A DNA stretch of 43,887 nt from a virus. Shown here in pieces: positions 1-43,887 of this stretch. The notes beneath the pieces were generated by a model, which was given only the letters and a program-made list of their open reading frames with translations, was not told the origin of the DNA and did not search any database. The stretch covers positions 1-43,887 of IMG/VR virus record IMGVR_UViG_3300042923_000597; one strand, written 5' to 3'. A program made the translations under genes and the position numbers. How positions within the stretch are numbered: the first letter of the stretch is position 1; each line of letters starts with the position of its first letter.

Positions 1-127
1 CCAGGTTGGCGGCGATCTTGTCGTTCCCGGCGTCCACGTTGACGGCGTTCACGAAGGCGGCGGAGAACGCGGCCGCGACGGCCACAGCGGCGACAGCGCC
101 CGCGGCGGCCATCCAGCCCGGGAGTTT
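1..127. repeat. Terminal direct repeat, left copy (circular closure)
   Basis: These 127 bases are identical to 43761-43887. They lie inside the tape-measure gene, whose reading frame continues across the junction, so the repeat is the overlap of a circular contig rather than two biological copies. An overlap of 127 bases equals a common maximum assembler k-mer, which favours an assembly origin over a true phage terminal repeat. Confidence 0.95.
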
Positions 128-211
128 GCCCCCCACGTCCTTCGCGCCCTTCTCGAACTTCGAGTCATCCAGTTCGAGGAACGCGACGAGCGAGCCAATG
201 TCCATGGCCAT
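1..211 (-). CDS. Tape measure protein, N-terminal part (continues at 43887)
   Basis: This is the 5' end of the tape-measure gene, which is cut by the window ends. The best start is the ATG at 211-209, preceded by AGGAG ten bases upstream. The new N-terminus reads MAMDIGSLVAFLELDDSKF, a typical opening for phage tape-measure proteins. It adds 33 residues ahead of an internal Met at 112 (equivalent to 43872), making the whole protein 728 residues. It lies 13 bases after the stop of the frameshifted tail chaperone, the usual gene order. The second half of the gene is described at 41785-43887. Confidence 0.9.
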   Translation of the reverse strand, partial: MAMDIGSLVAFLELDDSKFEKGAKDVGGKLPGWMAAAGAVAAVAVAAAFSAAFVNAVNVDAGNDKIAANL

Positions 212-224
212 GAGGGCGGTGCTC

Positions 225-910
225 CTATCGTCGGCGGGTGGGTGGCGGCTCCGGGGGCTTGAAGTGCCGATACAGGCGGGAGTCTATCGACAGGAGCGCG
301 AGGATGCGGACCTGGAGCCATCGCCACGTGCGGCCGTGTCGAATGGCCGGGTCCGAGAGGTCGATGCCGAAGTGCTCGTGCAGGTCCGGCTCCACGAGCC
401 GCCAGGCCTCCAGGATGGTGCCCCAGGAGATGCCGGAATCTACCGGGGCTTCTTCGAAGCGGCGGAGGCCGGTCGGGCCGAGCGGGTTGCTGTCGTCGTC
501 CGACGTGCCGCCCTGTTCGTCGGCGGCGTCAGTCCTTTTCCCGAGAACACGCCCGCCTCGAATGCCTTCTTGGCGGCCTCGGGCGAGATGGCGAAGTGGG
601 TGTAGGCGTACTGAGCCGTGCGCGTCACAGCGGGCCAGGGGAGCCCGTCCTCAGCCATCTGATCCACGACCTCCTGGGTGAGGATTTCGATGGCGAACTG
701 GCGCTCCTCGTCGTCGTTCAGCCGCAGAGACTCCATCTCCTCGCGGGTGACCGTCTCGCCGCGGTTCACGCGGATGGCGATGGCGCTGAGGGCGTTGTAC
801 CTCAGGCCGCGCTCCACGTCCGGCGCGGGCACCGTGTAGTCGCGGGGGCCGAGCCCGTGGATAACGAGGTCGTTCTCAGTGAGGAACTCGGACAGATCAA
901 CGAAGGGCAT
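225..910 (-). CDS. Tail assembly chaperone fusion product (gpG-GT type, -1 frameshift)
   Basis: Ribosomes that slip back one base at GGGAAAA (542-536) leave the short chaperone frame after residue 125. They then read 103 further residues to a TAG at 227-225, giving a 228-residue fusion. The second-frame part includes RRFEEAPVDSGISWG, then EAWRLVEPDLHEHFGIDLSD and a WRWLQVRILALLS segment, which look like the usual second-frame domain of siphovirus tail chaperones. In the lambda paradigm, short and long forms together coat the tape-measure protein and recruit tail-tube subunits. The fusion ends 13 bases before the tape-measure start, the conserved position. The frameshift is inferred from the sequence; its efficiency is unknown. 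Confidence 0.88.
440..910 (-). CDS. Tail assembly chaperone, short form (gpG-like)
   Basis: This 156-residue protein begins MPFVDLSEFLTEND and lies between the major tail protein and the tape-measure gene, where tail chaperones sit in siphoviruses. A TTGGAG ribosome-binding site precedes the ATG. Residues 1-125 are well ordered in composition. After the slippery site the zero frame decays into a low-complexity Arg/Thr/Ala tail (TPPTNRAARRTTT), as expected where the functional continuation is in another frame. It is expected to act in the host cytoplasm during tail assembly and to be absent from the virion. Confidence 0.88.
   Translation of the reverse strand: MPFVDLSEFLTENDLVIHGLGPRDYTVPAPDVERGLRYNALSAIAIRVNRGETVTREEMESLRLNDDEERQFAIEILTQEVVDQMAEDGLPWPAVTRTAQYAYTHFAISPEAAKKAFEAGVFSGKGLTPPTNRAARRTTTATRSARPASAASKKPR
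536..542 (-). other. Programmed -1 frameshift heptamer
   Basis: On the minus strand the bases read TCG GGA AAA GGA in the zero frame, so the heptamer is G-GGA-AAA (pattern X-XXY-YYZ), close to lambda's GGGAAAG. Shifting back one base opens a frame of 103 codons with a convincing chaperone-like product. No base outside this spot joins the two frames as neatly. Confidence 0.85.
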
Positions 911-927
911 GGGGGCTCCAATACGAA

Positions 928-957
928 GAGGGCCGCACCATCAGGTGCGACCCCCTC
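928..957 (-). terminator. Hairpin after the major tail protein gene
   Basis: GAGGG...GCACC-ATCA-GGTGC...CCCTC forms an interrupted stem in the 73-base gap between the tail tube gene and the chaperone gene. On the minus strand it is followed by TTCGTATT, a weak T-rich stretch. It may be a partial terminator that lets the abundant tail tube be made in excess of the downstream chaperone. Function is inferred from position and fold only. Confidence 0.5.
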
Positions 958-983
958 AGTATAGGTCGTGAACCGGACGCGGC

Positions 984-1475
984 TCAGGCGGCCGCGGGGT
1001 GGGCAATCTCGTTGCGCTTGCCCCGGCCGGAGAGGACGAAGGACGCCGTGCTCAGCGCCTCGACGCCACCGCCGTCCTCGGTCCAGGAGACGGCCGCCTT
1101 GCCCTGGTAGGCCTCCACGCGGGGGCCACCCGGCTCCATCTCGTACCACCGGCACTGGATGACGTTGCCGGTGCCGGTCTTCGACCCGGCCTCGCGGATG
1201 ATTTCCTGACCCGGGTCGTAGGTCGTCTCGTCCGAGGCCAGGCTCTTGCGCGAGCACTTGCCCTCGTTCTTCCAGCGGTTGAGGGTGTTGGCCTCCGAGC
1301 CCCACCCGTCGCTGTCGAAGTCGGTGTCGTCCTGCATCGAGCCCTCGGTGCCGGGCTTGTACTCGGTGATGCCGAAGACGCCGATCCAGGTGGTGCCGTC
1401 ATCGACCGAAACGTCGAGGAACCACTTGCGGTTGGTCGTGGGGGCCCCGAGCGGGACCTTCGTGGTAGCGGGCAT
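984..1475 (-). CDS. Major tail protein (tail tube)
   Basis: This 163-residue protein starts MPATTKVPLGAPTTNRKWFL and contains alternating beta-type segments (WIGVFGITEYKPG, GNVIQCRWYEMEPGG, VSWTEDGGG). It resembles the single-domain tail-tube proteins of actinobacterial siphoviruses, which polymerise as stacked hexamers around the tape measure. An AGGAG site precedes the start. It sits directly upstream of the chaperone pair and just after the tail-terminator gene, a fixed order in siphovirus genomes. A tail sheath gene is absent, so the tail is non-contractile. Confidence 0.85.
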   Translation of the reverse strand: MPATTKVPLGAPTTNRKWFLDVSVDDGTTWIGVFGITEYKPGTEGSMQDDTDFDSDGWGSEANTLNRWKNEGKCSRKSLASDETTYDPGQEIIREAGSKTGTGNVIQCRWYEMEPGGPRVEAYQGKAAVSWTEDGGGVEALSTASFVLSGRGKRNEIAHPAAA

Positions 1476-1477
1476 CC

Positions 1478-1912
1478 CTATGCTCCTGTTCTGTTCGGGA
1501 TCGTGCGGTTGATCGTCAGGTAGTAGTTCTCGGTACGCCCCCGGCGACCGTTCGCGTCCTGTCCCAGGAGGCCGCTGGACTGGTGCGCGGCCGACACGAG
1601 TCGGACGAGGCCGAGGGTACCACCCCAGCGGCCGTCGAGAGCGTCATTGATGGCCTGGAGGGCCCGCGTGAGTTCGTCGGGATCCGTGCTCACAGCGTGG
1701 AACTGGAGCCCGATGATGGCCGCCGGGGTCATCTGCACCGTGTAGGTGTTCATGGCGATGGCGGTGTCAGTGTTGGATGGCACGATGCCGTCGTACAGGG
1801 CCACCGTCCCCGGGGGGAAGACGTGCGTCGGATCCGCCGACCAGGCCAGGTACGTCTCAGCCGCGAGCGCCGCGCCGACGCCCGCCTTGAGTTCCTTCTC
1901 GTAGTCCGTCAA
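1478..1912 (-). CDS. Tail terminator (minor capsid-type tail completion protein)
   Basis: The protein has 144 residues and begins MTDYEKELKAGVGAALAAET. An internal stretch near residues 60-85 (TVQMTPAAIIGLQFHAVSTD) and the later GQDANGRRGRTENYYLTI segment resemble the small alpha/beta tail-completion proteins that cap the tube at the head end. Size and position, between an HK97 gp10-like gene and the tail tube gene, agree. Its start overlaps the preceding stop by four bases (ATGA), indicating translational coupling. A minor-capsid family assignment is possible and would imply the same position in the neck. Confidence 0.7.
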   Translation of the reverse strand: MTDYEKELKAGVGAALAAETYLAWSADPTHVFPPGTVALYDGIVPSNTDTAIAMNTYTVQMTPAAIIGLQFHAVSTDPDELTRALQAINDALDGRWGGTLGLVRLVSAAHQSSGLLGQDANGRRGRTENYYLTINRTIPNRTGA

Positions 1913-2265
1913 CTGAACGCCTTCCTCAACTGTCCTGCGACCGCCTGGAGCACCGCATCCCGGTTCTCCTGAAGGGCCGTCTCCAGGTACTTCGCCTGCC
2001 TGCCCTCGTCGTGCTTCAGGGTCATGTCCTCGTGCTGGTGGACGGCCTGCCCGCGGTACGCCACGTCCCGATAGGAGATGGCCACCTTCGACTCCTCCAC
2101 GTCGCCCGTGACAGCGCCCGTGCGCTCCAGGTCCCCGTCCTCGTGCGGCACGCGCTCGTTGGACACCTTCAGCACCATCTCGCCGCCCATGAGGAGGCCC
2201 ACCATCTTCGCCCGATCCTTCGCGGCCATGACCGTCTTCAGGTTGAGGCGCTGCTCGATCTTCAC
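1909..2265 (-). CDS. HK97 gp10-like neck/tail-completion protein
   Basis: This 118-residue protein starts MKIEQRLNLKTVMAAKDRAK. Features typical of the gp10-like group are an N-terminal helix, the VPHEDGDLERTGAVTG segment (the P..TG.L..S region of the family), then YRDVAYRGQAVHQHED and a C-terminal amphipathic helix ending AGQLRKAFS. In relatives it joins the tail tube to the head-closure ring. It overlaps the flanking genes by four bases on each side, so the neck genes are translated as a coupled set. Confidence 0.7.
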   Translation of the reverse strand: MKIEQRLNLKTVMAAKDRAKMVGLLMGGEMVLKVSNERVPHEDGDLERTGAVTGDVEESKVAISYRDVAYRGQAVHQHEDMTLKHDEGRQAKYLETALQENRDAVLQAVAGQLRKAFS

Positions 2266-2969
2266 AGGAGGGCCACCCTCACGTGCGCGAGCGGGAGGGA
2301 CGGCTCATCGACGGCCCGCTGGAAGACGCGCCGCTTCGTGCCGTCCGGCAGGGTGACGGTGGACTCCACCGTGAAGTGCGCGGCGTTCTCCAGCACCGTG
2401 ACGATGGTGGTGTCAGTGACCCGCTCCTCCCCGTTCGAGCCTCGCACGAGCCGGTTGCCGGTCTTCACCATGCACTTCTCGACGGGTGTGGGGGTGCTCG
2501 TGACGGGGCCCTTCGGCCCGGCTCCGAGGTACGTCTCCACGTCCAGGGTGACCACGAGCCAGTCAGCGAACTCCGCCTCGAACTCGGTGGGGCCCGGCTC
2601 CGGCTCCGGCTCGGGCTCCGGCACCACGACGGGGGATCCGGTGACGTACCGCACCGCCCAGTCGTAGGGGACCGCGCCCGAGACGTAGATGTAGCCGCCG
2701 CCGTCAGTCCGCAACTCCTCCAGGGAGATGGGGTCATCGACTGCCGCCGTGTCCCGCTCCGGCCGCATCTCCACCGGCACCGTGCCTGCGGGGAACGTCA
2801 CGTACATGCCGCTCGTGACGGTGCCCGCGGTGCGCGCGCCGACGATCCGCATAGTCACGACCTGGGTGGCGTCGTCGCGGGTCCAGGTGATGGTGCCCGT
2901 GTGGGTGCGCGCCGTCAGGCCCGAGCCCGCATTGCCGACGTAGGGGTGGACGTGCTCCAGGACCGTCAC
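2262..2969 (-). CDS. Head closure (stopper) protein with an extra N-terminal fibre-like domain
   Basis: Of 235 residues, roughly the last 105 (from EFEAEFADWLVVTLDV) look like a small head-closure protein with a CMVKTGNRLVRGSNGEE turn and a C-terminal beta region. Residues 1-115 are extra. They contain beta strands GTITWTRDDATQVVTMRI, TFPAGTVPVEMRPE and DGGGYIYVSGAVPYDW, a pattern otherwise seen in phage fibre and receptor-binding domains. The two parts are joined by a Pro-Glu linker (PEPEPEPEPGP). Its neighbours are the adaptor and the gp10-like gene, matching a neck role. The N-terminal domain would be displayed on the neck; this is inference. Confidence 0.65.
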   Translation of the reverse strand: MTVLEHVHPYVGNAGSGLTARTHTGTITWTRDDATQVVTMRIVGARTAGTVTSGMYVTFPAGTVPVEMRPERDTAAVDDPISLEELRTDGGGYIYVSGAVPYDWAVRYVTGSPVVVPEPEPEPEPGPTEFEAEFADWLVVTLDVETYLGAGPKGPVTSTPTPVEKCMVKTGNRLVRGSNGEERVTDTTIVTVLENAAHFTVESTVTLPDGTKRRVFQRAVDEPSLPLAHVRVALL

Positions 2970-3442
2970 GCGCCGCCCCCGTAGAACATGGGCGTTCCCG
3001 GCCGCAGGAACGGCCTGGGGCGCGTCTGATAGCCCACGACCACCACGGCCAGGAGGCCCTGCACCTGAAGCGGCACGAGGGCATTCGCGGTGAGGGACGT
3101 GCCCTCAGCGAGGAGGTTCAGGTACGCCTCCGAGGCGGAGTCCACGGCGTAGGAGACGCTGGAGCCGTTCGAGGACTTCGACGTGGCCACCTTCGGCTTC
3201 CCCGCGTAGCCGGTGACGGGATTCACACCTGTGGACAACCATGTGGATACCTGGATGACGACGGCATTCTTGCAGGCCTCCAGGTCGTCCCCGAGCGGCA
3301 TCCCGGCCTCGTCGGTGTCGAACTGGGCGTCAGCGATGGCCATGGTGACGAGGTTGGACGCGCGGACGATCAGGTCCTCAGCGTTCGGGTCCGTCTGGTG
3401 AACCGCCGGAAGGTCGGTGACGGCGGCGTAGATGCGAGTCAT
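2966..3442 (-). CDS. Head-tail connector (adaptor) protein
   Basis: The protein has 158 residues, beginning MTRIYAAVTDLPAVHQTDPN. The helical pattern APE-like ...DLIVRASNLVTMAIADAQ and the later ACKNAVVIQVSTWLS helix match the short helical adaptor proteins (HK97 gp6 type) that dock under the portal ring. The C-terminal region (LLAVVVVGYQTRPRPFL) is more hydrophobic and extended. It lies between the capsid genes and the stopper gene and overlaps the stopper start by four bases. Start choice follows the ATG with CCCGGGAC...AGGAGCCCCGC upstream. Confidence 0.72.
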   Translation of the reverse strand: MTRIYAAVTDLPAVHQTDPNAEDLIVRASNLVTMAIADAQFDTDEAGMPLGDDLEACKNAVVIQVSTWLSTGVNPVTGYAGKPKVATSKSSNGSSVSYAVDSASEAYLNLLAEGTSLTANALVPLQVQGLLAVVVVGYQTRPRPFLRPGTPMFYGGGA

Positions 3443-3472
3443 GCGGGGCTCCTGTCCCGGTGGGAGATGACA

Positions 3473-3507
3473 GAGGGGCCGGGCCGCTGGTGCGGTACCG
3501 GCCCCTC
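3473..3507 (-). terminator. Ten-base-pair hairpin between head and connector genes
   Basis: GAGGGGCCGG (3473-3482) pairs perfectly with CCGGCCCCTC (3498-3507) around a 15-base loop. It lies in the 76-base gap after the gene at 3519-3893. No run of T follows. It may be an attenuator or an RNA-stability element that lowers expression of the connector genes relative to the capsid. Confidence 0.5.
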
Positions 3508-3518
3508 GTGTGTGGGTG

Positions 3519-3893
3519 TCAGGCGAACAGGTCGCGGATGGCGTCCCGGCCGAGGTCCTTCAGGTCCTCCTCCGACTTGCCACCCCCTGCGGGATCGAGC
3601 GCCCACGTGCGCCACACCTCGGTGGAGGCCCCGGCGTTGGGCTTCTCCGGGCCCCCCTGGCCGGACTCACCGCCCGCCAGGTCCCCCGAGGTCGTGGTGC
3701 CGACGCGCTCGCCGGACTCCGCCCCCGCCAGGTAGGCCTCGGCGGCCTCCACGCGGGGCTGAACGGCATCGAGAGCGGCCTGCGCGGCTTCCCGGTCCTC
3801 GTCCGTCTCTGCGGCTTCCACGGCCGCGGTGAGGTCCGCCACGATGGCGGCGTGCCGCTCGCGGCGGTGCTTCTGGAACATGCCCAGGCCCAT
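3519..3893 (-). CDS. Head-associated protein of unknown function
   Basis: This 124-residue protein begins MGLGMFQKHRRERHAAIVAD; the start has an excellent AGGAGGGAG site. Residues 10-55 form an Ala/Glu-rich helix, a Gly/Ser/Thr-rich middle follows, and the end (KSEEDLKDLGRDAIRDLFA) resembles one half of a SAP/HeH or Rho N-terminal motif, often seen in small proteins encoded just after the capsid gene. It may bind DNA or the capsid interior, but nothing seen here proves it. It lies 20 bases after the major capsid stop. Confidence 0.6.
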   Translation of the reverse strand: MGLGMFQKHRRERHAAIVADLTAAVEAAETDEDREAAQAALDAVQPRVEAAEAYLAGAESGERVGTTTSGDLAGGESGQGGPEKPNAGASTEVWRTWALDPAGGGKSEEDLKDLGRDAIRDLFA

Positions 3894-3913
3894 GACGGTC
3901 TCCCTCCTGGCGC

Positions 3914-4780
3914 TTACGCGCCGACGCGGGTCTTGATGACGACCACGCCCTTGTCGTCCAGGCGCTTCACGGCGTAGTGCGCCGTGATGGCCCAGCCGGT
4001 GACGCGGGCGTAAATGTCCCGGTCGGACTCGATGAGCGCGCGGCGCTTGTACAGGAGGCCCAGGGCACCCTTGCGGATGACCAGAGCGTTGTACGAGTCG
4101 TCGGCGTCCGTCGCGCCCTCGGTCTTCGTCGCCAGGTCCGAGATGATGACCGGGACGCCACCCGCGAGGGTGCCGACCTGGCCGCGCATGATCGTCGCGC
4201 CCGCGCCGAACGTGGTGACGCTCTGGAACGCGGGGTCCCGGAGGAGGTTCACGTGCTGGCGCGAGTGGATGACGATGCCCGCCACGTCGGAGGGACGCCA
4301 CTTGTCACCGAAGGCCGCGATGGCCTCGGTGATGCCGCCGTCCCAGTCCAGGGTGTCGTAGAGCGTCGGGAGGACGATGGGGCTGGAGCCCACCGTGGTC
4401 TCGGCGGCCGCGCGAAGGTCCGCGTCGATCTTCTCCGCCAGAGCGTCCGACAGCGCGCCGCGAGCGACGGCCGAGGGGTTGCCCAGGCTGGTGATTTCGG
4501 CGGTGTCGGTGACCTCGACGGCCGTACCGACTTCCTTGATGACGGCGGTCGCGTCGTCCGTGGTGAGTTTCTGGGGAACGATCGGCACGCCCTCGCTCAG
4601 GTCCGCGGCCTTCGCCAGGCGGTTGAACTTCGGGAAATGGATCGTGTCGCCAGGCTGTCCGACGAGTTCGTCGGAGAACGTTGCGACCTGGGTCATCACG
4701 GCGGCCTCGACGGCCTCCTTGACGGCCACATCGCGGTAGACCTCGGGCTGGATGAGGTCGGAGGCCATGGTGGTTGCCAT
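3914..4780 (-). CDS. Major capsid protein (HK97 fold expected)
   Basis: The 288-residue protein begins MATTMASDLIQPEVYRDVAV. It has the usual layout of short HK97-type capsid proteins without a delta domain: an N-terminal helix (EAVEAAVMTQVATFSDELVG), the GDTIHFPKFNRLAKAADL strand-turn, a long central helix, VPVIISDLATKTEG in the axial domain and a basic C-terminus. It forms the icosahedral shell. An AAAGGACC site precedes the start, and the scaffold gene lies immediately upstream. The 40-base gap and absence of overlap agree with independent, high-level translation. Confidence 0.88.
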   Translation of the reverse strand: MATTMASDLIQPEVYRDVAVKEAVEAAVMTQVATFSDELVGQPGDTIHFPKFNRLAKAADLSEGVPIVPQKLTTDDATAVIKEVGTAVEVTDTAEITSLGNPSAVARGALSDALAEKIDADLRAAAETTVGSSPIVLPTLYDTLDWDGGITEAIAAFGDKWRPSDVAGIVIHSRQHVNLLRDPAFQSVTTFGAGATIMRGQVGTLAGGVPVIISDLATKTEGATDADDSYNALVIRKGALGLLYKRRALIESDRDIYARVTGWAITAHYAVKRLDDKGVVVIKTRVGA

Positions 4781-4820
4781 CAGCGGTCCTTTCGCTCGGT
4801 GGATGGCTTACGGGTGAGGA

Positions 4821-5594
4821 TCACGCGCCGCTGAGGCGGCGGTACTCCTCGGGGTTCTTGTTGAAGAGTTCGAGGCGCTGGTCGTAGTCCATTGCCTGGA
4901 ACTGCTCCTGAGTGATGGCCGTGGTCCCGTTGGCTCCACCGAACGAAGAGGGCCCAGATGCCCCGGGTCCGCCTCCTGCGGCTCCCTGGAGCACCGGATC
5001 GGTTCCCTTCAGGGTCCCGATCTTCGCGCTCACCGTAGCACGGAAGTCGGCCAGGTTTGACGCTTCGACACTCGTGCCGCCGACCTGCGGATCCGACTGG
5101 AGGAGGTAGCCGAGGTAGCCCGCGCGCTCGGGGCTCACACCGGCCTTCCATGCCTCCTCCGCGATGACCTGCTGGCGGAGGGCGTCGGATGCCTGGCCGC
5201 GGGCCTGGTCGCGCTCCTGGGAGATGGTGCCCACGGATGCCGTCAGCGACTCCACGGTGGGCTCGTCGCCGGGGACCTCCAGACCGGCGTCCTGGGCGAG
5301 CACGCGGAGCGCGTCCACGACGTTCTTCGAGGAGGCGCGCTTGCGACCGGCCTCGTTGCGGACCTTCGCGAGTTCCGCCATCGCGGACTCCAGGGTCCAC
5401 GGCTGACCGTTCTCGTCCACGCCAGCGGGTGCCTGAGGGGCGGGTGCGGGTGCGGGTGCGGCGGCCGCGGCGGCGGCGTTCGCGGCGGCGTTCGCGGCGT
5501 TCGCGGCGGCGGTCTGTCGGGCGGCCTCGTCGGCGGCTCCGGCGTCTCCGGCGGCGGTACCGGCGGGGGCAGATGCGGGGGCTTCGGTCGTCAT
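4821..5594 (-). CDS. Capsid scaffolding protein
   Basis: This 257-residue protein starts with a strong GGAGGAG site. Residues 1-58 are an Ala/Pro/Asn low-complexity segment, followed by helices (PWTLESAMAELAKVRNEAG and ERDQARGQASDALRQQVIAE) likely to form coiled coil. A Gly/Ser-rich linker and a terminal helix, DYDQRLELFNKNPEEYRRL, follow. A C-terminal basic helix that binds the capsid protein is characteristic of phage scaffolds. It would direct procapsid assembly and then leave. The gene directly precedes the major capsid gene. Confidence 0.8.
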   Translation of the reverse strand: MTTEAPASAPAGTAAGDAGAADEAARQTAAANAANAAANAAAAAAAPAPAPAPQAPAGVDENGQPWTLESAMAELAKVRNEAGRKRASSKNVVDALRVLAQDAGLEVPGDEPTVESLTASVGTISQERDQARGQASDALRQQVIAEEAWKAGVSPERAGYLGYLLQSDPQVGGTSVEASNLADFRATVSAKIGTLKGTDPVLQGAAGGGPGASGPSSFGGANGTTAITQEQFQAMDYDQRLELFNKNPEEYRRLSGA

Positions 5595-5782
5595 GGGGCT
5601 CCTCCAGAGCGGGTGGTGACGGTTTAGGTGGTGAACATCGTACAGGCTGAGCGCCCGCGTGAGCGGTCAGGATCCCGGGGTGGCCGGGAGTACCTGGGCG
5701 GGGTGTGCGGCCGCTGAGGGTGCCGGGGCTGGCCGCTCAACCCCGTTCCCGCCAGATCGACAAACAGAGGACACCTGGACCG

Positions 5783-5812
5783 GTTATACCCTGTAACCCC
5801 TTTGCCCCTCAG
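5783..5812 (-). promoter_or_regulatory. Candidate leftward promoter for scaffold/capsid
   Basis: On the minus strand, TATAAC (5788-5783) lies 18 bases after CTGAGG (5812-5807). The -10 box overlaps a GGGGTTACA/TATAACC dyad resembling the phage operator. The -35 is poor, so this is a tentative call. The leader to the scaffold start would be about 180 bases. Confidence 0.4.
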
Positions 5813-5838
5813 GCGGGCGCTGAGGGCCGCTGAGGGGC
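5804..5838 (-). terminator. Hairpin after the MuF gene
   Basis: GCCCCTCA (5804-5811) pairs perfectly with TGAGGGGC (5831-5838); the 19-base loop is itself GC-rich. It lies 44 bases past the MuF stop and just ahead of the candidate scaffold promoter. No T-run follows on the minus strand, so termination would be weak or factor-dependent. Confidence 0.4.
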
Positions 5839-5881
5839 ATGCGCTCCGTCGTAACGGGGTTGCACAGTGTCACCTGATGTG

Positions 5882-6988
5882 CTAGGCGGCCGTCGCCCTG
5901 AGCAACTGCTCCCGAGCGCTCTGACGCTTCAGGAACGGGTGCCGCGACAGGTGCGCGCGCATCTTCGCCTGGCGCTCCTTGACCAGGCGGCGGGCATCCC
6001 GCTGAGCCTCCGGCGAGATGGCCACCGCCTCCAGCGCCTTCGCCTCCCGGATGCCCCGCTCCAGCCGACGTTGAGCCTGCTGGGCGTGGTACCCCGTCTC
6101 GTCCCACTTCGGCCGGTCCTCCACCGTGCGCCGGAGAGTGAGCCCCGGGATGAAGGCCGCCACCGAGCACCGGCAGTTCGGATGACCCCAGCCCGCCGAC
6201 CGCGCCTCCGCGAGGGTGCCGTCCACTCGGATCGTCAACGTCTTCGGCCCGGTGGGCCCCTCGTTCGTCACCTGCACCGTGCCGGACGGGCCGGAGATGG
6301 CGAGGACCTTCCCCGCCCAGTCGTCGCAGATGTTGCACGCCCGCGGGCCCGGCTGGATGGTGCACAGGTCGAGCCCGAGGGACTGGATGCCCGCCGTGTG
6401 CCCCTCCACCATCGCCTGAGCGGTGCCCGTGCGGACGGCCATGCGCGCGTAGTCCGCGAGCCCCATCGTCCCGCGGCCCACCTGCACCCCCTGGAGGCCC
6501 GCCCGCGCGAGCCCGTTGAGCGCCTGCTGGAGGGCATCCCGCCTGAGGAGGGATCCGGTCACGGTGCCGCCGAGGACCTTCTGGATGACCTGGCCCGCCA
6601 CGTCGTCCGCCGCGCGGAGGATCCGGGGCATGCCCTCACCGACCTTCCCCACGGTCGCGGCCGCCAGCGCCTCCACGGCCGCCTGGTGCACGATGGGGAC
6701 CTCCTGTGAGCCCACGTCGCGGAACGCACCGAGGGTCCCCACGGCATAAGCCTCCTCCAGCGCCGCGAGGATGGCGCGTGCCGCCTCAGGGTTCGCCTGC
6801 TGGAGGGTGGCGAGCACCTGGGGTCGAAGAGTCTGGAGACGCTGGAGCACGTCCCGCTCCCACCACGGGTCAGTGATGCCGGACGCCAGCACCGCGGCGA
6901 TGCGCTCCAGGATCCTGAGTTCCGCGGCCTCGTAGATGCGTGCGACCTCCTCCGCCAGGGAGGAGGCCCACGAGGGGGAGACAGCCAT
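5882..6988 (-). CDS. MuF-like minor capsid protein
   Basis: The protein has 368 residues. The N-terminal half is helical. The family core is in residues roughly 190-285: ARMAVRTGTAQAMVEGHTAG, then ACNICDDWAGKV with a Cys pair, and GWGHPNCRCSVAAFIPG. The CxxC...HPNCRC arrangement is diagnostic of phage minor capsid protein 2/MuF-type proteins, which sit inside the portal region and may be ejected with DNA. The C-terminal third is basic and helical. Its start overlaps the portal stop by one base (TGATGG context). No fused toxin domain is visible at the C-terminus. Confidence 0.85.
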   Translation of the reverse strand: MAVSPSWASSLAEEVARIYEAAELRILERIAAVLASGITDPWWERDVLQRLQTLRPQVLATLQQANPEAARAILAALEEAYAVGTLGAFRDVGSQEVPIVHQAAVEALAAATVGKVGEGMPRILRAADDVAGQVIQKVLGGTVTGSLLRRDALQQALNGLARAGLQGVQVGRGTMGLADYARMAVRTGTAQAMVEGHTAGIQSLGLDLCTIQPGPRACNICDDWAGKVLAISGPSGTVQVTNEGPTGPKTLTIRVDGTLAEARSAGWGHPNCRCSVAAFIPGLTLRRTVEDRPKWDETGYHAQQAQRRLERGIREAKALEAVAISPEAQRDARRLVKERQAKMRAHLSRHPFLKRQSAREQLLRATAA

Positions 6989-8631
6989 CAGGCCGCCTCC
7001 TCCTCCTCAGGCTCCGTGTTCGAGCCGCCCGCGCCGGGGGCCGGGGGAGCGCCGGGAAGCCCGAACGTCTCCAGGTCCACGGCACCCTCGTCCTCGATGC
7101 GCTTGAGTTCGGCCTCCACGTCCGCCTCGTCCCAGTCCGGGTGCATCGTCTTCACGCGGGTGTACCGGCTGGAGGCGTCCGAGTCCTTCTGAAGGTGCGC
7201 CGTCTCCGCCAGCGACTTCGGGGACTCCTGCACCGCGTCCGGGAAGACGACCTTCACGGGCATGGGCGTGATCTGGGTGCCGAAGACCTCGCGGTCCACG
7301 ATGAGGAGGCTCGTGAGGAGCGGTTCGAGCGCGGCCCGCCAGTACAGGACCTTCTTGTCCCGGGTGGCGAGGGTGCGCTTGTTGCGGCCCACGAACTCCG
7401 TCGCCGTCATCTCCGCGGCCCCCTCCCCGCCCTGCTCGTTGTCCGGGGTGAAGCCCGCCGCCTCGACGGCCTTCGCGGTGAGGTCGTCAATGATGGCCAG
7501 GTGCTCCTGGTAGCGAATGTCGAACTGCACCTGATCGATCGGTGCCTCCTGGCCCGTGTCGCCCGGCTGACGCTTCAGTGAGACGAAGAGGCGTTCGGAG
7601 CCATCCCACGACGCGCCCTTGCCGAACCCGGCGTTGCGGAGCATGTAGTCGGCCACGAGGAGGCGGCTCTGGCCGTCCTCCACGTCCCGCATGAGGCTGG
7701 ATGCCGTCTGGTCGATGGCGCTGAAGAGTCCGATGCACGCGGGGGTGAAGTCGGAGCGGCCCGCGTTGTTCTGCCGGTCCATGGGGTCCGGGAGCATGTT
7801 GGGCACGTTGACGGCCGTCGTCAGGCCGGGGCGCGCGAAGGTGGCCCCGAACTCGTTCACCCTCAGCGAGGCCGTGGAGGCGTGGTCGGAGAGCGGTGCC
7901 AGGCGGCCCAGGCTCACAGGGGTGCCCTTGTAGAGCGCATGGTAAATGAAGCCGCCCTCGTGGAGTTCGAGATGCCGCCAGACCTGGGATGCGTCGGAGT
8001 ACACCACGCGCCAGAACAGCACGCCGGTGAGGAACCCCCAGTCGTAGAACGGGAAGTACGCATCAGCGTCCGCCCGGGTGATCGTCGGGAACTGGGCGAT
8101 GGCCGGGTTCCATGCGAGGCGGAGCCCCACGGATCCGAGGGCGCTCGCCGTCTCCGCCGCCGACAGGAGGGTGGCCAGGAGGCCGATCTGATCCACGAGG
8201 GCATCCAGCCGGTCCTGAGTCTTCTGCGTCTCCGGGGCCGGGGTGACCTTCTTCGTCACCGGGTCCTGCACCGTGGGGCCCTCCACCACGAAGCGGGGCG
8301 GGTCGCTGAAGAGGGCTTCCGCGCTCATGTGAGCGATCTTCTCCGGCACCGGCAGGTGCACCTTCTCATCGAGCGGGCCCGACTGCGGGGTGCCCCAGAA
8401 CTTCGAGGATGCGCGCTCCTGGGCGCGTCGAGACTGGCCGGTGCCCAGGTGCAGGCCGGAGCCCGCGCCGGAGAGCCAGGACCGCACGCCACCGCCGGGC
8501 TGGGAGCCCTGGTAGAACGCGCGGAGGTCATCGGGGTCACCGGCATACCAGACGGAGCGCTCACCGATGCGGTCGTAGCGGGCGGCGTCCTGGGTGAGGG
8601 GCCAGTCGGAGTTTTCGGGCGGGAAGGGCAT
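6988..8631 (-). CDS. Portal protein
   Basis: This 547-residue protein starts MPFPPENSDWPLTQDAARYD. It has the hallmarks of SPP1 gp6-type portals: an N-terminal RFYQGS-like region, FSDPPRFVVEG near residue 110, a central alpha/beta domain (YFPFYDWGFLTGVLFWRVVY), a long C-terminal helical region (HLQKDSDASSRYTRVKTMHPDWDEADVEAELKRI) and an acidic tail. It forms the dodecameric DNA channel at one capsid vertex and docks the terminase. It lies between the large terminase and the MuF gene, the canonical order. Confidence 0.88.
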   Translation of the reverse strand: MPFPPENSDWPLTQDAARYDRIGERSVWYAGDPDDLRAFYQGSQPGGGVRSWLSGAGSGLHLGTGQSRRAQERASSKFWGTPQSGPLDEKVHLPVPEKIAHMSAEALFSDPPRFVVEGPTVQDPVTKKVTPAPETQKTQDRLDALVDQIGLLATLLSAAETASALGSVGLRLAWNPAIAQFPTITRADADAYFPFYDWGFLTGVLFWRVVYSDASQVWRHLELHEGGFIYHALYKGTPVSLGRLAPLSDHASTASLRVNEFGATFARPGLTTAVNVPNMLPDPMDRQNNAGRSDFTPACIGLFSAIDQTASSLMRDVEDGQSRLLVADYMLRNAGFGKGASWDGSERLFVSLKRQPGDTGQEAPIDQVQFDIRYQEHLAIIDDLTAKAVEAAGFTPDNEQGGEGAAEMTATEFVGRNKRTLATRDKKVLYWRAALEPLLTSLLIVDREVFGTQITPMPVKVVFPDAVQESPKSLAETAHLQKDSDASSRYTRVKTMHPDWDEADVEAELKRIEDEGAVDLETFGLPGAPPAPGAGGSNTEPEEEEAA

Positions 8632-8718
8632 CTAGCGCTCCTGGGTACTGGGCTGACACCCGGCCAGCCTCCGCGAATGGGGTGTGCCCCGGCCTCCAGC
8701 CTGGCGGGCTTCAGGGTA

Positions 8719-10062
8719 TCAGGCGGCTTCCGCCAGATCCGGGATGCTGAGGGGGATCACGTCCGACCACTCCCGGCGGGACGACATGACCGTGTAGCGG
8801 AGCGCGTCCACCTCGTCATCGTCTTCCTTCACAGGCTTCGTGTCGCCGCGCTCCGTGGCCTTCTCGTCCCAGAGGTACTGGGGGAGCCGGTCCAGGAGAT
8901 GCGGGCAATTCTCCTTCACCACGTACAGCCCGCCGGAGGAGAGGAGGGAGGCCACCGTCTGGATGCCGGGGAGCACCGCGTTCGACGCCGCGAGGGTCGT
9001 GTAGCCGCGCTCGTTCATCTCCGTGCGGAAGACCTTCGCCGCCGGGTCCACCGCCAGCCACTCGGGGGCCCGCCACTTCGGCATGGGCTGGCCCGCCAGC
9101 CACGCGAGGAACTGGTCGGCATGCTTGCCCACGGTGGCCGACTGGGGTGCGAACTCATCCAGGACGATGAGGACGTACCGCTGAGCGAGCCCCGGTCGTG
9201 GTGCCTGATCCGTCCAGTCCACCCGGCCCGTCTCGACGGATGCCCACACCTTCGCGAGCCCCAGGAGGTACGCCCTCGTCTGGTGGGTCTGGCCGTAGTC
9301 CAGGCCCGCCATGAGCGTCCTCTCGATGGTGACCTGGGGTGGCAGGCCCTCCCGGGGCAGGAGAGCCGCGAGCGGGGCCGTCATCAGCCCCTCGTCCCAC
9401 TCCTGGTAGACGGCACCATCGGCACCGACCCAGAGCCCCAGGATGAAGCGCTTGTACCACATGCCGGTCATGCCAGCCTTGATGAACTTCAGGTACTCCG
9501 GCGACAGGCTGGGGTTGTCGTCCAGGGTGAAGTGATGGCGGATGAGGGACAGGTCCGGCTCGCCCTCGCGGTCCAGGTACTCCGTCTTCAGCCAGTGCCG
9601 GTTGCTGTCCGGGTTCGTGGTGCAGAAGAGGCGGGCCCCGGTGATGCTCATGCGGCCGAGGAGTTGCTGGAAGAACTCCTTGCTCACGAGGGTGGCCTCG
9701 TCCAGGTACGCCCCGGCGAGGGTGAGGCCTCGGATCTTCCCCTCCGCGGCCGCGTTGTTGGCACCGAAGATGTGCACGAGGCGGCCCATGACGATGGCCG
9801 TGGATGCCCCTCGGGTGTGCTGGATGGCGGCCGGGTGCAACTCATCGATCACGTCGAGCACGTTGCGTTCGAGGGTCTGCGTCGTCTTGCCGATCATGGC
9901 CAGCGGCCCGGGCGGCCCGTACCGGCAGAAGTCCAGCCAGGCGATGATGCTGGAGAGGGTCTTGCCGGAGCGGATGGCCCCGTCCCACACGTTGATCCGG
10001 TGGGTGCCGCGCTTGATGCAGGCCTTCTGCTTCGGAGACAGGCCGAATGCGGCCCCCGTCAC
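8719..10062 (-). CDS. terL: Terminase large subunit
   Basis: This is the packaging motor: an ATPase followed by an RNase H-fold nuclease, 447 residues. Walker A is GAIRSGKT (residues 28-35) and Walker B is in LAGAYLDEATLV, followed by a CTTNPDSNRHWLK coupling segment. Nuclease acidic residues lie in AGLDYGQTH, LIVLDEFAP and DEVDALRYTV. The start is the GTG at 10062 because its GTGA overlaps the stop of the gene before it. A longer frame extends to 10323, but its first 87 residues are Arg/Pro-rich and overlap two better genes. Confidence 0.92.
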   Translation of the reverse strand: MTGAAFGLSPKQKACIKRGTHRINVWDGAIRSGKTLSSIIAWLDFCRYGPPGPLAMIGKTTQTLERNVLDVIDELHPAAIQHTRGASTAIVMGRLVHIFGANNAAAEGKIRGLTLAGAYLDEATLVSKEFFQQLLGRMSITGARLFCTTNPDSNRHWLKTEYLDREGEPDLSLIRHHFTLDDNPSLSPEYLKFIKAGMTGMWYKRFILGLWVGADGAVYQEWDEGLMTAPLAALLPREGLPPQVTIERTLMAGLDYGQTHQTRAYLLGLAKVWASVETGRVDWTDQAPRPGLAQRYVLIVLDEFAPQSATVGKHADQFLAWLAGQPMPKWRAPEWLAVDPAAKVFRTEMNERGYTTLAASNAVLPGIQTVASLLSSGGLYVVKENCPHLLDRLPQYLWDEKATERGDTKPVKEDDDEVDALRYTVMSSRREWSDVIPLSIPDLAEAA

Positions 10063-10238
10063 CGGAGGTCCGCCCAGCGCTGACGCTCCGCCGGGCCCGC
10101 GGGCTCCGCCTCCACGGGCGGCCAGTTGCCGCGGGTGCGCCGGTCGGGCTGAACGTACAGCGGGTGACCGCACTGCTCCCACGGGTGCTCTGGATGGTAC
10201 GAGTCCGTGCCGTCCCAGTCGAGTTCGCGGCCGCTCAT
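10059..10238 (-). CDS. Small protein upstream of the large terminase
   Basis: This is a 59-residue protein, MSGRELDWDGTDSYHPEHPW at its start, with a Cys-Gly-His turn (EQCGHPLYVQPDRR) and a Trp-rich end. It is linked on both sides by four-base overlaps: its ATGA overlaps the stop of the gene upstream and its final GTGA gives the terminase start. That tight fit is the main evidence that it is real. I do not recognise the family; an accessory role in packaging is only a guess from position. Confidence 0.7.
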   Translation of the reverse strand: MSGRELDWDGTDSYHPEHPWEQCGHPLYVQPDRRTRGNWPPVEAEPAGPAERQRWADLR

Positions 10239-10525
10239 TTGAACGCTCCAGCCTCAGCGAGGGCGTCCACTGCGATGCGGCCGCGCGCCATCCACGTCTC
10301 GCGCTCGTCGGAGCGGAGCCCATCCCAGAGGGCGGGCTTGCACAGGGCTCGTGCGACCACGAGAGACAGGGCCTCCAGCGGATCCAGAGCGGGAATGTCT
10401 ACGCGCTCCAGGCGGGCGTTGCGGACGTAGAAGACCTCGGGGGCATTCTCCACGTCCTCGACGGGCAGGGGCATGCTCCACCCCTGCACCGGGTGGCGGT
10501 AGTCCACGAAGCCCTCACGTCCCAT
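10235..10525 (-). CDS. Unknown protein, first gene of the terminase transcript
   Basis: The protein has 96 residues (MGREGFVDYRHPVQGWSMPL...). It is compact and mixed alpha/beta, ending in the helix ERETWMARGRIAVDALAEAG. I do not recognise it. The ATG at 10525 is favoured over upstream codons because TAGACT lies exactly seven bases before it with no ribosome-binding site, the same arrangement found before the ParB-like gene at 18980. The message is therefore probably leaderless and may start the late packaging operon. Its stop overlaps the next gene (ATGA). Confidence 0.7.
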   Translation of the reverse strand: MGREGFVDYRHPVQGWSMPLPVEDVENAPEVFYVRNARLERVDIPALDPLEALSLVVARALCKPALWDGLRSDERETWMARGRIAVDALAEAGAFK

Positions 10526-10532
10526 GAGGGGG

Positions 10533-10538
10533 AGTCTA
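10533..10538 (-). promoter_or_regulatory. -10 box for a probable leaderless transcript
   Basis: TAGACT then CCCCCTC then ATG: the start codon falls where transcription should begin. The 16-base block differs at one base from that before 18980. The TAG of this box is also the stop codon of the gene at 10536-10757. No clear -35 is visible. Confidence 0.55.
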
Positions 10539-10757
10539 CCCGCCAGACCGCCCGTACCGGCTGGCCACGCGGGCCCGCACCGTCTCCGCGGACTTGACGC
10601 GGGCGATGTGCCACCGCTTGCAGGGGCACTCGTAATGCTCCATGGCCCAGCCGTAGCCGCGCTCTGCCGCACGTGCCGCGGCGATGGCCTCCGGCTCCCG
10701 GCGGTACCGGTCCTTCGTGGGCGTGGGACAGTGCCTCAGCGACCGGCGCTCACCCAC
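10536..10757 (-). CDS. Small Cys-containing protein of a common actinophage type
   Basis: With a GTG start at 10757 it is 73 residues: PTPTKDRYRREPEAIAAARA, a helix rich in Ala/Arg, then a CPCKRWHIARV segment. This layout (a CPTPTK opening, a helix, then Y-x-CPC-x-x-WH) resembles short proteins seen in many actinobacterial phages, probably metal binding. The start is chosen because it overlaps the previous stop by eight bases. An ATG at 10829 in the same frame is possible but would bury half of the gene at 10750-10908. Confidence 0.62.
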   Translation of the reverse strand: MGERRSLRHCPTPTKDRYRREPEAIAAARAAERGYGWAMEHYECPCKRWHIARVKSAETVRARVASRYGRSGG

Positions 10758-10908
10758 GGCGGCCCCCCAGCCTCCGTCGCCTCTGAAGGCGTCTCTCAGC
10801 ACGTCGGACGTTCGCCAGGGCCAGCGCATACCCCACGGATCCGCTCAGAAGCGTCCAGAGGCCGAAAACGAGGAGCGCCGTGCCCTCATCGACCTCCTGG
10901 GCGCTCAC
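10750..10908 (-). CDS. Small membrane protein
   Basis: This 52-residue protein reads VSAQEVDEGTALLVFGLWTL at its start, then SGSVGYALALANVRRAE and an Arg-rich end (RRLQRRRRLGGRRG). One or two hydrophobic segments span residues 10-34 and the positive C-terminus should stay in the cytoplasm. Its GTG start overlaps the preceding stop by four bases (GTGA) and its own stop overlaps the next start. It is easily missed because it is so short. Function unknown. Confidence 0.65.
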   Translation of the reverse strand: MSAQEVDEGTALLVFGLWTLLSGSVGYALALANVRRAERRLQRRRRLGGRRG

Positions 10909-11060
10909 GGGCCGACCTCCACCGCCACGGGCGTGCCGTGAGCCATGGCCACGCGGAGGAGATAGATGGCCTCCTCAGGCGTATCCGCCTCGATGGTGGC
11001 CTCCAGGCGCTTCACGCCGGGTGCCGCGGACGCCACGGTCACGACGTACAGGCCCTTCAC
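10905..11060 (-). CDS. Small unknown protein
   Basis: It has 51 residues: a beta strand (KGLYVVTVASAAPGVKRLEA), a helix (TPEEAIYLLRVAMAHG) and a last strand (TPVAVEVGP), suggesting a compact beta-alpha-beta fold. The GTG start at 11060 is set by a GTGA overlap with the gene upstream. A longer frame to 11138 only adds Arg/His-rich residues inside that gene. I do not recognise the family. Confidence 0.62.
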   Translation of the reverse strand: MKGLYVVTVASAAPGVKRLEATIEADTPEEAIYLLRVAMAHGTPVAVEVGP

Positions 11061-11308
11061 CGGAGCCACCCCCGCACGAGGGAGATGGCGCTCAGCACGA
11101 GGACGGCGGTGAAGATCCGGCCCCCGATGCCCCCACATTGAGCACTCTGCTCACCCCGGCGGGTTCCGGCCCGTGAGCCCACGTCACTATCGCTCACCAG
11201 AGGCTCCCCTTCTTCAGCATCCTGCCCAGTCAGGAGGTCATCGAAGGTGGGTTCATCCACGAGATACCCGTCCGTCAGGCGCTCGTCCCACCACTCCAGG
11301 CGGCTCAT
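11057..11308 (-). CDS. Small protein with C-terminal membrane anchor
   Basis: This is an 83-residue protein. The first 45 residues are acidic (WWDERLTDGYLVDEPTFDD), a polar linker follows, and residues 65-80 (IFTAVLVLSAISLVRGWLR) form a single C-terminal transmembrane helix with basic residues after it. It would be a tail-anchored protein with its acidic domain in the cytoplasm. It overlaps neighbours by four bases on both sides. No family recognised. Confidence 0.65.
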   Translation of the reverse strand: MSRLEWWDERLTDGYLVDEPTFDDLLTGQDAEEGEPLVSDSDVGSRAGTRRGEQSAQCGGIGGRIFTAVLVLSAISLVRGWLR

Positions 11309-11685
11309 CCGCGGTCGCGCTCACGGCGGGCACGGGCGGCCTCCTGCACGTCGGAGAGGTCCGCGGCCGGGCCGTACATGACGGCGCACCGCACCTTCAC
11401 CGGGGCGGTCAGGTCCAGGTGGGCGACGAGGGCGGCGTGCTCGAAGAGGCCACCGCATGCCGGGCACGCCTCCAGGACGGGCTCCGGCTCCGCCTCCTCC
11501 GGCACCTGCACGTCACCCGGCGCGAGGGGGTACTGGGGCGGGACCGCACCGATGGCGGCGTAGGCGTCATGGAGGGTCCTGAAGGTGCCCTCGATCCAGC
11601 CGCCGTCGTCCGAGCACCGGTAGCCGGTGCCGTCCCCGAGCGCGTGGATGGTGCCCTCAGGGCCGTCGTAGATAGCGGGGTTCAT
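11305..11685 (-). CDS. Putative zinc-binding protein
   Basis: From the ATG at 11685, which has GAGGAGG at good spacing, the protein has 126 residues. A Gly/Thr-rich N-terminal part (IYDGPEGTIHALGDGTGYRC) is followed by an acidic linker and a CPACGGLFEHAALVAHLDL segment that looks like a CxxC...H...H zinc finger. The final helix is Arg-rich. The frame extends nine codons upstream but without a ribosome-binding site. Function unknown. Confidence 0.65.
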   Translation of the reverse strand: MNPAIYDGPEGTIHALGDGTGYRCSDDGGWIEGTFRTLHDAYAAIGAVPPQYPLAPGDVQVPEEAEPEPVLEACPACGGLFEHAALVAHLDLTAPVKVRCAVMYGPAADLSDVQEAARARRERDRG

Positions 11686-11695
11686 GGGTGCCTCC

Positions 11696-11800
11696 TCAGG
11701 CTTCGGTTCCATCTTCGAGCATGGCCCTGACCTGGGCTAGAGCCTCCGCGAATGCACGCGGCGACAGTGGCTCGGGCGAGGGTGCGGGGGTGTCACGCAT
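11696..11800 (-). CDS. Very small unknown protein
   Basis: It has 34 residues: a Pro/Ser-rich start (MRDTPAPSPEPLSP) and one amphipathic helix (RAFAEALAQVRAMLEDG). It overlaps the previous stop by eight bases and ends 11 bases before the next start, leaving no other coding option in this stretch. The evidence is position and composition only, so confidence is moderate. Confidence 0.5.
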   Translation of the reverse strand: MRDTPAPSPEPLSPRAFAEALAQVRAMLEDGTEA

Positions 11801-12149
11801 AGGGGTTCTTCGGGCAGGTGCCCTCGTGGGCCTGGAAGAGGGCCAGCCCTTCCCCGGGCTTCGTGGGGGTGCCGAGGGCGGTGTCGCACATCGCACAGTG
11901 CACGGGGAGCCCGGAGGCGAGGAATTGAGCCTCCAGCGCGTCGTGCTCCGCCCACGGGTCTGGCTCAGGATCCGGCTCGGGGTCCGGCCGTGTCTTCACC
12001 CATGTGGTGCCCGCGTGCACTGGAGCACCACAGGCGCACGCCACCGGGGCCGTCAGCGAGCGAACGGTGTGCTCTGGCCCCTGGGCTACCCCGATGGCCT
12101 CCACGGCCGCGAGAGCGCCGCTGAGCGCTTCTGGCGTGATGTGCTTCAT
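11793..12149 (-). CDS. Putative zinc-binding protein with two Cys pairs
   Basis: The protein has 118 residues from the ATG at 12149, which has a strong GGAGGAGG site. Helix ITPEALSGALAAVEAIG opens the protein. A CACGAPVHAG turn, a DPEPDPEPDP acidic-Pro spacer, then CAMCDTALG and HEGTCPKNPYA follow. The Cys/His spacing suggests two small zinc sites separated by the spacer. The start overlaps the previous stop (ATGA). Not recognised as a named family. Confidence 0.65.
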   Translation of the reverse strand: MKHITPEALSGALAAVEAIGVAQGPEHTVRSLTAPVACACGAPVHAGTTWVKTRPDPEPDPEPDPWAEHDALEAQFLASGLPVHCAMCDTALGTPTKPGEGLALFQAHEGTCPKNPYA

Positions 12150-12295
12150 GCCGCCTCCTCCGCGTGGGGCTCCATCGACTCCTGGGAGCATCGGCAGAGG
12201 TACGTGTCCACGTGCACGAGCACCCGGTCATCCTCGTAGAACGCGCCGTAGGGCCGCACCCACTGGATCGGCCTGGCACAGTGACGGCAGATCAT
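12146..12295 (-). CDS. Small Cys-rich protein
   Basis: This 49-residue protein starts MICRHCARPIQWVRPYGAF and continues to LCRCSQE. The CRHC...LCRC arrangement suggests one zinc ribbon made from two Cys pairs about 25 residues apart. It begins within an ATGA overlap and ends in another. Similar tiny zinc-ribbon proteins are scattered through this arm (13346, 15358, 21296). Confidence 0.6.
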   Translation of the reverse strand: MICRHCARPIQWVRPYGAFYEDDRVLVHVDTYLCRCSQESMEPHAEEAA

Positions 12296-12396
12296 GCGCG
12301 GCGTCCCACCACGACGGGGAGCACGTGCAGGACACGAGTCCCATCCGGGCGGTGCTCCACGAGCGGCCTGATGATCGTCAGCGGCTTCGCGTTCAT
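12292..12396 (-). CDS. Very small unknown protein after the small terminase
   Basis: It has 34 residues: MNAKPLTIIRPLVEHRPDGT then RVLHVLPVVVGRRA, a likely beta hairpin. GGGGGAGG lies upstream, and both ends overlap neighbours by four bases (ATGA at each). Its reality rests on that coupling and on the balanced codon composition. No family is recognised. Confidence 0.55.
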   Translation of the reverse strand: MNAKPLTIIRPLVEHRPDGTRVLHVLPVVVGRRA

Positions 12397-12863
12397 GCCG
12401 GAGCCTCCCCCTGCTGAGCCTGCTCCCCCAGCACGAGGGCATCCAGGAGAGAGTGCACCGCGTGGACACCCTCCTGAGCCTGCTCATCCAGGTTCAGGTA
12501 CCGGGCGCGGCGCTCCATGATGCGGAGCATGCGATCCACGGCGAAGAGGTCACCGCCGACGACGAGACGCATCACCGGCACGAGGGCCGCATCCAGGCGG
12601 GCGAGTTCCATGTCCCGGAGGTCGTCCCGCTCCTCCTTCGGCATGGCCCGCACGGCTTCCCGCACCCACAGGGAGACGGTCTGCGGCGAGACGCCGAGGT
12701 GCTGGCCGATGGACTCGAATGACTGGCCCTGTCGGCGGAGGGTGAAGGCCTCCAGGCGGCGTGATGCCCGCTCCACGCGCTTCTTCGCGTTCCGGCGGGG
12801 GACGGGCCGGGGTTCGTCACCTAGTGCGTACTCGGTGGGGTCAGCGATATGCGCTTCAGACAT
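12393..12863 (-). CDS. Terminase small subunit (probable)
   Basis: From the ATG at 12863, with GGAGGG upstream, the protein has 156 residues. A helix-turn-helix lies at residues 48-70 (SFESIGQHLGVSPQTVSLWV), followed by long helices (ERDDLRDMELARLDAALVPV and VDRMLRIMERRARYLNLDE). This HTH-plus-oligomerisation-helix design is typical of small terminases, which recognise phage DNA and regulate the motor. It lies 2.3 kb from the large subunit with ten small genes between, an unusually long gap. A transcription regulator is the alternative reading. Confidence 0.7.
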   Translation of the reverse strand: MSEAHIADPTEYALGDEPRPVPRRNAKKRVERASRRLEAFTLRRQGQSFESIGQHLGVSPQTVSLWVREAVRAMPKEERDDLRDMELARLDAALVPVMRLVVGGDLFAVDRMLRIMERRARYLNLDEQAQEGVHAVHSLLDALVLGEQAQQGEAPA

Positions 12864-13143
12864 GGGTGCCCTCCAGGCTTGCGGGCTCCTCCCGCTGAGG
12901 GTCATCGTAGACCGGCATTTCGGCCAGGATGCCGCGGAGCGCTTCGTCTACGTCCCCAGGTCCGGCCATGCGGGGCAGGGAGCGCTTCAGGGCCTCCAGG
13001 CGGCGGCGGGTGCGGCGGAGGTCACCGAAGCCGTGTGCGGCGAGGGCGTCCAGGATCGTCTCGCATTGCTCCCGGCGCTGGCCTCCCTCGGTGAGGAGGG
13101 TGTCCAGGGTGAGCATCATGTCGATGAGCGCTTCACGGTTCAT
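12856..13143 (-). CDS. Unknown helical protein
   Basis: The protein has 95 residues from the ATG at 13143, which has AGGAGG upstream. It is nearly all helix: ALIDMMLTLDTLLTEGGQRR then CETILDALAAHGFGDLRRTR and RRLEALKRSLPRM. It may form a coiled coil. It overlaps the small terminase start by eight bases. No family is recognised. Its location directly before the small terminase is the only functional hint. Confidence 0.62.
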   Translation of the reverse strand: MNREALIDMMLTLDTLLTEGGQRREQCETILDALAAHGFGDLRRTRRRLEALKRSLPRMAGPGDVDEALRGILAEMPVYDDPQREEPASLEGTHV

Positions 13144-13349
13144 GCGGTGGCCTCCTGCCACGAGTCCGGGATGGGTTGCCCTTCCCACCCGGCGATGACG
13201 GTGCGGGCGAGGGCCTGGTCTGCGATGGCGCGGCATGCGGCCGCGTGCGCCTGGGGGATGGTCTGCCCCTCCGCGAGGCGGGTGTCGAACGTGGTGTCGT
13301 AGAGGTCCGCGAGCGCACGGTCCTCGGGGGAGATGGGTGAGGTCTTCAT
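13140..13349 (-). CDS. Small unknown helical protein
   Basis: It has 69 residues, starting MKTSPISPEDRALADLYDTT. Two helices are predicted by eye (EDRALADLYDTTFDTRLAEG and IPQAHAAACRAIADQALART), then a Trp-containing tail. The ATG lies inside the stop of the previous gene (AAATGA). Not recognised. Confidence 0.6.
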   Translation of the reverse strand: MKTSPISPEDRALADLYDTTFDTRLAEGQTIPQAHAAACRAIADQALARTVIAGWEGQPIPDSWQEATA

Positions 13350-13519
13350 TTGCAGTCCGGGCAGTAGTCGCGGGTGATGCGGTCGGTGCAGGGGACGCCG
13401 ACGCGCCACCCGCGGGTCTTCAGGAGGGATCGGGCGACCCCGGCGGTGTCGGCCACCCCGGCGTCCTCCCACGCTCCGCACTTGTCGCAGAAGATCGTGG
13501 TGAGCCTGCTGGCGCTCAT
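13346..13519 (-). CDS. Small zinc-ribbon protein
   Basis: This 57-residue protein has CDKCGAWE near residue 11 and CPDCK at the very end, with a helix (TAGVARSLLKTRGWRVGV) between. Two Cys pairs about 40 residues apart and a bulky hydrophobic core suggest one zinc-ribbon fold. ATGA overlaps link it to both neighbours. Function unknown. Confidence 0.62.
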   Translation of the reverse strand: MSASRLTTIFCDKCGAWEDAGVADTAGVARSLLKTRGWRVGVPCTDRITRDYCPDCK

Positions 13520-13791
13520 CCGAAGTCCAGGTAGTCGGCCAGGGCGCGGTCGGACCATTCCGCGGTGGTCCCCTGGGGGACGAAGACCCGCACGTCGCGC
13601 TGAACGCCGGGGAAGCGGATGACCTTCGCCACGTACAGGCCGAGGGGGTAGTCCATCACCGGGGGGAGCGCGTCGGCCATGCTGGGGCTGGCGAGCATGG
13701 GCGGCGTCGGGATGGGCAGGACGACCTCGCGCATGCCCTCTGGGACGTTGAGCCGCTGGCCGTGGGCGAAGCCGCCGAGGAAGAGGGGCAT
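13516..13791 (-). CDS. Unknown protein
   Basis: It is a 91-residue protein with a Pro-rich middle (PIPTPPMLASPSM) and beta-type segments (YVAKVIRFPGVQRDVRVFVP) before a C-terminal helix. It starts in a TGATG overlap with the DUF732-like gene. No recognisable domain. It is counted as a gene because it fills the operon exactly and has no rival frame. Confidence 0.6.
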   Translation of the reverse strand: MPLFLGGFAHGQRLNVPEGMREVVLPIPTPPMLASPSMADALPPVMDYPLGLYVAKVIRFPGVQRDVRVFVPQGTTAEWSDRALADYLDFG

Positions 13792-14249
13792 CAGTCAGCC
13801 GCTCCCGGGCACAGGTGCACGGCGGCCGCGGAGACGGTGGCCTGCACGATGGCCTCAGCCCGCGGGTCCTCCTGGCGCGTCTCCTCCCGGATGGTGGCCA
13901 TGGGCTTCCCGGCCTGGAGGTCGATGCAGACGGATGCGCCGAGGTCCATGGCGTCACCCTGGAGTGCGTCCGTCCAGACGACGGCCTCGCTTGTCGCGGC
14001 ATCCCGGACGCTGGCGATGAAGTGCTCCTCGGGCGTCTCCGGCTTCGGGGTGCACCCCAGGAGGAGGAGGAGCACGGTGCCGCAGACGATCACGAAGACG
14101 GCGGCGCTCACCCACGGGGCCAGGCGTCGGCCGAAGCGGTACGCCTGCACGTCGGTGCCGCAGAGCCCACAGCGGCCCTCCATGGGCTTCGGGTGCGGCG
14201 TGTTGGGGCAGTCTCTCGCGGTGAAGAGGTAGCCCGGGCGGGGCTTCAT
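13791..14249 (-). CDS. Membrane protein with DUF732-like C-terminal domain
   Basis: The protein has 152 residues from the ATG at 14249. Layout: a short zinc-ribbon-like N-terminus (CPNTPHPKPMEGRCGLCG), a transmembrane helix at about 49-67 (WVSAAVFVIVCGTVLLLLLG), and an outside domain from residue 72. In that domain, EEHFIASVRDAAT, ASVCIDLQAGKP and VSAAAVHLCPG place two Cys as in the DUF732 family of actinobacterial secreted proteins. Such domains are rare outside actinobacteria and their phages, supporting the host assignment. The topology is inferred from the sequence. Confidence 0.65.
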   Translation of the reverse strand: MKPRPGYLFTARDCPNTPHPKPMEGRCGLCGTDVQAYRFGRRLAPWVSAAVFVIVCGTVLLLLLGCTPKPETPEEHFIASVRDAATSEAVVWTDALQGDAMDLGASVCIDLQAGKPMATIREETRQEDPRAEAIVQATVSAAAVHLCPGAAD

Positions 14250-14368
14250 GCGTCCCCCTCCTCTCGTAGGCGCTGGGCGATGCGGATCAGCACGAGGACG
14301 TTGACCAGGGTGACGACGGCGCTCGTGTACGCCACGGCGAGGAGGCTGGCCTCGGGTGAGGGCTTCAT
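14246..14368 (-). CDS. Small membrane protein
   Basis: This is a 40-residue protein whose residues 7-29 (ASLLAVAYTSAVVTLVNVLV) form one transmembrane helix, with a basic/acidic tail (RIAQRLREEGDA). GGAGGAG lies upstream and ATGA overlaps connect it to both neighbours. Function unknown. It is one of at least five short membrane proteins in the genome. Confidence 0.62.
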   Translation of the reverse strand: MKPSPEASLLAVAYTSAVVTLVNVLVLIRIAQRLREEGDA

Positions 14369-14763
14369 CGCTCCTCCGTCCAGGTGGCGCGGATAGCCCC
14401 GACTCCGAGGAGCCCGGCGATGATGCCGGTCCCGGCCTCGTACTGGAGGTCCGCGTTGATGGGCACTCGGCTGAGGACGTGGGCGGCATCCGCCGGGCCG
14501 GTGAGCGGGACCGTGACGACGCACTCCACCTTGATCGGGTCCACCGGCTCCCGGGCGTCCACGAAGGGCTCAGCGGCCGCGGTGACGGTGGGCTTCTCGA
14601 TGGAGCGGCGGGCCAGGTCCCGATAGTCCTGCCGGACGGTGGCGAGCGCGCTCTCCCACCGGGGGGCGGCCTCGTCGGCGGCGTGCTCCGCGATGTACAG
14701 GTAGCGGGCGGCCTCTTCGAGGGCTTCCTCGATGCGGCGGACGATGGGGTTGTGCACGGCCAT
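14365..14763 (-). CDS. Unknown protein
   Basis: The protein has 132 residues, beginning MAVHNPIVRRIEEALEEAAR. A long N-terminal helix is followed by a beta-rich part (PIKVECVVTVPLTGPADAAH) and a Gly-rich hydrophobic segment (GTGIIAGLLGVGAIRATW). GGAAGGA lies upstream, and the start overlaps the previous stop (TGATG). No family is recognised. Confidence 0.62.
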   Translation of the reverse strand: MAVHNPIVRRIEEALEEAARYLYIAEHAADEAAPRWESALATVRQDYRDLARRSIEKPTVTAAAEPFVDAREPVDPIKVECVVTVPLTGPADAAHVLSRVPINADLQYEAGTGIIAGLLGVGAIRATWTEER

Positions 14764-15059
14764 CAGACGGTCCTTCCGTTGCGGTGAGCGGCCTGCGGGA
14801 CGTAGGGCCCCGCCTCGTGCTCCAGGAGGTCGGCCAGAGGCTCCAGGAGGTCGTACTGAGGGTGCTGGTCGAAGTCGGGCAGGACGGCCACGGCCTTCAA
14901 CGGCTGATACCGGATCGCGTCCCCGCCGCGCGGCCACGTCCACCCGTCGCGGGGCAGGCCCTCGTCGGCGGCGAACCGCTTCGCGGAGTCCAGGGAGCCG
15001 CTGAAGATGGCCACCGGCTTCGGGGGCACGTAGCCCTCGGGGTGTCGATGCTTGCCCAT
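14763..15059 (-). CDS. Unknown protein
   Basis: It has 98 residues, starting MGKHRHPEGYVPPKPVAIFS. Segments YVPPKPVAIFSGSLDSAKRF and IRYQPLKAVAVLPDFD give an alternating strand-helix pattern, and the C-terminus is polar. It lies two bases after the neighbouring stop. Not recognised. Confidence 0.6.
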   Translation of the reverse strand: MGKHRHPEGYVPPKPVAIFSGSLDSAKRFAADEGLPRDGWTWPRGGDAIRYQPLKAVAVLPDFDQHPQYDLLEPLADLLEHEAGPYVPQAAHRNGRTV

Positions 15060-15061
15060 GG

Positions 15062-15361
15062 TCAGGATCCTCTCGGGGGCCAGATGGGCCCGGTCAGGTG
15101 AATGCGGGAGTCGGTGGGCGGCATGGTGCGGTCACGCATCTCGTCCGCCATCACGGGACGGATGGGCAGGACCTCCAGCCACCCGGCCCCGTAGACGAAG
15201 CGCTCAACGATGGTGGGCTGGATGAGGGCGTCCCAGTTCGGTTCCTGGCCCTCCGGGAGTTCGGTGAAGTCCACCCGGTACCGGACGGCCTCCCGGCTCG
15301 CTTTGAGGGCGGCGTCGGCGCGCTTCTTGTCCGCGGAGGAGGGTCCGCCTGGCGTGGTCAC
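15062..15361 (-). CDS. Unknown protein
   Basis: A 99-residue protein, MTTPGGPSSADKKRADAALK at its start, with a basic N-terminal helix, a YRVDFTELPEGQEPNWDALI segment and a beta-like C-terminal half. It overlaps the previous stop by four bases (ATGA). No domain recognised; it is accepted on operon fit and composition. Confidence 0.58.
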   Translation of the reverse strand: MTTPGGPSSADKKRADAALKASREAVRYRVDFTELPEGQEPNWDALIQPTIVERFVYGAGWLEVLPIRPVMADEMRDRTMPPTDSRIHLTGPIWPPRGS

Positions 15362-15615
15362 AGCCGATCCTCCTCAGCGCGGTCCTGGCGGCCCAGGTGG
15401 ACCCACTTGACCTCGCGGCGGCTCGTGTCCGTGGGGGTGGTGCATCGAGCGCCGGGCTTCGCCTGGCAGGCCGGGCAGGGCACGTCCAGCGGATCCGCGG
15501 GAGCCTGTCGGTTGATGGCCTCCTGCGGGCACTCGTCGCGGCGGTGGCGCTGGGTGGCCCGGTGCTCCCCCCACTCGCGGCAGGGGGCGGCGTCGTACTC
15601 TTCGACGGTCATCAT
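15358..15615 (-). CDS. Small zinc-binding protein
   Basis: It has 85 residues from the ATG at 15615 (or 15612). The C-terminal half holds CPACQAKPGARCTTPTDTSR followed by a WVHLGR motif. The CxxCx(7)C...H spacing matches a short zinc-finger type often repeated in actinophage and actinobacterial small proteins, possibly nucleic-acid binding. The N-terminal half has further Cys and His (APCREWGEHRATQRHRRDEC). The start overlaps the previous stop. Confidence 0.65.
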   Translation of the reverse strand: MMTVEEYDAAPCREWGEHRATQRHRRDECPQEAINRQAPADPLDVPCPACQAKPGARCTTPTDTSRREVKWVHLGRQDRAEEDRL

Positions 15616-16049
15616 CAGATGCCCCACTCGGCGCGCATGCGGTCGGCCTCTTCCTCGGCGCGGTACTGATCCGCTCCCGGCCAGCCACCCTCCAGGTAGC
15701 GCATCTGCGCCTTCGACCCGTCCTCGTCGGGGTCCACGTAGTCCTCCGGGTCGGCTTCGACCAGGCCGTACTGGCCGCCGCACGCCAGGATCGTGGTGAG
15801 TTCGTCGGCGCTGAAGCCCTCCAGGATCACGTGCTCCTCGTCCGTGATGCCCAGGGCGTCACAGGTGGCGGGGGCGATCCGAACCCAGTGGGCGGCGGCC
15901 ACGTCGTTCCACGCAAACGCGGGAGCCTCGCGGATGGCCTCCTCCACGATCAGGTGGGCGGTGCGGGGGGAGTGATCCCCGGACTCGATGAGGGCGCGCT
16001 CCACGGCGCGGTGGTGCCAGTTGCGCTTGGCGGCGGTGCTGAGTTCCAT
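15615..16049 (-). CDS. Unknown protein, first gene of a leftward operon
   Basis: From the ATG at 16049 it has 144 residues. It opens with a basic helix (AAKRNWHHRAVERALIESGD), then HLIVEEAIREAPAFAWNDVA and an acidic C-terminal half (EADPEDYVDPDEDG). The start is fixed by the operon leader: promoter 16102-16131, hairpin 16072-16090 and a GGGAAGGACCCG ribosome-binding site. No family recognised. Being first after a strong promoter, it and the small genes downstream are likely expressed well. Confidence 0.68.
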   Translation of the reverse strand: MELSTAAKRNWHHRAVERALIESGDHSPRTAHLIVEEAIREAPAFAWNDVAAAHWVRIAPATCDALGITDEEHVILEGFSADELTTILACGGQYGLVEADPEDYVDPDEDGSKAQMRYLEGGWPGADQYRAEEEADRMRAEWGI

Positions 16050-16071
16050 GTGCTTCGGGTCCTTCCCGGCG

Positions 16072-16090
16072 GGCCCCCCGGCTGGGGGCC
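16072..16090 (-). promoter_or_regulatory. Leader hairpin of the common 5'-UTR module
   Basis: GGCCCCC pairs with GGGGGCC just upstream of GGGAAGGACCCG. It is one of six copies of the same leader design (others at 21227, 25054, 28231, 31076, 32876). Confidence 0.65.
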
Positions 16091-16101
16091 TTACGGGTTC
16101 C

Positions 16102-16131
16102 ACTCTAGCACCCCTAGCGGACGGGGTGCAA
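16102..16131 (-). promoter_or_regulatory. Leftward promoter
   Basis: TTGCAC (16131-16126) and TAGAGT (16107-16102) are separated by exactly 18 bases, the spacing shared with the promoters at 21253, 31038 and 32838. It overlaps the last codons of the methyltransferase gene. It lacks the full GGGGTTRCA palindrome, so it may escape that control. Confidence 0.7.
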
Positions 16132-16692
16132 CACCCGGACGTGTGCCCACGGCAGACCGGCGTCGAGCGCCCGCCAGGATCCGCTGAGGGCCTTCACTTC
16201 GAGGTCCGCGGTGCAGAGCGGGTGCGTCATCCGTGTGGACGGCATGCGGCCCTCCAGGATGATCTGGGAGACGCCGACGCGGCGGAGTTCGCTGGCGAAC
16301 GCGGCCAGCCCGTCGAGCCCCAGCGCGTCCGACAGTTCGGGGAAGATGCGGCGGGCCATGACGGTCCCCGGGGCCTGCTCGCGGATCCAGTCCACCGCCT
16401 CCCCGACCGTCTTCGGGCCGATGCGGGTCAGCATCGTGGGGATGCCCTCGAAGACCCCGGCGGCGAGCCCCACGCCCATCGCGCGACCGTCCGCATCCAT
16501 CGCGGAGACGATGCGGCCCCTGTCGGCCATCTGACGCCCCAGGAGCCCCGTGGAGCACCCCAGGTCCAGGACGCGCTCACCGGGCGCTGTGAGCCGCGTC
16601 GTGGCGTCCGCCATGGCGTTGTGGATCGCGGGGTACGTGTACCGGTCAGCCATCCACCGGGTGACGTACTCCGGCGCGTCGAAGCGGCTCAT
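16114..16692 (-). CDS. Class I SAM-dependent methyltransferase
   Basis: The protein has 192 residues from the ATG at 16692. The SAM-binding motif I is clear (ERVLDLGCSTGLLG, residues 39-52), followed by an acidic end of strand 2 (SAMDADG). I see no NPPY/DPPY motif of the usual DNA amino-methyltransferases and no PCQ motif of cytosine-5 enzymes, so its target is unclear. It is short for a DNA methyltransferase. It follows ParB-like and PP-loop genes by four-base overlaps, suggesting joint action in a modification pathway; that is inference. Confidence 0.75.
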   Translation of the reverse strand: MSRFDAPEYVTRWMADRYTYPAIHNAMADATTRLTAPGERVLDLGCSTGLLGRQMADRGRIVSAMDADGRAMGVGLAAGVFEGIPTMLTRIGPKTVGEAVDWIREQAPGTVMARRIFPELSDALGLDGLAAFASELRRVGVSQIILEGRMPSTRMTHPLCTADLEVKALSGSWRALDAGLPWAHVRVLHPVR

Positions 16693-17237
16693 GCCGACGC
16701 CTCCTCGATGACGACCTCCGGGGCCTTCGCGACCTCCACCGGGTACCAGGCGTTCGAGTAGGCGTGATTCTTCGTGTCCAGCCGGGCGAAGACGCCATCC
16801 TGCGCCAGAAGTTCGACCTCCTGCTTCGTCGCGCCGATGCCCTTCATGACCTCCTGGATGCTCACCCCGGCCTCCAGGAGCCCGTGCACGATACGGCTCA
16901 TCTCGTAGGCCACGTGGGTGCCCTTCGCGCGGTTGATCCGCACGGTGAGCATCATGGCGTCCGTGTCGCTGAGGTTCAGCCGGGCCACCGGCACGAGGCC
17001 GCGAGTCATCTCCCGCACCTGCGGGGAGTCCTGGGCGAGACGCCAGCGGTGGAAGCCGTCGATGATGAGCCCCGTGGGGTTCGCGAGGACGGGCTGGATC
17101 CAGCCCGTGCTCAGAAGGGAGTGCTCCAGAAGCCGGAGTTCGGCGCGGTGCACCCGGTTCGGGTTCCACGGGTTCGGGTGAAGGTCCTGCGGGTCCGTCC
17201 ACTCGATGGTGTTGATGGGCTGGTGCTGGTCACTCAT
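16689..17237 (-). CDS. ParB/Srx-fold protein (second copy in the cassette)
   Basis: This 182-residue protein has the ParB N-terminal signature: DLHPNPWNPN (residues 18-28), LLEHSLLSTGWIQPVL, then IIDGFHRWRLA (58-68), corresponding to the G-x-H-R nucleotide loop. The later helices (VSIQEVMKGIGATKQEVELL) resemble an HTH region. ParB-like proteins bind nucleotides and many act as nucleases or CTPases. Its start overlaps the PP-loop gene by eight bases and its stop overlaps the methyltransferase, so the three are co-translated. Pairing of a ParB-like and a PAPS-reductase-like protein recalls IbrA/IbrB. Confidence 0.8.
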   Translation of the reverse strand: MSDQHQPINTIEWTDPQDLHPNPWNPNRVHRAELRLLEHSLLSTGWIQPVLANPTGLIIDGFHRWRLAQDSPQVREMTRGLVPVARLNLSDTDAMMLTVRINRAKGTHVAYEMSRIVHGLLEAGVSIQEVMKGIGATKQEVELLAQDGVFARLDTKNHAYSNAWYPVEVAKAPEVVIEEASA

Positions 17238-18339
17238 TCGCGGGGAGTCCTGTTCTCTGACGGCGGCGGTCGGCCGCTCCGTTGCCCTCGGGGAGGATGG
17301 TGCGCTTGTAGGCCCCGTTCGCCACCTGTCGCAGGAGGTACTGGGCGTCGAAGAGGCCCGGCGCGACGGGGCGCATGCCGATGCTCTCGCGGACCTTCGT
17401 GCGGGCCTTCGCGCGGCTGGCGCGATCCGTGATCTTCTCGGAGATGTACCGGAAGAGGGATTCGTCGGTGCCGTCGTCATACGGCTCCGTGTCGGAGGCT
17501 CCGGCGCGGAACTCAGCGAAGTAGCGCTCCTGCACCGCCATCTCGGGGAAGACGGCCATGAGTTGGTCGTAGTAGACCGGATCGACCTCGCGGTGGACGT
17601 GGAAGCGCTTCGCGTTCTCCGAGTGCAGGGGCGTCGAGACGCGGAGTTGCACCCCGGCCCACATCTGCCGGTCATAGTGCTGGCAGTACCGGATGCCGCG
17701 GTCGTAGAAGTAGCGGAACACGTCCGCCTGCTCCCAGTCGAAGATGGGCTTCACGAAGGCCGTCTTCGGGGTGGCCCCCTTGTTGATGTAGTTCAGATCG
17801 AGTTTGTTCACCGAGGCCCGGAAGCGCATCAGGGACTCGCTGGCGCGGATGCCGTTGAGGATGCCGACGCGACCCTGGAGGGCGTTGCCGGTGATGAGTT
17901 CCACCTCGTACTGAGAGATGAGGGTGTCGGCGGGGAGTCCGAGGTCTTCGAGCGTCGTCGCCCATGGCGGCCGCGGGCGGGTGTGCTCCCGCGTCGGGTC
18001 CCACTGAATGTACTCACGCACGTCCCCGAGGATGAACTTCTGGGAGAGCATCGGGACGGCCAGCCAGAGCATGTTGACCCACGGCTTCTGGCGGTACTCG
18101 TTGACGAAATCGATCACCGTGTCAGGGATCAACTCCTCGTCGTAGAAGGTGACGTTGACCATGCCGCCGGGGATGCCGCGCTCCAGGGCTACCTCGTGCG
18201 CGAGTTCCAGCACTACGAGGGAGTCCTTCCCTCCGCTGAAGGACACGCTGATCGAGTCGAACGTGTCGTACACGTAGTGGATCCGCTTCTTCGCCTCATC
18301 GAGCACGTTCGTCTCGATGTAGCCCCGCTGGCGGCTCAC
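17230..18339 (-). CDS. PP-loop ATPase, PAPS-reductase/IbrA-like (DUF3440 type)
   Basis: The protein has 369 residues from the GTG at 18339 (GTGA overlap with the ParB-like gene). The PP-loop is SISVSFSGGKDSLVVLELA, about residues 29-47. Further family-like motifs are LNGIRASESLMRFRA and FVKPIFDWEQADVFRYFYD. It contains only one cysteine (in RYCQHYDRQMW) and lacks the C-terminal ECGLH motif of true PAPS reductases and any Cys cluster for iron-sulphur. It is therefore likely an adenylating PP-loop enzyme rather than a sulphate reductase. The substrate is unknown; flanking ParB-like and methyltransferase genes suggest nucleic acid or nucleotide modification. Confidence 0.82.
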   Translation of the reverse strand: MSRQRGYIETNVLDEAKKRIHYVYDTFDSISVSFSGGKDSLVVLELAHEVALERGIPGGMVNVTFYDEELIPDTVIDFVNEYRQKPWVNMLWLAVPMLSQKFILGDVREYIQWDPTREHTRPRPPWATTLEDLGLPADTLISQYEVELITGNALQGRVGILNGIRASESLMRFRASVNKLDLNYINKGATPKTAFVKPIFDWEQADVFRYFYDRGIRYCQHYDRQMWAGVQLRVSTPLHSENAKRFHVHREVDPVYYDQLMAVFPEMAVQERYFAEFRAGASDTEPYDDGTDESLFRYISEKITDRASRAKARTKVRESIGMRPVAPGLFDAQYLLRQVANGAYKRTILPEGNGAADRRRQRTGLPANE

Positions 18340-18980
18340 AGGTCGCGCACCGCCCCGACGATCATCGCGGCCAGGCTCCGGCCGTCCGTGTGCTCGGCGC
18401 GGAGGCGGCGCACGAAGGCGTCCCACTCGCCGCGCTGGTCGGCGTCATCGAAGACGATGGTGAAGGACACGACGGGGTTGCCCTTCAGCACGTCGGCGGC
18501 GGTGCGGGTGACCTCTCCCGTCTCCTCGTCCACCTGCGGCTGACGGGCCTCGCGCTCCATCTCCGCCTCCAGCATGAGGGCCAGGTCATCGACCTCCTCC
18601 ATGCTGAAGCCGGTGCCCTCCAGGTCGTCCGGCTCCTCAGCGCCCAGGACCTCCGACAGGATCTCGTCCAGAAGCCGCTCGTCGTATGTCGAGTCGTCGC
18701 TGGTCTTGTTGTCGGCCAGGACGATGCGAGCGGCGGCGGCCTCGTCCACGTCGATGACGTTCGCGTGCAGGTGCTCCCATTCGAGTTCCTTCGCGGCCTT
18801 CAGCACGTGGTTCCCGGCCAGGACCTCCATCGGGCGGCCGGTGTGGGTGCCGGTGTTGACGACGATGGGCTTGAACTGGCCATTGCGCTGGAGGCTGGCG
18901 CGCACTCGCGCGACGTTCCCCCGGCGGGCGTTCTTGTAGTACGGGTTCAGGTCTTCGACCTTGACGCGGGACACCTTCAT
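18336..18980 (-). CDS. ParB-like nuclease-domain protein (first gene of the cassette)
   Basis: Of 214 residues, the first 120 carry a ParB-type domain: VEDLNPYYKNARRGNVARVR, SLQRNGQFKPIVVN, EVLAGNHVLKAAKEL and the phage-typical LADNKTSDDSTYDERLLDEI. The usual Arg after G-N-H is replaced by Val-Leu-Lys. The C-terminal 95 residues are acidic, ending FDDADQRGEWDAFVRRLRAE. The ATG has no ribosome-binding site; TAGACT lies seven bases upstream, so the transcript is probably leaderless. The stop overlaps the PP-loop start (GTGA). Confidence 0.8.
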   Translation of the reverse strand: MKVSRVKVEDLNPYYKNARRGNVARVRASLQRNGQFKPIVVNTGTHTGRPMEVLAGNHVLKAAKELEWEHLHANVIDVDEAAAARIVLADNKTSDDSTYDERLLDEILSEVLGAEEPDDLEGTGFSMEEVDDLALMLEAEMEREARQPQVDEETGEVTRTAADVLKGNPVVSFTIVFDDADQRGEWDAFVRRLRAEHTDGRSLAAMIVGAVRDL

Positions 18981-18987
18981 GAGGGGC

Positions 18988-18993
18988 AGTCTA
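18988..18993 (-). promoter_or_regulatory. -10 box for a leaderless transcript of the ParB/PP-loop cassette
   Basis: TAGACT, GCCCCTC, ATG: nearly identical (15 of 16 bases) to the site before 10525. The start codon coincides with the expected first transcribed base. It lies just downstream of a hairpin terminator (19008-19047), so the cassette forms its own transcription unit. Confidence 0.6.
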
Positions 18994-19007
18994 TCGCGTG
19001 AACTGAC

Positions 19008-19047
19008 CCCGCCCCCTCAGGGCCGAAGGGCCAGCCGAGGGGGCGGG
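19008..19047 (-). terminator. Terminator hairpin closing the DNA-metabolism operon
   Basis: CCCGCCCCCTC (19008-19018) pairs over 11 bases with GAGGGGGCGGG (19037-19047). It lies 40 bases past the stop of the HNH-like gene and just ahead of the cassette promoter. A second small stem (GCACT...AGTGC) lies near 19060. No T-run follows, as is common in high-GC phages. Confidence 0.65.
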
Positions 19048-19086
19048 ATGCGAGGGGAATGCACTCTGGGGAAGTGCGGTGCGAGT

Positions 19087-19461
19087 CTACGCTCGGGCCG
19101 CCACGAATGCTAGGTGCTCAGCGACCTCCGTGCGGGTCGCAGGACGGCGGCCGCCCTCGTCGTCCGCGAGCCACCATTGAGCGGTCGGCCAGTGCCAGTA
19201 CGGGATGGTCGTCAGGTCCCGCCGGTCCCACTTCGAGACCTTCCAGCCCATGCGGGTCGCGGTGGCACCCTCCTCGGCGTCCTGCTCGATCCAGACGTTG
19301 TACCGCACGTCCAGGATCAGGCCGTTGCTCAGGCGCTCCAGACGCTTCGAGCCGCCCATGCCCTTGTTCACCCGGTGCTGGACGCTCAACTCGTCCTCAG
19401 CGCCGCAGTGAGCGCACGCCAGGCCGTCCCGTGGGGCGACCCGGGCCACGCTGAGTTTCAT
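19087..19461 (-). CDS. HNH-like endonuclease
   Basis: This 124-residue protein has CAHCGAEDELSVQHRVNKGM near residues 16-35 and GGSKRLERLSNGLILDVRYN after it. A CxxC pair, a His in Q-H-R, and N in L-S-N-G-L correspond to the histidine and asparagine positions of HNH nucleases. A second Cys pair expected in many HNH proteins is missing, so metal binding is atypical. The C-terminal half is Trp-rich (IPYWHWPTAQWWLAD). It overlaps the clamp-like gene by four bases. A structural zinc protein without nuclease activity is the alternative. Confidence 0.62.
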   Translation of the reverse strand: MKLSVARVAPRDGLACAHCGAEDELSVQHRVNKGMGGSKRLERLSNGLILDVRYNVWIEQDAEEGATATRMGWKVSKWDRRDLTTIPYWHWPTAQWWLADDEGGRRPATRTEVAEHLAFVAARA

Positions 19462-20153
19462 CGAACGAGGAGGTTCGGCTGGAGGAGGCCCACGAAGCGG
19501 GTGCCGATGACCACCTTCATGGGGCCGAGGACCCCCTTCCTCTGGGCGGCTCCGGCGATGACCTCGATGGGCTCGTGGCGTCCGGCGAACTTCGTGATCT
19601 TGTCCAGGTTGAAGGGCATCAGGCCGAAGCGCGCGGTGCCATCGGTGGAGGGCGTCCACTCCTCGATGAGGCGGGCCACCGGGGGGAACCGGATCCCGAC
19701 GTGCCGGTGGTAGGCCTGCTCGTAGACGCGGGTGCCGTCGTCCTCCAGGGCCACCCACACGATGGGGAACTTCTCGTTGCTCAGGTCCTCGCGGATGACG
19801 ACCCGGCAGTGGTGCTGAAGAGTCCTCGGCAGGAGCGTCTGGCCGGGGCCGATGGAGGCCAGCCGGATGAGGGCGGCTCGGGGGATCGCGAAGTCCTCAT
19901 CCCAGCCGTCACCCGACCGGCGGACCTCACCGGAGCGCTCCCAGTCCTCGTGTTCGCGGCTGTCCGGCGCGGGCTCCTCCTCGGAGGCGATGGAGTAGCG
20001 GCCCACCGAGTACCGGTCGGTGCCCACGAGGGAGTCGCCGGTGATGCAGGCGTGGGTGAGCACCGGGGTCACGTCGTCATCGGAGACATGCGGCAGGACG
20101 GCCTGAGCGGCGGTCCTCGCCATGTGCAGGGGCAGGGAGATGGTGCGGGTCAT
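19458..20153 (-). CDS. Sliding-clamp-like protein (DnaN-type, probable)
   Basis: The protein has 231 residues. Segments DVTPVLTHACITGDSLVGTD and RYSVGRY resemble the first clamp domain, FAIPRAALIRLASIG the second, and the C-terminus GPMKVVIGTRFVGLLQPNLL resembles the terminal strand of beta clamps (...F..LLMPVR). It is shorter than the three-domain bacterial clamp (about 370), so perhaps two domains. It may tether the host polymerase or phage recombination enzymes to DNA. The assignment is by pattern only. Confidence 0.55.
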   Translation of the reverse strand: MTRTISLPLHMARTAAQAVLPHVSDDDVTPVLTHACITGDSLVGTDRYSVGRYSIASEEEPAPDSREHEDWERSGEVRRSGDGWDEDFAIPRAALIRLASIGPGQTLLPRTLQHHCRVVIREDLSNEKFPIVWVALEDDGTRVYEQAYHRHVGIRFPPVARLIEEWTPSTDGTARFGLMPFNLDKITKFAGRHEPIEVIAGAAQRKGVLGPMKVVIGTRFVGLLQPNLLVR

Positions 20154-20163
20154 GCGGTCCTCC

Positions 20164-20616
20164 TCAGGACTGGATGGCGGTCGTTACGTAGTCGATGAAG
20201 GCGGCGCGCTGGCCGACGCCGCCGAAGCCGTGCGGGAGAGTGCGGTAGGCGGCGCGGATGGCCTCCAGGTGCTCGCGGAGCGGATCCCGGAGCCCGTCCT
20301 TCACGCGCTTGTCTTCGAGGACCTTGCCGTGCAGGGTGACGGCCACGGCCTCGCGGGCGGCCCACTTCATGCAGTCCGACTCGGGGGCCTGGCCGACCAC
20401 CCGCGGGGCGTCAGGGCCCCCGGTGACGATGCTCTTGCCCTCGTTGGACGTGTGGACCTCCAGGATGGCCCCGACGCGCAGGCCGGGGGCCAGAGGCTTC
20501 ACCATCCCGTACTCGCTCCCGTCCTCGCCGCGGTAGAACGGCTTCAGGGTGTTGGAGTTCGTGATGCGGCGGCCGATGTAGGTCACCTGCTCCGTGTGCT
20601 TCTCTTCGAGTTCCAT
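20164..20616 (-). CDS. Unknown protein, DNA-metabolism operon
   Basis: From the ATG at 20616 it has 150 residues. The N-terminal half is beta-rich (TEQVTYIGRRITNSNTLKPF and APGLRVGAILEVHTSNEGKS), suggesting an OB-like or other small barrel; the C-terminal half is helical (LREHLEAIRAAYRTLPHGFG). GAGGACC precedes the start. It lies between the clamp-like gene and the first gene of the operon. Not recognised. Confidence 0.62.
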   Translation of the reverse strand: MELEEKHTEQVTYIGRRITNSNTLKPFYRGEDGSEYGMVKPLAPGLRVGAILEVHTSNEGKSIVTGGPDAPRVVGQAPESDCMKWAAREAVAVTLHGKVLEDKRVKDGLRDPLREHLEAIRAAYRTLPHGFGGVGQRAAFIDYVTTAIQS

Positions 20617-20621
20617 GGTCC

Positions 20622-21206
20622 TCAGTCCTTCTTGAAGTAGTCGTTCGGTGCGAGGGGGCTGTGGTTGTGCAGGCGGACGGTGCCGTCGCGGAGGACGTTC
20701 CAGCGGTCGGGGGCCTCGCGCCACTGGTCCAGGCGGCGGTACCGGCGCACCGCGACCTCGCCGTTACCGGTGGGCGTCAGGTCCCACTTGCCCGCCCCGG
20801 CGTCGTCCTTCTCCAGGGTGGCCCGGACGGCGCTGAGGGCGTCCCGCTTCAGGTCCATCCACCGGCTGATGACGCGGTGCTGGAGGGTGCAGTCATCGAG
20901 CACCACGACCTGTCGAATGTCGGGGCCGCGGTAGTACGTGGGGTGGGCTCCCTCGTAGAGGCTGGTCAGGCCCAGCGTGGGGGTGTCGTAGCCGTTCCGG
21001 GTGGTGCTGACGCCGTGCAGGCGGCCGGTGTGTCCGAAGCCGTCCTGAATCTCCAGCATCACCAGGTGCTCGGTGCCGATGACCTCGAAGATGACTTCCA
21101 GGTGCGGGCGCTCCAGACCGTGGGACTTCGCCACGTGGGACTCGAAGGCCTGGCGGCGGATCACGCTGACGCTACCGGCCACGTCTACGGTGTGCATGTT
21201 GCTCAT
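20622..21206 (-). CDS. Unknown protein, first gene of the DNA-metabolism operon
   Basis: It has 194 residues, starting MSNMHTVDVAGSVSVIRRQA. Mixed beta/alpha content, including RPHLEVIFEVIGTEHLVMLE and QVVVLDDCTLQHRVISRWMD; no catalytic signature seen. The start is well supported by the operon leader (promoter 21253-21282, hairpin 21227-21243, GGGGAAGGACCCC). Because that promoter carries the operator palindrome, this gene and the clamp-like and HNH-like genes are probably under the shared phage control. Function unknown. Confidence 0.68.
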   Translation of the reverse strand: MSNMHTVDVAGSVSVIRRQAFESHVAKSHGLERPHLEVIFEVIGTEHLVMLEIQDGFGHTGRLHGVSTTRNGYDTPTLGLTSLYEGAHPTYYRGPDIRQVVVLDDCTLQHRVISRWMDLKRDALSAVRATLEKDDAGAGKWDLTPTGNGEVAVRRYRRLDQWREAPDRWNVLRDGTVRLHNHSPLAPNDYFKKD

Positions 21207-21226
21207 GGTGGGGTCCTTCCCCTCGC

Positions 21227-21243
21227 GGCCCCCCGTTGGGGCC
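21227..21243 (-). promoter_or_regulatory. Leader hairpin of the common 5'-UTR module
   Basis: GGCCCC pairs with GGGGCC around a five-base loop, followed by GGGGAAGGACCCC and the ATG at 21206. Same module as at 16072, 25054, 28231, 31076 and 32876. Confidence 0.65.
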
Positions 21244-21252
21244 GGTTCAAAG

Positions 21253-21282
21253 AATGTAGCACGCCGGGGTTACAGTGTGCAA
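21253..21282 (-). promoter_or_regulatory. Leftward promoter with operator
   Basis: TTGCAC (21282-21277), 18 bases, TACATT (21258-21253) on the minus strand. The -35 box lies inside the palindrome 21266-21286, so a bound repressor would block it. Confidence 0.75.
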
Positions 21283-21286
21283 CCCC
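21266..21286. promoter_or_regulatory. Operator palindrome, copy 1
   Basis: GGGGTTACA-GTG-TGCAACCCC. The symmetry extends outward (GCACGCC on one side, GGCGTGC on the other), giving the longest dyad of the three copies. As RNA this would also fold into a strong hairpin right after the stop of the gene at 21296, so it may double as a terminator. Confidence 0.7.
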
Positions 21287-21295
21287 GGCGTGCGG

Positions 21296-21544
21296 TCAGG
21301 CGGCGGAGAGTTCCCGAGCCTGCTCGACGGCCTTGAAGTCCGACTTCCGGCCGATGCCCCAGGCGATGCGATCCGCCGGGGTCATCGAGTCCTGGCAGTC
21401 TCGGCACGTCTTCGAGCGGGTGCTGTCGCTGTGAGCCTGTCGGGTGCGGCCGCACCGGTCGCAGGCCCCCATCCCCTTCGAGATGCCGTGCAGGCCCTTC
21501 GTGTGCTTCCCGACGTGCGTGGCTCGCACGGTGCTGTACGCCAT
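21296..21544 (-). CDS. Small zinc-finger protein
   Basis: This 82-residue protein has a basic N-terminus (THVGKHTKGLHGISKGMG) and a zinc-ribbon type motif: CDRCGRTRQAHSD then KTCRDCQ, two CxxC pairs 15 residues apart. The C-terminal part is helical (PADRIAWGIGRKSDF). It may bind nucleic acid. It is the last gene of the recombination operon, ending ten bases before the operator-promoter. Confidence 0.65.
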   Translation of the reverse strand: MAYSTVRATHVGKHTKGLHGISKGMGACDRCGRTRQAHSDSTRSKTCRDCQDSMTPADRIAWGIGRKSDFKAVEQARELSAA

Positions 21545-21545
21545 G

Positions 21546-21941
21546 TCAGCCCTCCCCGTGGCGCATGTGGATCAGGTCCGTCTCGCGTTCCTTGACGAGC
21601 ATGCTCTGGACGGCCTGAATCTCCGACTGGAGATTGTCGATGCGGAGGAGGGTGGCCTTCACGAGGCCGGTTCCGACCTTCCGCTCCTCGTTGAGGGCCA
21701 CGACCTCCGGGTCCACGTCAGCCCACGTCTCCGCCTCGGCGTTCGTCTTCACGCCGTCCATGAGCCGGACCTTCATCTTGATGGTTTCGCGGGCCGCATC
21801 GTAGCGGGCCTCGGCGCGTCCCAGTGCGGCGGCCTGCTCCTCGTAATGGTCGATGGCCTCCGACCGCTGGCGGATCAGGTTCATGAGCCGCGGGTACACG
21901 TCGGAGGGAGGCGCGCCGCGCACGCGCCCCCCGCCGTTCAC
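21546..21941 (-). CDS. Coiled-coil protein in the recombination operon
   Basis: The protein has 131 residues from the GTG at 21941 (GTGA overlap). Most of it is helical and heptad-like: PRLMNLIRQRSEAIDHYEEQ, AAALGRAEARYDAARETIKM and LLRIDNLQSEIQAVQSMLVK. It probably dimerises. It is encoded with the exonuclease and Rad52-like genes, so a role as a recombination accessory is possible but not shown. Confidence 0.62.
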   Translation of the reverse strand: MNGGGRVRGAPPSDVYPRLMNLIRQRSEAIDHYEEQAAALGRAEARYDAARETIKMKVRLMDGVKTNAEAETWADVDPEVVALNEERKVGTGLVKATLLRIDNLQSEIQAVQSMLVKERETDLIHMRHGEG

Positions 21942-22354
21942 GTGCGGTCCTCCTGCCAGTCCTTCGCGGGCTCCACGCCGTCTGGGCCGGGCACGCCGTC
22001 CACGCCGGGCTCGCCGGGCAGACCGGGCTCCCCGGTGGGCACCGGGGCGGGCAGGTTCTCGCAGTCCTCCTGAGCGGCCTCCTGAGCGCCCTCGTACAGG
22101 GCGTCCATGAGGCGCTTCGTGGCCTCCCGGACCTTCCCGGCCTCGGCGTCCGCCCGGTCGATGAGGAGGATCCCCGCGACCTTCGCCAGCGTCTCGGCGT
22201 CGAGTTGGGTGAGGTCCTTCGCCATGTGCGCGGCGGCCTCCTCCGCCGACTCCTCGGTGCCCTCGATGGCGGCCTGGATGCCCACGGTCAGAAGGTGCCC
22301 GATGACCTTCTGCGGGTGGGCGCTCTTGCGCTTGCGGCGGCTGAACAGGCTCAC
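21938..22354 (-). CDS. Helical protein with a short collagen-like segment
   Basis: It has 138 residues: a basic start (MSLFSRRKRKSAHPQ), long helices (ESAEEAAAHMAKDLTQLDAE and VREATKRLMDALYEGAQEAA), then seven Gly-X-Y triplets (GEPGLPGEPGVDGVPGPDG) before an acidic end. Collagen-like triplets often drive trimerisation in phage proteins. It starts four bases inside the Rad52-like gene's stop. No family recognised. Confidence 0.62.
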   Translation of the reverse strand: MSLFSRRKRKSAHPQKVIGHLLTVGIQAAIEGTEESAEEAAAHMAKDLTQLDAETLAKVAGILLIDRADAEAGKVREATKRLMDALYEGAQEAAQEDCENLPAPVPTGEPGLPGEPGVDGVPGPDGVEPAKDWQEDRT

Positions 22355-23346
22355 GCTTCCGTCTCCTTCTTCGCACGCGAGGCGCGCGGCTTCGGGGCGG
22401 GCTTCTCGTCCGCCGGGGCGGGCTCCGCGGGTGCGGGCTCCGTCGTCTCCACGGGGGCCTCAGCGGGCGGCTGAGGGGCCGGGGGAGCCTGGTCCAGCGC
22501 CGCCTTCGCCTTCAGGATCCCGGCCTTCACGGCCTGGGTGAGCACGCCATCCTGAAGCGCTCCCTCCCAGAGGCCGCGGAGCCCTTCGATGCTGGCGTTC
22601 ACCGGGTCCTGGATCCGCTGGAGGTAGTGGGCCTCGTCGCGGACCTCGCCCGTGTCGGCGTCCACCGCGGCCTCGGGGGCGTCCCGGTACTCCGCCGCCG
22701 GGTCGGTGCCGTCCAGCGGCACGTCGGCCTCGTCATTGCCGAGGGCCACCTGCTGAGGGACGTTCGCCTGCACGTCCTCCGGGCGCTCCTCGCGGGGGAC
22801 GCCGACCATGGTGCCCATCACCAGAGCCTCCTCCTGGCCCTTGTTGTAGAGGCTCAGGCCGAACTGGTCACCGAGGGCGATGGCCGCGCGCTTCACCGAC
22901 AGGGAGATGGCCGACTTGTACGCCAGGTCGTGGGCGTCCCCGCGGCTGGGCTGATTCTTCGCCTCCGCCGCGGATCCGTCCTCGTACATGGCCACGAGTT
23001 CGCCGTGCTCGTTGCGGAGCGTCAGCCGGACGAGAGCCCGGTAGGCCACCGTCCAGATCGTCTTCCGGTCGCCGTTCTTCACCGACTCGCCCTTGTCCTC
23101 GAAGAGGCATTCGGTTTCGAGCACCTGCATGTCGTAGTTGCCGAAGCCGAAGACTCGGATCAGGTGCGCCCGAATGTCCTGCTGGCTCACGTGGCTGTGG
23201 CCGTTCGCCTGGAGCACGCGGGCCGGGTTGATCGGCCGCAGGAGGGCCTTCACCTGCTCGGGGCTGAAGGATCCGCGGGCGGGGACTTCCTGGACGGCGA
23301 TGCCCATGCGGGCCACCACGCTCTCTGTCTGCTCTGCCATGGTCAT
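22351..23346 (-). CDS. Rad52-like single-strand annealing protein
   Basis: The 331-residue protein carries Rad52-family features: RVLQANGHSHVSQQDIRAHL (43-62), FGFGNYDMQVLETEC, and the strongly conserved SRGDAHDLAYKSAISLSVKR then AAIALGDQFGLSLYNKG (134-170). Such proteins form rings on single-stranded DNA and anneal complementary strands. The C-terminal 120 residues are an acidic/Pro-Ala linker and a basic tip (PKPRASRAKKETEA). GAAGGGAG precedes the start. With the exonuclease directly upstream it forms a Red/RecET-like recombination pair. Confidence 0.82.
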   Translation of the reverse strand: MTMAEQTESVVARMGIAVQEVPARGSFSPEQVKALLRPINPARVLQANGHSHVSQQDIRAHLIRVFGFGNYDMQVLETECLFEDKGESVKNGDRKTIWTVAYRALVRLTLRNEHGELVAMYEDGSAAEAKNQPSRGDAHDLAYKSAISLSVKRAAIALGDQFGLSLYNKGQEEALVMGTMVGVPREERPEDVQANVPQQVALGNDEADVPLDGTDPAAEYRDAPEAAVDADTGEVRDEAHYLQRIQDPVNASIEGLRGLWEGALQDGVLTQAVKAGILKAKAALDQAPPAPQPPAEAPVETTEPAPAEPAPADEKPAPKPRASRAKKETEA

Positions 23347-24527
23347 GCTCCCTTCACCGGGGTCACGCGGAGGGTGTCCACCGGGGTCTTCGTTTGGATG
23401 GTCTTCACGAGGTCCGGGGGGAGGAGGCTCAGGTCGTGTCCCGTCTTCGTGCTACGTGACAGTTTAGCACCTAGCCCAGCCCATTCGGTGGACACTTCGC
23501 GGCCCCTGTGCTGGGACAGGAGGACCTTCAGCCGACTCTTCGCGGCCGTCGCGGCATCCACGTGCTCCTGGACCTCTGCGATGGCCGCCTCCGCGTCCCT
23601 GATGGTGGTCAGGCATGCCTGGATGCTGGCCTTCAGCGCCGACTCCTCCGGGGAGTCATCGAACGAGTCCTCGGCGTCGATGTGCACCATGGGCGGGGTG
23701 AGCGTGCGCTCCATCTCCAGCCAGTCATCGACGGCCTGGATGAGGGCGTCCACGCGGTCCTGATCCCACTCGACCCACGTGTACGTGTGCCCCAGCACGG
23801 CGATGACGTTGCCGCTCTTGTCGCGCTTCACGAGGCGCTGGACGGCCAGCACCCGGCGGGCCCCGGTGACGAGCATCTGCCAGAGCATCTGATCGACGTA
23901 GTTCTGCGGGACCTTCACGTTGCCGTTGCGGTCCTGCCAGGACTTCGAGCCCGTCTTGAACTCCACGAGTTCCAGCGTCAGGTGACCCCACGGGGAAGCC
24001 TCGGAGCCGAGGAGGTCGGCGTGGACGTGGCTGATCGTCACGAGACGCCAGCCGTCAGGGGTGGCACCGCGCTTCGGGTTGTCGGCGTCGTCCACGACGT
24101 AGCCGTGCGTCAGCACGAAGGGCGTGGGGTCTTCGAGGAACTGGTCGAGAAGCCACTCGTTCGCCCCTGCGAGGAGTTCCGGCTCGGCATCCGTGCCGTA
24201 GGCCATGATCCGCTGGGCGAAGGCGGAGAACGGCTTGCGCCAGCCCTCCATGCGGGACTTCCAGAGTTCCACCTGCGACTCGAACGGGTTGCTCCCGATC
24301 ATCGACGTGGCGGCCGTCGCGGAGACGGTGCGGCCGCGGATCGCCCGCCAGCCCTCTTTGTCGCCCGAGTGGGCGGCGGTGTGGACGCCGGGAATGTCCT
24401 GCACCACGAGGCCGGTCGGCTCCGGGGTGGCGAGCGCGTCAATGTCGTCCTGGGTCAGTGTGGCGGCGTGGAGCCCGAGGTCATGTGCTTCCTCGTGCTC
24501 CGCTCCGTAGAACTCAGCCATGGTCAT
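23343..24527 (-). CDS. YqaJ-type viral recombinase exonuclease
   Basis: From the ATG at 24527 (GAAAGGGCC upstream) the protein has 394 residues. PD-(D/E)XK exonuclease motifs are present: TVSATAATSMIGSNPFES, AYGTDAEPELLAG with the early acidic residue, GATPDGW (Asp158) and LELVEFKTG (Glu189, Lys191), then a YVDQMLWQMLVTG helix. It should degrade one strand from DNA ends to give substrate for the Rad52-like protein. The C-terminal third is helical with a DNA-binding look. The genes overlap by four bases. Confidence 0.85.
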   Translation of the reverse strand: MTMAEFYGAEHEEAHDLGLHAATLTQDDIDALATPEPTGLVVQDIPGVHTAAHSGDKEGWRAIRGRTVSATAATSMIGSNPFESQVELWKSRMEGWRKPFSAFAQRIMAYGTDAEPELLAGANEWLLDQFLEDPTPFVLTHGYVVDDADNPKRGATPDGWRLVTISHVHADLLGSEASPWGHLTLELVEFKTGSKSWQDRNGNVKVPQNYVDQMLWQMLVTGARRVLAVQRLVKRDKSGNVIAVLGHTYTWVEWDQDRVDALIQAVDDWLEMERTLTPPMVHIDAEDSFDDSPEESALKASIQACLTTIRDAEAAIAEVQEHVDAATAAKSRLKVLLSQHRGREVSTEWAGLGAKLSRSTKTGHDLSLLPPDLVKTIQTKTPVDTLRVTPVKGA

Positions 24528-24687
24528 GGGTGGGGCCCTTTCGGGGTAGGGGCGCGGCCAGGATGGCCAGGCCGATGGTGGCACCGAAGATCACCGCTCC
24601 GGTGACTTCGGGGTCGTGCAGGTGGGTCGCGTTGAGGATGCCAGCGGCTCCCGACATTGCCAGGAGGATCCAGGCCCAGCGCTTCAC
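24514..24687 (-). CDS. Small membrane protein
   Basis: This 57-residue protein begins with a GTG inside the previous stop (GTGA). It has two hydrophobic segments (WAWILLAMSGAAGILNA and GAVIFGATIGLAILAAPL) separated by a polar turn (THLHDPE). It overlaps the exonuclease start by 14 bases. A hairpin-type inner-membrane protein is likely; its presence in a recombination operon is unexplained. Confidence 0.62.
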   Translation of the reverse strand: MKRWAWILLAMSGAAGILNATHLHDPEVTGAVIFGATIGLAILAAPLPRKGPTHDHG

Positions 24688-25031
24688 AGTTCGATGCCCA
24701 GGGCCATCGCCGTCTCCAGCGTCAGGTGGGCGGCCGTCCAGCGCTCGGCGTCGGTGGCCTCCGTGCTCCAGAGGCTGTACGCGCGGTCACCGCAGAGGGG
24801 GCACTTGTCCTCGGTGACGTGGAGGTCGTGGCGGAGGTCGTACTGGATGCGGGCCTCGCGGCGGGCGTCCTCCTCGCGCTCCCGGGCCTGGCGAAGGCGC
24901 TCGGTGGCCTCGCGGGCCGCCCGCACGTCGCGGTACAGGTTGGCGCTCATCTGGCGCTCCTGCCAGTAGTCGGAGTTGATGGAGGCGTTCGCCAGCCGGT
25001 TCACGGCCTCCGTCAGCGGGCTCATGTACAT
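24684..25031 (-). CDS. Coiled-coil protein, first gene of the leftward early operon
   Basis: The protein has 115 residues. Residues 30-70 form a highly charged helix (LYRDVRAAREATERLRQARE then REEDARREARIQYDL), followed by KCPLCGDRAYSLWS with a CxxC pair and a C-terminal helix. The start at 25031 fits the common leader (hairpin 25054-25068, GGGAAGGACCCG). A second ATG six bases on is possible. No family recognised; its position makes it one of the first proteins made on this strand. Confidence 0.66.
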   Translation of the reverse strand: MYMSPLTEAVNRLANASINSDYWQERQMSANLYRDVRAAREATERLRQAREREEDARREARIQYDLRHDLHVTEDKCPLCGDRAYSLWSTEATDAERWTAAHLTLETAMALGIEL

Positions 25032-25053
25032 GGGTTCGGGTCCTTCCCGTTAT

Positions 25054-25068
25054 GGCCCCAGCGGGGCC
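25054..25068 (-). promoter_or_regulatory. Leader hairpin of the common 5'-UTR module
   Basis: GGCCCC pairs with GGGGCC around a three-base loop in the leader of the leftward early operon, followed by GGGAAGGACCCG. Confidence 0.62.
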
Positions 25069-25095
25069 GTGTAGGTCCAGCATAGGTGCTACTCT
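25066..25095 (+). promoter_or_regulatory. Rightward early promoter (weak -35)
   Basis: TACTCT (25090-25095) matches the -10 boxes of the rightward operons (TACTGT, TACGCT). The -35 position (GCCGTG) is poor, so activation or another element may be needed. It faces the leftward promoter at 25079-25107 and overlaps it. Confidence 0.5.
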
Positions 25096-25107
25096 GGCAC
25101 CACGCAA
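25079..25107 (-). promoter_or_regulatory. Leftward early promoter
   Basis: TTGCGT (25107-25102), 17 bases, TATGCT (25084-25079) on the minus strand. It overlaps the rightward -10 box, so the two promoters should compete. GGTGC-TACTCT-GGCACC forms a small dyad (25086-25101) between them that could be a regulator site. Confidence 0.6.
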
Positions 25108-25133
25108 CTCCACTTTTCGAGAGGACCACCGAC

Positions 25134-25472
25134 ATGACACCCGCCACCTTCAAGAGCCTCCGCGAGGCCATGGGGCTCGCCGCGGAGGACGTGGCCGACC
25201 TGATGGGCGTGACCCGGAAGACGGTCTACGGCTTCGAGTCCCCGACGCGCTTCATCGACGTGCCCGAGGAGCGCGCGGCTCAGTTGACCGACCTGTACGT
25301 GGCGTTCACGCGCGCCGTCTCCCGAGCCTCCCGCCGGAAGGCCCTGCCCCGCTTCACGGACGAGGCCCGCTTCCAGGCGGCCTACGGCGAGGGCCTGCCG
25401 CTGAGCGTTCAGGGCCCCCTCCTCGTGGCGGCCTCCGCGAAGTCCGGCGCGTCCATCGACTACGAGCGGTGA
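25134..25472 (+). CDS. XRE/Cro-type helix-turn-helix regulator
   Basis: The protein has 112 residues from the ATG at 25134 (GAGAGGACC upstream). An XRE-type HTH occupies residues 5-40: FKSLREAMGLAAEDVADLMG then VTRKTVYGFES. The rest is helical (ERAAQLTDLYVAFTRAVSRA). It is the first rightward gene and adjoins the divergent promoters, the position of a Cro-like switch protein. With no integrase in the genome, it more likely times early transcription than maintains lysogeny; this is inference. Confidence 0.78.
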   Translation: MTPATFKSLREAMGLAAEDVADLMGVTRKTVYGFESPTRFIDVPEERAAQLTDLYVAFTRAVSRASRRKALPRFTDEARFQAAYGEGLPLSVQGPLLVAASAKSGASIDYER

Positions 25473-25481
25473 GCACAGGAA

Positions 25482-25513
25482 AGGGCCCCGGCGGTTCCAC
25501 GCGCCGAGGCCCT
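25482..25513 (+). terminator. Hairpin between regulator and replication gene
   Basis: AGGGCC-C-CGGCG (25482-25493) pairs with CGCCG-A-GGCCCT (25502-25513), 11 pairs with one mismatch. The stem is followed by GTTACGCTCC, which itself resembles the -10 region of the promoter at 32838. It may limit read-through from the early promoter into the replication gene. Confidence 0.5.
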
Positions 25514-25581
25514 GTTACGCTCCTGGAATCCCCACCCCTTGAAGCGATGCCACCCCGTTTCAGATCAACGAAAGTAGCGAC

Positions 25582-26430
25582 GTGACAGACGATAGCACCC
25601 CGGCAGGACACGGCTTCAGCATCCTCCCGAACTGGATGATCCAGGACCTTCGGATCGACGGCCAGATGATCGCGACGTACCTGGCCCTGTCCTCCTACGC
25701 GGATCGTGAGGGCCTGGCGTACCCCGGGCTCCCGGCCATCGCGAAGAGGGCCAGGCTGGGCACCACGGCCGCCCGTGAGGCCATCCGGCGGCTGGAGGCC
25801 CTGGGCGTCGTCGGGGTGACGCCGCGCCGGGCTGAGGACGGATCCCAGTCCTCGAACCTGTACCGGATCAGCGTCCACACCCCCCCTCCGCCAGGCGTGG
25901 GGACCCCCCTCCGCCAGGCGTGGGGGGCCCCTCCGTCAGGCGTTGACGAACAAGACCCACTTAACAACAACCACTCAACCCCCCTTCAGGCCCCCCAGGG
26001 GGCCGAGCCCATCGACGGGCTGGAGGCTCCACCGGTCGCGGAGCCGAACCTGTTCGACACGTTCTGGGCCCAGTACCCCCGGAAGGTCGGCAAGCCCCAG
26101 GCTCAGCGGGCGTGGCTGAAGGCGCTCAAGTCCGGCGTGGGGCCCCTGCACATCATCGGGGCCGCCATGGCCTACGCGGAAGATCCGAACCGGGAGGCGG
26201 CATTCACGGCGCACCCGTCCACGTGGCTCAACCGTGAGGGCTGGAACGATGGCCCGCTCCCCGAGCGCGCGCCAGGCTTCGCGGAGGTCAAGGCCATGGT
26301 GCCCGCGGTGCCCCCGGCACCCGAACGCACCATGAGCGAACGAGTCATCGACTGTGCCCAGGTCGGGCGAGCCCACCGGCCCCTCGCAGACGGCACCTGC
26401 ATGCTATGTGAGACGCGGATCACGGGCTAG
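25582..26430 (+). CDS. Replication initiator-like winged-helix protein
   Basis: The 282-residue protein starts at a GTG. Residues 12-95 form a winged-helix domain (LPNWMIQDLRIDGQMIATYL; YPGLPAIAKRARLGTTAARE; AIRRLEALGVVGVTP). A Pro-rich linker follows, then residues about 158-225 (NLFDTFWAQYPRKVGKPQAQ ... STWLNREGWNDG), typical of phage replisome organisers, and a C-terminal Cys/His cluster (CAQVGRAHRP...CMLC). It probably opens the origin and loads the host helicase. The linker coding DNA holds iteron-like repeats (25883-25947), as in lambda O. No DnaB-type helicase or polymerase is encoded. Confidence 0.78.
   Translation: MTDDSTPAGHGFSILPNWMIQDLRIDGQMIATYLALSSYADREGLAYPGLPAIAKRARLGTTAAREAIRRLEALGVVGVTPRRAEDGSQSSNLYRISVHTPPPPGVGTPLRQAWGAPPSGVDEQDPLNNNHSTPLQAPQGAEPIDGLEAPPVAEPNLFDTFWAQYPRKVGKPQAQRAWLKALKSGVGPLHIIGAAMAYAEDPNREAAFTAHPSTWLNREGWNDGPLPERAPGFAEVKAMVPAVPPAPERTMSERVIDCAQVGRAHRPLADGTCMLCETRITG
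25883..25980 (+). other. Candidate replication origin: three iterons plus an A-rich segment
   Basis: CTCCGCCAGGCGTGGGG occurs at the same phase in two 20-base perfect repeats (25883-25902 and 25906-25925), with a third diverged copy at 25928-25947. Spacings are 23 and 22 bases, about two helical turns. Directly after come about 37 bases poor in G (25943-25980, AACAAGACCCACTTAACAAC and on), unusually AT-rich here and a candidate unwinding element. It lies inside the initiator gene. Confidence 0.6.
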
Positions 26431-26433
26431 ACT
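26404..26433 (+). promoter_or_regulatory. Possible promoter for the SSB/RusA genes
   Basis: TAGACT (26428-26433) is followed by GTAACCAC, also found beside the -10 box at 28216. The -35 position (CTATGT) is weak. It would give a short leader before the gene at 26461. Confidence 0.35.
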
Positions 26434-26460
26434 GTAACCACTAACGGAAGGGAGCCCCCT

Positions 26461-26667
26461 ATGGGCGTTCTGCACTCTGCGAGCATCCGTGCCCGCATCA
26501 ACCCGCGGCACCGTCGCCGCTCCGACCACACCACCATCGAGCAGAGGTACCGGCCTGGAGCCCGGGAACTCTTCGAGGGCCGGGAAGCGCTCCTGAAGGA
26601 CCGGGACGCGCTCCGCGCCGAGGCCCGCGGTGCCGTCGTCCTGTCGGCCGAAGGGATGGGCGTCTGA
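26461..26667 (+). CDS. Small basic protein
   Basis: This is a 68-residue protein, strongly basic in the first half ([20 protein letters not shown]) and helical in the second ([20 protein letters not shown]). GGAAGGGAG precedes the ATG. It ends in a TGATGG overlap with the SSB gene, so it is translated with it. It may bind nucleic acid by charge, but no domain is recognised. Confidence 0.62.
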
Positions 26668-27173
26668 TGGCTGGCGAAACCGTCATCACGGTCATCGGGA
26701 ACCTCACCGCCGACCCCGAACTCCGGTACACCCAGAACGGCCTGCCGGTGGCCAACTTCACCGTGGCATCCACGCCGCGCTCGTTCGACCGCCAGGCCAA
26801 CGAGTGGAAGGACGACGAAGCCCTCTTCCTGCGGTGCTCCGTCTGGCGCGAGGTCGCGGAGCACGTGGCCGGATCCCTCACGAAGGGCACCCGTGTCATC
26901 GTCCAGGGTCGGCTGAAGCAGAGGTCCTACCAGGACCGCGAGGGCAACAACCGGACGGCACTCGAACTGGAGGTCGATGAAATCGGCCCGTCGCTCCGCT
27001 ACGCCACCGCCCAGGTGACGCGCACGGCCGGGAGTGGGGCCGGAGGAGCCGCACGCCGCCCGTCAGCGCCTCAGCAGGTGCAGGATGAGCCGTGGGCTAC
27101 CCCCGGCTCTGCCGCGCCGTCTCAGGAGGGCTGGGCGGCTCCGGGAGCCTACGGCGACGACACCCCGTTCTGA
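26667..27173 (+). CDS. ssb: Single-stranded DNA-binding protein
   Basis: The 168-residue protein has a full bacterial-type OB fold in residues 1-112: [56 protein letters not shown] and [21 protein letters not shown] Gly/Pro/Ala-rich linker ends in an acidic tip, YGDDTPF, like the DDDIPF tail that recruits partner proteins. It coats ssDNA during replication and annealing. The next gene is a Holliday-junction resolvase. Confidence 0.95.
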
Positions 27174-27182
27174 TCCATCCTG

Positions 27183-27211
27183 GAGGGGCCTGGCCACGAG
27201 CCGGGCCCCTC
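27183..27211 (+). terminator. Inter-gene hairpin after ssb
   Basis: GAGGGGCC (27183-27190) pairs with GGCCCCTC (27204-27211). It lies between the ssb stop and the resolvase ribosome-binding site. A stability or attenuation element is more likely than a full terminator, since no T-run follows. Confidence 0.45.
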
Positions 27212-27232
27212 TCCGTTCACCCAGGAGCCCGC

Positions 27233-27634
27233 ATGCCCCTCGCCCTCTTCATCCCCGGCCGCCCGATCCAGCAGGGCTCGATGATCGCCCGCATCGTGAA
27301 GGGCCGCGCCGTCGTGCACTCGCACGCCTCCGCCGAACTGAAGGCCTGGCGGAAGACCATCGCCACCGCGATCCAGGCCCACGGGCACCCGCAGATCGGC
27401 CCCTACGTGGAGGTCCGCGGGACCTACTACATGCCGAAGCCCGCGAGCACGAAGTTCCCCGAGTACCCCGCGGGCCCGCCGGACCTGGACAAACTCACCC
27501 GAGCCACGTTCGACGCCATCACCCAGTCCGGCCTCATCGAGGATGACGCGCGCATCGTCCGCATGGTCATCGAGGAGGAGTGGGCGGCCGCGAGCGGTGA
27601 GCCCGGCCTCGCGCTCTGGATCGGGCACCGATGA
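27233..27634 (+). CDS. rusA: RusA-type Holliday junction resolvase
   Basis: The protein has 133 residues from the ATG at 27233 (CAGGAG upstream). It shows the RusA pattern: IPGRPIQQGSM near the start, the basic HSHASAELKAWRKTIA segment, and catalytic acidic residues in PPDLDKLTRATFDAI (Asp84, Asp86) and LIEDDARIVRM (Asp104, Asp105). RusA cuts four-way junctions made during recombination or replication. It overlaps the following HTH gene by four bases. Confidence 0.9.
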   Translation: MPLALFIPGRPIQQGSMIARIVKGRAVVHSHASAELKAWRKTIATAIQAHGHPQIGPYVEVRGTYYMPKPASTKFPEYPAGPPDLDKLTRATFDAITQSGLIEDDARIVRMVIEEEWAAASGEPGLALWIGHR

Positions 27635-27894
27635 TCCTCATGACGCCTGAGCAGGTCGCTGAGGAGTTCGGCGTCTGCGATGACACGGTGCGCCTCTGGG
27701 TCCGCATGGGGCAGGTGACGAAGCACCCGCGGCCGCCGAGGGAGGCCCGCCATGGTGGGCACCCTGGGTTCTGGGTGGCCCGGCATGAGGTCGTCAAGCG
27801 GATGGAGAAGGTCCGGCCGCGGGATAAGCGCGGCGGGCGGCGGCCACAGTCGCCCGCGACACCCGAGCCTCCGACTCCACCTGATCCCAGGTAG
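27631..27894 (+). CDS. Excisionase/MerR-like HTH protein
   Basis: This 87-residue protein has an HTH of the Xis/MerR class in residues 4-30: TPEQVAEEFGVCDDTVRLWV then RMGQVTKHP, followed by GFWVARHEVVKRMEKV. The last 30 residues are basic and Pro-rich (RRPQSPATPEPPTPPDPR) and overlap the opposing gene at 27794-28033 by 101 bases. No integrase is seen, so a transcription role is more likely than excision. The true end is not in doubt, but the tail is probably disordered. Confidence 0.7.
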   Translation: MILMTPEQVAEEFGVCDDTVRLWVRMGQVTKHPRPPREARHGGHPGFWVARHEVVKRMEKVRPRDKRGGRRPQSPATPEPPTPPDPR

Positions 27895-28033
27895 CACCCT
27901 CGTCCAGGCGTCGGCCGATGGCCGCGTTCCGAAGATCCCGCCAGTAGGCCAGCGCCTCTTCCGCGCGCTCCACTTCGTCCGCGAGGTCGCGGAGGGACTT
28001 CGCCCGGTCATCGAAGGGGTGCACATCGGCCAT
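27794..28033 (-). CDS. Lone leftward HTH regulator within the rightward arm
   Basis: This 79-residue protein starts MADVHPFDDRAKSLRDLADE, forms a helical first half (VERAEEALAYWRDLRNAAIG) and then an HTH: GATWDQVESEARVSRATVAA. It is the only minus-strand gene between 25.1 and 34.7 kb. TAAACT lies seven bases before the ATG with no ribosome-binding site, so it is likely a leaderless, separately controlled message. It is a candidate binder of the palindromic operators. Its 3' end overlaps the plus-strand HTH gene, allowing antisense effects. Confidence 0.7.
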   Translation of the reverse strand: MADVHPFDDRAKSLRDLADEVERAEEALAYWRDLRNAAIGRRLDEGATWDQVESEARVSRATVAAARRAYPAAGPSPSA

Positions 28034-28040
28034 GCGTGCC

Positions 28041-28046
28041 AGTTTA
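28041..28046 (-). promoter_or_regulatory. -10 box for the leaderless lone regulator
   Basis: TAAACT, seven bases, ATG at 28033. TGAGGC lies 18 bases further upstream (28070-28065) as a possible -35. The layout equals that at 10533 and 18988. Confidence 0.5.
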
Positions 28047-28190
28047 CCCCACATACCGCCAGCGGCCTCAGGAGCCCCGTCAGCGAGTCGGACCCCCTCC
28101 AGGCCACTGCCACCCCTCCCCTCCTCGTTTGAAGGAGTAGCAGATCAGGGGCACTTTTTCCGTCCGGGCTGAAGTGGTCGAAATTGGGGG

Positions 28191-28221
28191 TTGCGCTCTG
28201 TCCGGGCCAGTGTGCTACTGT
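28191..28221 (+). promoter_or_regulatory. Rightward promoter 1 of the accessory genes
   Basis: TTGCGC (28191-28196) and TACTGT (28216-28221) are 19 bases apart. The first operator half (GGGGTTGCG) is present but the second is degenerate. Instead CCAGTG...CACTGG flanks the -10 region (28207-28232), perhaps a different site. The bases between the lone regulator and this promoter (28055-28190) hold no gene that I can see. Confidence 0.65.
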
Positions 28222-28230
28222 GTAACCACT

Positions 28231-28247
28231 GGCCCCACCGGGGGGCC
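28231..28247 (+). promoter_or_regulatory. Leader hairpin of the common 5'-UTR module
   Basis: GGCCCC pairs with GGGGCC, five-base loop, then GGGAAGGACCCG before the ATG at 28269. Confidence 0.65.
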
Positions 28248-28268
28248 ACCACGGGAAGGACCCGCACC

Positions 28269-28535
28269 ATGAGCACGACCCTTACTCCGCTGGACGAAGC
28301 GAGCCGCCTGGTCGGTGAGCGCTCCGCCGCGATGGACGAGGCATTCGACGCCTACAACCGGGCCCAGACCTACCGCGCTCAGCGCATCCCGGGCTGGACT
28401 CACCGCACCGTGGCGGCCGCCGAGACGCGCTACCTGATTGCGGTGGCCCGCTACGACGCCGCGCGGAAGGCCCAGGACGAGGAGGCCGCGAAGCGCCCCG
28501 ACCTCCACCGTTGCACCTGCGGCGACACCCACTGA
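28269..28535 (+). CDS. Unknown helical protein with a C-terminal Cys/His end
   Basis: It has 88 residues, mainly helix: EASRLVGERSAAMDEAFDAY, RTVAAAETRYLIAVARYDAA. The last residues HRCTCGDTH could bind metal. The start is fixed by the promoter-hairpin-ribosome-binding-site leader. It is the first gene of a rightward operon of small genes; function unknown. Confidence 0.65.
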   Translation: MSTTLTPLDEASRLVGERSAAMDEAFDAYNRAQTYRAQRIPGWTHRTVAAAETRYLIAVARYDAARKAQDEEAAKRPDLHRCTCGDTH

Positions 28536-28555
28536 CCCCGAAAGGACCGACCACC

Positions 28556-28786
28556 ATGGACGCACAGATCCGCGGCACCCTCGAAGCCCTGGCCCTCACC
28601 GACGCCGAGCGCGCGGTGGCCGCCGACCTCCTCCAGGCCATCGCCGCCAGCATCGAGCGGCACCTGACCCCGACCGCCCTCGCGGCGCTGGCATCCCGCG
28701 GCGTGACGGCCGACCAGGCCATCGAGTTCCTGGCCCGCCGGGCCCTGGAGGCGGTGATCGAAGATGGCAAGCGCCGCGCCGTCTGA
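28556..28786 (+). CDS. Unknown small helical protein
   Basis: The protein has 76 residues from the ATG at 28556 (GAAAGGACC upstream). It is Ala-rich and helical (GTLEALALTDAERAVAADLL; TALAALASRGVTADQAIEFL). The second part could be a small three-helix domain. Not recognised. Confidence 0.62.
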   Translation: MDAQIRGTLEALALTDAERAVAADLLQAIAASIERHLTPTALAALASRGVTADQAIEFLARRALEAVIEDGKRRAV

Positions 28787-29033
28787 GATGGCGGCCGCCA
28801 TGGCCGAGGCCCCCATCTTCGAGGCGCTGGCCGCCGAGGTCCAGGGGACCACAATGGGCCTCCCCGTCTACCGGTACCCGAACGTCCGGTACCTGCGATC
28901 CCGTCTCCGCTTCCAGGAGCGCCAGACGAGCGGGCTGGTCAGCCAGCCCCGCCCCCGACTCTCCGACGCCCTCTCCGTCCAGGGGCACCTCGGAGCGATG
29001 TACGACATGGACGAACACCACCCCGATCTGTGA
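28764..29033 (+). CDS. Unknown small protein
   Basis: The frame gives 89 residues from an ATG at 28764; another ATG at 28788, just after the previous stop, would give 81. The sequence has an Ala-rich N-terminus, then VYRYPNVRYLRSRLRFQERQ, a basic Tyr/Arg-rich region, and an acidic end. No domain is recognised. The downstream start avoids a 23-base overlap and may be the real one. Confidence 0.55.
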   Translation: MASAAPSEMAAAMAEAPIFEALAAEVQGTTMGLPVYRYPNVRYLRSRLRFQERQTSGLVSQPRPRLSDALSVQGHLGAMYDMDEHHPDL

Positions 29034-29044
29034 GGAGCAGAGCA

Positions 29045-29341
29045 ATGAGCACGAGCACCATCAAGTCCATCCGCGCGGAGGTCAAGCGCGCGAAGGGCGT
29101 CGAGTCCGGCACCATCATCGCGTTCGACCGCGAGAAGGGCCTCACCGACCTCCGCACCCTGGAGGCGACCGGCGAGACGGTCACCCTGTCCTACGCCGCG
29201 ATCTACGTCAACGGCCGGTGGTTCCTGACCGGCACGTCCGGCGTCGGCGCGAAGTCCTACAGCAACCGCGAGTTCTTCGACCTCATCGCCGGAGAAACCA
29301 TCAGCAACGTGCGTGTCGCCACCGCGTTCGAGGAGGTCTGA
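29045..29341 (+). CDS. Unknown small protein
   Basis: It has 98 residues from the ATG at 29045 with GAGGAG upstream. A basic helix (IKSIRAEVKRAKGVESG) is followed by beta-type segments (TIIAFDREKGLTDLRTLEAT; LSYAAIYVNGRWFLTGTSG). The fold is probably a small beta barrel. It ends three bases before the next start. Not recognised. Confidence 0.62.
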   Translation: MSTSTIKSIRAEVKRAKGVESGTIIAFDREKGLTDLRTLEATGETVTLSYAAIYVNGRWFLTGTSGVGAKSYSNREFFDLIAGETISNVRVATAFEEV

Positions 29342-29344
29342 GCC

Positions 29345-29962
29345 ATGGCCCGCGTGACCCGCGTCAACAAGTCCAACATCGAGCACGTCTGCGAGGTCGG
29401 CAGGCACACCATCCCGAAGGGTGACGCCTACCTCTGGGCGAAGCCCGGGTTCCGCGGCCGCAAGCGGTTCCGGTGCCCCGAGCACCCCTTCAAGGAGTCC
29501 GACCTGGCCACCGGCATGAACGCGGAGCCTCTGGCCGCCCGCGAGGAGTTCATCTCGACGGCGGAGGGCCTGGAGCCCTTCGACTACGACGGCCTCCGTG
29601 AGGCCGTGGAGACGTTCCAGGGCGCGCTCGATGACTACGTGTCGGTCCGCGAGGAGGCGCTGGATGCCTGGGAGAACGGGAACAGCACCCTCGAAGAGTT
29701 GCGGGATGCCGCCCAGGAGGCCCGGGACTCGTTCGAGCCCGACGTGGACGAGTTCACCGACGACGAGCCGGAGGATGTCGATGAGCCCGACGACGAGCCC
29801 GACGAGGACGAGGACCCGGAGGCTCACGAGGAGTGGACCCGGCTCAACGACGCCTACCAGGAGTACGTCACCGAGCGCGACGCCTGGGAGGACGAGCGCG
29901 ACGAGCACTGGGAGAACGCCGTCAGCGAGGCCATCGACGCCGCACAGAGCGTAGAACTCTGA
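29345..29962 (+). CDS. Acidic protein with a small Cys-containing N-terminal domain
   Basis: Of 205 residues, the first 55 look like a compact domain (IEHVCEVGRHTIPKGDAYLW; RFRCPEHPFKESD). The rest is helical and increasingly acidic: VDEFTDDEPEDVDEPDDEPD then EDEDPEAHEEW. Such runs occur in DNA-mimic and chaperone-like phage proteins, but also as simple solubility tails. It lies in the middle of the accessory operon. Function unknown; a DNA-mimic role is speculation. Confidence 0.65.
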   Translation: MARVTRVNKSNIEHVCEVGRHTIPKGDAYLWAKPGFRGRKRFRCPEHPFKESDLATGMNAEPLAAREEFISTAEGLEPFDYDGLREAVETFQGALDDYVSVREEALDAWENGNSTLEELRDAAQEARDSFEPDVDEFTDDEPEDVDEPDDEPDEDEDPEAHEEWTRLNDAYQEYVTERDAWEDERDEHWENAVSEAIDAAQSVEL

Positions 29963-30375
29963 TGGCCAGGCTGGCGACGGCCTGGGGCCAGACGAGCCTC
30001 ATCCCCCAGGGTCAGAAGGGGTACCGCATGTGGCGCTCCGGCGAGGCGTCGGGGGTGAGGGTGCTGGCGACTCAGCGCTCCCACTCCCCCGAAGTCCAGG
30101 CCGTCGCCAGCCGCATCTTCGGTGAGCCCGCGTTCCCCTCGCACGTGGACTCGCAGGGCACCATCTACGGCCGGGTGAGGACCCTGGAGGAGGACACCCA
30201 GGGCTGGCGCGTCTGGGCGGCGGAGCACGACACCGACTGCCTGGCCTGCATGCGCTTCATCGTCCCCGCCATCTCCCACGCCGCGGTCACCGGATCCATC
30301 GGGGCCACCTACGGCGAGGACGGATCCCGGGTCGGCCGAGGCATCCACAACGTCACAGTCAGGAGAGTTCGATGA
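29962..30375 (+). CDS. Unknown protein
   Basis: The protein has 137 residues from the ATG at 29962, in a TGATGG overlap with the acidic protein. It has mixed beta/alpha content (GVRVLATQRSHSPEVQAVAS; TIYGRVRTLEEDTQGWRVWA) and a CLACMRF Cys pair near residue 94. No family is recognised. The overlap suggests that its level follows that of the acidic protein. Confidence 0.62.
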   Translation: MARLATAWGQTSLIPQGQKGYRMWRSGEASGVRVLATQRSHSPEVQAVASRIFGEPAFPSHVDSQGTIYGRVRTLEEDTQGWRVWAAEHDTDCLACMRFIVPAISHAAVTGSIGATYGEDGSRVGRGIHNVTVRRVR

Positions 30376-30890
30376 GTCTGGAGTACGCGGGCACCGAGGG
30401 GTCGGCGGGGTCGGACGCCTCGCACGAGCGCGCCGAGCGGGAGGCCTCGGACGGCACCGCGAGCGCCCGTCAGAGGCTCATCCTGGAGGCCCTGGACTGG
30501 GCCGACGTGGACGGCATGACGTGGCAGGAGATGGCTCAGAAGTTGGGCCTGCACCACGGCCAGGCCACCGGCTCGCTGAGCAACCTGCACAAGGCCGGGA
30601 AGATCGCCCGGCTCACCGAGAAGCGCGGCCGCTCATCGATCTACGTCCTCCCCGAGTACATCGGGGATCGTGCGACGGTGCCGCAGGGTCGCGTGAGCCG
30701 GGCGCTCGCCGCGGTCGGCTACCCGTACCGGCAGGGCACCGACCTGATCCTCGGGCCGGAGGTCATGGCCACCCTGGACGGCGAGTACATCACCTGGAAG
30801 GGCCGCCGATACCACCCGCTGGACTCACACGCGGCCGCAGGCAAGCCGGAGCCGGAGGACCACGGCAGACGGCCTCTGTTCGACGTATGA
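30372..30890 (+). CDS. Winged-helix DNA-binding protein
   Basis: This 172-residue protein has a winged-helix domain in residues about 30-95: RQRLILEALDWADVDGMTWQ, EMAQKLGLHHGQATGSLSNL and HKAGKIARLTEKRGRSSIYV, where the last part is the wing. The C-terminal half is beta-like with charged ends. Such proteins are common in actinophage accessory regions and probably regulate phage or host genes. It overlaps the previous gene by four bases (ATGA). Confidence 0.7.
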   Translation: MSLEYAGTEGSAGSDASHERAEREASDGTASARQRLILEALDWADVDGMTWQEMAQKLGLHHGQATGSLSNLHKAGKIARLTEKRGRSSIYVLPEYIGDRATVPQGRVSRALAAVGYPYRQGTDLILGPEVMATLDGEYITWKGRRYHPLDSHAAAGKPEPEDHGRRPLFDV

Positions 30891-31018
30891 GCCCGGATGA
30901 CTTCCTCGTGGAGCCCACCGACGACGGCTGGACGGTGAGCGACTTCAGGACCGGGGAGATGACCGAGTGCGCCACGTTCGATGAGGCCTGGCGGGAACTG
31001 CGTCGGATGATGGGCTGA
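30887..31018 (+). CDS. Very small unknown protein
   Basis: It has 43 residues, MSPDDFLVEPTDDGWTVSDF at its start and FDEAWRELRRMMG at its end: probably a beta hairpin followed by one helix. The ATG overlaps the previous stop (ATGA), and it is the last gene before the next promoter. Its reality rests on coupling and sensible composition. Confidence 0.58.
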   Translation: MSPDDFLVEPTDDGWTVSDFRTGEMTECATFDEAWRELRRMMG

Positions 31019-31029
31019 AAAAAGTTCCG

Positions 31030-31058
31030 CCCGGGGGTTGCAATGTGTAACCCCCGGG
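31030..31058. promoter_or_regulatory. Operator palindrome, copy 2
   Basis: CCCGGGGGTTGCA-ATG-TGTAACCCCCGGG: two 13-base arms with one mismatched pair around a three-base centre. It overlaps the -35 box of the promoter at 31038-31067. It shares GGGGTTRCA arms and spacing with 21266-21286 and 32834-32854. Confidence 0.72.
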
Positions 31059-31067
31059 TGTTACTGT
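31038..31067 (+). promoter_or_regulatory. Rightward promoter 2
   Basis: TTGCAA (31038-31043), 18 bases, TACTGT (31062-31067). The leader carries the hairpin at 31076-31094 and GGGAAGGACCCG before the ATG at 31117. Confidence 0.75.
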
Positions 31068-31075
31068 CTATCCAC

Positions 31076-31094
31076 GGCCGCCACCGAGGGGGCC
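31076..31094 (+). promoter_or_regulatory. Leader hairpin of the common 5'-UTR module (imperfect copy)
   Basis: GGCC...GGCC with inner CC/GG pairs around a mismatched middle. It is the weakest of the six stems, but the spacing to GGGAAGGACCCG is kept. Confidence 0.5.
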
Positions 31095-31116
31095 ACAACC
31101 GGGAAGGACCCGAACC

Positions 31117-31617
31117 ATGAACAGCACCGAGCGCGAAGCCTGGATTGCCGCCGACACCGCCGCCCGCGAGGCCGTCCTCGCTGAGGCCGCCGCGGAGGGC
31201 TTCGACCCCCAGCGCCTCCTGAACCTGGGCTACCGCGACCCGAAGCGTCTCCAGGCCCACCTGGACCTGATGCGCGAGTCCCGCGACTACGCCCCCCAGG
31301 TCGGAGACGGCATGACGATGGCGTACCCCCAGGACTACTACCCCTACGTGATTGTCCGGGTCAGCCCGTCCGGCAAGACCGTGTGGGTGAAGCCGCTGGA
31401 AGAGGTCAGCACGAAGACCGGCCACAGCCCCGCCCGCTACGACGGCCCGTTCCCCGTCTGGGAGCACACCTACACCGACGAGGAGCGCAAGTCGATGATC
31501 CGCAACGACGCCCCCGAGCAGAAGGTGACCCGCTCCCGCGACGGCCTCTCCTGGAGCCTCCACGGGACCCCGATGCTCCGCGGCGGCGCTGGCTACCGCC
31601 GGAACTACTCCTACTGA
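31117..31617 (+). CDS. Unknown protein
   Basis: The 166-residue protein has a helical N-terminus (REAWIAADTAAREAVLAEAA) and a beta-rich rest (YYPYVIVRVSPSGKTVWVKP; VTRSRDGLSWSLHGTPM). The C-terminus, GYRRNYSY, is Tyr-rich. The second half resembles a small SH3-like or OB barrel with SGKTVWVK turns. It is the first gene after an operator-controlled promoter. Not recognised. Confidence 0.65.
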   Translation: MNSTEREAWIAADTAAREAVLAEAAAEGFDPQRLLNLGYRDPKRLQAHLDLMRESRDYAPQVGDGMTMAYPQDYYPYVIVRVSPSGKTVWVKPLEEVSTKTGHSPARYDGPFPVWEHTYTDEERKSMIRNDAPEQKVTRSRDGLSWSLHGTPMLRGGAGYRRNYSY

Positions 31618-31627
31618 CCCCCACCCC

Positions 31628-31649
31628 GGCCGGGGCGCGAGCCCCGGCC
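31628..31649 (+). terminator. Strong inter-gene hairpin with a GCGA tetraloop
   Basis: GGCCGGGGC (31628-31636) pairs perfectly with GCCCCGGCC (31641-31649) around GCGA, a GNRA-type tetraloop. It lies between the stop at 31617 and the start at 31671. It may be an attenuator or protect RNA ends. Confidence 0.5.
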
Positions 31650-31670
31650 CTCAGCCCCGAGGAGGGCCCC

Positions 31671-31907
31671 ATGCGTAAGACCCTGGTAGTGACCATCGAC
31701 CTGGAGGGTGCGGCTCTGGCCGAGGACTTCGGAGACTACGAAGCCGAGCGGATCCTGGAGGAGGCGAAGCGCGCGACCCGCACCCTGTTCACGCTGGCGG
31801 AGGAGGGCGGCGACCACTGGGAGGTCGGCACGACCCGGCCGCTCCTGGACGTGAACGGCAACACGGTCGGCCGAGTGGGCGTGGTCGAGAGCGAGGAGCG
31901 GCTGTGA
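31671..31907 (+). CDS. Unknown small protein
   Basis: It has 78 residues from the ATG at 31671 with GAGGAGG upstream: a strand (KTLVVTIDLEG), a long helix (DYEAERILEEAKRATRTLFT) and a beta end (NTVGRVGVVESEERL). This beta-alpha-beta layout resembles very small ferredoxin-like folds. Not recognised. It ends in a GTGA overlap with the next gene. Confidence 0.62.
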   Translation: MRKTLVVTIDLEGAALAEDFGDYEAERILEEAKRATRTLFTLAEEGGDHWEVGTTRPLLDVNGNTVGRVGVVESEERL

Positions 31908-32038
31908 GCCCTGAGGCGTGGCCCGGCATCATCGCCTGGGCGTTGACCGGCCTCTCCGGGCTCCTGGCCCTGACGGGCATCTCGATGGCCGCCGTGCTCA
32001 ACACGAAGCGCGGCCCGCGGCGGAAGGCGAACCCGTGA
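31904..32038 (+). CDS. Small membrane protein
   Basis: This 44-residue protein (GTG start in a GTGA overlap) has one transmembrane helix (GIIAWALTGLSGLLALTGIS) and a basic end (NTKRGPRRKANP) that should remain in the cytoplasm. It ends in another GTGA overlap. Function unknown. Confidence 0.62.
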   Translation: MSPEAWPGIIAWALTGLSGLLALTGISMAAVLNTKRGPRRKANP

Positions 32039-32652
32039 ACCCCTGCACCTGCCCTGACCCCACGACGGTCGGCCTGGGCGACTACATCGCGGCGGCCGCA
32101 CGGTGCCCGCACCACGGCCCCCGATTCGCCAGCGGCCCCCGCTTCAAGGCGGACGGCCACGGCACCCGCGTCCGATGCCCGCTCTGCCACGCCCCACAGG
32201 GCACCCCGCACGCGACGTTCTGCAAGTCCCGCTTCACCGAGCCCGAGCCGGAGCGCTCACCCGAGGGTGTCTTCGAGGGTATGAGCCGTGCCGGGCTCTC
32301 CCAACTGGCAGACGAGCCGGTCGGCACCATCCGCCGGATCAACGGTCACGACGTGTGGCGGTGGGAAGAGTCCAGCCCCATCACGCGGATCCTCAGCGAC
32401 GGCCGCCCCGAGGGAACCGTGGACCTCCACGAGGCCTGGCTCATCGCGCACAACGGGAATCTGAACAGTGAGCACAGCCCCCTCAGGCGGGCGGTGATGC
32501 GCTGGGCGGGCTCCGGCCGGACGTGGTGGCGCGACGAGGCCCCGGGCCTGTTCGGGATCCGCCTGACGTGGCGCACGGAGCGTGAGGAGGTTCTGGTGCA
32601 GGTGCCGGACACGAGCACGGAACTCACGACGTACATGGGGGCCCCGCTGTGA
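32035..32652 (+). CDS. Unknown protein with N-terminal Cys/His clusters
   Basis: The protein has 205 residues from the GTG at 32035. The first 75 residues hold several possible metal sites: CTCPDPTTVGLGDYIAAAAR then CPHHG, and RCPLCHAPQGTPHATFC. The remainder is mixed alpha/beta with GTIRRINGHDVWRWEE and RTWWRDEAPGLFGIRLTW. No named domain. A nucleic-acid-binding role is plausible from the zinc-like N-terminus only. Confidence 0.6.
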   Translation: MNPCTCPDPTTVGLGDYIAAAARCPHHGPRFASGPRFKADGHGTRVRCPLCHAPQGTPHATFCKSRFTEPEPERSPEGVFEGMSRAGLSQLADEPVGTIRRINGHDVWRWEESSPITRILSDGRPEGTVDLHEAWLIAHNGNLNSEHSPLRRAVMRWAGSGRTWWRDEAPGLFGIRLTWRTEREEVLVQVPDTSTELTTYMGAPL

Positions 32653-32834
32653 GCACCTACGTGATCGCGAGGACGGGGAAGGGTCGGCCGACGCTCCAGC
32701 ATCGGCTGGCCCTAGGTGAGGACGGGGCTCACGTGACGGCGTGCGGGGTCGTGGTGGACGGGTGGAGCCGGGCCTACCAGAACCGGCCCATCCCGCAGGT
32801 GTTCTGTAAGCGGTGCGAGAAGTCCCCGAGGTAG
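32649..32834 (+). CDS. Small Cys-containing protein
   Basis: It has 61 residues and starts at a GTG in a GTGA overlap: VSTYVIARTGKGRPTLQHRL, then HVTACGVVVDGWSRAYQ and a final FCKRCEKSPR. C...FCKRC may form one zinc site. It resembles small actinophage proteins with an H-x-x-x-C-G and a late CxxC. Its stop overlaps the next operator region. Confidence 0.6.
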   Translation: MSTYVIARTGKGRPTLQHRLALGEDGAHVTACGVVVDGWSRAYQNRPIPQVFCKRCEKSPR

Positions 32835-32854
32835 GGGTTGCACACTGTAACCCC
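32834..32854. promoter_or_regulatory. Operator palindrome, copy 3
   Basis: GGGGTTGCA-CAC-TGTAACCCC: nine-base arms with one mismatch around three bases. It begins at the last base of the stop of the gene before it and covers the -35 box of the next promoter. Confidence 0.7.
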
Positions 32855-32867
32855 CGCGTGTTACGCT
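32838..32867 (+). promoter_or_regulatory. Rightward promoter 3
   Basis: TTGCAC (32838-32843), 18 bases, TACGCT (32862-32867). From the -35 to the leader it is nearly the same as promoter 2 (both have CTCTATCCACGG or CTGTCTATCCACGG). Confidence 0.75.
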
Positions 32868-32875
32868 CTATCCAC

Positions 32876-32894
32876 GGGCCCCGCACGGGGGCCC
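32876..32894 (+). promoter_or_regulatory. Leader hairpin of the common 5'-UTR module
   Basis: GGGCCCC pairs with GGGGCCC around a short loop, followed by GGGAAGGACCCG and the ATG at 32915. Confidence 0.62.
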
Positions 32895-32914
32895 CAGACG
32901 GGAAGGACCCGACC

Positions 32915-33283
32915 ATGAACACCACCACCGAACTCCGCACCTGGGCTCAGAGCGCGATGACGCACCTGGCATCCACGAACGCCGCGCTCCACTCAGCCAC
33001 CGAGAACCCCGAGTTCCTGCTGTCCTGGGGCGGCCTGGGCCGCCAGGTGCTGGCACAGGCCGACGCCACGGTGGCCGACCGCCTGACCCGCGTGCTGGAC
33101 CGCGCTGAGACGGCGGGCCTGGACGAGGAGGCTCAGATGGGCCGCGTGCGCGACTGGGCGCTCCGCGAACTCCGCTGGGTGACCACCCCGGCCAGCACGA
33201 ATCCCGCGAGCAACCTCCTGGACGCCGCCCTGAACGACGCCCGCGTATCCTTCGCCCGCGACCTGGGCGTGCTCCCGTTCTAA
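32915..33283 (+). CDS. Unknown helical protein
   Basis: The 122-residue protein is helical throughout: ELRTWAQSAMTHLASTNAAL, LGRQVLAQADATVADRLTRV and AQMGRVRDWALRELRW. It is likely a helical bundle. Its start follows the standard leader. No family recognised; as the first gene behind the third operator-promoter it is presumably strongly but conditionally expressed. Confidence 0.65.
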   Translation: MNTTTELRTWAQSAMTHLASTNAALHSATENPEFLLSWGGLGRQVLAQADATVADRLTRVLDRAETAGLDEEAQMGRVRDWALRELRWVTTPASTNPASNLLDAALNDARVSFARDLGVLPF

Positions 33284-33291
33284 CCCCCTCC

Positions 33292-33315
33292 GGGCCCGGC
33301 ACCCCAGCCGGGCCC
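33292..33315 (+). terminator. Inter-gene hairpin
   Basis: GGGCCCGGC (33292-33300) pairs perfectly with GCCGGGCCC (33307-33315) around a six-base loop. It lies between a stop and the next GGAAGGACC ribosome-binding site. Confidence 0.5.
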
Positions 33316-33337
33316 CCTCCCCTGGAAGGACCAGACC

Positions 33338-33670
33338 ATGACCCGCATCTACACCCCCAGCGGCGAGTACCGCGAGGAAGCCATCGAACGACTGGCCAAC
33401 CTCACGAAGGCCGCCCCGCTCCACGCGACCCGCCTGCGCTCCAGCCGCGACGGATCCGTGACCCACCTGAACGTCCTGGCCATCGGCTACGACATGCGGA
33501 TCCTGGACGTGACGGCCTCCGTCTGCCAGGCGCTCCAGGCGAAGGGGGTCCGCACGGACCTGCACCCGCTGACCATCTCCGCCTCCTCCGGCGGCACGAG
33601 CCCGATCAACGACCTCCAGGAGCGCCTGCGCCGGGTGATCGGTGACTACGTGGAAGTCCGCGAGTCATGA
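33338..33670 (+). CDS. Unknown protein
   Basis: It has 110 residues, starting MTRIYTPSGEYREEAIERLA. Two beta-alpha units are visible (THLNVLAIGYDMRILDVTAS; CQALQAKGVRTDLHPLTISA) before a C-terminal helix (DLQERLRRVIGDYVEV). GGAAGGACC precedes the start. Not recognised. It overlaps the next gene by four bases. Confidence 0.62.
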   Translation: MTRIYTPSGEYREEAIERLANLTKAAPLHATRLRSSRDGSVTHLNVLAIGYDMRILDVTASVCQALQAKGVRTDLHPLTISASSGGTSPINDLQERLRRVIGDYVEVRES

Positions 33671-33999
33671 GGGCCTGGCACCGCCCCGGCGTCGATGACT
33701 GGACAGGGGCCATCGTGAGGCTCCGCGACGGCCGCCTCTGCCGGGTGGAGGCGGGCCGCCGCCGAGTGCTGGAGGTCCACACCGAGAACGACCAGGCCCT
33801 CAACGTTGACCGGGGCATCGTGACGATGATCCGGCCCCCGCTGGGCTACGGGTCGAAGAGGGTCCTGGACCCGCTCCAGGAGACGGCCGCCGAGCGCATC
33901 GAGCGCACCGGCCCGTGGTGGGCGGGCCTGGTCGGCCTGGCCGCCCTCCTGGTAGCGTGCGGCCTCATGGTGTACGCGCTGAGCACTGGGGGCCTGTGA
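33667..33999 (+). CDS. Membrane-anchored protein with a small N-terminal barrel
   Basis: The 110-residue protein starts MRAWHRPGVDDWTGAIVRLR, with short strands (GRLCRVEAGRRRVLEVHTEN) suggesting an SH3-like barrel in residues 10-55. Residues about 84-106 (WWAGLVGLAALLVACGLMVY) form a C-terminal membrane helix. A tail-anchored cytoplasmic domain is the likely topology. Function unknown. It starts in an ATGA overlap. Confidence 0.63.
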   Translation: MRAWHRPGVDDWTGAIVRLRDGRLCRVEAGRRRVLEVHTENDQALNVDRGIVTMIRPPLGYGSKRVLDPLQETAAERIERTGPWWAGLVGLAALLVACGLMVYALSTGGL

Positions 34000-34000
34000 G

Positions 34001-34399
34001 ATGTGCGGAGCCCCTGGGTGCATCCTCCCCTCGCACCACGAGGTAGACCACACGGACGGGTCGAAGACCTGGCCGAAGGGCCGCGTGATCCGCGGCACCA
34101 CGAACCGGGATGCGCGCGGATCCGCCGCCGCCCGACGAGCCCGCAAGACCTGGCTCCTGACGACATTCGGTGACGGGGAGACGTGCCCCTGCTACCGATG
34201 CCACCGCCGCCTCAGCCGAAGCATGGTGGAAGCCGACCGCCGAGTCCCCGGCGTGCTCGGAGGCACGTACCGTAGAGAGAACCTTCGCCCCGTATGCGAG
34301 GAGTGCAACAAGATCACCGGGAACGCGGTGTCGAAGATGCTCCGGGACAAGGTTCGCAAGCCCACCATCATCAGACTCCATCGGGAAGGACTCCTCTGA
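34001..34399 (+). CDS. HNH endonuclease
   Basis: This 132-residue protein has two halves. The first has a Cys/His start (MCGAPGCILPSHHEVDHTDG). The second is an HNH-type domain: CPCYRCHRRLSRSMVEADRR, then GGTYRRENLRPVCEECN, with two CxxC pairs and the N of the motif in REN-LRP. The usual first His of the motif appears replaced by the V-E-A-D region, so catalysis is less sure. A gene for an HNH protein near the end of an early arm may be a packaging nuclease or a homing-type enzyme. Confidence 0.72.
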   Translation: MCGAPGCILPSHHEVDHTDGSKTWPKGRVIRGTTNRDARGSAAARRARKTWLLTTFGDGETCPCYRCHRRLSRSMVEADRRVPGVLGGTYRRENLRPVCEECNKITGNAVSKMLRDKVRKPTIIRLHREGLL

Positions 34400-34713
34400 T
34401 GCCCACCCCCACCGCTGAGCATCCGCTCCACGAGGCCGTCACGGCCGCCATCGACGCCCTCCTGGACAACTACGCCCCCGGGGATACCCCCGAGGCGGAG
34501 CGCCTGGCTCAGGTCGCGCTGGCCGCGATCCCTGAGGCCATCGTGGAGCACGCCACCCTGTACGCCCTGAACCTCGATCACGTGGACCGCGAGGAGGCCG
34601 TCTTCGCGGCCGCCGGAGGCTTCCACCTGACGATGCACCGCGGCGAGTGGATGGAGCGCGGCCGACCGGCCCGCATCTGGATCACCGTGCAGGACACGCT
34701 CAGCGCCCCGTAG
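34399..34713 (+). CDS. Unknown protein, last gene of the rightward arm
   Basis: It has 104 residues, starting in a TGATG overlap. The first half is helical (HPLHEAVTAAIDALLDNYAP; AERLAQVALAAIPEAIVEHA), the second beta-like (FHLTMHRGEWMERGRPARIW). It is followed after 17 bases by the bidirectional terminator. No family recognised. Confidence 0.62.
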   Translation: MPTPTAEHPLHEAVTAAIDALLDNYAPGDTPEAERLAQVALAAIPEAIVEHATLYALNLDHVDREEAVFAAAGGFHLTMHRGEWMERGRPARIWITVQDTLSAP

Positions 34714-34730
34714 ACGCGACAGAAACGCCG

Positions 34731-34760
34731 AAGGGCCCCACCATACCGGTGGGGCCCTCT
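34731..34760. terminator. Bidirectional terminator between the converging arms
   Basis: AGGGCCCCACC pairs perfectly with GGTGGGGCCCT around ATACC. TCTTCG follows on the plus strand, and the same holds in the other direction. It sits exactly between the last rightward gene (ending 34713) and the last leftward gene (ending 34796), so it should stop both transcripts. Confidence 0.85.
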
Positions 34761-34795
34761 TCGTGCGTCCTGAGCGATCCTCGCGCCAGTCCGCC

Positions 34796-35260
34796 CTATT
34801 CCTCGCCCAGCGCCGCGCGGTATGAGTCCCGCGTGACCTCTGAAGTGGAGATGCCCAGCCGGTTCGCGGCTTCGAGCACCGTGTTCACCTGCACGTCGAT
34901 GGGATCCGTCGCGGTTCGCACGACGGCCCTGTCAACCTCCTCCTGCACGCCCGAGGGAAGCGAGACATGCGCCGGAGTCGAGCCCGCGCCGAAGCGCTTC
35001 AGGAACTCGTCCACCTGCGGGATGGCCATGACCCGGGCCAGCGCCGCGGAGATGGCACCGACGACGGCCACGAAGCCGACGAGCCAGGCGTACCACGAGG
35101 GCGGAAGCACGTCCTTGATCGCTTCGAGCACCTGGGGTGCCACGAGCACGAAGACCGCGAGCGCGCTCACGATGGCGAGGAAGACGCCCACGGTGACCTG
35201 GATCGCCGTGCGGATCGCCCGCTTGTTCGGGAACCAGATGGCTCCGCTCTTGTCCGTCAT
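34796..35260 (-). CDS. Holin-like membrane protein
   Basis: The 154-residue protein has a short polar N-terminus with basic residues (FPNKRAIRTAI) and two membrane helices at about 19-41 (AIQVTVGVFLAIVSALAVFV) and 56-77 (WYAWLVGFVAVVGAISAALA). A soluble tail of about 75 residues follows, ending EVTRDSYRAALGEE. Two-helix proteins next to the endolysin are usually holins that permeabilise the inner membrane at lysis. It is the last leftward gene. The long acidic tail is unusual for a holin. Confidence 0.65.
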   Translation of the reverse strand: MTDKSGAIWFPNKRAIRTAIQVTVGVFLAIVSALAVFVLVAPQVLEAIKDVLPPSWYAWLVGFVAVVGAISAALARVMAIPQVDEFLKRFGAGSTPAHVSLPSGVQEEVDRAVVRTATDPIDVQVNTVLEAANRLGISTSEVTRDSYRAALGEE

Positions 35261-35269
35261 AGTGACCTC

Positions 35270-35881
35270 CTACGGTGCGACGGGGACGGGTCGGCAGACT
35301 GCGGCCTGCTGACGACTGAAGGCTCCGAATTGCTCCTCGGAGATGCTGAGCCAGACGGTAGCGAACTGGTAGCCCTCGGGACAGGATGCGCCAGCCGGGC
35401 CAGCCGGGCCGACAGGACCCGCCGGGCCGGGCGCTCCAGGTGCCCCATCGGCTCCAGCGGGGCCAGCGGGGCCAGCGGGGCCAGCGGGCCCCTGAGCGCC
35501 CGTAGCGCCCTCGGGGCCAGTGGCACCCGGCTCACCGACGCCAGGCTCCCCGGCGGGGCCCTGAGGCCCAGGGGAGCCATTCCTGCCGTCCTGGCCAGGG
35601 ATGCCGGGCGTACCCCGCTCACCCTGGGGGCCGATGGGGCCGACCTCCGGCTCGGAGGGCTCCACGACGGGATCCTCCCCCGAGTCGAGCAACTGCTCGT
35701 AGAGCGCCTGCTCGTTCGCCTGCGACTCCGCGAGTTGCGACTGGAGGGTGAGGATCTGATTCCGCTGGATGACGTTCACCGCGACGATGTACACCATGAG
35801 CGCCATCACCGCGACGATGGCGGCCGCGATGCTCACCCGCTGGAGCCACTGCGAGGCGCTGGACTTCTGTTCGATGTTCAC
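35270..35881 (-). CDS. Membrane-anchored collagen-like protein in the lysis cassette
   Basis: From the GTG at 35881 (GTGA overlap) the protein has 203 residues: one membrane helix at 17-38 ([20 protein letters not shown]), a coiled-coil-like stretch ([20 protein letters not shown]), an acidic linker, and then 28 or so Gly-X-Y triplets from residue 81 to about 166 ([16 protein letters not shown] and on) with one two-residue break (GV). The end has two Cys ([10 protein letters not shown]...AAVCRPV). A trimeric stalk projecting from the membrane is likely. Its place between holin and endolysin genes suggests a lysis or spanin-like task; this is not shown. Confidence 0.7.
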
Positions 35882-36150
35882 TGGACCCCCAGGCCTCGGA
35901 GCGAGAGCGTCACGACGATGCCCACCACTGCGGTGATGACGGCGAGAGCGACACCGGCCCACATGCGAGCCTGTGAACGCTGGCGCTCCTTCGCTTCCTC
36001 TTCCAGGTCATCGACACGCTTCACGAGCGTCACGTACAGCGCCATGGGCACCATGTTCGTGACGGCATCCTTCACGCTCCTGTCGATGCGGTCGATTCCG
36101 CGGAGGAGTTCCCACCCGTTCGGCTCCTTGCCGGTGTCGCCCTCTGCCAT
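35878..36150 (-). CDS. Small lysis-cassette membrane protein (XhlA/holin-like)
   Basis: The protein has 90 residues. A helical, partly coiled-coil region ([20 protein letters not shown]) precedes one C-terminal membrane helix at about 63-84 ([20 protein letters not shown]). This soluble-helix plus tail-anchor layout matches XhlA-type proteins that work with holins. It starts in a TGATG-type overlap with the endolysin stop and ends in a GTGA overlap with the collagen-like gene. Confidence 0.65.
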
Positions 36151-37124
36151 TACAGAGCGCGGCGGTTGGCGTCGTTGGCGCGCTGGAGCGCCGCCTTCAT
36201 GTTGGGCCCGAACTGGTCGTTCCCGACGTAGCCCCACTTCTGCCGGAGCCACGCGGTGAGGGAGCCGCCGTAGTTCTGGTTCAGGAAGCGCTGAAGGCCT
36301 TCCTTCGACTTCGGGCCCCACTGGTTGTCGATGCCCTGCCGGAGGTACAGGTTCGCGATCTTCTGAAGGCCCTCGACGTTGCCGATGGATGCGATGTCAT
36401 CCAGCGTGACGTTGTGGTACTGCGGCTCGGCGGGCTTCTGGGTGGACGCCACCCACGCCGCATAGGCCTTCTCGTGAGCCGCCTGGGTGCCGGGGCCCCA
36501 GTCGCCATCGAGCGCGCCCGTGTAGCCGTGACCACGAAGCACGTCACGCTGGTACGCGAGGATCGCGGCCTTCGTCTTCGCCCCGAGGATGCCGTCCACC
36601 ACGAGGCCCGCACCGCGCGCCGCGTTGAGGTAGTTCTGGCGGTCCGCGACGGCCTGCACGAAGACGCCCGCGCCGTCGTTGTCCGCGCCGACGAAGCGCT
36701 CGAAGTCGATGGTCGAGTTCGTGCCGAAGCCGTTGTACGAGTGCTTGTCGAAGAGGCTCGTGTGCACGTGCGCGCCGACGCCCCACTCCTTGCCGTGAGC
36801 ACTCGCGCCCGTCCGGCCGATGACCTGGCCGCGGGAGACGCGGGTGCCGACGCCCACGGAGAGCCCCGCCAGGTGGATCAGCGAGACGCGCTGACCGTCG
36901 TCCAGGTCGATGGTGAGGCGGCGGCCGTCCGCGCCGATGGTGCGCGAATCCGCCTCCACCACGACGCCATTCTCCGGGGCGAAGAGGGTGGAGCCGTAGG
37001 CGCACCCGTAGTCGGTGCCCGGCTCCTGCGAGGGGACGGGCTTGCGGTTCTTGTGGTCCTGGAACGAGGACGAGATGAAACTCGTGCTCGTGGGGCGCTG
37101 GTAGCCGCCCTTCACGTCAGTCAT
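36150..37124 (-). CDS. Endolysin: M23 peptidase with peptidoglycan-binding repeats
   Basis: The 324-residue protein has an M23 metallopeptidase domain in residues 1-150: EPGTDYGCAYGSTLFAPENG (34-53), GRTGASAHGKEWGVGAHVHT with the H-x-H pair (His119, His121). At the first zinc site the usual H-x-x-x-D reads E-P-G-T-D, so Glu34 replaces His. Two peptidoglycan-binding repeats follow (LVVDGILGAKTKAAILAYQR; GIDNQWGPKSKEGLQRFLNQ). It cuts cell-wall cross-links at lysis. It has no signal peptide, so it needs a holin. GGAAAGGACC precedes the start. Confidence 0.85.
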   Translation of the reverse strand: MTDVKGGYQRPTSTSFISSSFQDHKNRKPVPSQEPGTDYGCAYGSTLFAPENGVVVEADSRTIGADGRRLTIDLDDGQRVSLIHLAGLSVGVGTRVSRGQVIGRTGASAHGKEWGVGAHVHTSLFDKHSYNGFGTNSTIDFERFVGADNDGAGVFVQAVADRQNYLNAARGAGLVVDGILGAKTKAAILAYQRDVLRGHGYTGALDGDWGPGTQAAHEKAYAAWVASTQKPAEPQYHNVTLDDIASIGNVEGLQKIANLYLRQGIDNQWGPKSKEGLQRFLNQNYGGSLTAWLRQKWGYVGNDQFGPNMKAALQRANDANRRAL

Positions 37125-37161
37125 GGGTGGGTCCTTTCCGGTCGATGACCGGCCCAGAGTA

Positions 37162-37404
37162 TCACCGGCTGGGACGTGACCCGGGAGGCTGTGAGGCCTC
37201 CCTCCAGTCCTCCGCGAGGGGCGTCACCGAGACGATGGGCCACTCGTCGGTGACCGGGCCGAAGTTCACATGAAGATCCGCCTGCCGACGACGGAACGCG
37301 GAGACGGCCCCATCCTCGGATCCGGCCCGGATGACCTCGATGGCATTCGTGAGCCGCCGCGGGTGCTCCGCTTCGACCTTCCACAGGGTGAGCGTCTTAG
37401 ACAT
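37162..37404 (-). CDS. Unknown small protein between tail fibre and endolysin
   Basis: It has 80 residues, MSKTLTLWKVEAEHPRRLTN at its start. A strand (TLTLWKVEAE), a helix (SEDGAVSAFRRRQADLHVNF) and a further strand (EWPIVSVTPLAE) give a small alpha/beta protein. The start overlaps the preceding stop by eight bases. Not recognised. Position suggests a late protein. Confidence 0.62.
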   Translation of the reverse strand: MSKTLTLWKVEAEHPRRLTNAIEVIRAGSEDGAVSAFRRRQADLHVNFGPVTDEWPIVSVTPLAEDWREASQPPGSRPSR

Positions 37405-38218
37405 TGAGCGGAGCCTCCCACGAGTCGCCGTCCGAGATGGTCGGCTGGATGCTGTCCCACGCCGCCCCGTCCGAGATGTTGGACTGGGTGGCGACCCACT
37501 TCGAGCCGTCGCTGACGTACACCCCAGACGGCTGGAGGAGCGACGACTCAGGAGACGGGTTCGAGTACCCGCCGTTGTCGGCTGAGCCGTTGTGAGCGTA
37601 GACACCCCAGTAGTACCGCACCCCCGGGGTGAGGCCGCTGACCACCCGCGACGTGTTGCCCTGGAACGTCTCGGAGTAGCCGGAGCCGTTGAACGGGCTG
37701 GCGTTCCGCCATCGCAGAAGGTATGCGTCGATGTTCGAGCCGCCGTTGTCAGCGGATCCACCCCAGGACACGCGCACCGAGGTCGGCGTGACCTCCGTGA
37801 AGGACGGCGCGCCGGGCGTCGAGGGGCGCTTCGGGATGCGCGGTGCCGCCTCCTCCGTCGTGGACGCGCCACCGTCGCCCGTGCTCCCGTGGTCCGTGTC
37901 GATCCAGGAGGCGCACCCGAACGCACCGAGGTACCCCCCGGCGTCGTGACCCTTGTTGAAGTACCCCCAGTAGAGGTCCTTGAACGTGTTGTTGCGCTCC
38001 GCGTAGGGCACATTGAAGCCGCCGCTCGGGGCGTGGCCGCCGAAGTTCGAGGACCAATACCACGTCGAGCCCGAGTAGGTGCCCCAGCCGTTCCCGTAGT
38101 AGCGGACCCCGCCGAGGAACTGGGTGTAGTTCCCGCCCTGATCCTGGCCGGTTCGAGCCACCGAGACATAGGCCTGCTGATTGCCAGACCCATTCATGTC
38201 ACCCCATGCTTCAGGCAT
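37397..38218 (-). CDS. Minor tail protein with a fibronectin type III domain
   Basis: The 273-residue protein has a Gly/Tyr/Trp/Asn-rich N-terminal part (residues 1-110: GGVRYYGNGWGTYSGSTWYW). A fibronectin type III domain follows at about 132-222 (PGAPSFTEVTPTSVRVSWGG ... GLTPGVRYYWGVYAHNGSAD), then a repeat-like tail with three SDG-x-x-W units (VSDGSKW, ISDGAAW, ISDGDSW). Such proteins decorate the tail tip and may bind cell-wall sugars. It is a receptor-binding candidate. It starts three bases after the stop of the gene at 38222. Confidence 0.72.
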   Translation of the reverse strand: MPEAWGDMNGSGNQQAYVSVARTGQDQGGNYTQFLGGVRYYGNGWGTYSGSTWYWSSNFGGHAPSGGFNVPYAERNNTFKDLYWGYFNKGHDAGGYLGAFGCASWIDTDHGSTGDGGASTTEEAAPRIPKRPSTPGAPSFTEVTPTSVRVSWGGSADNGGSNIDAYLLRWRNASPFNGSGYSETFQGNTSRVVSGLTPGVRYYWGVYAHNGSADNGGYSNPSPESSLLQPSGVYVSDGSKWVATQSNISDGAAWDSIQPTISDGDSWEAPLNV

Positions 38219-38221
38219 GGC

Positions 38222-38950
38222 TCAGACCAGAGCGGAGCCCGGAATCCAGACCCGCCCCTTCACGTGCGAGGGGGCGGAGGGCTGGACGTAAATCTGAAGG
38301 GCCTCACGGGCCGCCTTCGCCGTGGTGACGCCCGTGCCGCCCTGCGAGACAGGCAGGGTGCCGCTCATGTTCGCGAGGGTGAAGAGGTTCGACCACGCGC
38401 CCGCCAGCCACAGTTGAAGTTCCTTCGCCGTGGTGTCGATGCCGAGGGCCACGGTATCCGTGGGGGTCGGCCGGTCAGTCGTCGCGTAGGACAGCACCCG
38501 GAGGCCGGGGGACGGGCGGAGTTGACGGATCATGCCCGCCGTGATGGCCGCGGTGCCGTTCGCCACGGTGATGGTGCCGATGTGGAGTTCCCACGTCGTC
38601 TCGTCCTGGGTGAACGCGGGGAGAGCGCCGCCGGACGTGTTCGCGGTGCCCGCCTTGACCACGGCCGTGATGCTGTTCGCCGCCTGGTCGAGCCGGAGCA
38701 CGATGGCATCCAGGCGCGTCTGGCCCGCCGTCGCCGGGGCCGCCCCGATGGTGAGGTTCTTCGCCGCATCGTTCTCGTAGAACGGGCCGCGGACGAGCGC
38801 GGTGCCCACACCGAGGACCACCTGCATGCCGGTGCCGGGCGTCAGCGCCAGCCCGGACACGACGCCCGAGAATGCCAGCGCGCGGGCCCACTTCGAGAAC
38901 TGCGTTTCGCTCGTCTCGACGCCGTAGAACGGCCAGGACGTTTCAGCCAT
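38222..38950 (-). CDS. Minor tail / tail-tip fibre protein
   Basis: This 242-residue protein begins MAETSWPFYGVETSETQFSK, a typical opening for actinophage minor tail proteins with a beta-sandwich start (TPGTGMQVVLGVGTALVRGP). DAIVLRLDQAANSITAVVK and the SQGGTGVTTAKAAREALQIY motif near the end are hallmarks of siphovirus fibres; the latter is a common linker before a receptor-binding tip. It likely sits beneath the Dit/Gp37-like proteins. It overlaps the gene at 38943 by eight bases. Confidence 0.75.
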   Translation of the reverse strand: MAETSWPFYGVETSETQFSKWARALAFSGVVSGLALTPGTGMQVVLGVGTALVRGPFYENDAAKNLTIGAAPATAGQTRLDAIVLRLDQAANSITAVVKAGTANTSGGALPAFTQDETTWELHIGTITVANGTAAITAGMIRQLRPSPGLRVLSYATTDRPTPTDTVALGIDTTAKELQLWLAGAWSNLFTLANMSGTLPVSQGGTGVTTAKAAREALQIYVQPSAPSHVKGRVWIPGSALV

Positions 38951-39212
38951 TGCTGGGCTCCTCCTCGGGTGCGGGCTCCTCCTCAGGAGCGCTCGGGGTC
39001 GATTCTGACACGACAGCCGCCGGGTCCGCGGCCACCGCTCCCAGGAACTCAGCGAGCGACCGGAGCGCGCCCACCGTGATCCTCAGGCTGGCATACGACT
39101 CCACGGTCTGCACCTGCACCTCCACGATGCCGCTCTCGATGCGCGCCACGTAGGACCGTGCGCCCGTCTGCGTGCTGAGCGTGACGGCGGAGGTTTCGGT
39201 TCGGTCGATCAT
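38943..39212 (-). CDS. Small tail-region protein
   Basis: The protein has 89 residues: beta-like N-terminal half (TLSTQTGARSYVARIESGIV), a helix (VGALRSLAEFLGAVAADPAA) and a Glu/Pro-rich tail (APEEEPAPEEEPSNG). Size and position between two tail proteins suggest an assembly factor or a small tip component. No family recognised. Confidence 0.62.
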   Translation of the reverse strand: MIDRTETSAVTLSTQTGARSYVARIESGIVEVQVQTVESYASLRITVGALRSLAEFLGAVAADPAAVVSESTPSAPEEEPAPEEEPSNG

Positions 39213-39221
39213 CGGATGCTC

Positions 39222-40925
39222 CTAGGTCTTGATGATGTGGTTCATGACGATGTAGGGCTGGAGGTTGTTGTGCGCCGAGCCACTGCCAACGAGGTCGGTG
39301 ACGGCCTGCCCGCCGCCAGCGGGCGCGTTGTTGTGCGGGGGGATGCCGGTGCCGGTGATGCCGGATCCTCCAGCCGTGGTGCGCGTCATCGCATGGGAGT
39401 GCGACGGCATCTCCGCGAGGCTCAGGGTGTGGGTCTTCGCTCCGGCCTTCTCGTTGAGCGCGTTGAACTCGGACTGCGACGTGTCCAGGCCCACCACGAC
39501 GCGGCCCTTCGTGTTCGGCACGTTGAAGTGGGTGGAGTCGGCCGACCCGTAGGTGGTGCCGATGGCCGCGAAGAGGGTGGGGTAGTCCGACCGGAGGAGC
39601 GACTGCCCCTGGCAGAGGAGCCACCCCTCAGGGGCCGTCGAGCCCGCATACTCCATGACCGCCCCGGGAGGGTTCCGGCTGGACGCCGACGCCTCCAGGC
39701 GCTCCAGGCGGGCCACCCGCTCATCGAGCGATTCCACCTTCGAGCCCGCCGCATCCGAAGCCGTGAAGCCCGACACGTCACCGATGGCGGTGCCCACCAT
39801 GACCGCGGAGGGGTCAGCGATGAAGACGGCCTCGGTGGAGCGCGCCACCGTCTCCACGCCGAGCACCACGGTCGTCAGGAGGTCCCCCACGACCCAATCG
39901 CGGCCGTACTGCATGGTCGAGTCATCCGAGGGGAGCATCTTGACGGACGTGCCGCCGCGACCGTCCTCCAGCGCCTCGTCGCCGGACTGCTGAAGTTCGA
40001 GGAGGTCGTCGGTGTCGCGCTGGTCGATGAAGCGCTCCCACACGAGGCCCCACTCCGCCTCAGCGGCCTCTGCCTCCGGCGTCGTGCGCTGGACGATGGT
40101 GCGCGCCGTGCCCTCCCCCTGCCCGCCCACGATGGCATCGGTGACGGTGGGGCCCTGCATCTGGACCTCCTCCGACGTGATGGTGCCGTTCTCCACGTCC
40201 AGGCGAATGGTGTCGCGCCGGTCGCTGGCCGCCACCACGCGGAAGCGGAGGAGGTCATCGACCTGCACGACCTCGAAGCCATAGTTCGGGTCCCCGAGGG
40301 TCAACTCCTGGAGGAGTTCGAGGAGCGGCTGGAAGCGCGGCGACTTCTTCTGGGTGATGCCCCGGGTGAGGTCCGAGCCCTCCAGCGTGAGGTACTGCCG
40401 TGCGCCTCGGATGCGGCCCGCGGGCGCATGGGTGTACGCGATGTTGTAGGCGAGGTACTGACGCATGAGCGTCTCGGTCTTGCCGGAGCGGGTGTCATTC
40501 GCCTTCGTCTGCGCGTCCGGGTCGGCGGAGCCCTGGGGATCCGGGAACGCGAGCGCGCCGAGGAGATGAATCTCGTCGGTGTGCCCCGTGAAGGTGAATG
40601 TGCCGTCCGGGTTCTGCCGGTTCCGCACCCGCTGAGGCCTCCACGTCGGGCCGCTGAGGATGGGCCCGTAGACCGTCTCGTAGTAGGGCTCCTCGGAGGC
40701 GGTGCGGGGGTGGAAGATCGAGCCCACCGGGCCCGTCAGGATGATGCCTGACCCCTTCTCCAGGAGGTACGGGACCATCGAGTGATCGCCGGGGAGGGTG
40801 AGCGTCCACTCCCCGACGTTGCACCACCGCTTGCGGGCCTGGAAGTTCATGAAGGAACCCGTGATCTGCCCCTTGCGCTGAAGGGTGCGGTCGCGGACTT
40901 CGAGCGTCAGGTCGCTGAGTTGCAT
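39222..40925 (-). CDS. Gp37-like minor tail protein fused to a tail-collar domain
   Basis: The 567-residue protein starts MQLSDLTLEVRDRTLQRKGQ. Residues 1-360 match the siphovirus Gp37-like (tail-associated hub) type: NVGEWTLTLPGDHSMVPYLL, GSGIILTGPVG and FTFTGHTDEIHLLG. The C-terminal 148 residues are a phage tail-collar domain: GAVMEYAGSTAPEGWLLCQG, then STHFNVPNTKGRVVVGLDTS and MPSHSHAMTRT. The fusion places an adhesin-type domain on the hub. The start overlaps the Dit-like stop by one base. Confidence 0.8.
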   Translation of the reverse strand: MQLSDLTLEVRDRTLQRKGQITGSFMNFQARKRWCNVGEWTLTLPGDHSMVPYLLEKGSGIILTGPVGSIFHPRTASEEPYYETVYGPILSGPTWRPQRVRNRQNPDGTFTFTGHTDEIHLLGALAFPDPQGSADPDAQTKANDTRSGKTETLMRQYLAYNIAYTHAPAGRIRGARQYLTLEGSDLTRGITQKKSPRFQPLLELLQELTLGDPNYGFEVVQVDDLLRFRVVAASDRRDTIRLDVENGTITSEEVQMQGPTVTDAIVGGQGEGTARTIVQRTTPEAEAAEAEWGLVWERFIDQRDTDDLLELQQSGDEALEDGRGGTSVKMLPSDDSTMQYGRDWVVGDLLTTVVLGVETVARSTEAVFIADPSAVMVGTAIGDVSGFTASDAAGSKVESLDERVARLERLEASASSRNPPGAVMEYAGSTAPEGWLLCQGQSLLRSDYPTLFAAIGTTYGSADSTHFNVPNTKGRVVVGLDTSQSEFNALNEKAGAKTHTLSLAEMPSHSHAMTRTTAGGSGITGTGIPPHNNAPAGGGQAVTDLVGSGSAHNNLQPYIVMNHIIKT

Positions 40926-41785
40926 CAGAACACCACGACCTTTCGCGGGTGCCACACGACGGATCCAGTCGTAGCGCCCGTGGCCCCCGGGAGGACCAAC
41001 TCAGCCGACGTGGAGCCCGGCGGGATGCTGAAGAATCGCGGCGCGGGCTCCAGCCCGGCGTACCGATTCGCCCCCGTCTCGTCCGTGACGGTGCCCTGCT
41101 GGGTGTCCAACTCGATCCACCCGGCGGCCTTCACGCCCACCCATTCGAGCACCTGCCCCGCGTGGGCGATGTAGATGCTGTTGAAGGGGGCGTTGAAGCG
41201 CCAGATGGGCCACGCCTGCACGTCGCCGGAGTTCTCGAAGGTGGCCGTGCCGGATCCGCCCATGTCCGACAGGGACAGGGTGACGAGGGACTTGCCCGGG
41301 CCGATGAGCGGGATGCCGAGGCCCTGGATGCCGATGTTGCGCGCCTCGGAGTCCACTCGGGTCCAGTACGGGTCACCGGCCTGCACGGTGAGCACCGTGC
41401 GGAGGTACGTCTTGCCGTCCGTGTCGGAGGACTCGAACGAGTAGTCGAGCCCGCCCGTCCGCACGACGCTCGCACGCCACGCCTCCCCGTCCAGGAGGAT
41501 CGTCATGGTGACCTCCCCCATCTCCTGCACGAAGATCCGGGCCAGGTTGCCGTAGCGGTTCAGCATGTCGGCGCGGTCGGTGCCGTAGACGCGCACCTCC
41601 ACGTCGATGACGCGGGGGAGGGTGCGGCCGCCGCGGTACGAGGCACCGTCACCGGCCCCCTCGAACCACTGGAGCGCCACCCCCGGCATGCCGAAGCCGC
41701 GAGTCTTCGCACCGGCCTTCACACCGGAGGCCTCGCCCATGACGAGCGAGCCCCCTTTGCCCTGGAACGACAGGACACGAGCCAT
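40925..41785 (-). CDS. Distal tail (Dit)-like protein
   Basis: It has 286 residues. The N-terminal half is a beta domain with IDVEVRVYGTDRADMLNRYG, typical of Dit belts, and YLRTVLTVQAGDPYWTRVDS closes it. The C-terminal half (GTATFENSGDVQAWPIWRFN, then the GATTGSVVWHPR end) looks like a galectin-type or carbohydrate-binding fold. Dit proteins connect the tail tube to the tip. The gene follows the tape measure immediately (one-base overlap), the conserved place. Confidence 0.8.
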   Translation of the reverse strand: MARVLSFQGKGGSLVMGEASGVKAGAKTRGFGMPGVALQWFEGAGDGASYRGGRTLPRVIDVEVRVYGTDRADMLNRYGNLARIFVQEMGEVTMTILLDGEAWRASVVRTGGLDYSFESSDTDGKTYLRTVLTVQAGDPYWTRVDSEARNIGIQGLGIPLIGPGKSLVTLSLSDMGGSGTATFENSGDVQAWPIWRFNAPFNSIYIAHAGQVLEWVGVKAAGWIELDTQQGTVTDETGANRYAGLEPAPRFFSIPPGSTSAELVLPGATGATTGSVVWHPRKVVVF

Positions 41786-43887
41786 CAGGACTCCCCTCCG
41801 AACGGCGACCGGGGGGACCCCAGGGCCGCGAATAGTGCTTCCTCGGCGCTGAGCGACTGATTCTCGGCCGCAACGTACACGAGGGTGCCCCCGGTACCCC
41901 CGGCGGATTCTGTCGCGTCAGACGGGCTCTCAGCGCTTCCGTCCATGACCATGCGGCCCAGCACCGTCCCGCGGAGCGAAGCGTCATCGAACGGATCCAC
42001 CGTGTGCATGCCCTCCGCGAACTGCTCCATGATCGCGGAGCCGGAGCCCAGGAGGCGCGTCCAGCCGGAGCCGGAGAACGGGCCGTGCTTCGCGGGGGAG
42101 TTCGGGAAGAACCCGGCCACGAAGTCCATGACGCCGCCGACCGCATCGCCCACCGCGCCAATCATCCCTTGGATGCCGTCGATGAGGCCCTGGATGATGG
42201 CGCGGCCGGAGTCCATGAGCCACTGGCCCGCCCCGGCGAAGACGTTCATGATCGTCTGCGGGATCCCCTGGAACCACGAAACGATGCCCTCCCAGACGGA
42301 CACGATGGTGGAGCGCACGCCCTCCCACAGTCCGGCCCAGAACGAGACGTACCCGTTGAACGCGCCGATCAGGAATCCGACGAAGCCGCCGACGACGCCC
42401 TGCACCCAGCCGACGAAGCCCTCCCAGACGGCCGTGATCCACGCGCCGATGCCAGCCCACAGGCCGTTCCACCACGAGGCCAGGCCATCTCCGACGCCCT
42501 TCAGCCAGCCGACGAAGCCCTCCCACAGGCCGGTGATCCAGCCGATGAAGCCCTCCCACACCTGCGTCACCCAGGAGGCGAAGCCCTCCCACATGCCGTT
42601 CCACCACTGCACGAAGCCGTCGAGCACGCCCATGAACCACGCGCTGAAGGCGGTCCACGTCTCGGAGAGCCAGGCCCACACGGCATCCCAGTTCAGGACG
42701 AGCCAGGTGATCGCGGCGACGAGGAGCCCGATGCCCACGATGATCGCGGCGATGATGAGGGTGATGGGCGTCAGGGACGCGACCCACAGTGCGGCCGCCA
42801 GCCCGAGCACAACGGCCGTCAGCACGCCGAGCGCGACGGCGAGCGCCTGCGCTACGGTCGGGTTCTCCGCCAGCCAGGAGAAGAACCCCTCCAGGATCGG
42901 GAGGACGTAGGACGCGATCTGCGTGGCGAACGTCTCGATGGTGCGGGTGATCGACTCCCACTGCGACTTGACGTTCGTGCCCAGCGAGTCCGCGTAGGCC
43001 TCGTTCGCCCCGGCGAAGTCGCCCATGGCCCCAGAGGCGTCCCCCAGGGACGCGAGGAACGTCGGAATCTCGTTGACGCCCAGGTCCTCCAGCGGCGTGC
43101 CGAAGAGGCCGATGGCGGCGTTCGCGCGAGCCACCGGATCCTCGATGCCGAGGAGCCCGTCGATGATCTGCTGGAAGCCCTCTTTGCCCTCCTCGCCGCC
43201 TGCGAGGATCTTCGCGCTCATGTCCTCCGCCGACAGCCCGGCGGCCTCGTAGGCGGCCACGCTCGTGGTGCTCATGTCGGTGGCCCGGATGCCGAACTCC
43301 TTCACGGCGTCACCGGTCTTGTCGATGCCGTACATGCCCTTCTCGGAGGCGGTGACGAGCGCGCCCATCGCCTCCTCGCCCGAGAATCCGATGGCCTGGA
43401 AGAACGGGCCGTACTCGTCCACGGCATCCATGAGGTCTTCGCGCACCGCCGGGGGCACCTTCTGGAGCGCCGCGGTGAGGAGGTCCAGGCCCTCCTCGGC
43501 GGAGGCCACCATGTCCGTGCTGATCATCTGGCCGACGATCTGCGAGATGCGGCCCGTCTCGATCTGGAAGCCGTCGCCCATCGCCTGGACGCCCTCCACG
43601 ATGCCCTGGAGTTCTTCGACGCTGGCGTCACGCATGCCCTCGATGGAGCCGATGACGCCCTCCGTCGTGGCCTGCACGGCCTCCATCGACTCACCGAAGG
43701 CGTTAGCGTAGGCGGCCGCGGCCGCGGATCCGGCGCGCTTCGACTGCTCCTCAGTGAGGCCCAGGTTGGCGGCGATCTTGTCGTTCCCGGCGTCCACGTT
43801 GACGGCGTTCACGAAGGCGGCGGAGAACGCGGCCGCGACGGCCACAGCGGCGACAGCGCCCGCGGCGGCCATCCAGCCCGGGAGTTT
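41785..43887 (-). CDS. Tape measure protein, main part (continues at 1-211)
   Basis: The whole protein is 728 residues once joined across the window ends. It determines tail length and is ejected with DNA. After an Ala-rich hydrophobic start (AAAGAVAAVAVAAAFSAAFV), residues 70-340 resemble the TP901-type tape-measure core. A membrane-like stretch follows (AVALGVLTAVVLGLAAALWV and ITLIIAAIIVGIGLLVAAIT). Then comes a long array of about 11-residue repeats rich in Trp and Gly (WEGFASWVTQVWEGF, WITGLWEGFVGWLKG). It is short for its class. By the usual 0.15 nm per residue the tail would be near 110 nm; that is a rule of thumb. Confidence 0.92.
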   Translation of the reverse strand, partial: KLPGWMAAAGAVAAVAVAAAFSAAFVNAVNVDAGNDKIAANLGLTEEQSKRAGSAAAAAYANAFGESMEAVQATTEGVIGSIEGMRDASVEELQGIVEGVQAMGDGFQIETGRISQIVGQMISTDMVASAEEGLDLLTAALQKVPPAVREDLMDAVDEYGPFFQAIGFSGEEAMGALVTASEKGMYGIDKTGDAVKEFGIRATDMSTTSVAAYEAAGLSAEDMSAKILAGGEEGKEGFQQIIDGLLGIEDPVARANAAIGLFGTPLEDLGVNEIPTFLASLGDASGAMGDFAGANEAYADSLGTNVKSQWESITRTIETFATQIASYVLPILEGFFSWLAENPTVAQALAVALGVLTAVVLGLAAALWVASLTPITLIIAAIIVGIGLLVAAITWLVLNWDAVWAWLSETWTAFSAWFMGVLDGFVQWWNGMWEGFASWVTQVWEGFIGWITGLWEGFVGWLKGVGDGLASWWNGLWAGIGAWITAVWEGFVGWVQGVVGGFVGFLIGAFNGYVSFWAGLWEGVRSTIVSVWEGIVSWFQGIPQTIMNVFAGAGQWLMDSGRAIIQGLIDGIQGMIGAVGDAVGGVMDFVAGFFPNSPAKHGPFSGSGWTRLLGSGSAIMEQFAEGMHTVDPFDDASLRGTVLGRMVMDGSAESPSDATESAGGTGGTLVYVAAENQSLSAEEALFAALGSPRSPFGGES
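43761..43887. repeat. Terminal direct repeat, right copy
   Basis: Exact copy of bases 1-127. See the left copy: the tape-measure reading frame is continuous across the join, so the genome is circular or circularly permuted. Confidence 0.95.

What the first reader, a model, noticed from the sequence alone, without database searches (positions are those of the whole stretch)
16114..18980. Four-gene cassette: ParB-like, PP-loop/PAPS-reductase-like, ParB-like, methyltransferase
The four genes are coupled by 4-8 base overlaps and have their own leaderless-type promoter plus an upstream terminator, so they form one unit. A PAPS-reductase-like protein beside a ParB-like protein recalls the IbrA/IbrB pair. 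Here there are two different ParB-fold proteins and a methyltransferase with no recognisable DNA-target motif. The PP-loop protein has one cysteine and no ECGLH motif, so true sulphate reduction is unlikely. An ATP-dependent modification of DNA or nucleotides, protecting the phage from host defence, is my leading hypothesis; a role against host transcription or translation is an alternative.
Basis: partly seen in the sequence, partly recalled or inferred. Interest (0 to 1): 0.78.

Follow-up and report, generated by a model that had tools for sequence, protein, structure and literature searches.

The report
Phage cassette with swappable finishing enzyme
Four overlapping genes in this virus of bacteria form a widely conserved, undescribed cassette that most likely adds a small chemical mark to DNA, with the last gene swapped between a methyl-adding and an acetyl-transferring enzyme in different phages; it does not appear to shield the phage from restriction enzymes.

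Summary
The four genes are real, at the stated coordinates, with 4-, 8- and 4-base overlaps. They are ParB1, a PP-loop ATPase of the PAPS-reductase superfamily, ParB2 (IbrB-like) and a small class I methyltransferase. The same order occurs in Arthrobacter, M. abscessus and Nocardia (pro)phages, and the same gene set, reordered, in a Bacillus phage. In 122 de-duplicated loci PP-loop and ParB2 almost always lie together, usually with ParB1. The methyltransferase family was searched on its own: all 38 intact loci lie beside this core, and the other 3 real loci are cut by contig ends. In 64 close relatives the fourth slot holds the methyltransferase (38), an unrelated GNAT acetyltransferase (14) or neither (12), never both, with at least 8 switches on the PP-loop tree. 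The PP-loop family has no conserved cysteine, so sulfur transfer is unlikely. In one locus a ParB1-DNA methylase fusion belongs to the module, pointing to DNA as target. My best reading is a ParB-guided, ATP-dependent DNA base modification capped by a swappable enzyme. The chemistry is unknown. I found no paper describing the cassette.

The parts
18336..18980 (-). ParB1: ParB_N domain (PF02195) plus a conserved C-terminal domain
   Evidence: PF02195 E 3e-6; phrog_723 E 8e-57; also matches the ParB part of phrog_498 DNA methyltransferases, E 4e-27
17230..18339 (-). PP-loop ATP-pyrophosphatase of the PAPS-reductase superfamily (GTG start); PP-loop SFSGGKDS at residues 33-40
   Evidence: PF01507 E 1e-12; phrog_2302 E 5e-100; 118-sequence conservation; AF2 pLDDT 90.5, nearest folds FAD synthase, PAPS reductase and CysD
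16689..17237 (-). ParB2: IbrB-like ParB/Srx-fold protein with DGFHR and TxRxNRAxGxH motifs
   Evidence: phrog_2159 E 6e-70; motif conservation in 110 homologues; ParB and Spo0J structures matched by profile
16114..16692 (-). Class I SAM methyltransferase of a family found only with this module; ARRxFPE in place of DPPY, no target-recognition domain
   Evidence: phrog_11826 E 7e-37; linkage; AF2 pLDDT 94.4; nearest folds WbdD, UbiG, PrmA
18988..18993 (-). TAGACT, -10-like hexamer 7 bases upstream of the ParB1 ATG (possible leaderless promoter)
   Evidence: Read directly from the sequence; no sigma-70 consensus match; function not shown
19006..19049 (-). Strong GC-rich hairpin between the upstream HNH gene and the cassette, no T-run
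   Evidence: -42.5 kcal/mol, z -4.0; no terminator match
19087..19461 (-). HNH endonuclease-like gene just upstream; not counted as a cassette member
   Evidence: phrog_740 E 9e-19; no match to the HNH family inside other modules

Best explanation
The cassette encodes a post-replicative DNA-modification module. Two ParB-fold proteins bind phage DNA and a nucleotide cofactor. The PP-loop enzyme spends ATP to activate (adenylate) a base and lets a non-sulfur nucleophile be attached, in the manner of tRNA lysidine synthetase or FAD synthase rather than DndC or CysH. The small methyltransferase then caps the added group; in other phages an acetyltransferase caps it instead. Shown by sequence: the conserved core, the intact PP-loop without a conserved cysteine, the exclusive linkage of the methyltransferase to the core, the methyltransferase/GNAT alternation, and one ParB1-DNA methylase fusion belonging to a module. 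Inferred: that DNA is the substrate, that the chemistry is adenylation, and that both caps act on the same group. The mark is probably sparse or site-specific, or serves packaging or timing, because it gives no visible relief from restriction.
For: Same four-gene order in Arthrobacter phage Salgado, M. abscessus prophi79-1 and Nocardia contigs; same genes reordered in Bacillus phage 055SW001. PP-loop and ParB2 occur together in 118 of 122 modules, ParB1 in 99. A methyltransferase-only search gave 41 real loci: 38 beside the PP-loop gene, 3 cut by contig ends. Slot 4 in 64 close relatives: 38 methyltransferase, 14 GNAT, 0 both, at least 8 switches. PP-loop and GxRxxESxxR/PxxDWxxxD residues are about 97-99% conserved; no cysteine column exceeds 59%. 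ParB1 resembles the ParB domain of DNA methyltransferases. In L091 the ParB1 partner is fused to an N6/N4 DNA methylase, PF01555 E 3e-11. More distant modules carry glucosyltransferase-like, TauD-like and cupin genes. No nucleotide-pool modification gene was seen among the 24 window ORFs searched. Published: ParBc proteins accompany phage cytosine-carboxymethylating enzymes (PMC12783734).
Against: No chemical evidence exists. Restriction-site avoidance shows the DNA is not broadly shielded. The methyltransferase fold is generic and its nearest structures act on small molecules or proteins. The only functional report on relatives known to me, on IbrA/IbrB, concerns prophage gene expression. Modules are not always next to packaging genes, and the cap is dispensable (12 of 64 lack both).
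Confidence: 0.45

Rival explanations
1. Blanket DNA hypermodification that protects the phage genome from host restriction.
For: The module looks like a modification pathway with tailoring enzymes.
Against: Six-base palindromes depleted more than five-fold: window 13/33, Salgado 16/40, Kovu 16/38, Phlyer 17/40, Bacillus 055SW001 10/41; phages without the module D29 16/40, TM4 18/37; heavily modified T4 0/38 and SPO1 3/39.
Confidence: 0.08
2. Sulfur chemistry: phosphorothioation or base thiolation as in DndC, SspD, BrxP or TtcA.
For: PADLOC hits to BrxP (2e-9) and DndC (1e-4); M. abscessus prophage PAPS-reductase-like proteins were likened to DndC (PMC8092301).
Against: No conserved cysteine in 118 homologues; no DndA, DndD or DndE partner recognised in the modules; DndC score far below its NCBIfam cut-off (12.8 versus 290 bits). 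DndC carries an Fe-S centre and a cysteine pair (PMC10853773).
Confidence: 0.05
3. Modification of tRNA, rRNA or a translation protein to favour phage translation or evade RNA-targeting defence.
For: PP-loop enzymes commonly modify tRNA; TilS, TtuA and NcsA are among the structural neighbours; PrmA is among the methyltransferase neighbours; phrog_4752 tRNA methyltransferase E 8e-5.
Against: Two ParB proteins and a ParB1-DNA methylase fusion point to DNA; no RNA-binding domain was found.
Confidence: 0.12
4. An IbrA/IbrB-type regulator of phage gene expression or of packaging, where the catalytic activity is secondary.
For: ParB2/PP-loop pair related to IbrB/IbrA; many modules sit directly before the terminase genes.
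Against: Conserved catalytic motifs and swappable transferases fit an enzyme pathway better; the module lies among replication genes in other phages.
Confidence: 0.13
5. Synthesis of a modified small molecule or nucleotide (counter-defence or inhibitor), or modification of a host protein.
For: ParB/Srx folds include free serine kinases, matched weakly; FAD synthase is the top structural match of the PP-loop enzyme; methyltransferase neighbours are small-molecule enzymes.
Against: No transporter, target or biosynthetic gene was seen among the recurrent module neighbours; ParB1-DNA methylase fusion.
Confidence: 0.14

Closest known systems
IbrA/IbrB and YbdN/YbdM (E. coli)
   Same: PAPS-reductase-superfamily protein encoded next to a DGxHR ParB-like protein; the more distant modules found here carry DUF3440, as YbdN does
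   Different: The window protein and its close relatives lack DUF3440 and have another C-terminal region; ParB1 and a methyl- or acetyltransferase are added; IbrA/IbrB chemistry is unknown
Arthrobacter phages of genus Laroyevirus (Salgado, Laroye), genes 5-8
   Same: The same four genes in the same order, annotated by homology only
   Different: Directly upstream of the terminase genes there, while the window's terminase is about 6 kb away; 52% identity in the PP-loop protein, 37% in the methyltransferase
Dnd / Ssp / BREX type 4 phosphorothioation
   Same: PP-loop PAPS-reductase-like enzyme; Dnd also has a ParB-superfamily protein (DndB)
   Different: No conserved cysteines, no cysteine desulfurase, DndD/DndE, SspB or PglZ recognised in the modules
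Dpd 7-deazaguanine DNA modification
   Same: ParB-like ATPase (DpdB) used in DNA base modification (PMC12839542)
   Different: No TGT/DpdA, QueC/D/E or DpdC gene was found among the window ORFs searched or the recurrent module neighbours
Phage CmoX/CmoY carboxymethylcytosine pathway
   Same: ParBc proteins linked to a phage DNA base pathway with different second-step ligases (PMC12783734)
   Different: No cytosine MTase-type CmoX, CmoA or AMP-forming ligase here; the PP-loop enzyme is the ATP-using step
Phage Mu Mom
   Same: A GNAT-fold enzyme acting in DNA modification; a GNAT sits in slot 4 of some modules
   Different: The slot GNAT shows no sequence similarity to Mom (hhalign probability 0.8%)

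Membership tests
IbrA/YbdN | PAPS_reduct domain followed by DUF3440 | tested here: not met
   Window protein matches PF01507 only; DUF3440 in 9 of 42 family members
IbrA/IbrB pair | PP-loop gene adjacent to a DGxHR ParB-like gene | tested here: met
Assimilatory PAPS/APS reductase (CysH) | C-terminal ECGLH cysteine motif | tested here: not met
   Single cysteine, no motif; cysH score 20.5 versus cut-off 165 bits
DndC | Cysteine pair and Fe-S cysteines, with DndD/DndE partners | tested here: not met
   No conserved cysteine; no partner genes recognised; 12.8 versus 290 bits
PP-loop ATP-pyrophosphatase superfamily | SGGxDS PP-loop and the PAPS-reductase-like fold | tested here: met
   97-98% conserved SGGKDS; fold search E 3e-7
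DNA methyltransferase (amino- or C5-) | (D/N/S)PP(Y/F/W) or PC catalytic motif and a target-recognition domain | tested here: not met
   ARRxFPE at the end of beta-4, 192 aa, no extra domain
Class I SAM-dependent methyltransferase | Rossmann fold with motif I DxGxxxGxL | tested here: met
   Conserved D43, G45, G49, L50; confident model with matching folds
ParB/Srx fold | ParB_N domain with nucleotide-binding G-x-(H/R)-R type motif | tested here: met
   PF02195 for ParB1; DGFHR 88-99% conserved and profile match to ParB CTPases for ParB2
Partition ParB | Adjacent ParA and parS sites | tested here: inconclusive
   No ParA among the 24 window ORFs searched against PHROGs; parS was not searched
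Phage DNA hypermodification system | Modified nucleosides in virion DNA | not testable with these tools
   Needs mass spectrometry

The most novel reading that the evidence does not exclude
A new class of viral DNA modification: non-sulfur PP-loop (adenylation) chemistry directed by two ParB-fold proteins, finished by alternating methyl, acetyl or sugar caps, and used for something other than restriction evasion, such as marking phage DNA for packaging or timing of late functions.
Probability: 0.3. Interest if true: 0.85.

Novelty: new variant of a known kind. Interest (0 to 1): 0.62.

Why it matters
PP-loop/ParB (IbrA/IbrB-like) gene pairs are widespread in phages and bacteria and, as far as I could find, still have no assigned chemistry. 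The strict alternation of a methyltransferase and an acetyltransferase in one slot gives a direct handle: isolated, culturable phages (Salgado with the methyltransferase, Kovu with the acetyltransferase, Phlyer with neither) should carry the same core product with +14, +42 or no extra mass. That makes an old question testable with ordinary nucleoside mass spectrometry. The palindrome result also warns against assuming that every phage modification module is an anti-restriction device.

Tried and rejected
Nucleotide search for close relatives in phage records: no match. Single-sequence methyltransferase scan of viral contigs: nothing; the alignment-based scan worked. Slot GNAT as a Mom relative: rejected. 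Window HNH as the same family as the module HNH: rejected. Sulfur transfer: rejected on cysteine conservation. Sigma-70 promoter and T-run terminator scans: nothing. Literature searches for a description of the cassette found none in the held library. Two methyltransferase hits without the module (L131, L138) are weak and were set aside.
Full report
What is there. The window is a 43,887-base viral contig from IMG/VR with 69.5% G+C and siphophage-type genes: terminase large subunit, portal, major head, tail tape measure, minor tail, RecE-like exonuclease, replication initiation, repressor. The finding's four genes lie on the - strand at 18980-16114 with 4-, 8- and 4-base overlaps. All four have high third-codon G+C and clear homologues, so they are real genes. 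A strong hairpin and a 106-base gap separate them from an upstream HNH gene. The -10-like TAGACT 7 bases before the start codon is suggestive only, and the hairpin lacks a T-run.

The unit is conserved. The order ParB1, PP-loop, ParB2, methyltransferase is found in Arthrobacter phage Salgado, in M. abscessus prophi79-1 with small genes interposed, and in Nocardia genome contigs. Bacillus phage 055SW001 has the same set with the methyltransferase between the PP-loop gene and ParB2. Mycobacteriophage Phlyer and Rhizobium phage L338C have the three-gene core. Of 80 viral contigs found with the PP-loop alignment, almost all that reach far enough carry ParB2 next to the PP-loop gene and most carry ParB1.

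The methyltransferase belongs to the module. Searched on its own, its family gave 36 viral and 7 genomic loci. Two are weak, short matches. Of the other 41, 38 carry the PP-loop gene beside the methyltransferase and 3 end at a contig border before it could be seen. I found no free-standing member. Its invariant or nearly invariant residues (P21, I23, H24, D43, G45, G49, L50, R114, R115, E119, G148) include a normal SAM motif I but ARRxFPE where DNA methyltransferases have DPPY. The model is confident, and its nearest solved folds are WbdD, UbiG and PrmA at TM about 0.6, with no target-recognition domain.

The fourth slot is swappable. In Kovu, a relative of Salgado, the methyltransferase position between ParB2 and the terminase small subunit holds a GNAT acetyltransferase. 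The same GNAT family sits in the same slot in other backgrounds (PP-loop, GNAT, HNH, ParB2 against PP-loop, methyltransferase, HNH, ParB2). In 64 modules of the close clade there are 38 with the methyltransferase, 14 with the GNAT, 12 with neither and none with both; about 8 with both would be expected if independent (the expectation is my arithmetic). The methyltransferase count is inflated because some loci came from the methyltransferase scan, but among loci found with the PP-loop query alone the split is 9 against 14 with no overlap. On a PP-loop tree at least 8 switches between the two are needed (quick tree, SH-aLRT support only). More distant modules carry cupin-like proteins, glucosyltransferase-like proteins, a TauD-like dioxygenase and other methyltransferases near the core. 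Microbacterium phage Dewdrop has three glycosyltransferases, an acetyltransferase and a methyltransferase before its PP-loop gene at one record end and three ParB genes before the terminase at the other.

What the PP-loop enzyme can and cannot do. In 118 homologues the PP-loop SGGKDS, the GxRxxESxxR and the PxxDWxxxD motifs are about 97-99% conserved, whereas no cysteine column exceeds 59%; the window's only cysteine, C219, is cysteine in 51% and asparagine in 44%. Persulfide or Fe-S chemistry is therefore unlikely. The closest solved folds are FAD synthase, PAPS reductase, CysD, TtuA and TilS. FAD synthase and TilS are adenylating PP-loop enzymes without sulfur transfer (established knowledge). 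ParB2 keeps NxxNPN, DGFHR and TxRxNRAxGxH at 88-99% in 110 sequences, which suggests a nucleotide-using protein rather than a scaffold.

Why DNA. ParB1 matches the ParB part of phage DNA methyltransferases (phrog_498, E 4e-27; PADLOC MTase_II, 3e-13). In locus L091 the ParB1 member, directly after PP-loop and GNAT, is fused to an N6/N4 DNA methylase (PF02195 E 4e-12, PF01555 E 3e-11). ParBc proteins accompany other phage base-modification enzymes (PMC12783734), and DpdB is a ParB-like ATPase of 7-deazaguanine modification (PMC12839542). No nucleotide-pool modification gene was seen among the 24 window ORFs searched, so a modification would be made on finished DNA (inference). Not every small ORF of the window was searched.

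A test that changed the interpretation. If the cassette shielded DNA from restriction, its carriers should not need to avoid restriction sites. With maximal-order Markov expectations, the window has 0 AGCT (101 expected) and more than five-fold depletion of 13 of 33 six-base palindromes, against 8 of 2010 non-palindromes. Module carriers Salgado 16/40, Kovu 16/38, Phlyer 17/40 and Bacillus 055SW001 10/41 look like module-free D29 16/40 and TM4 18/37; prophi79-1 has 2/45, lambda 5/52, phiC31 5/32, and hypermodified T4 and SPO1 0/38 and 3/39. The sample is small and not matched in every respect, but broad protection from type II restriction is not visible. The BASEL study likewise treats site avoidance and DNA modification as separate routes to restriction resistance (PMC8594841).

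Verdict. The cassette is an undescribed extension of the IbrA/IbrB-like PP-loop/ParB pair. I therefore call it a new variant of a known kind, with a minority chance that it is a new class of DNA modification.

Noticed in passing
window 1-43887: Complete absence of AGCT (101 expected) and of GCCGGC, GGCGCC, GACGTC, CTCGAG, GTCGAC, TCCGGA, CTGCAG, CGTACG and ACGCGT: extreme restriction-site avoidance.
   Followed up: partly
window 19087-19461 (-): HNH endonuclease-like gene (phrog_740) directly upstream of the cassette; many related modules contain an HNH gene of another family next to the cap enzyme.
   Followed up: partly
L091:7614-8912: ParB1 domain fused to an N6/N4 DNA methylase as part of a PP-loop/GNAT module.
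   Followed up: yes
L022:10339-11664: A second ParB1-DNA methylase fusion (PF01555 E 2e-29) about 4 kb from a PP-loop/GNAT module.
   Followed up: partly
L051:5852 region, L062, L072, L077, L090 and L013:5004-5990: A small unannotated domain (conserved W...AP/YPH.Y...) recurs next to the PP-loop gene and at the N-terminus of the Dewdrop 'methyltransferase' gp158; no Pfam or PHROG match.
   Followed up: partly
L040-L092, about 28 modules: A ~250 aa cupin-like protein (weak AraC_binding/Cupin_2 match) sits between ParB1 and the PP-loop gene in many distant modules.
   Followed up: partly
L033 about 7110-7772: TauD-like Fe(II)/2-oxoglutarate dioxygenase gene inside a PP-loop/GNAT module.
   Followed up: no
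L013:2347-5990: Dewdrop carries three glycosyltransferases, a GNAT and a methyltransferase before its PP-loop gene ('adenylyltransferase').
   Followed up: partly
L048, L057, L060, L086: Two PP-loop genes in tandem in one module.
   Followed up: no
L132-L137: Nocardia genome contigs carry the intact four-gene cassette; a terminase gene lies nearby in at least three, consistent with prophages.
   Followed up: no
window 41785-43872: The right end of the contig is cut inside the tape measure gene, so the genome is incomplete.
   Followed up: no
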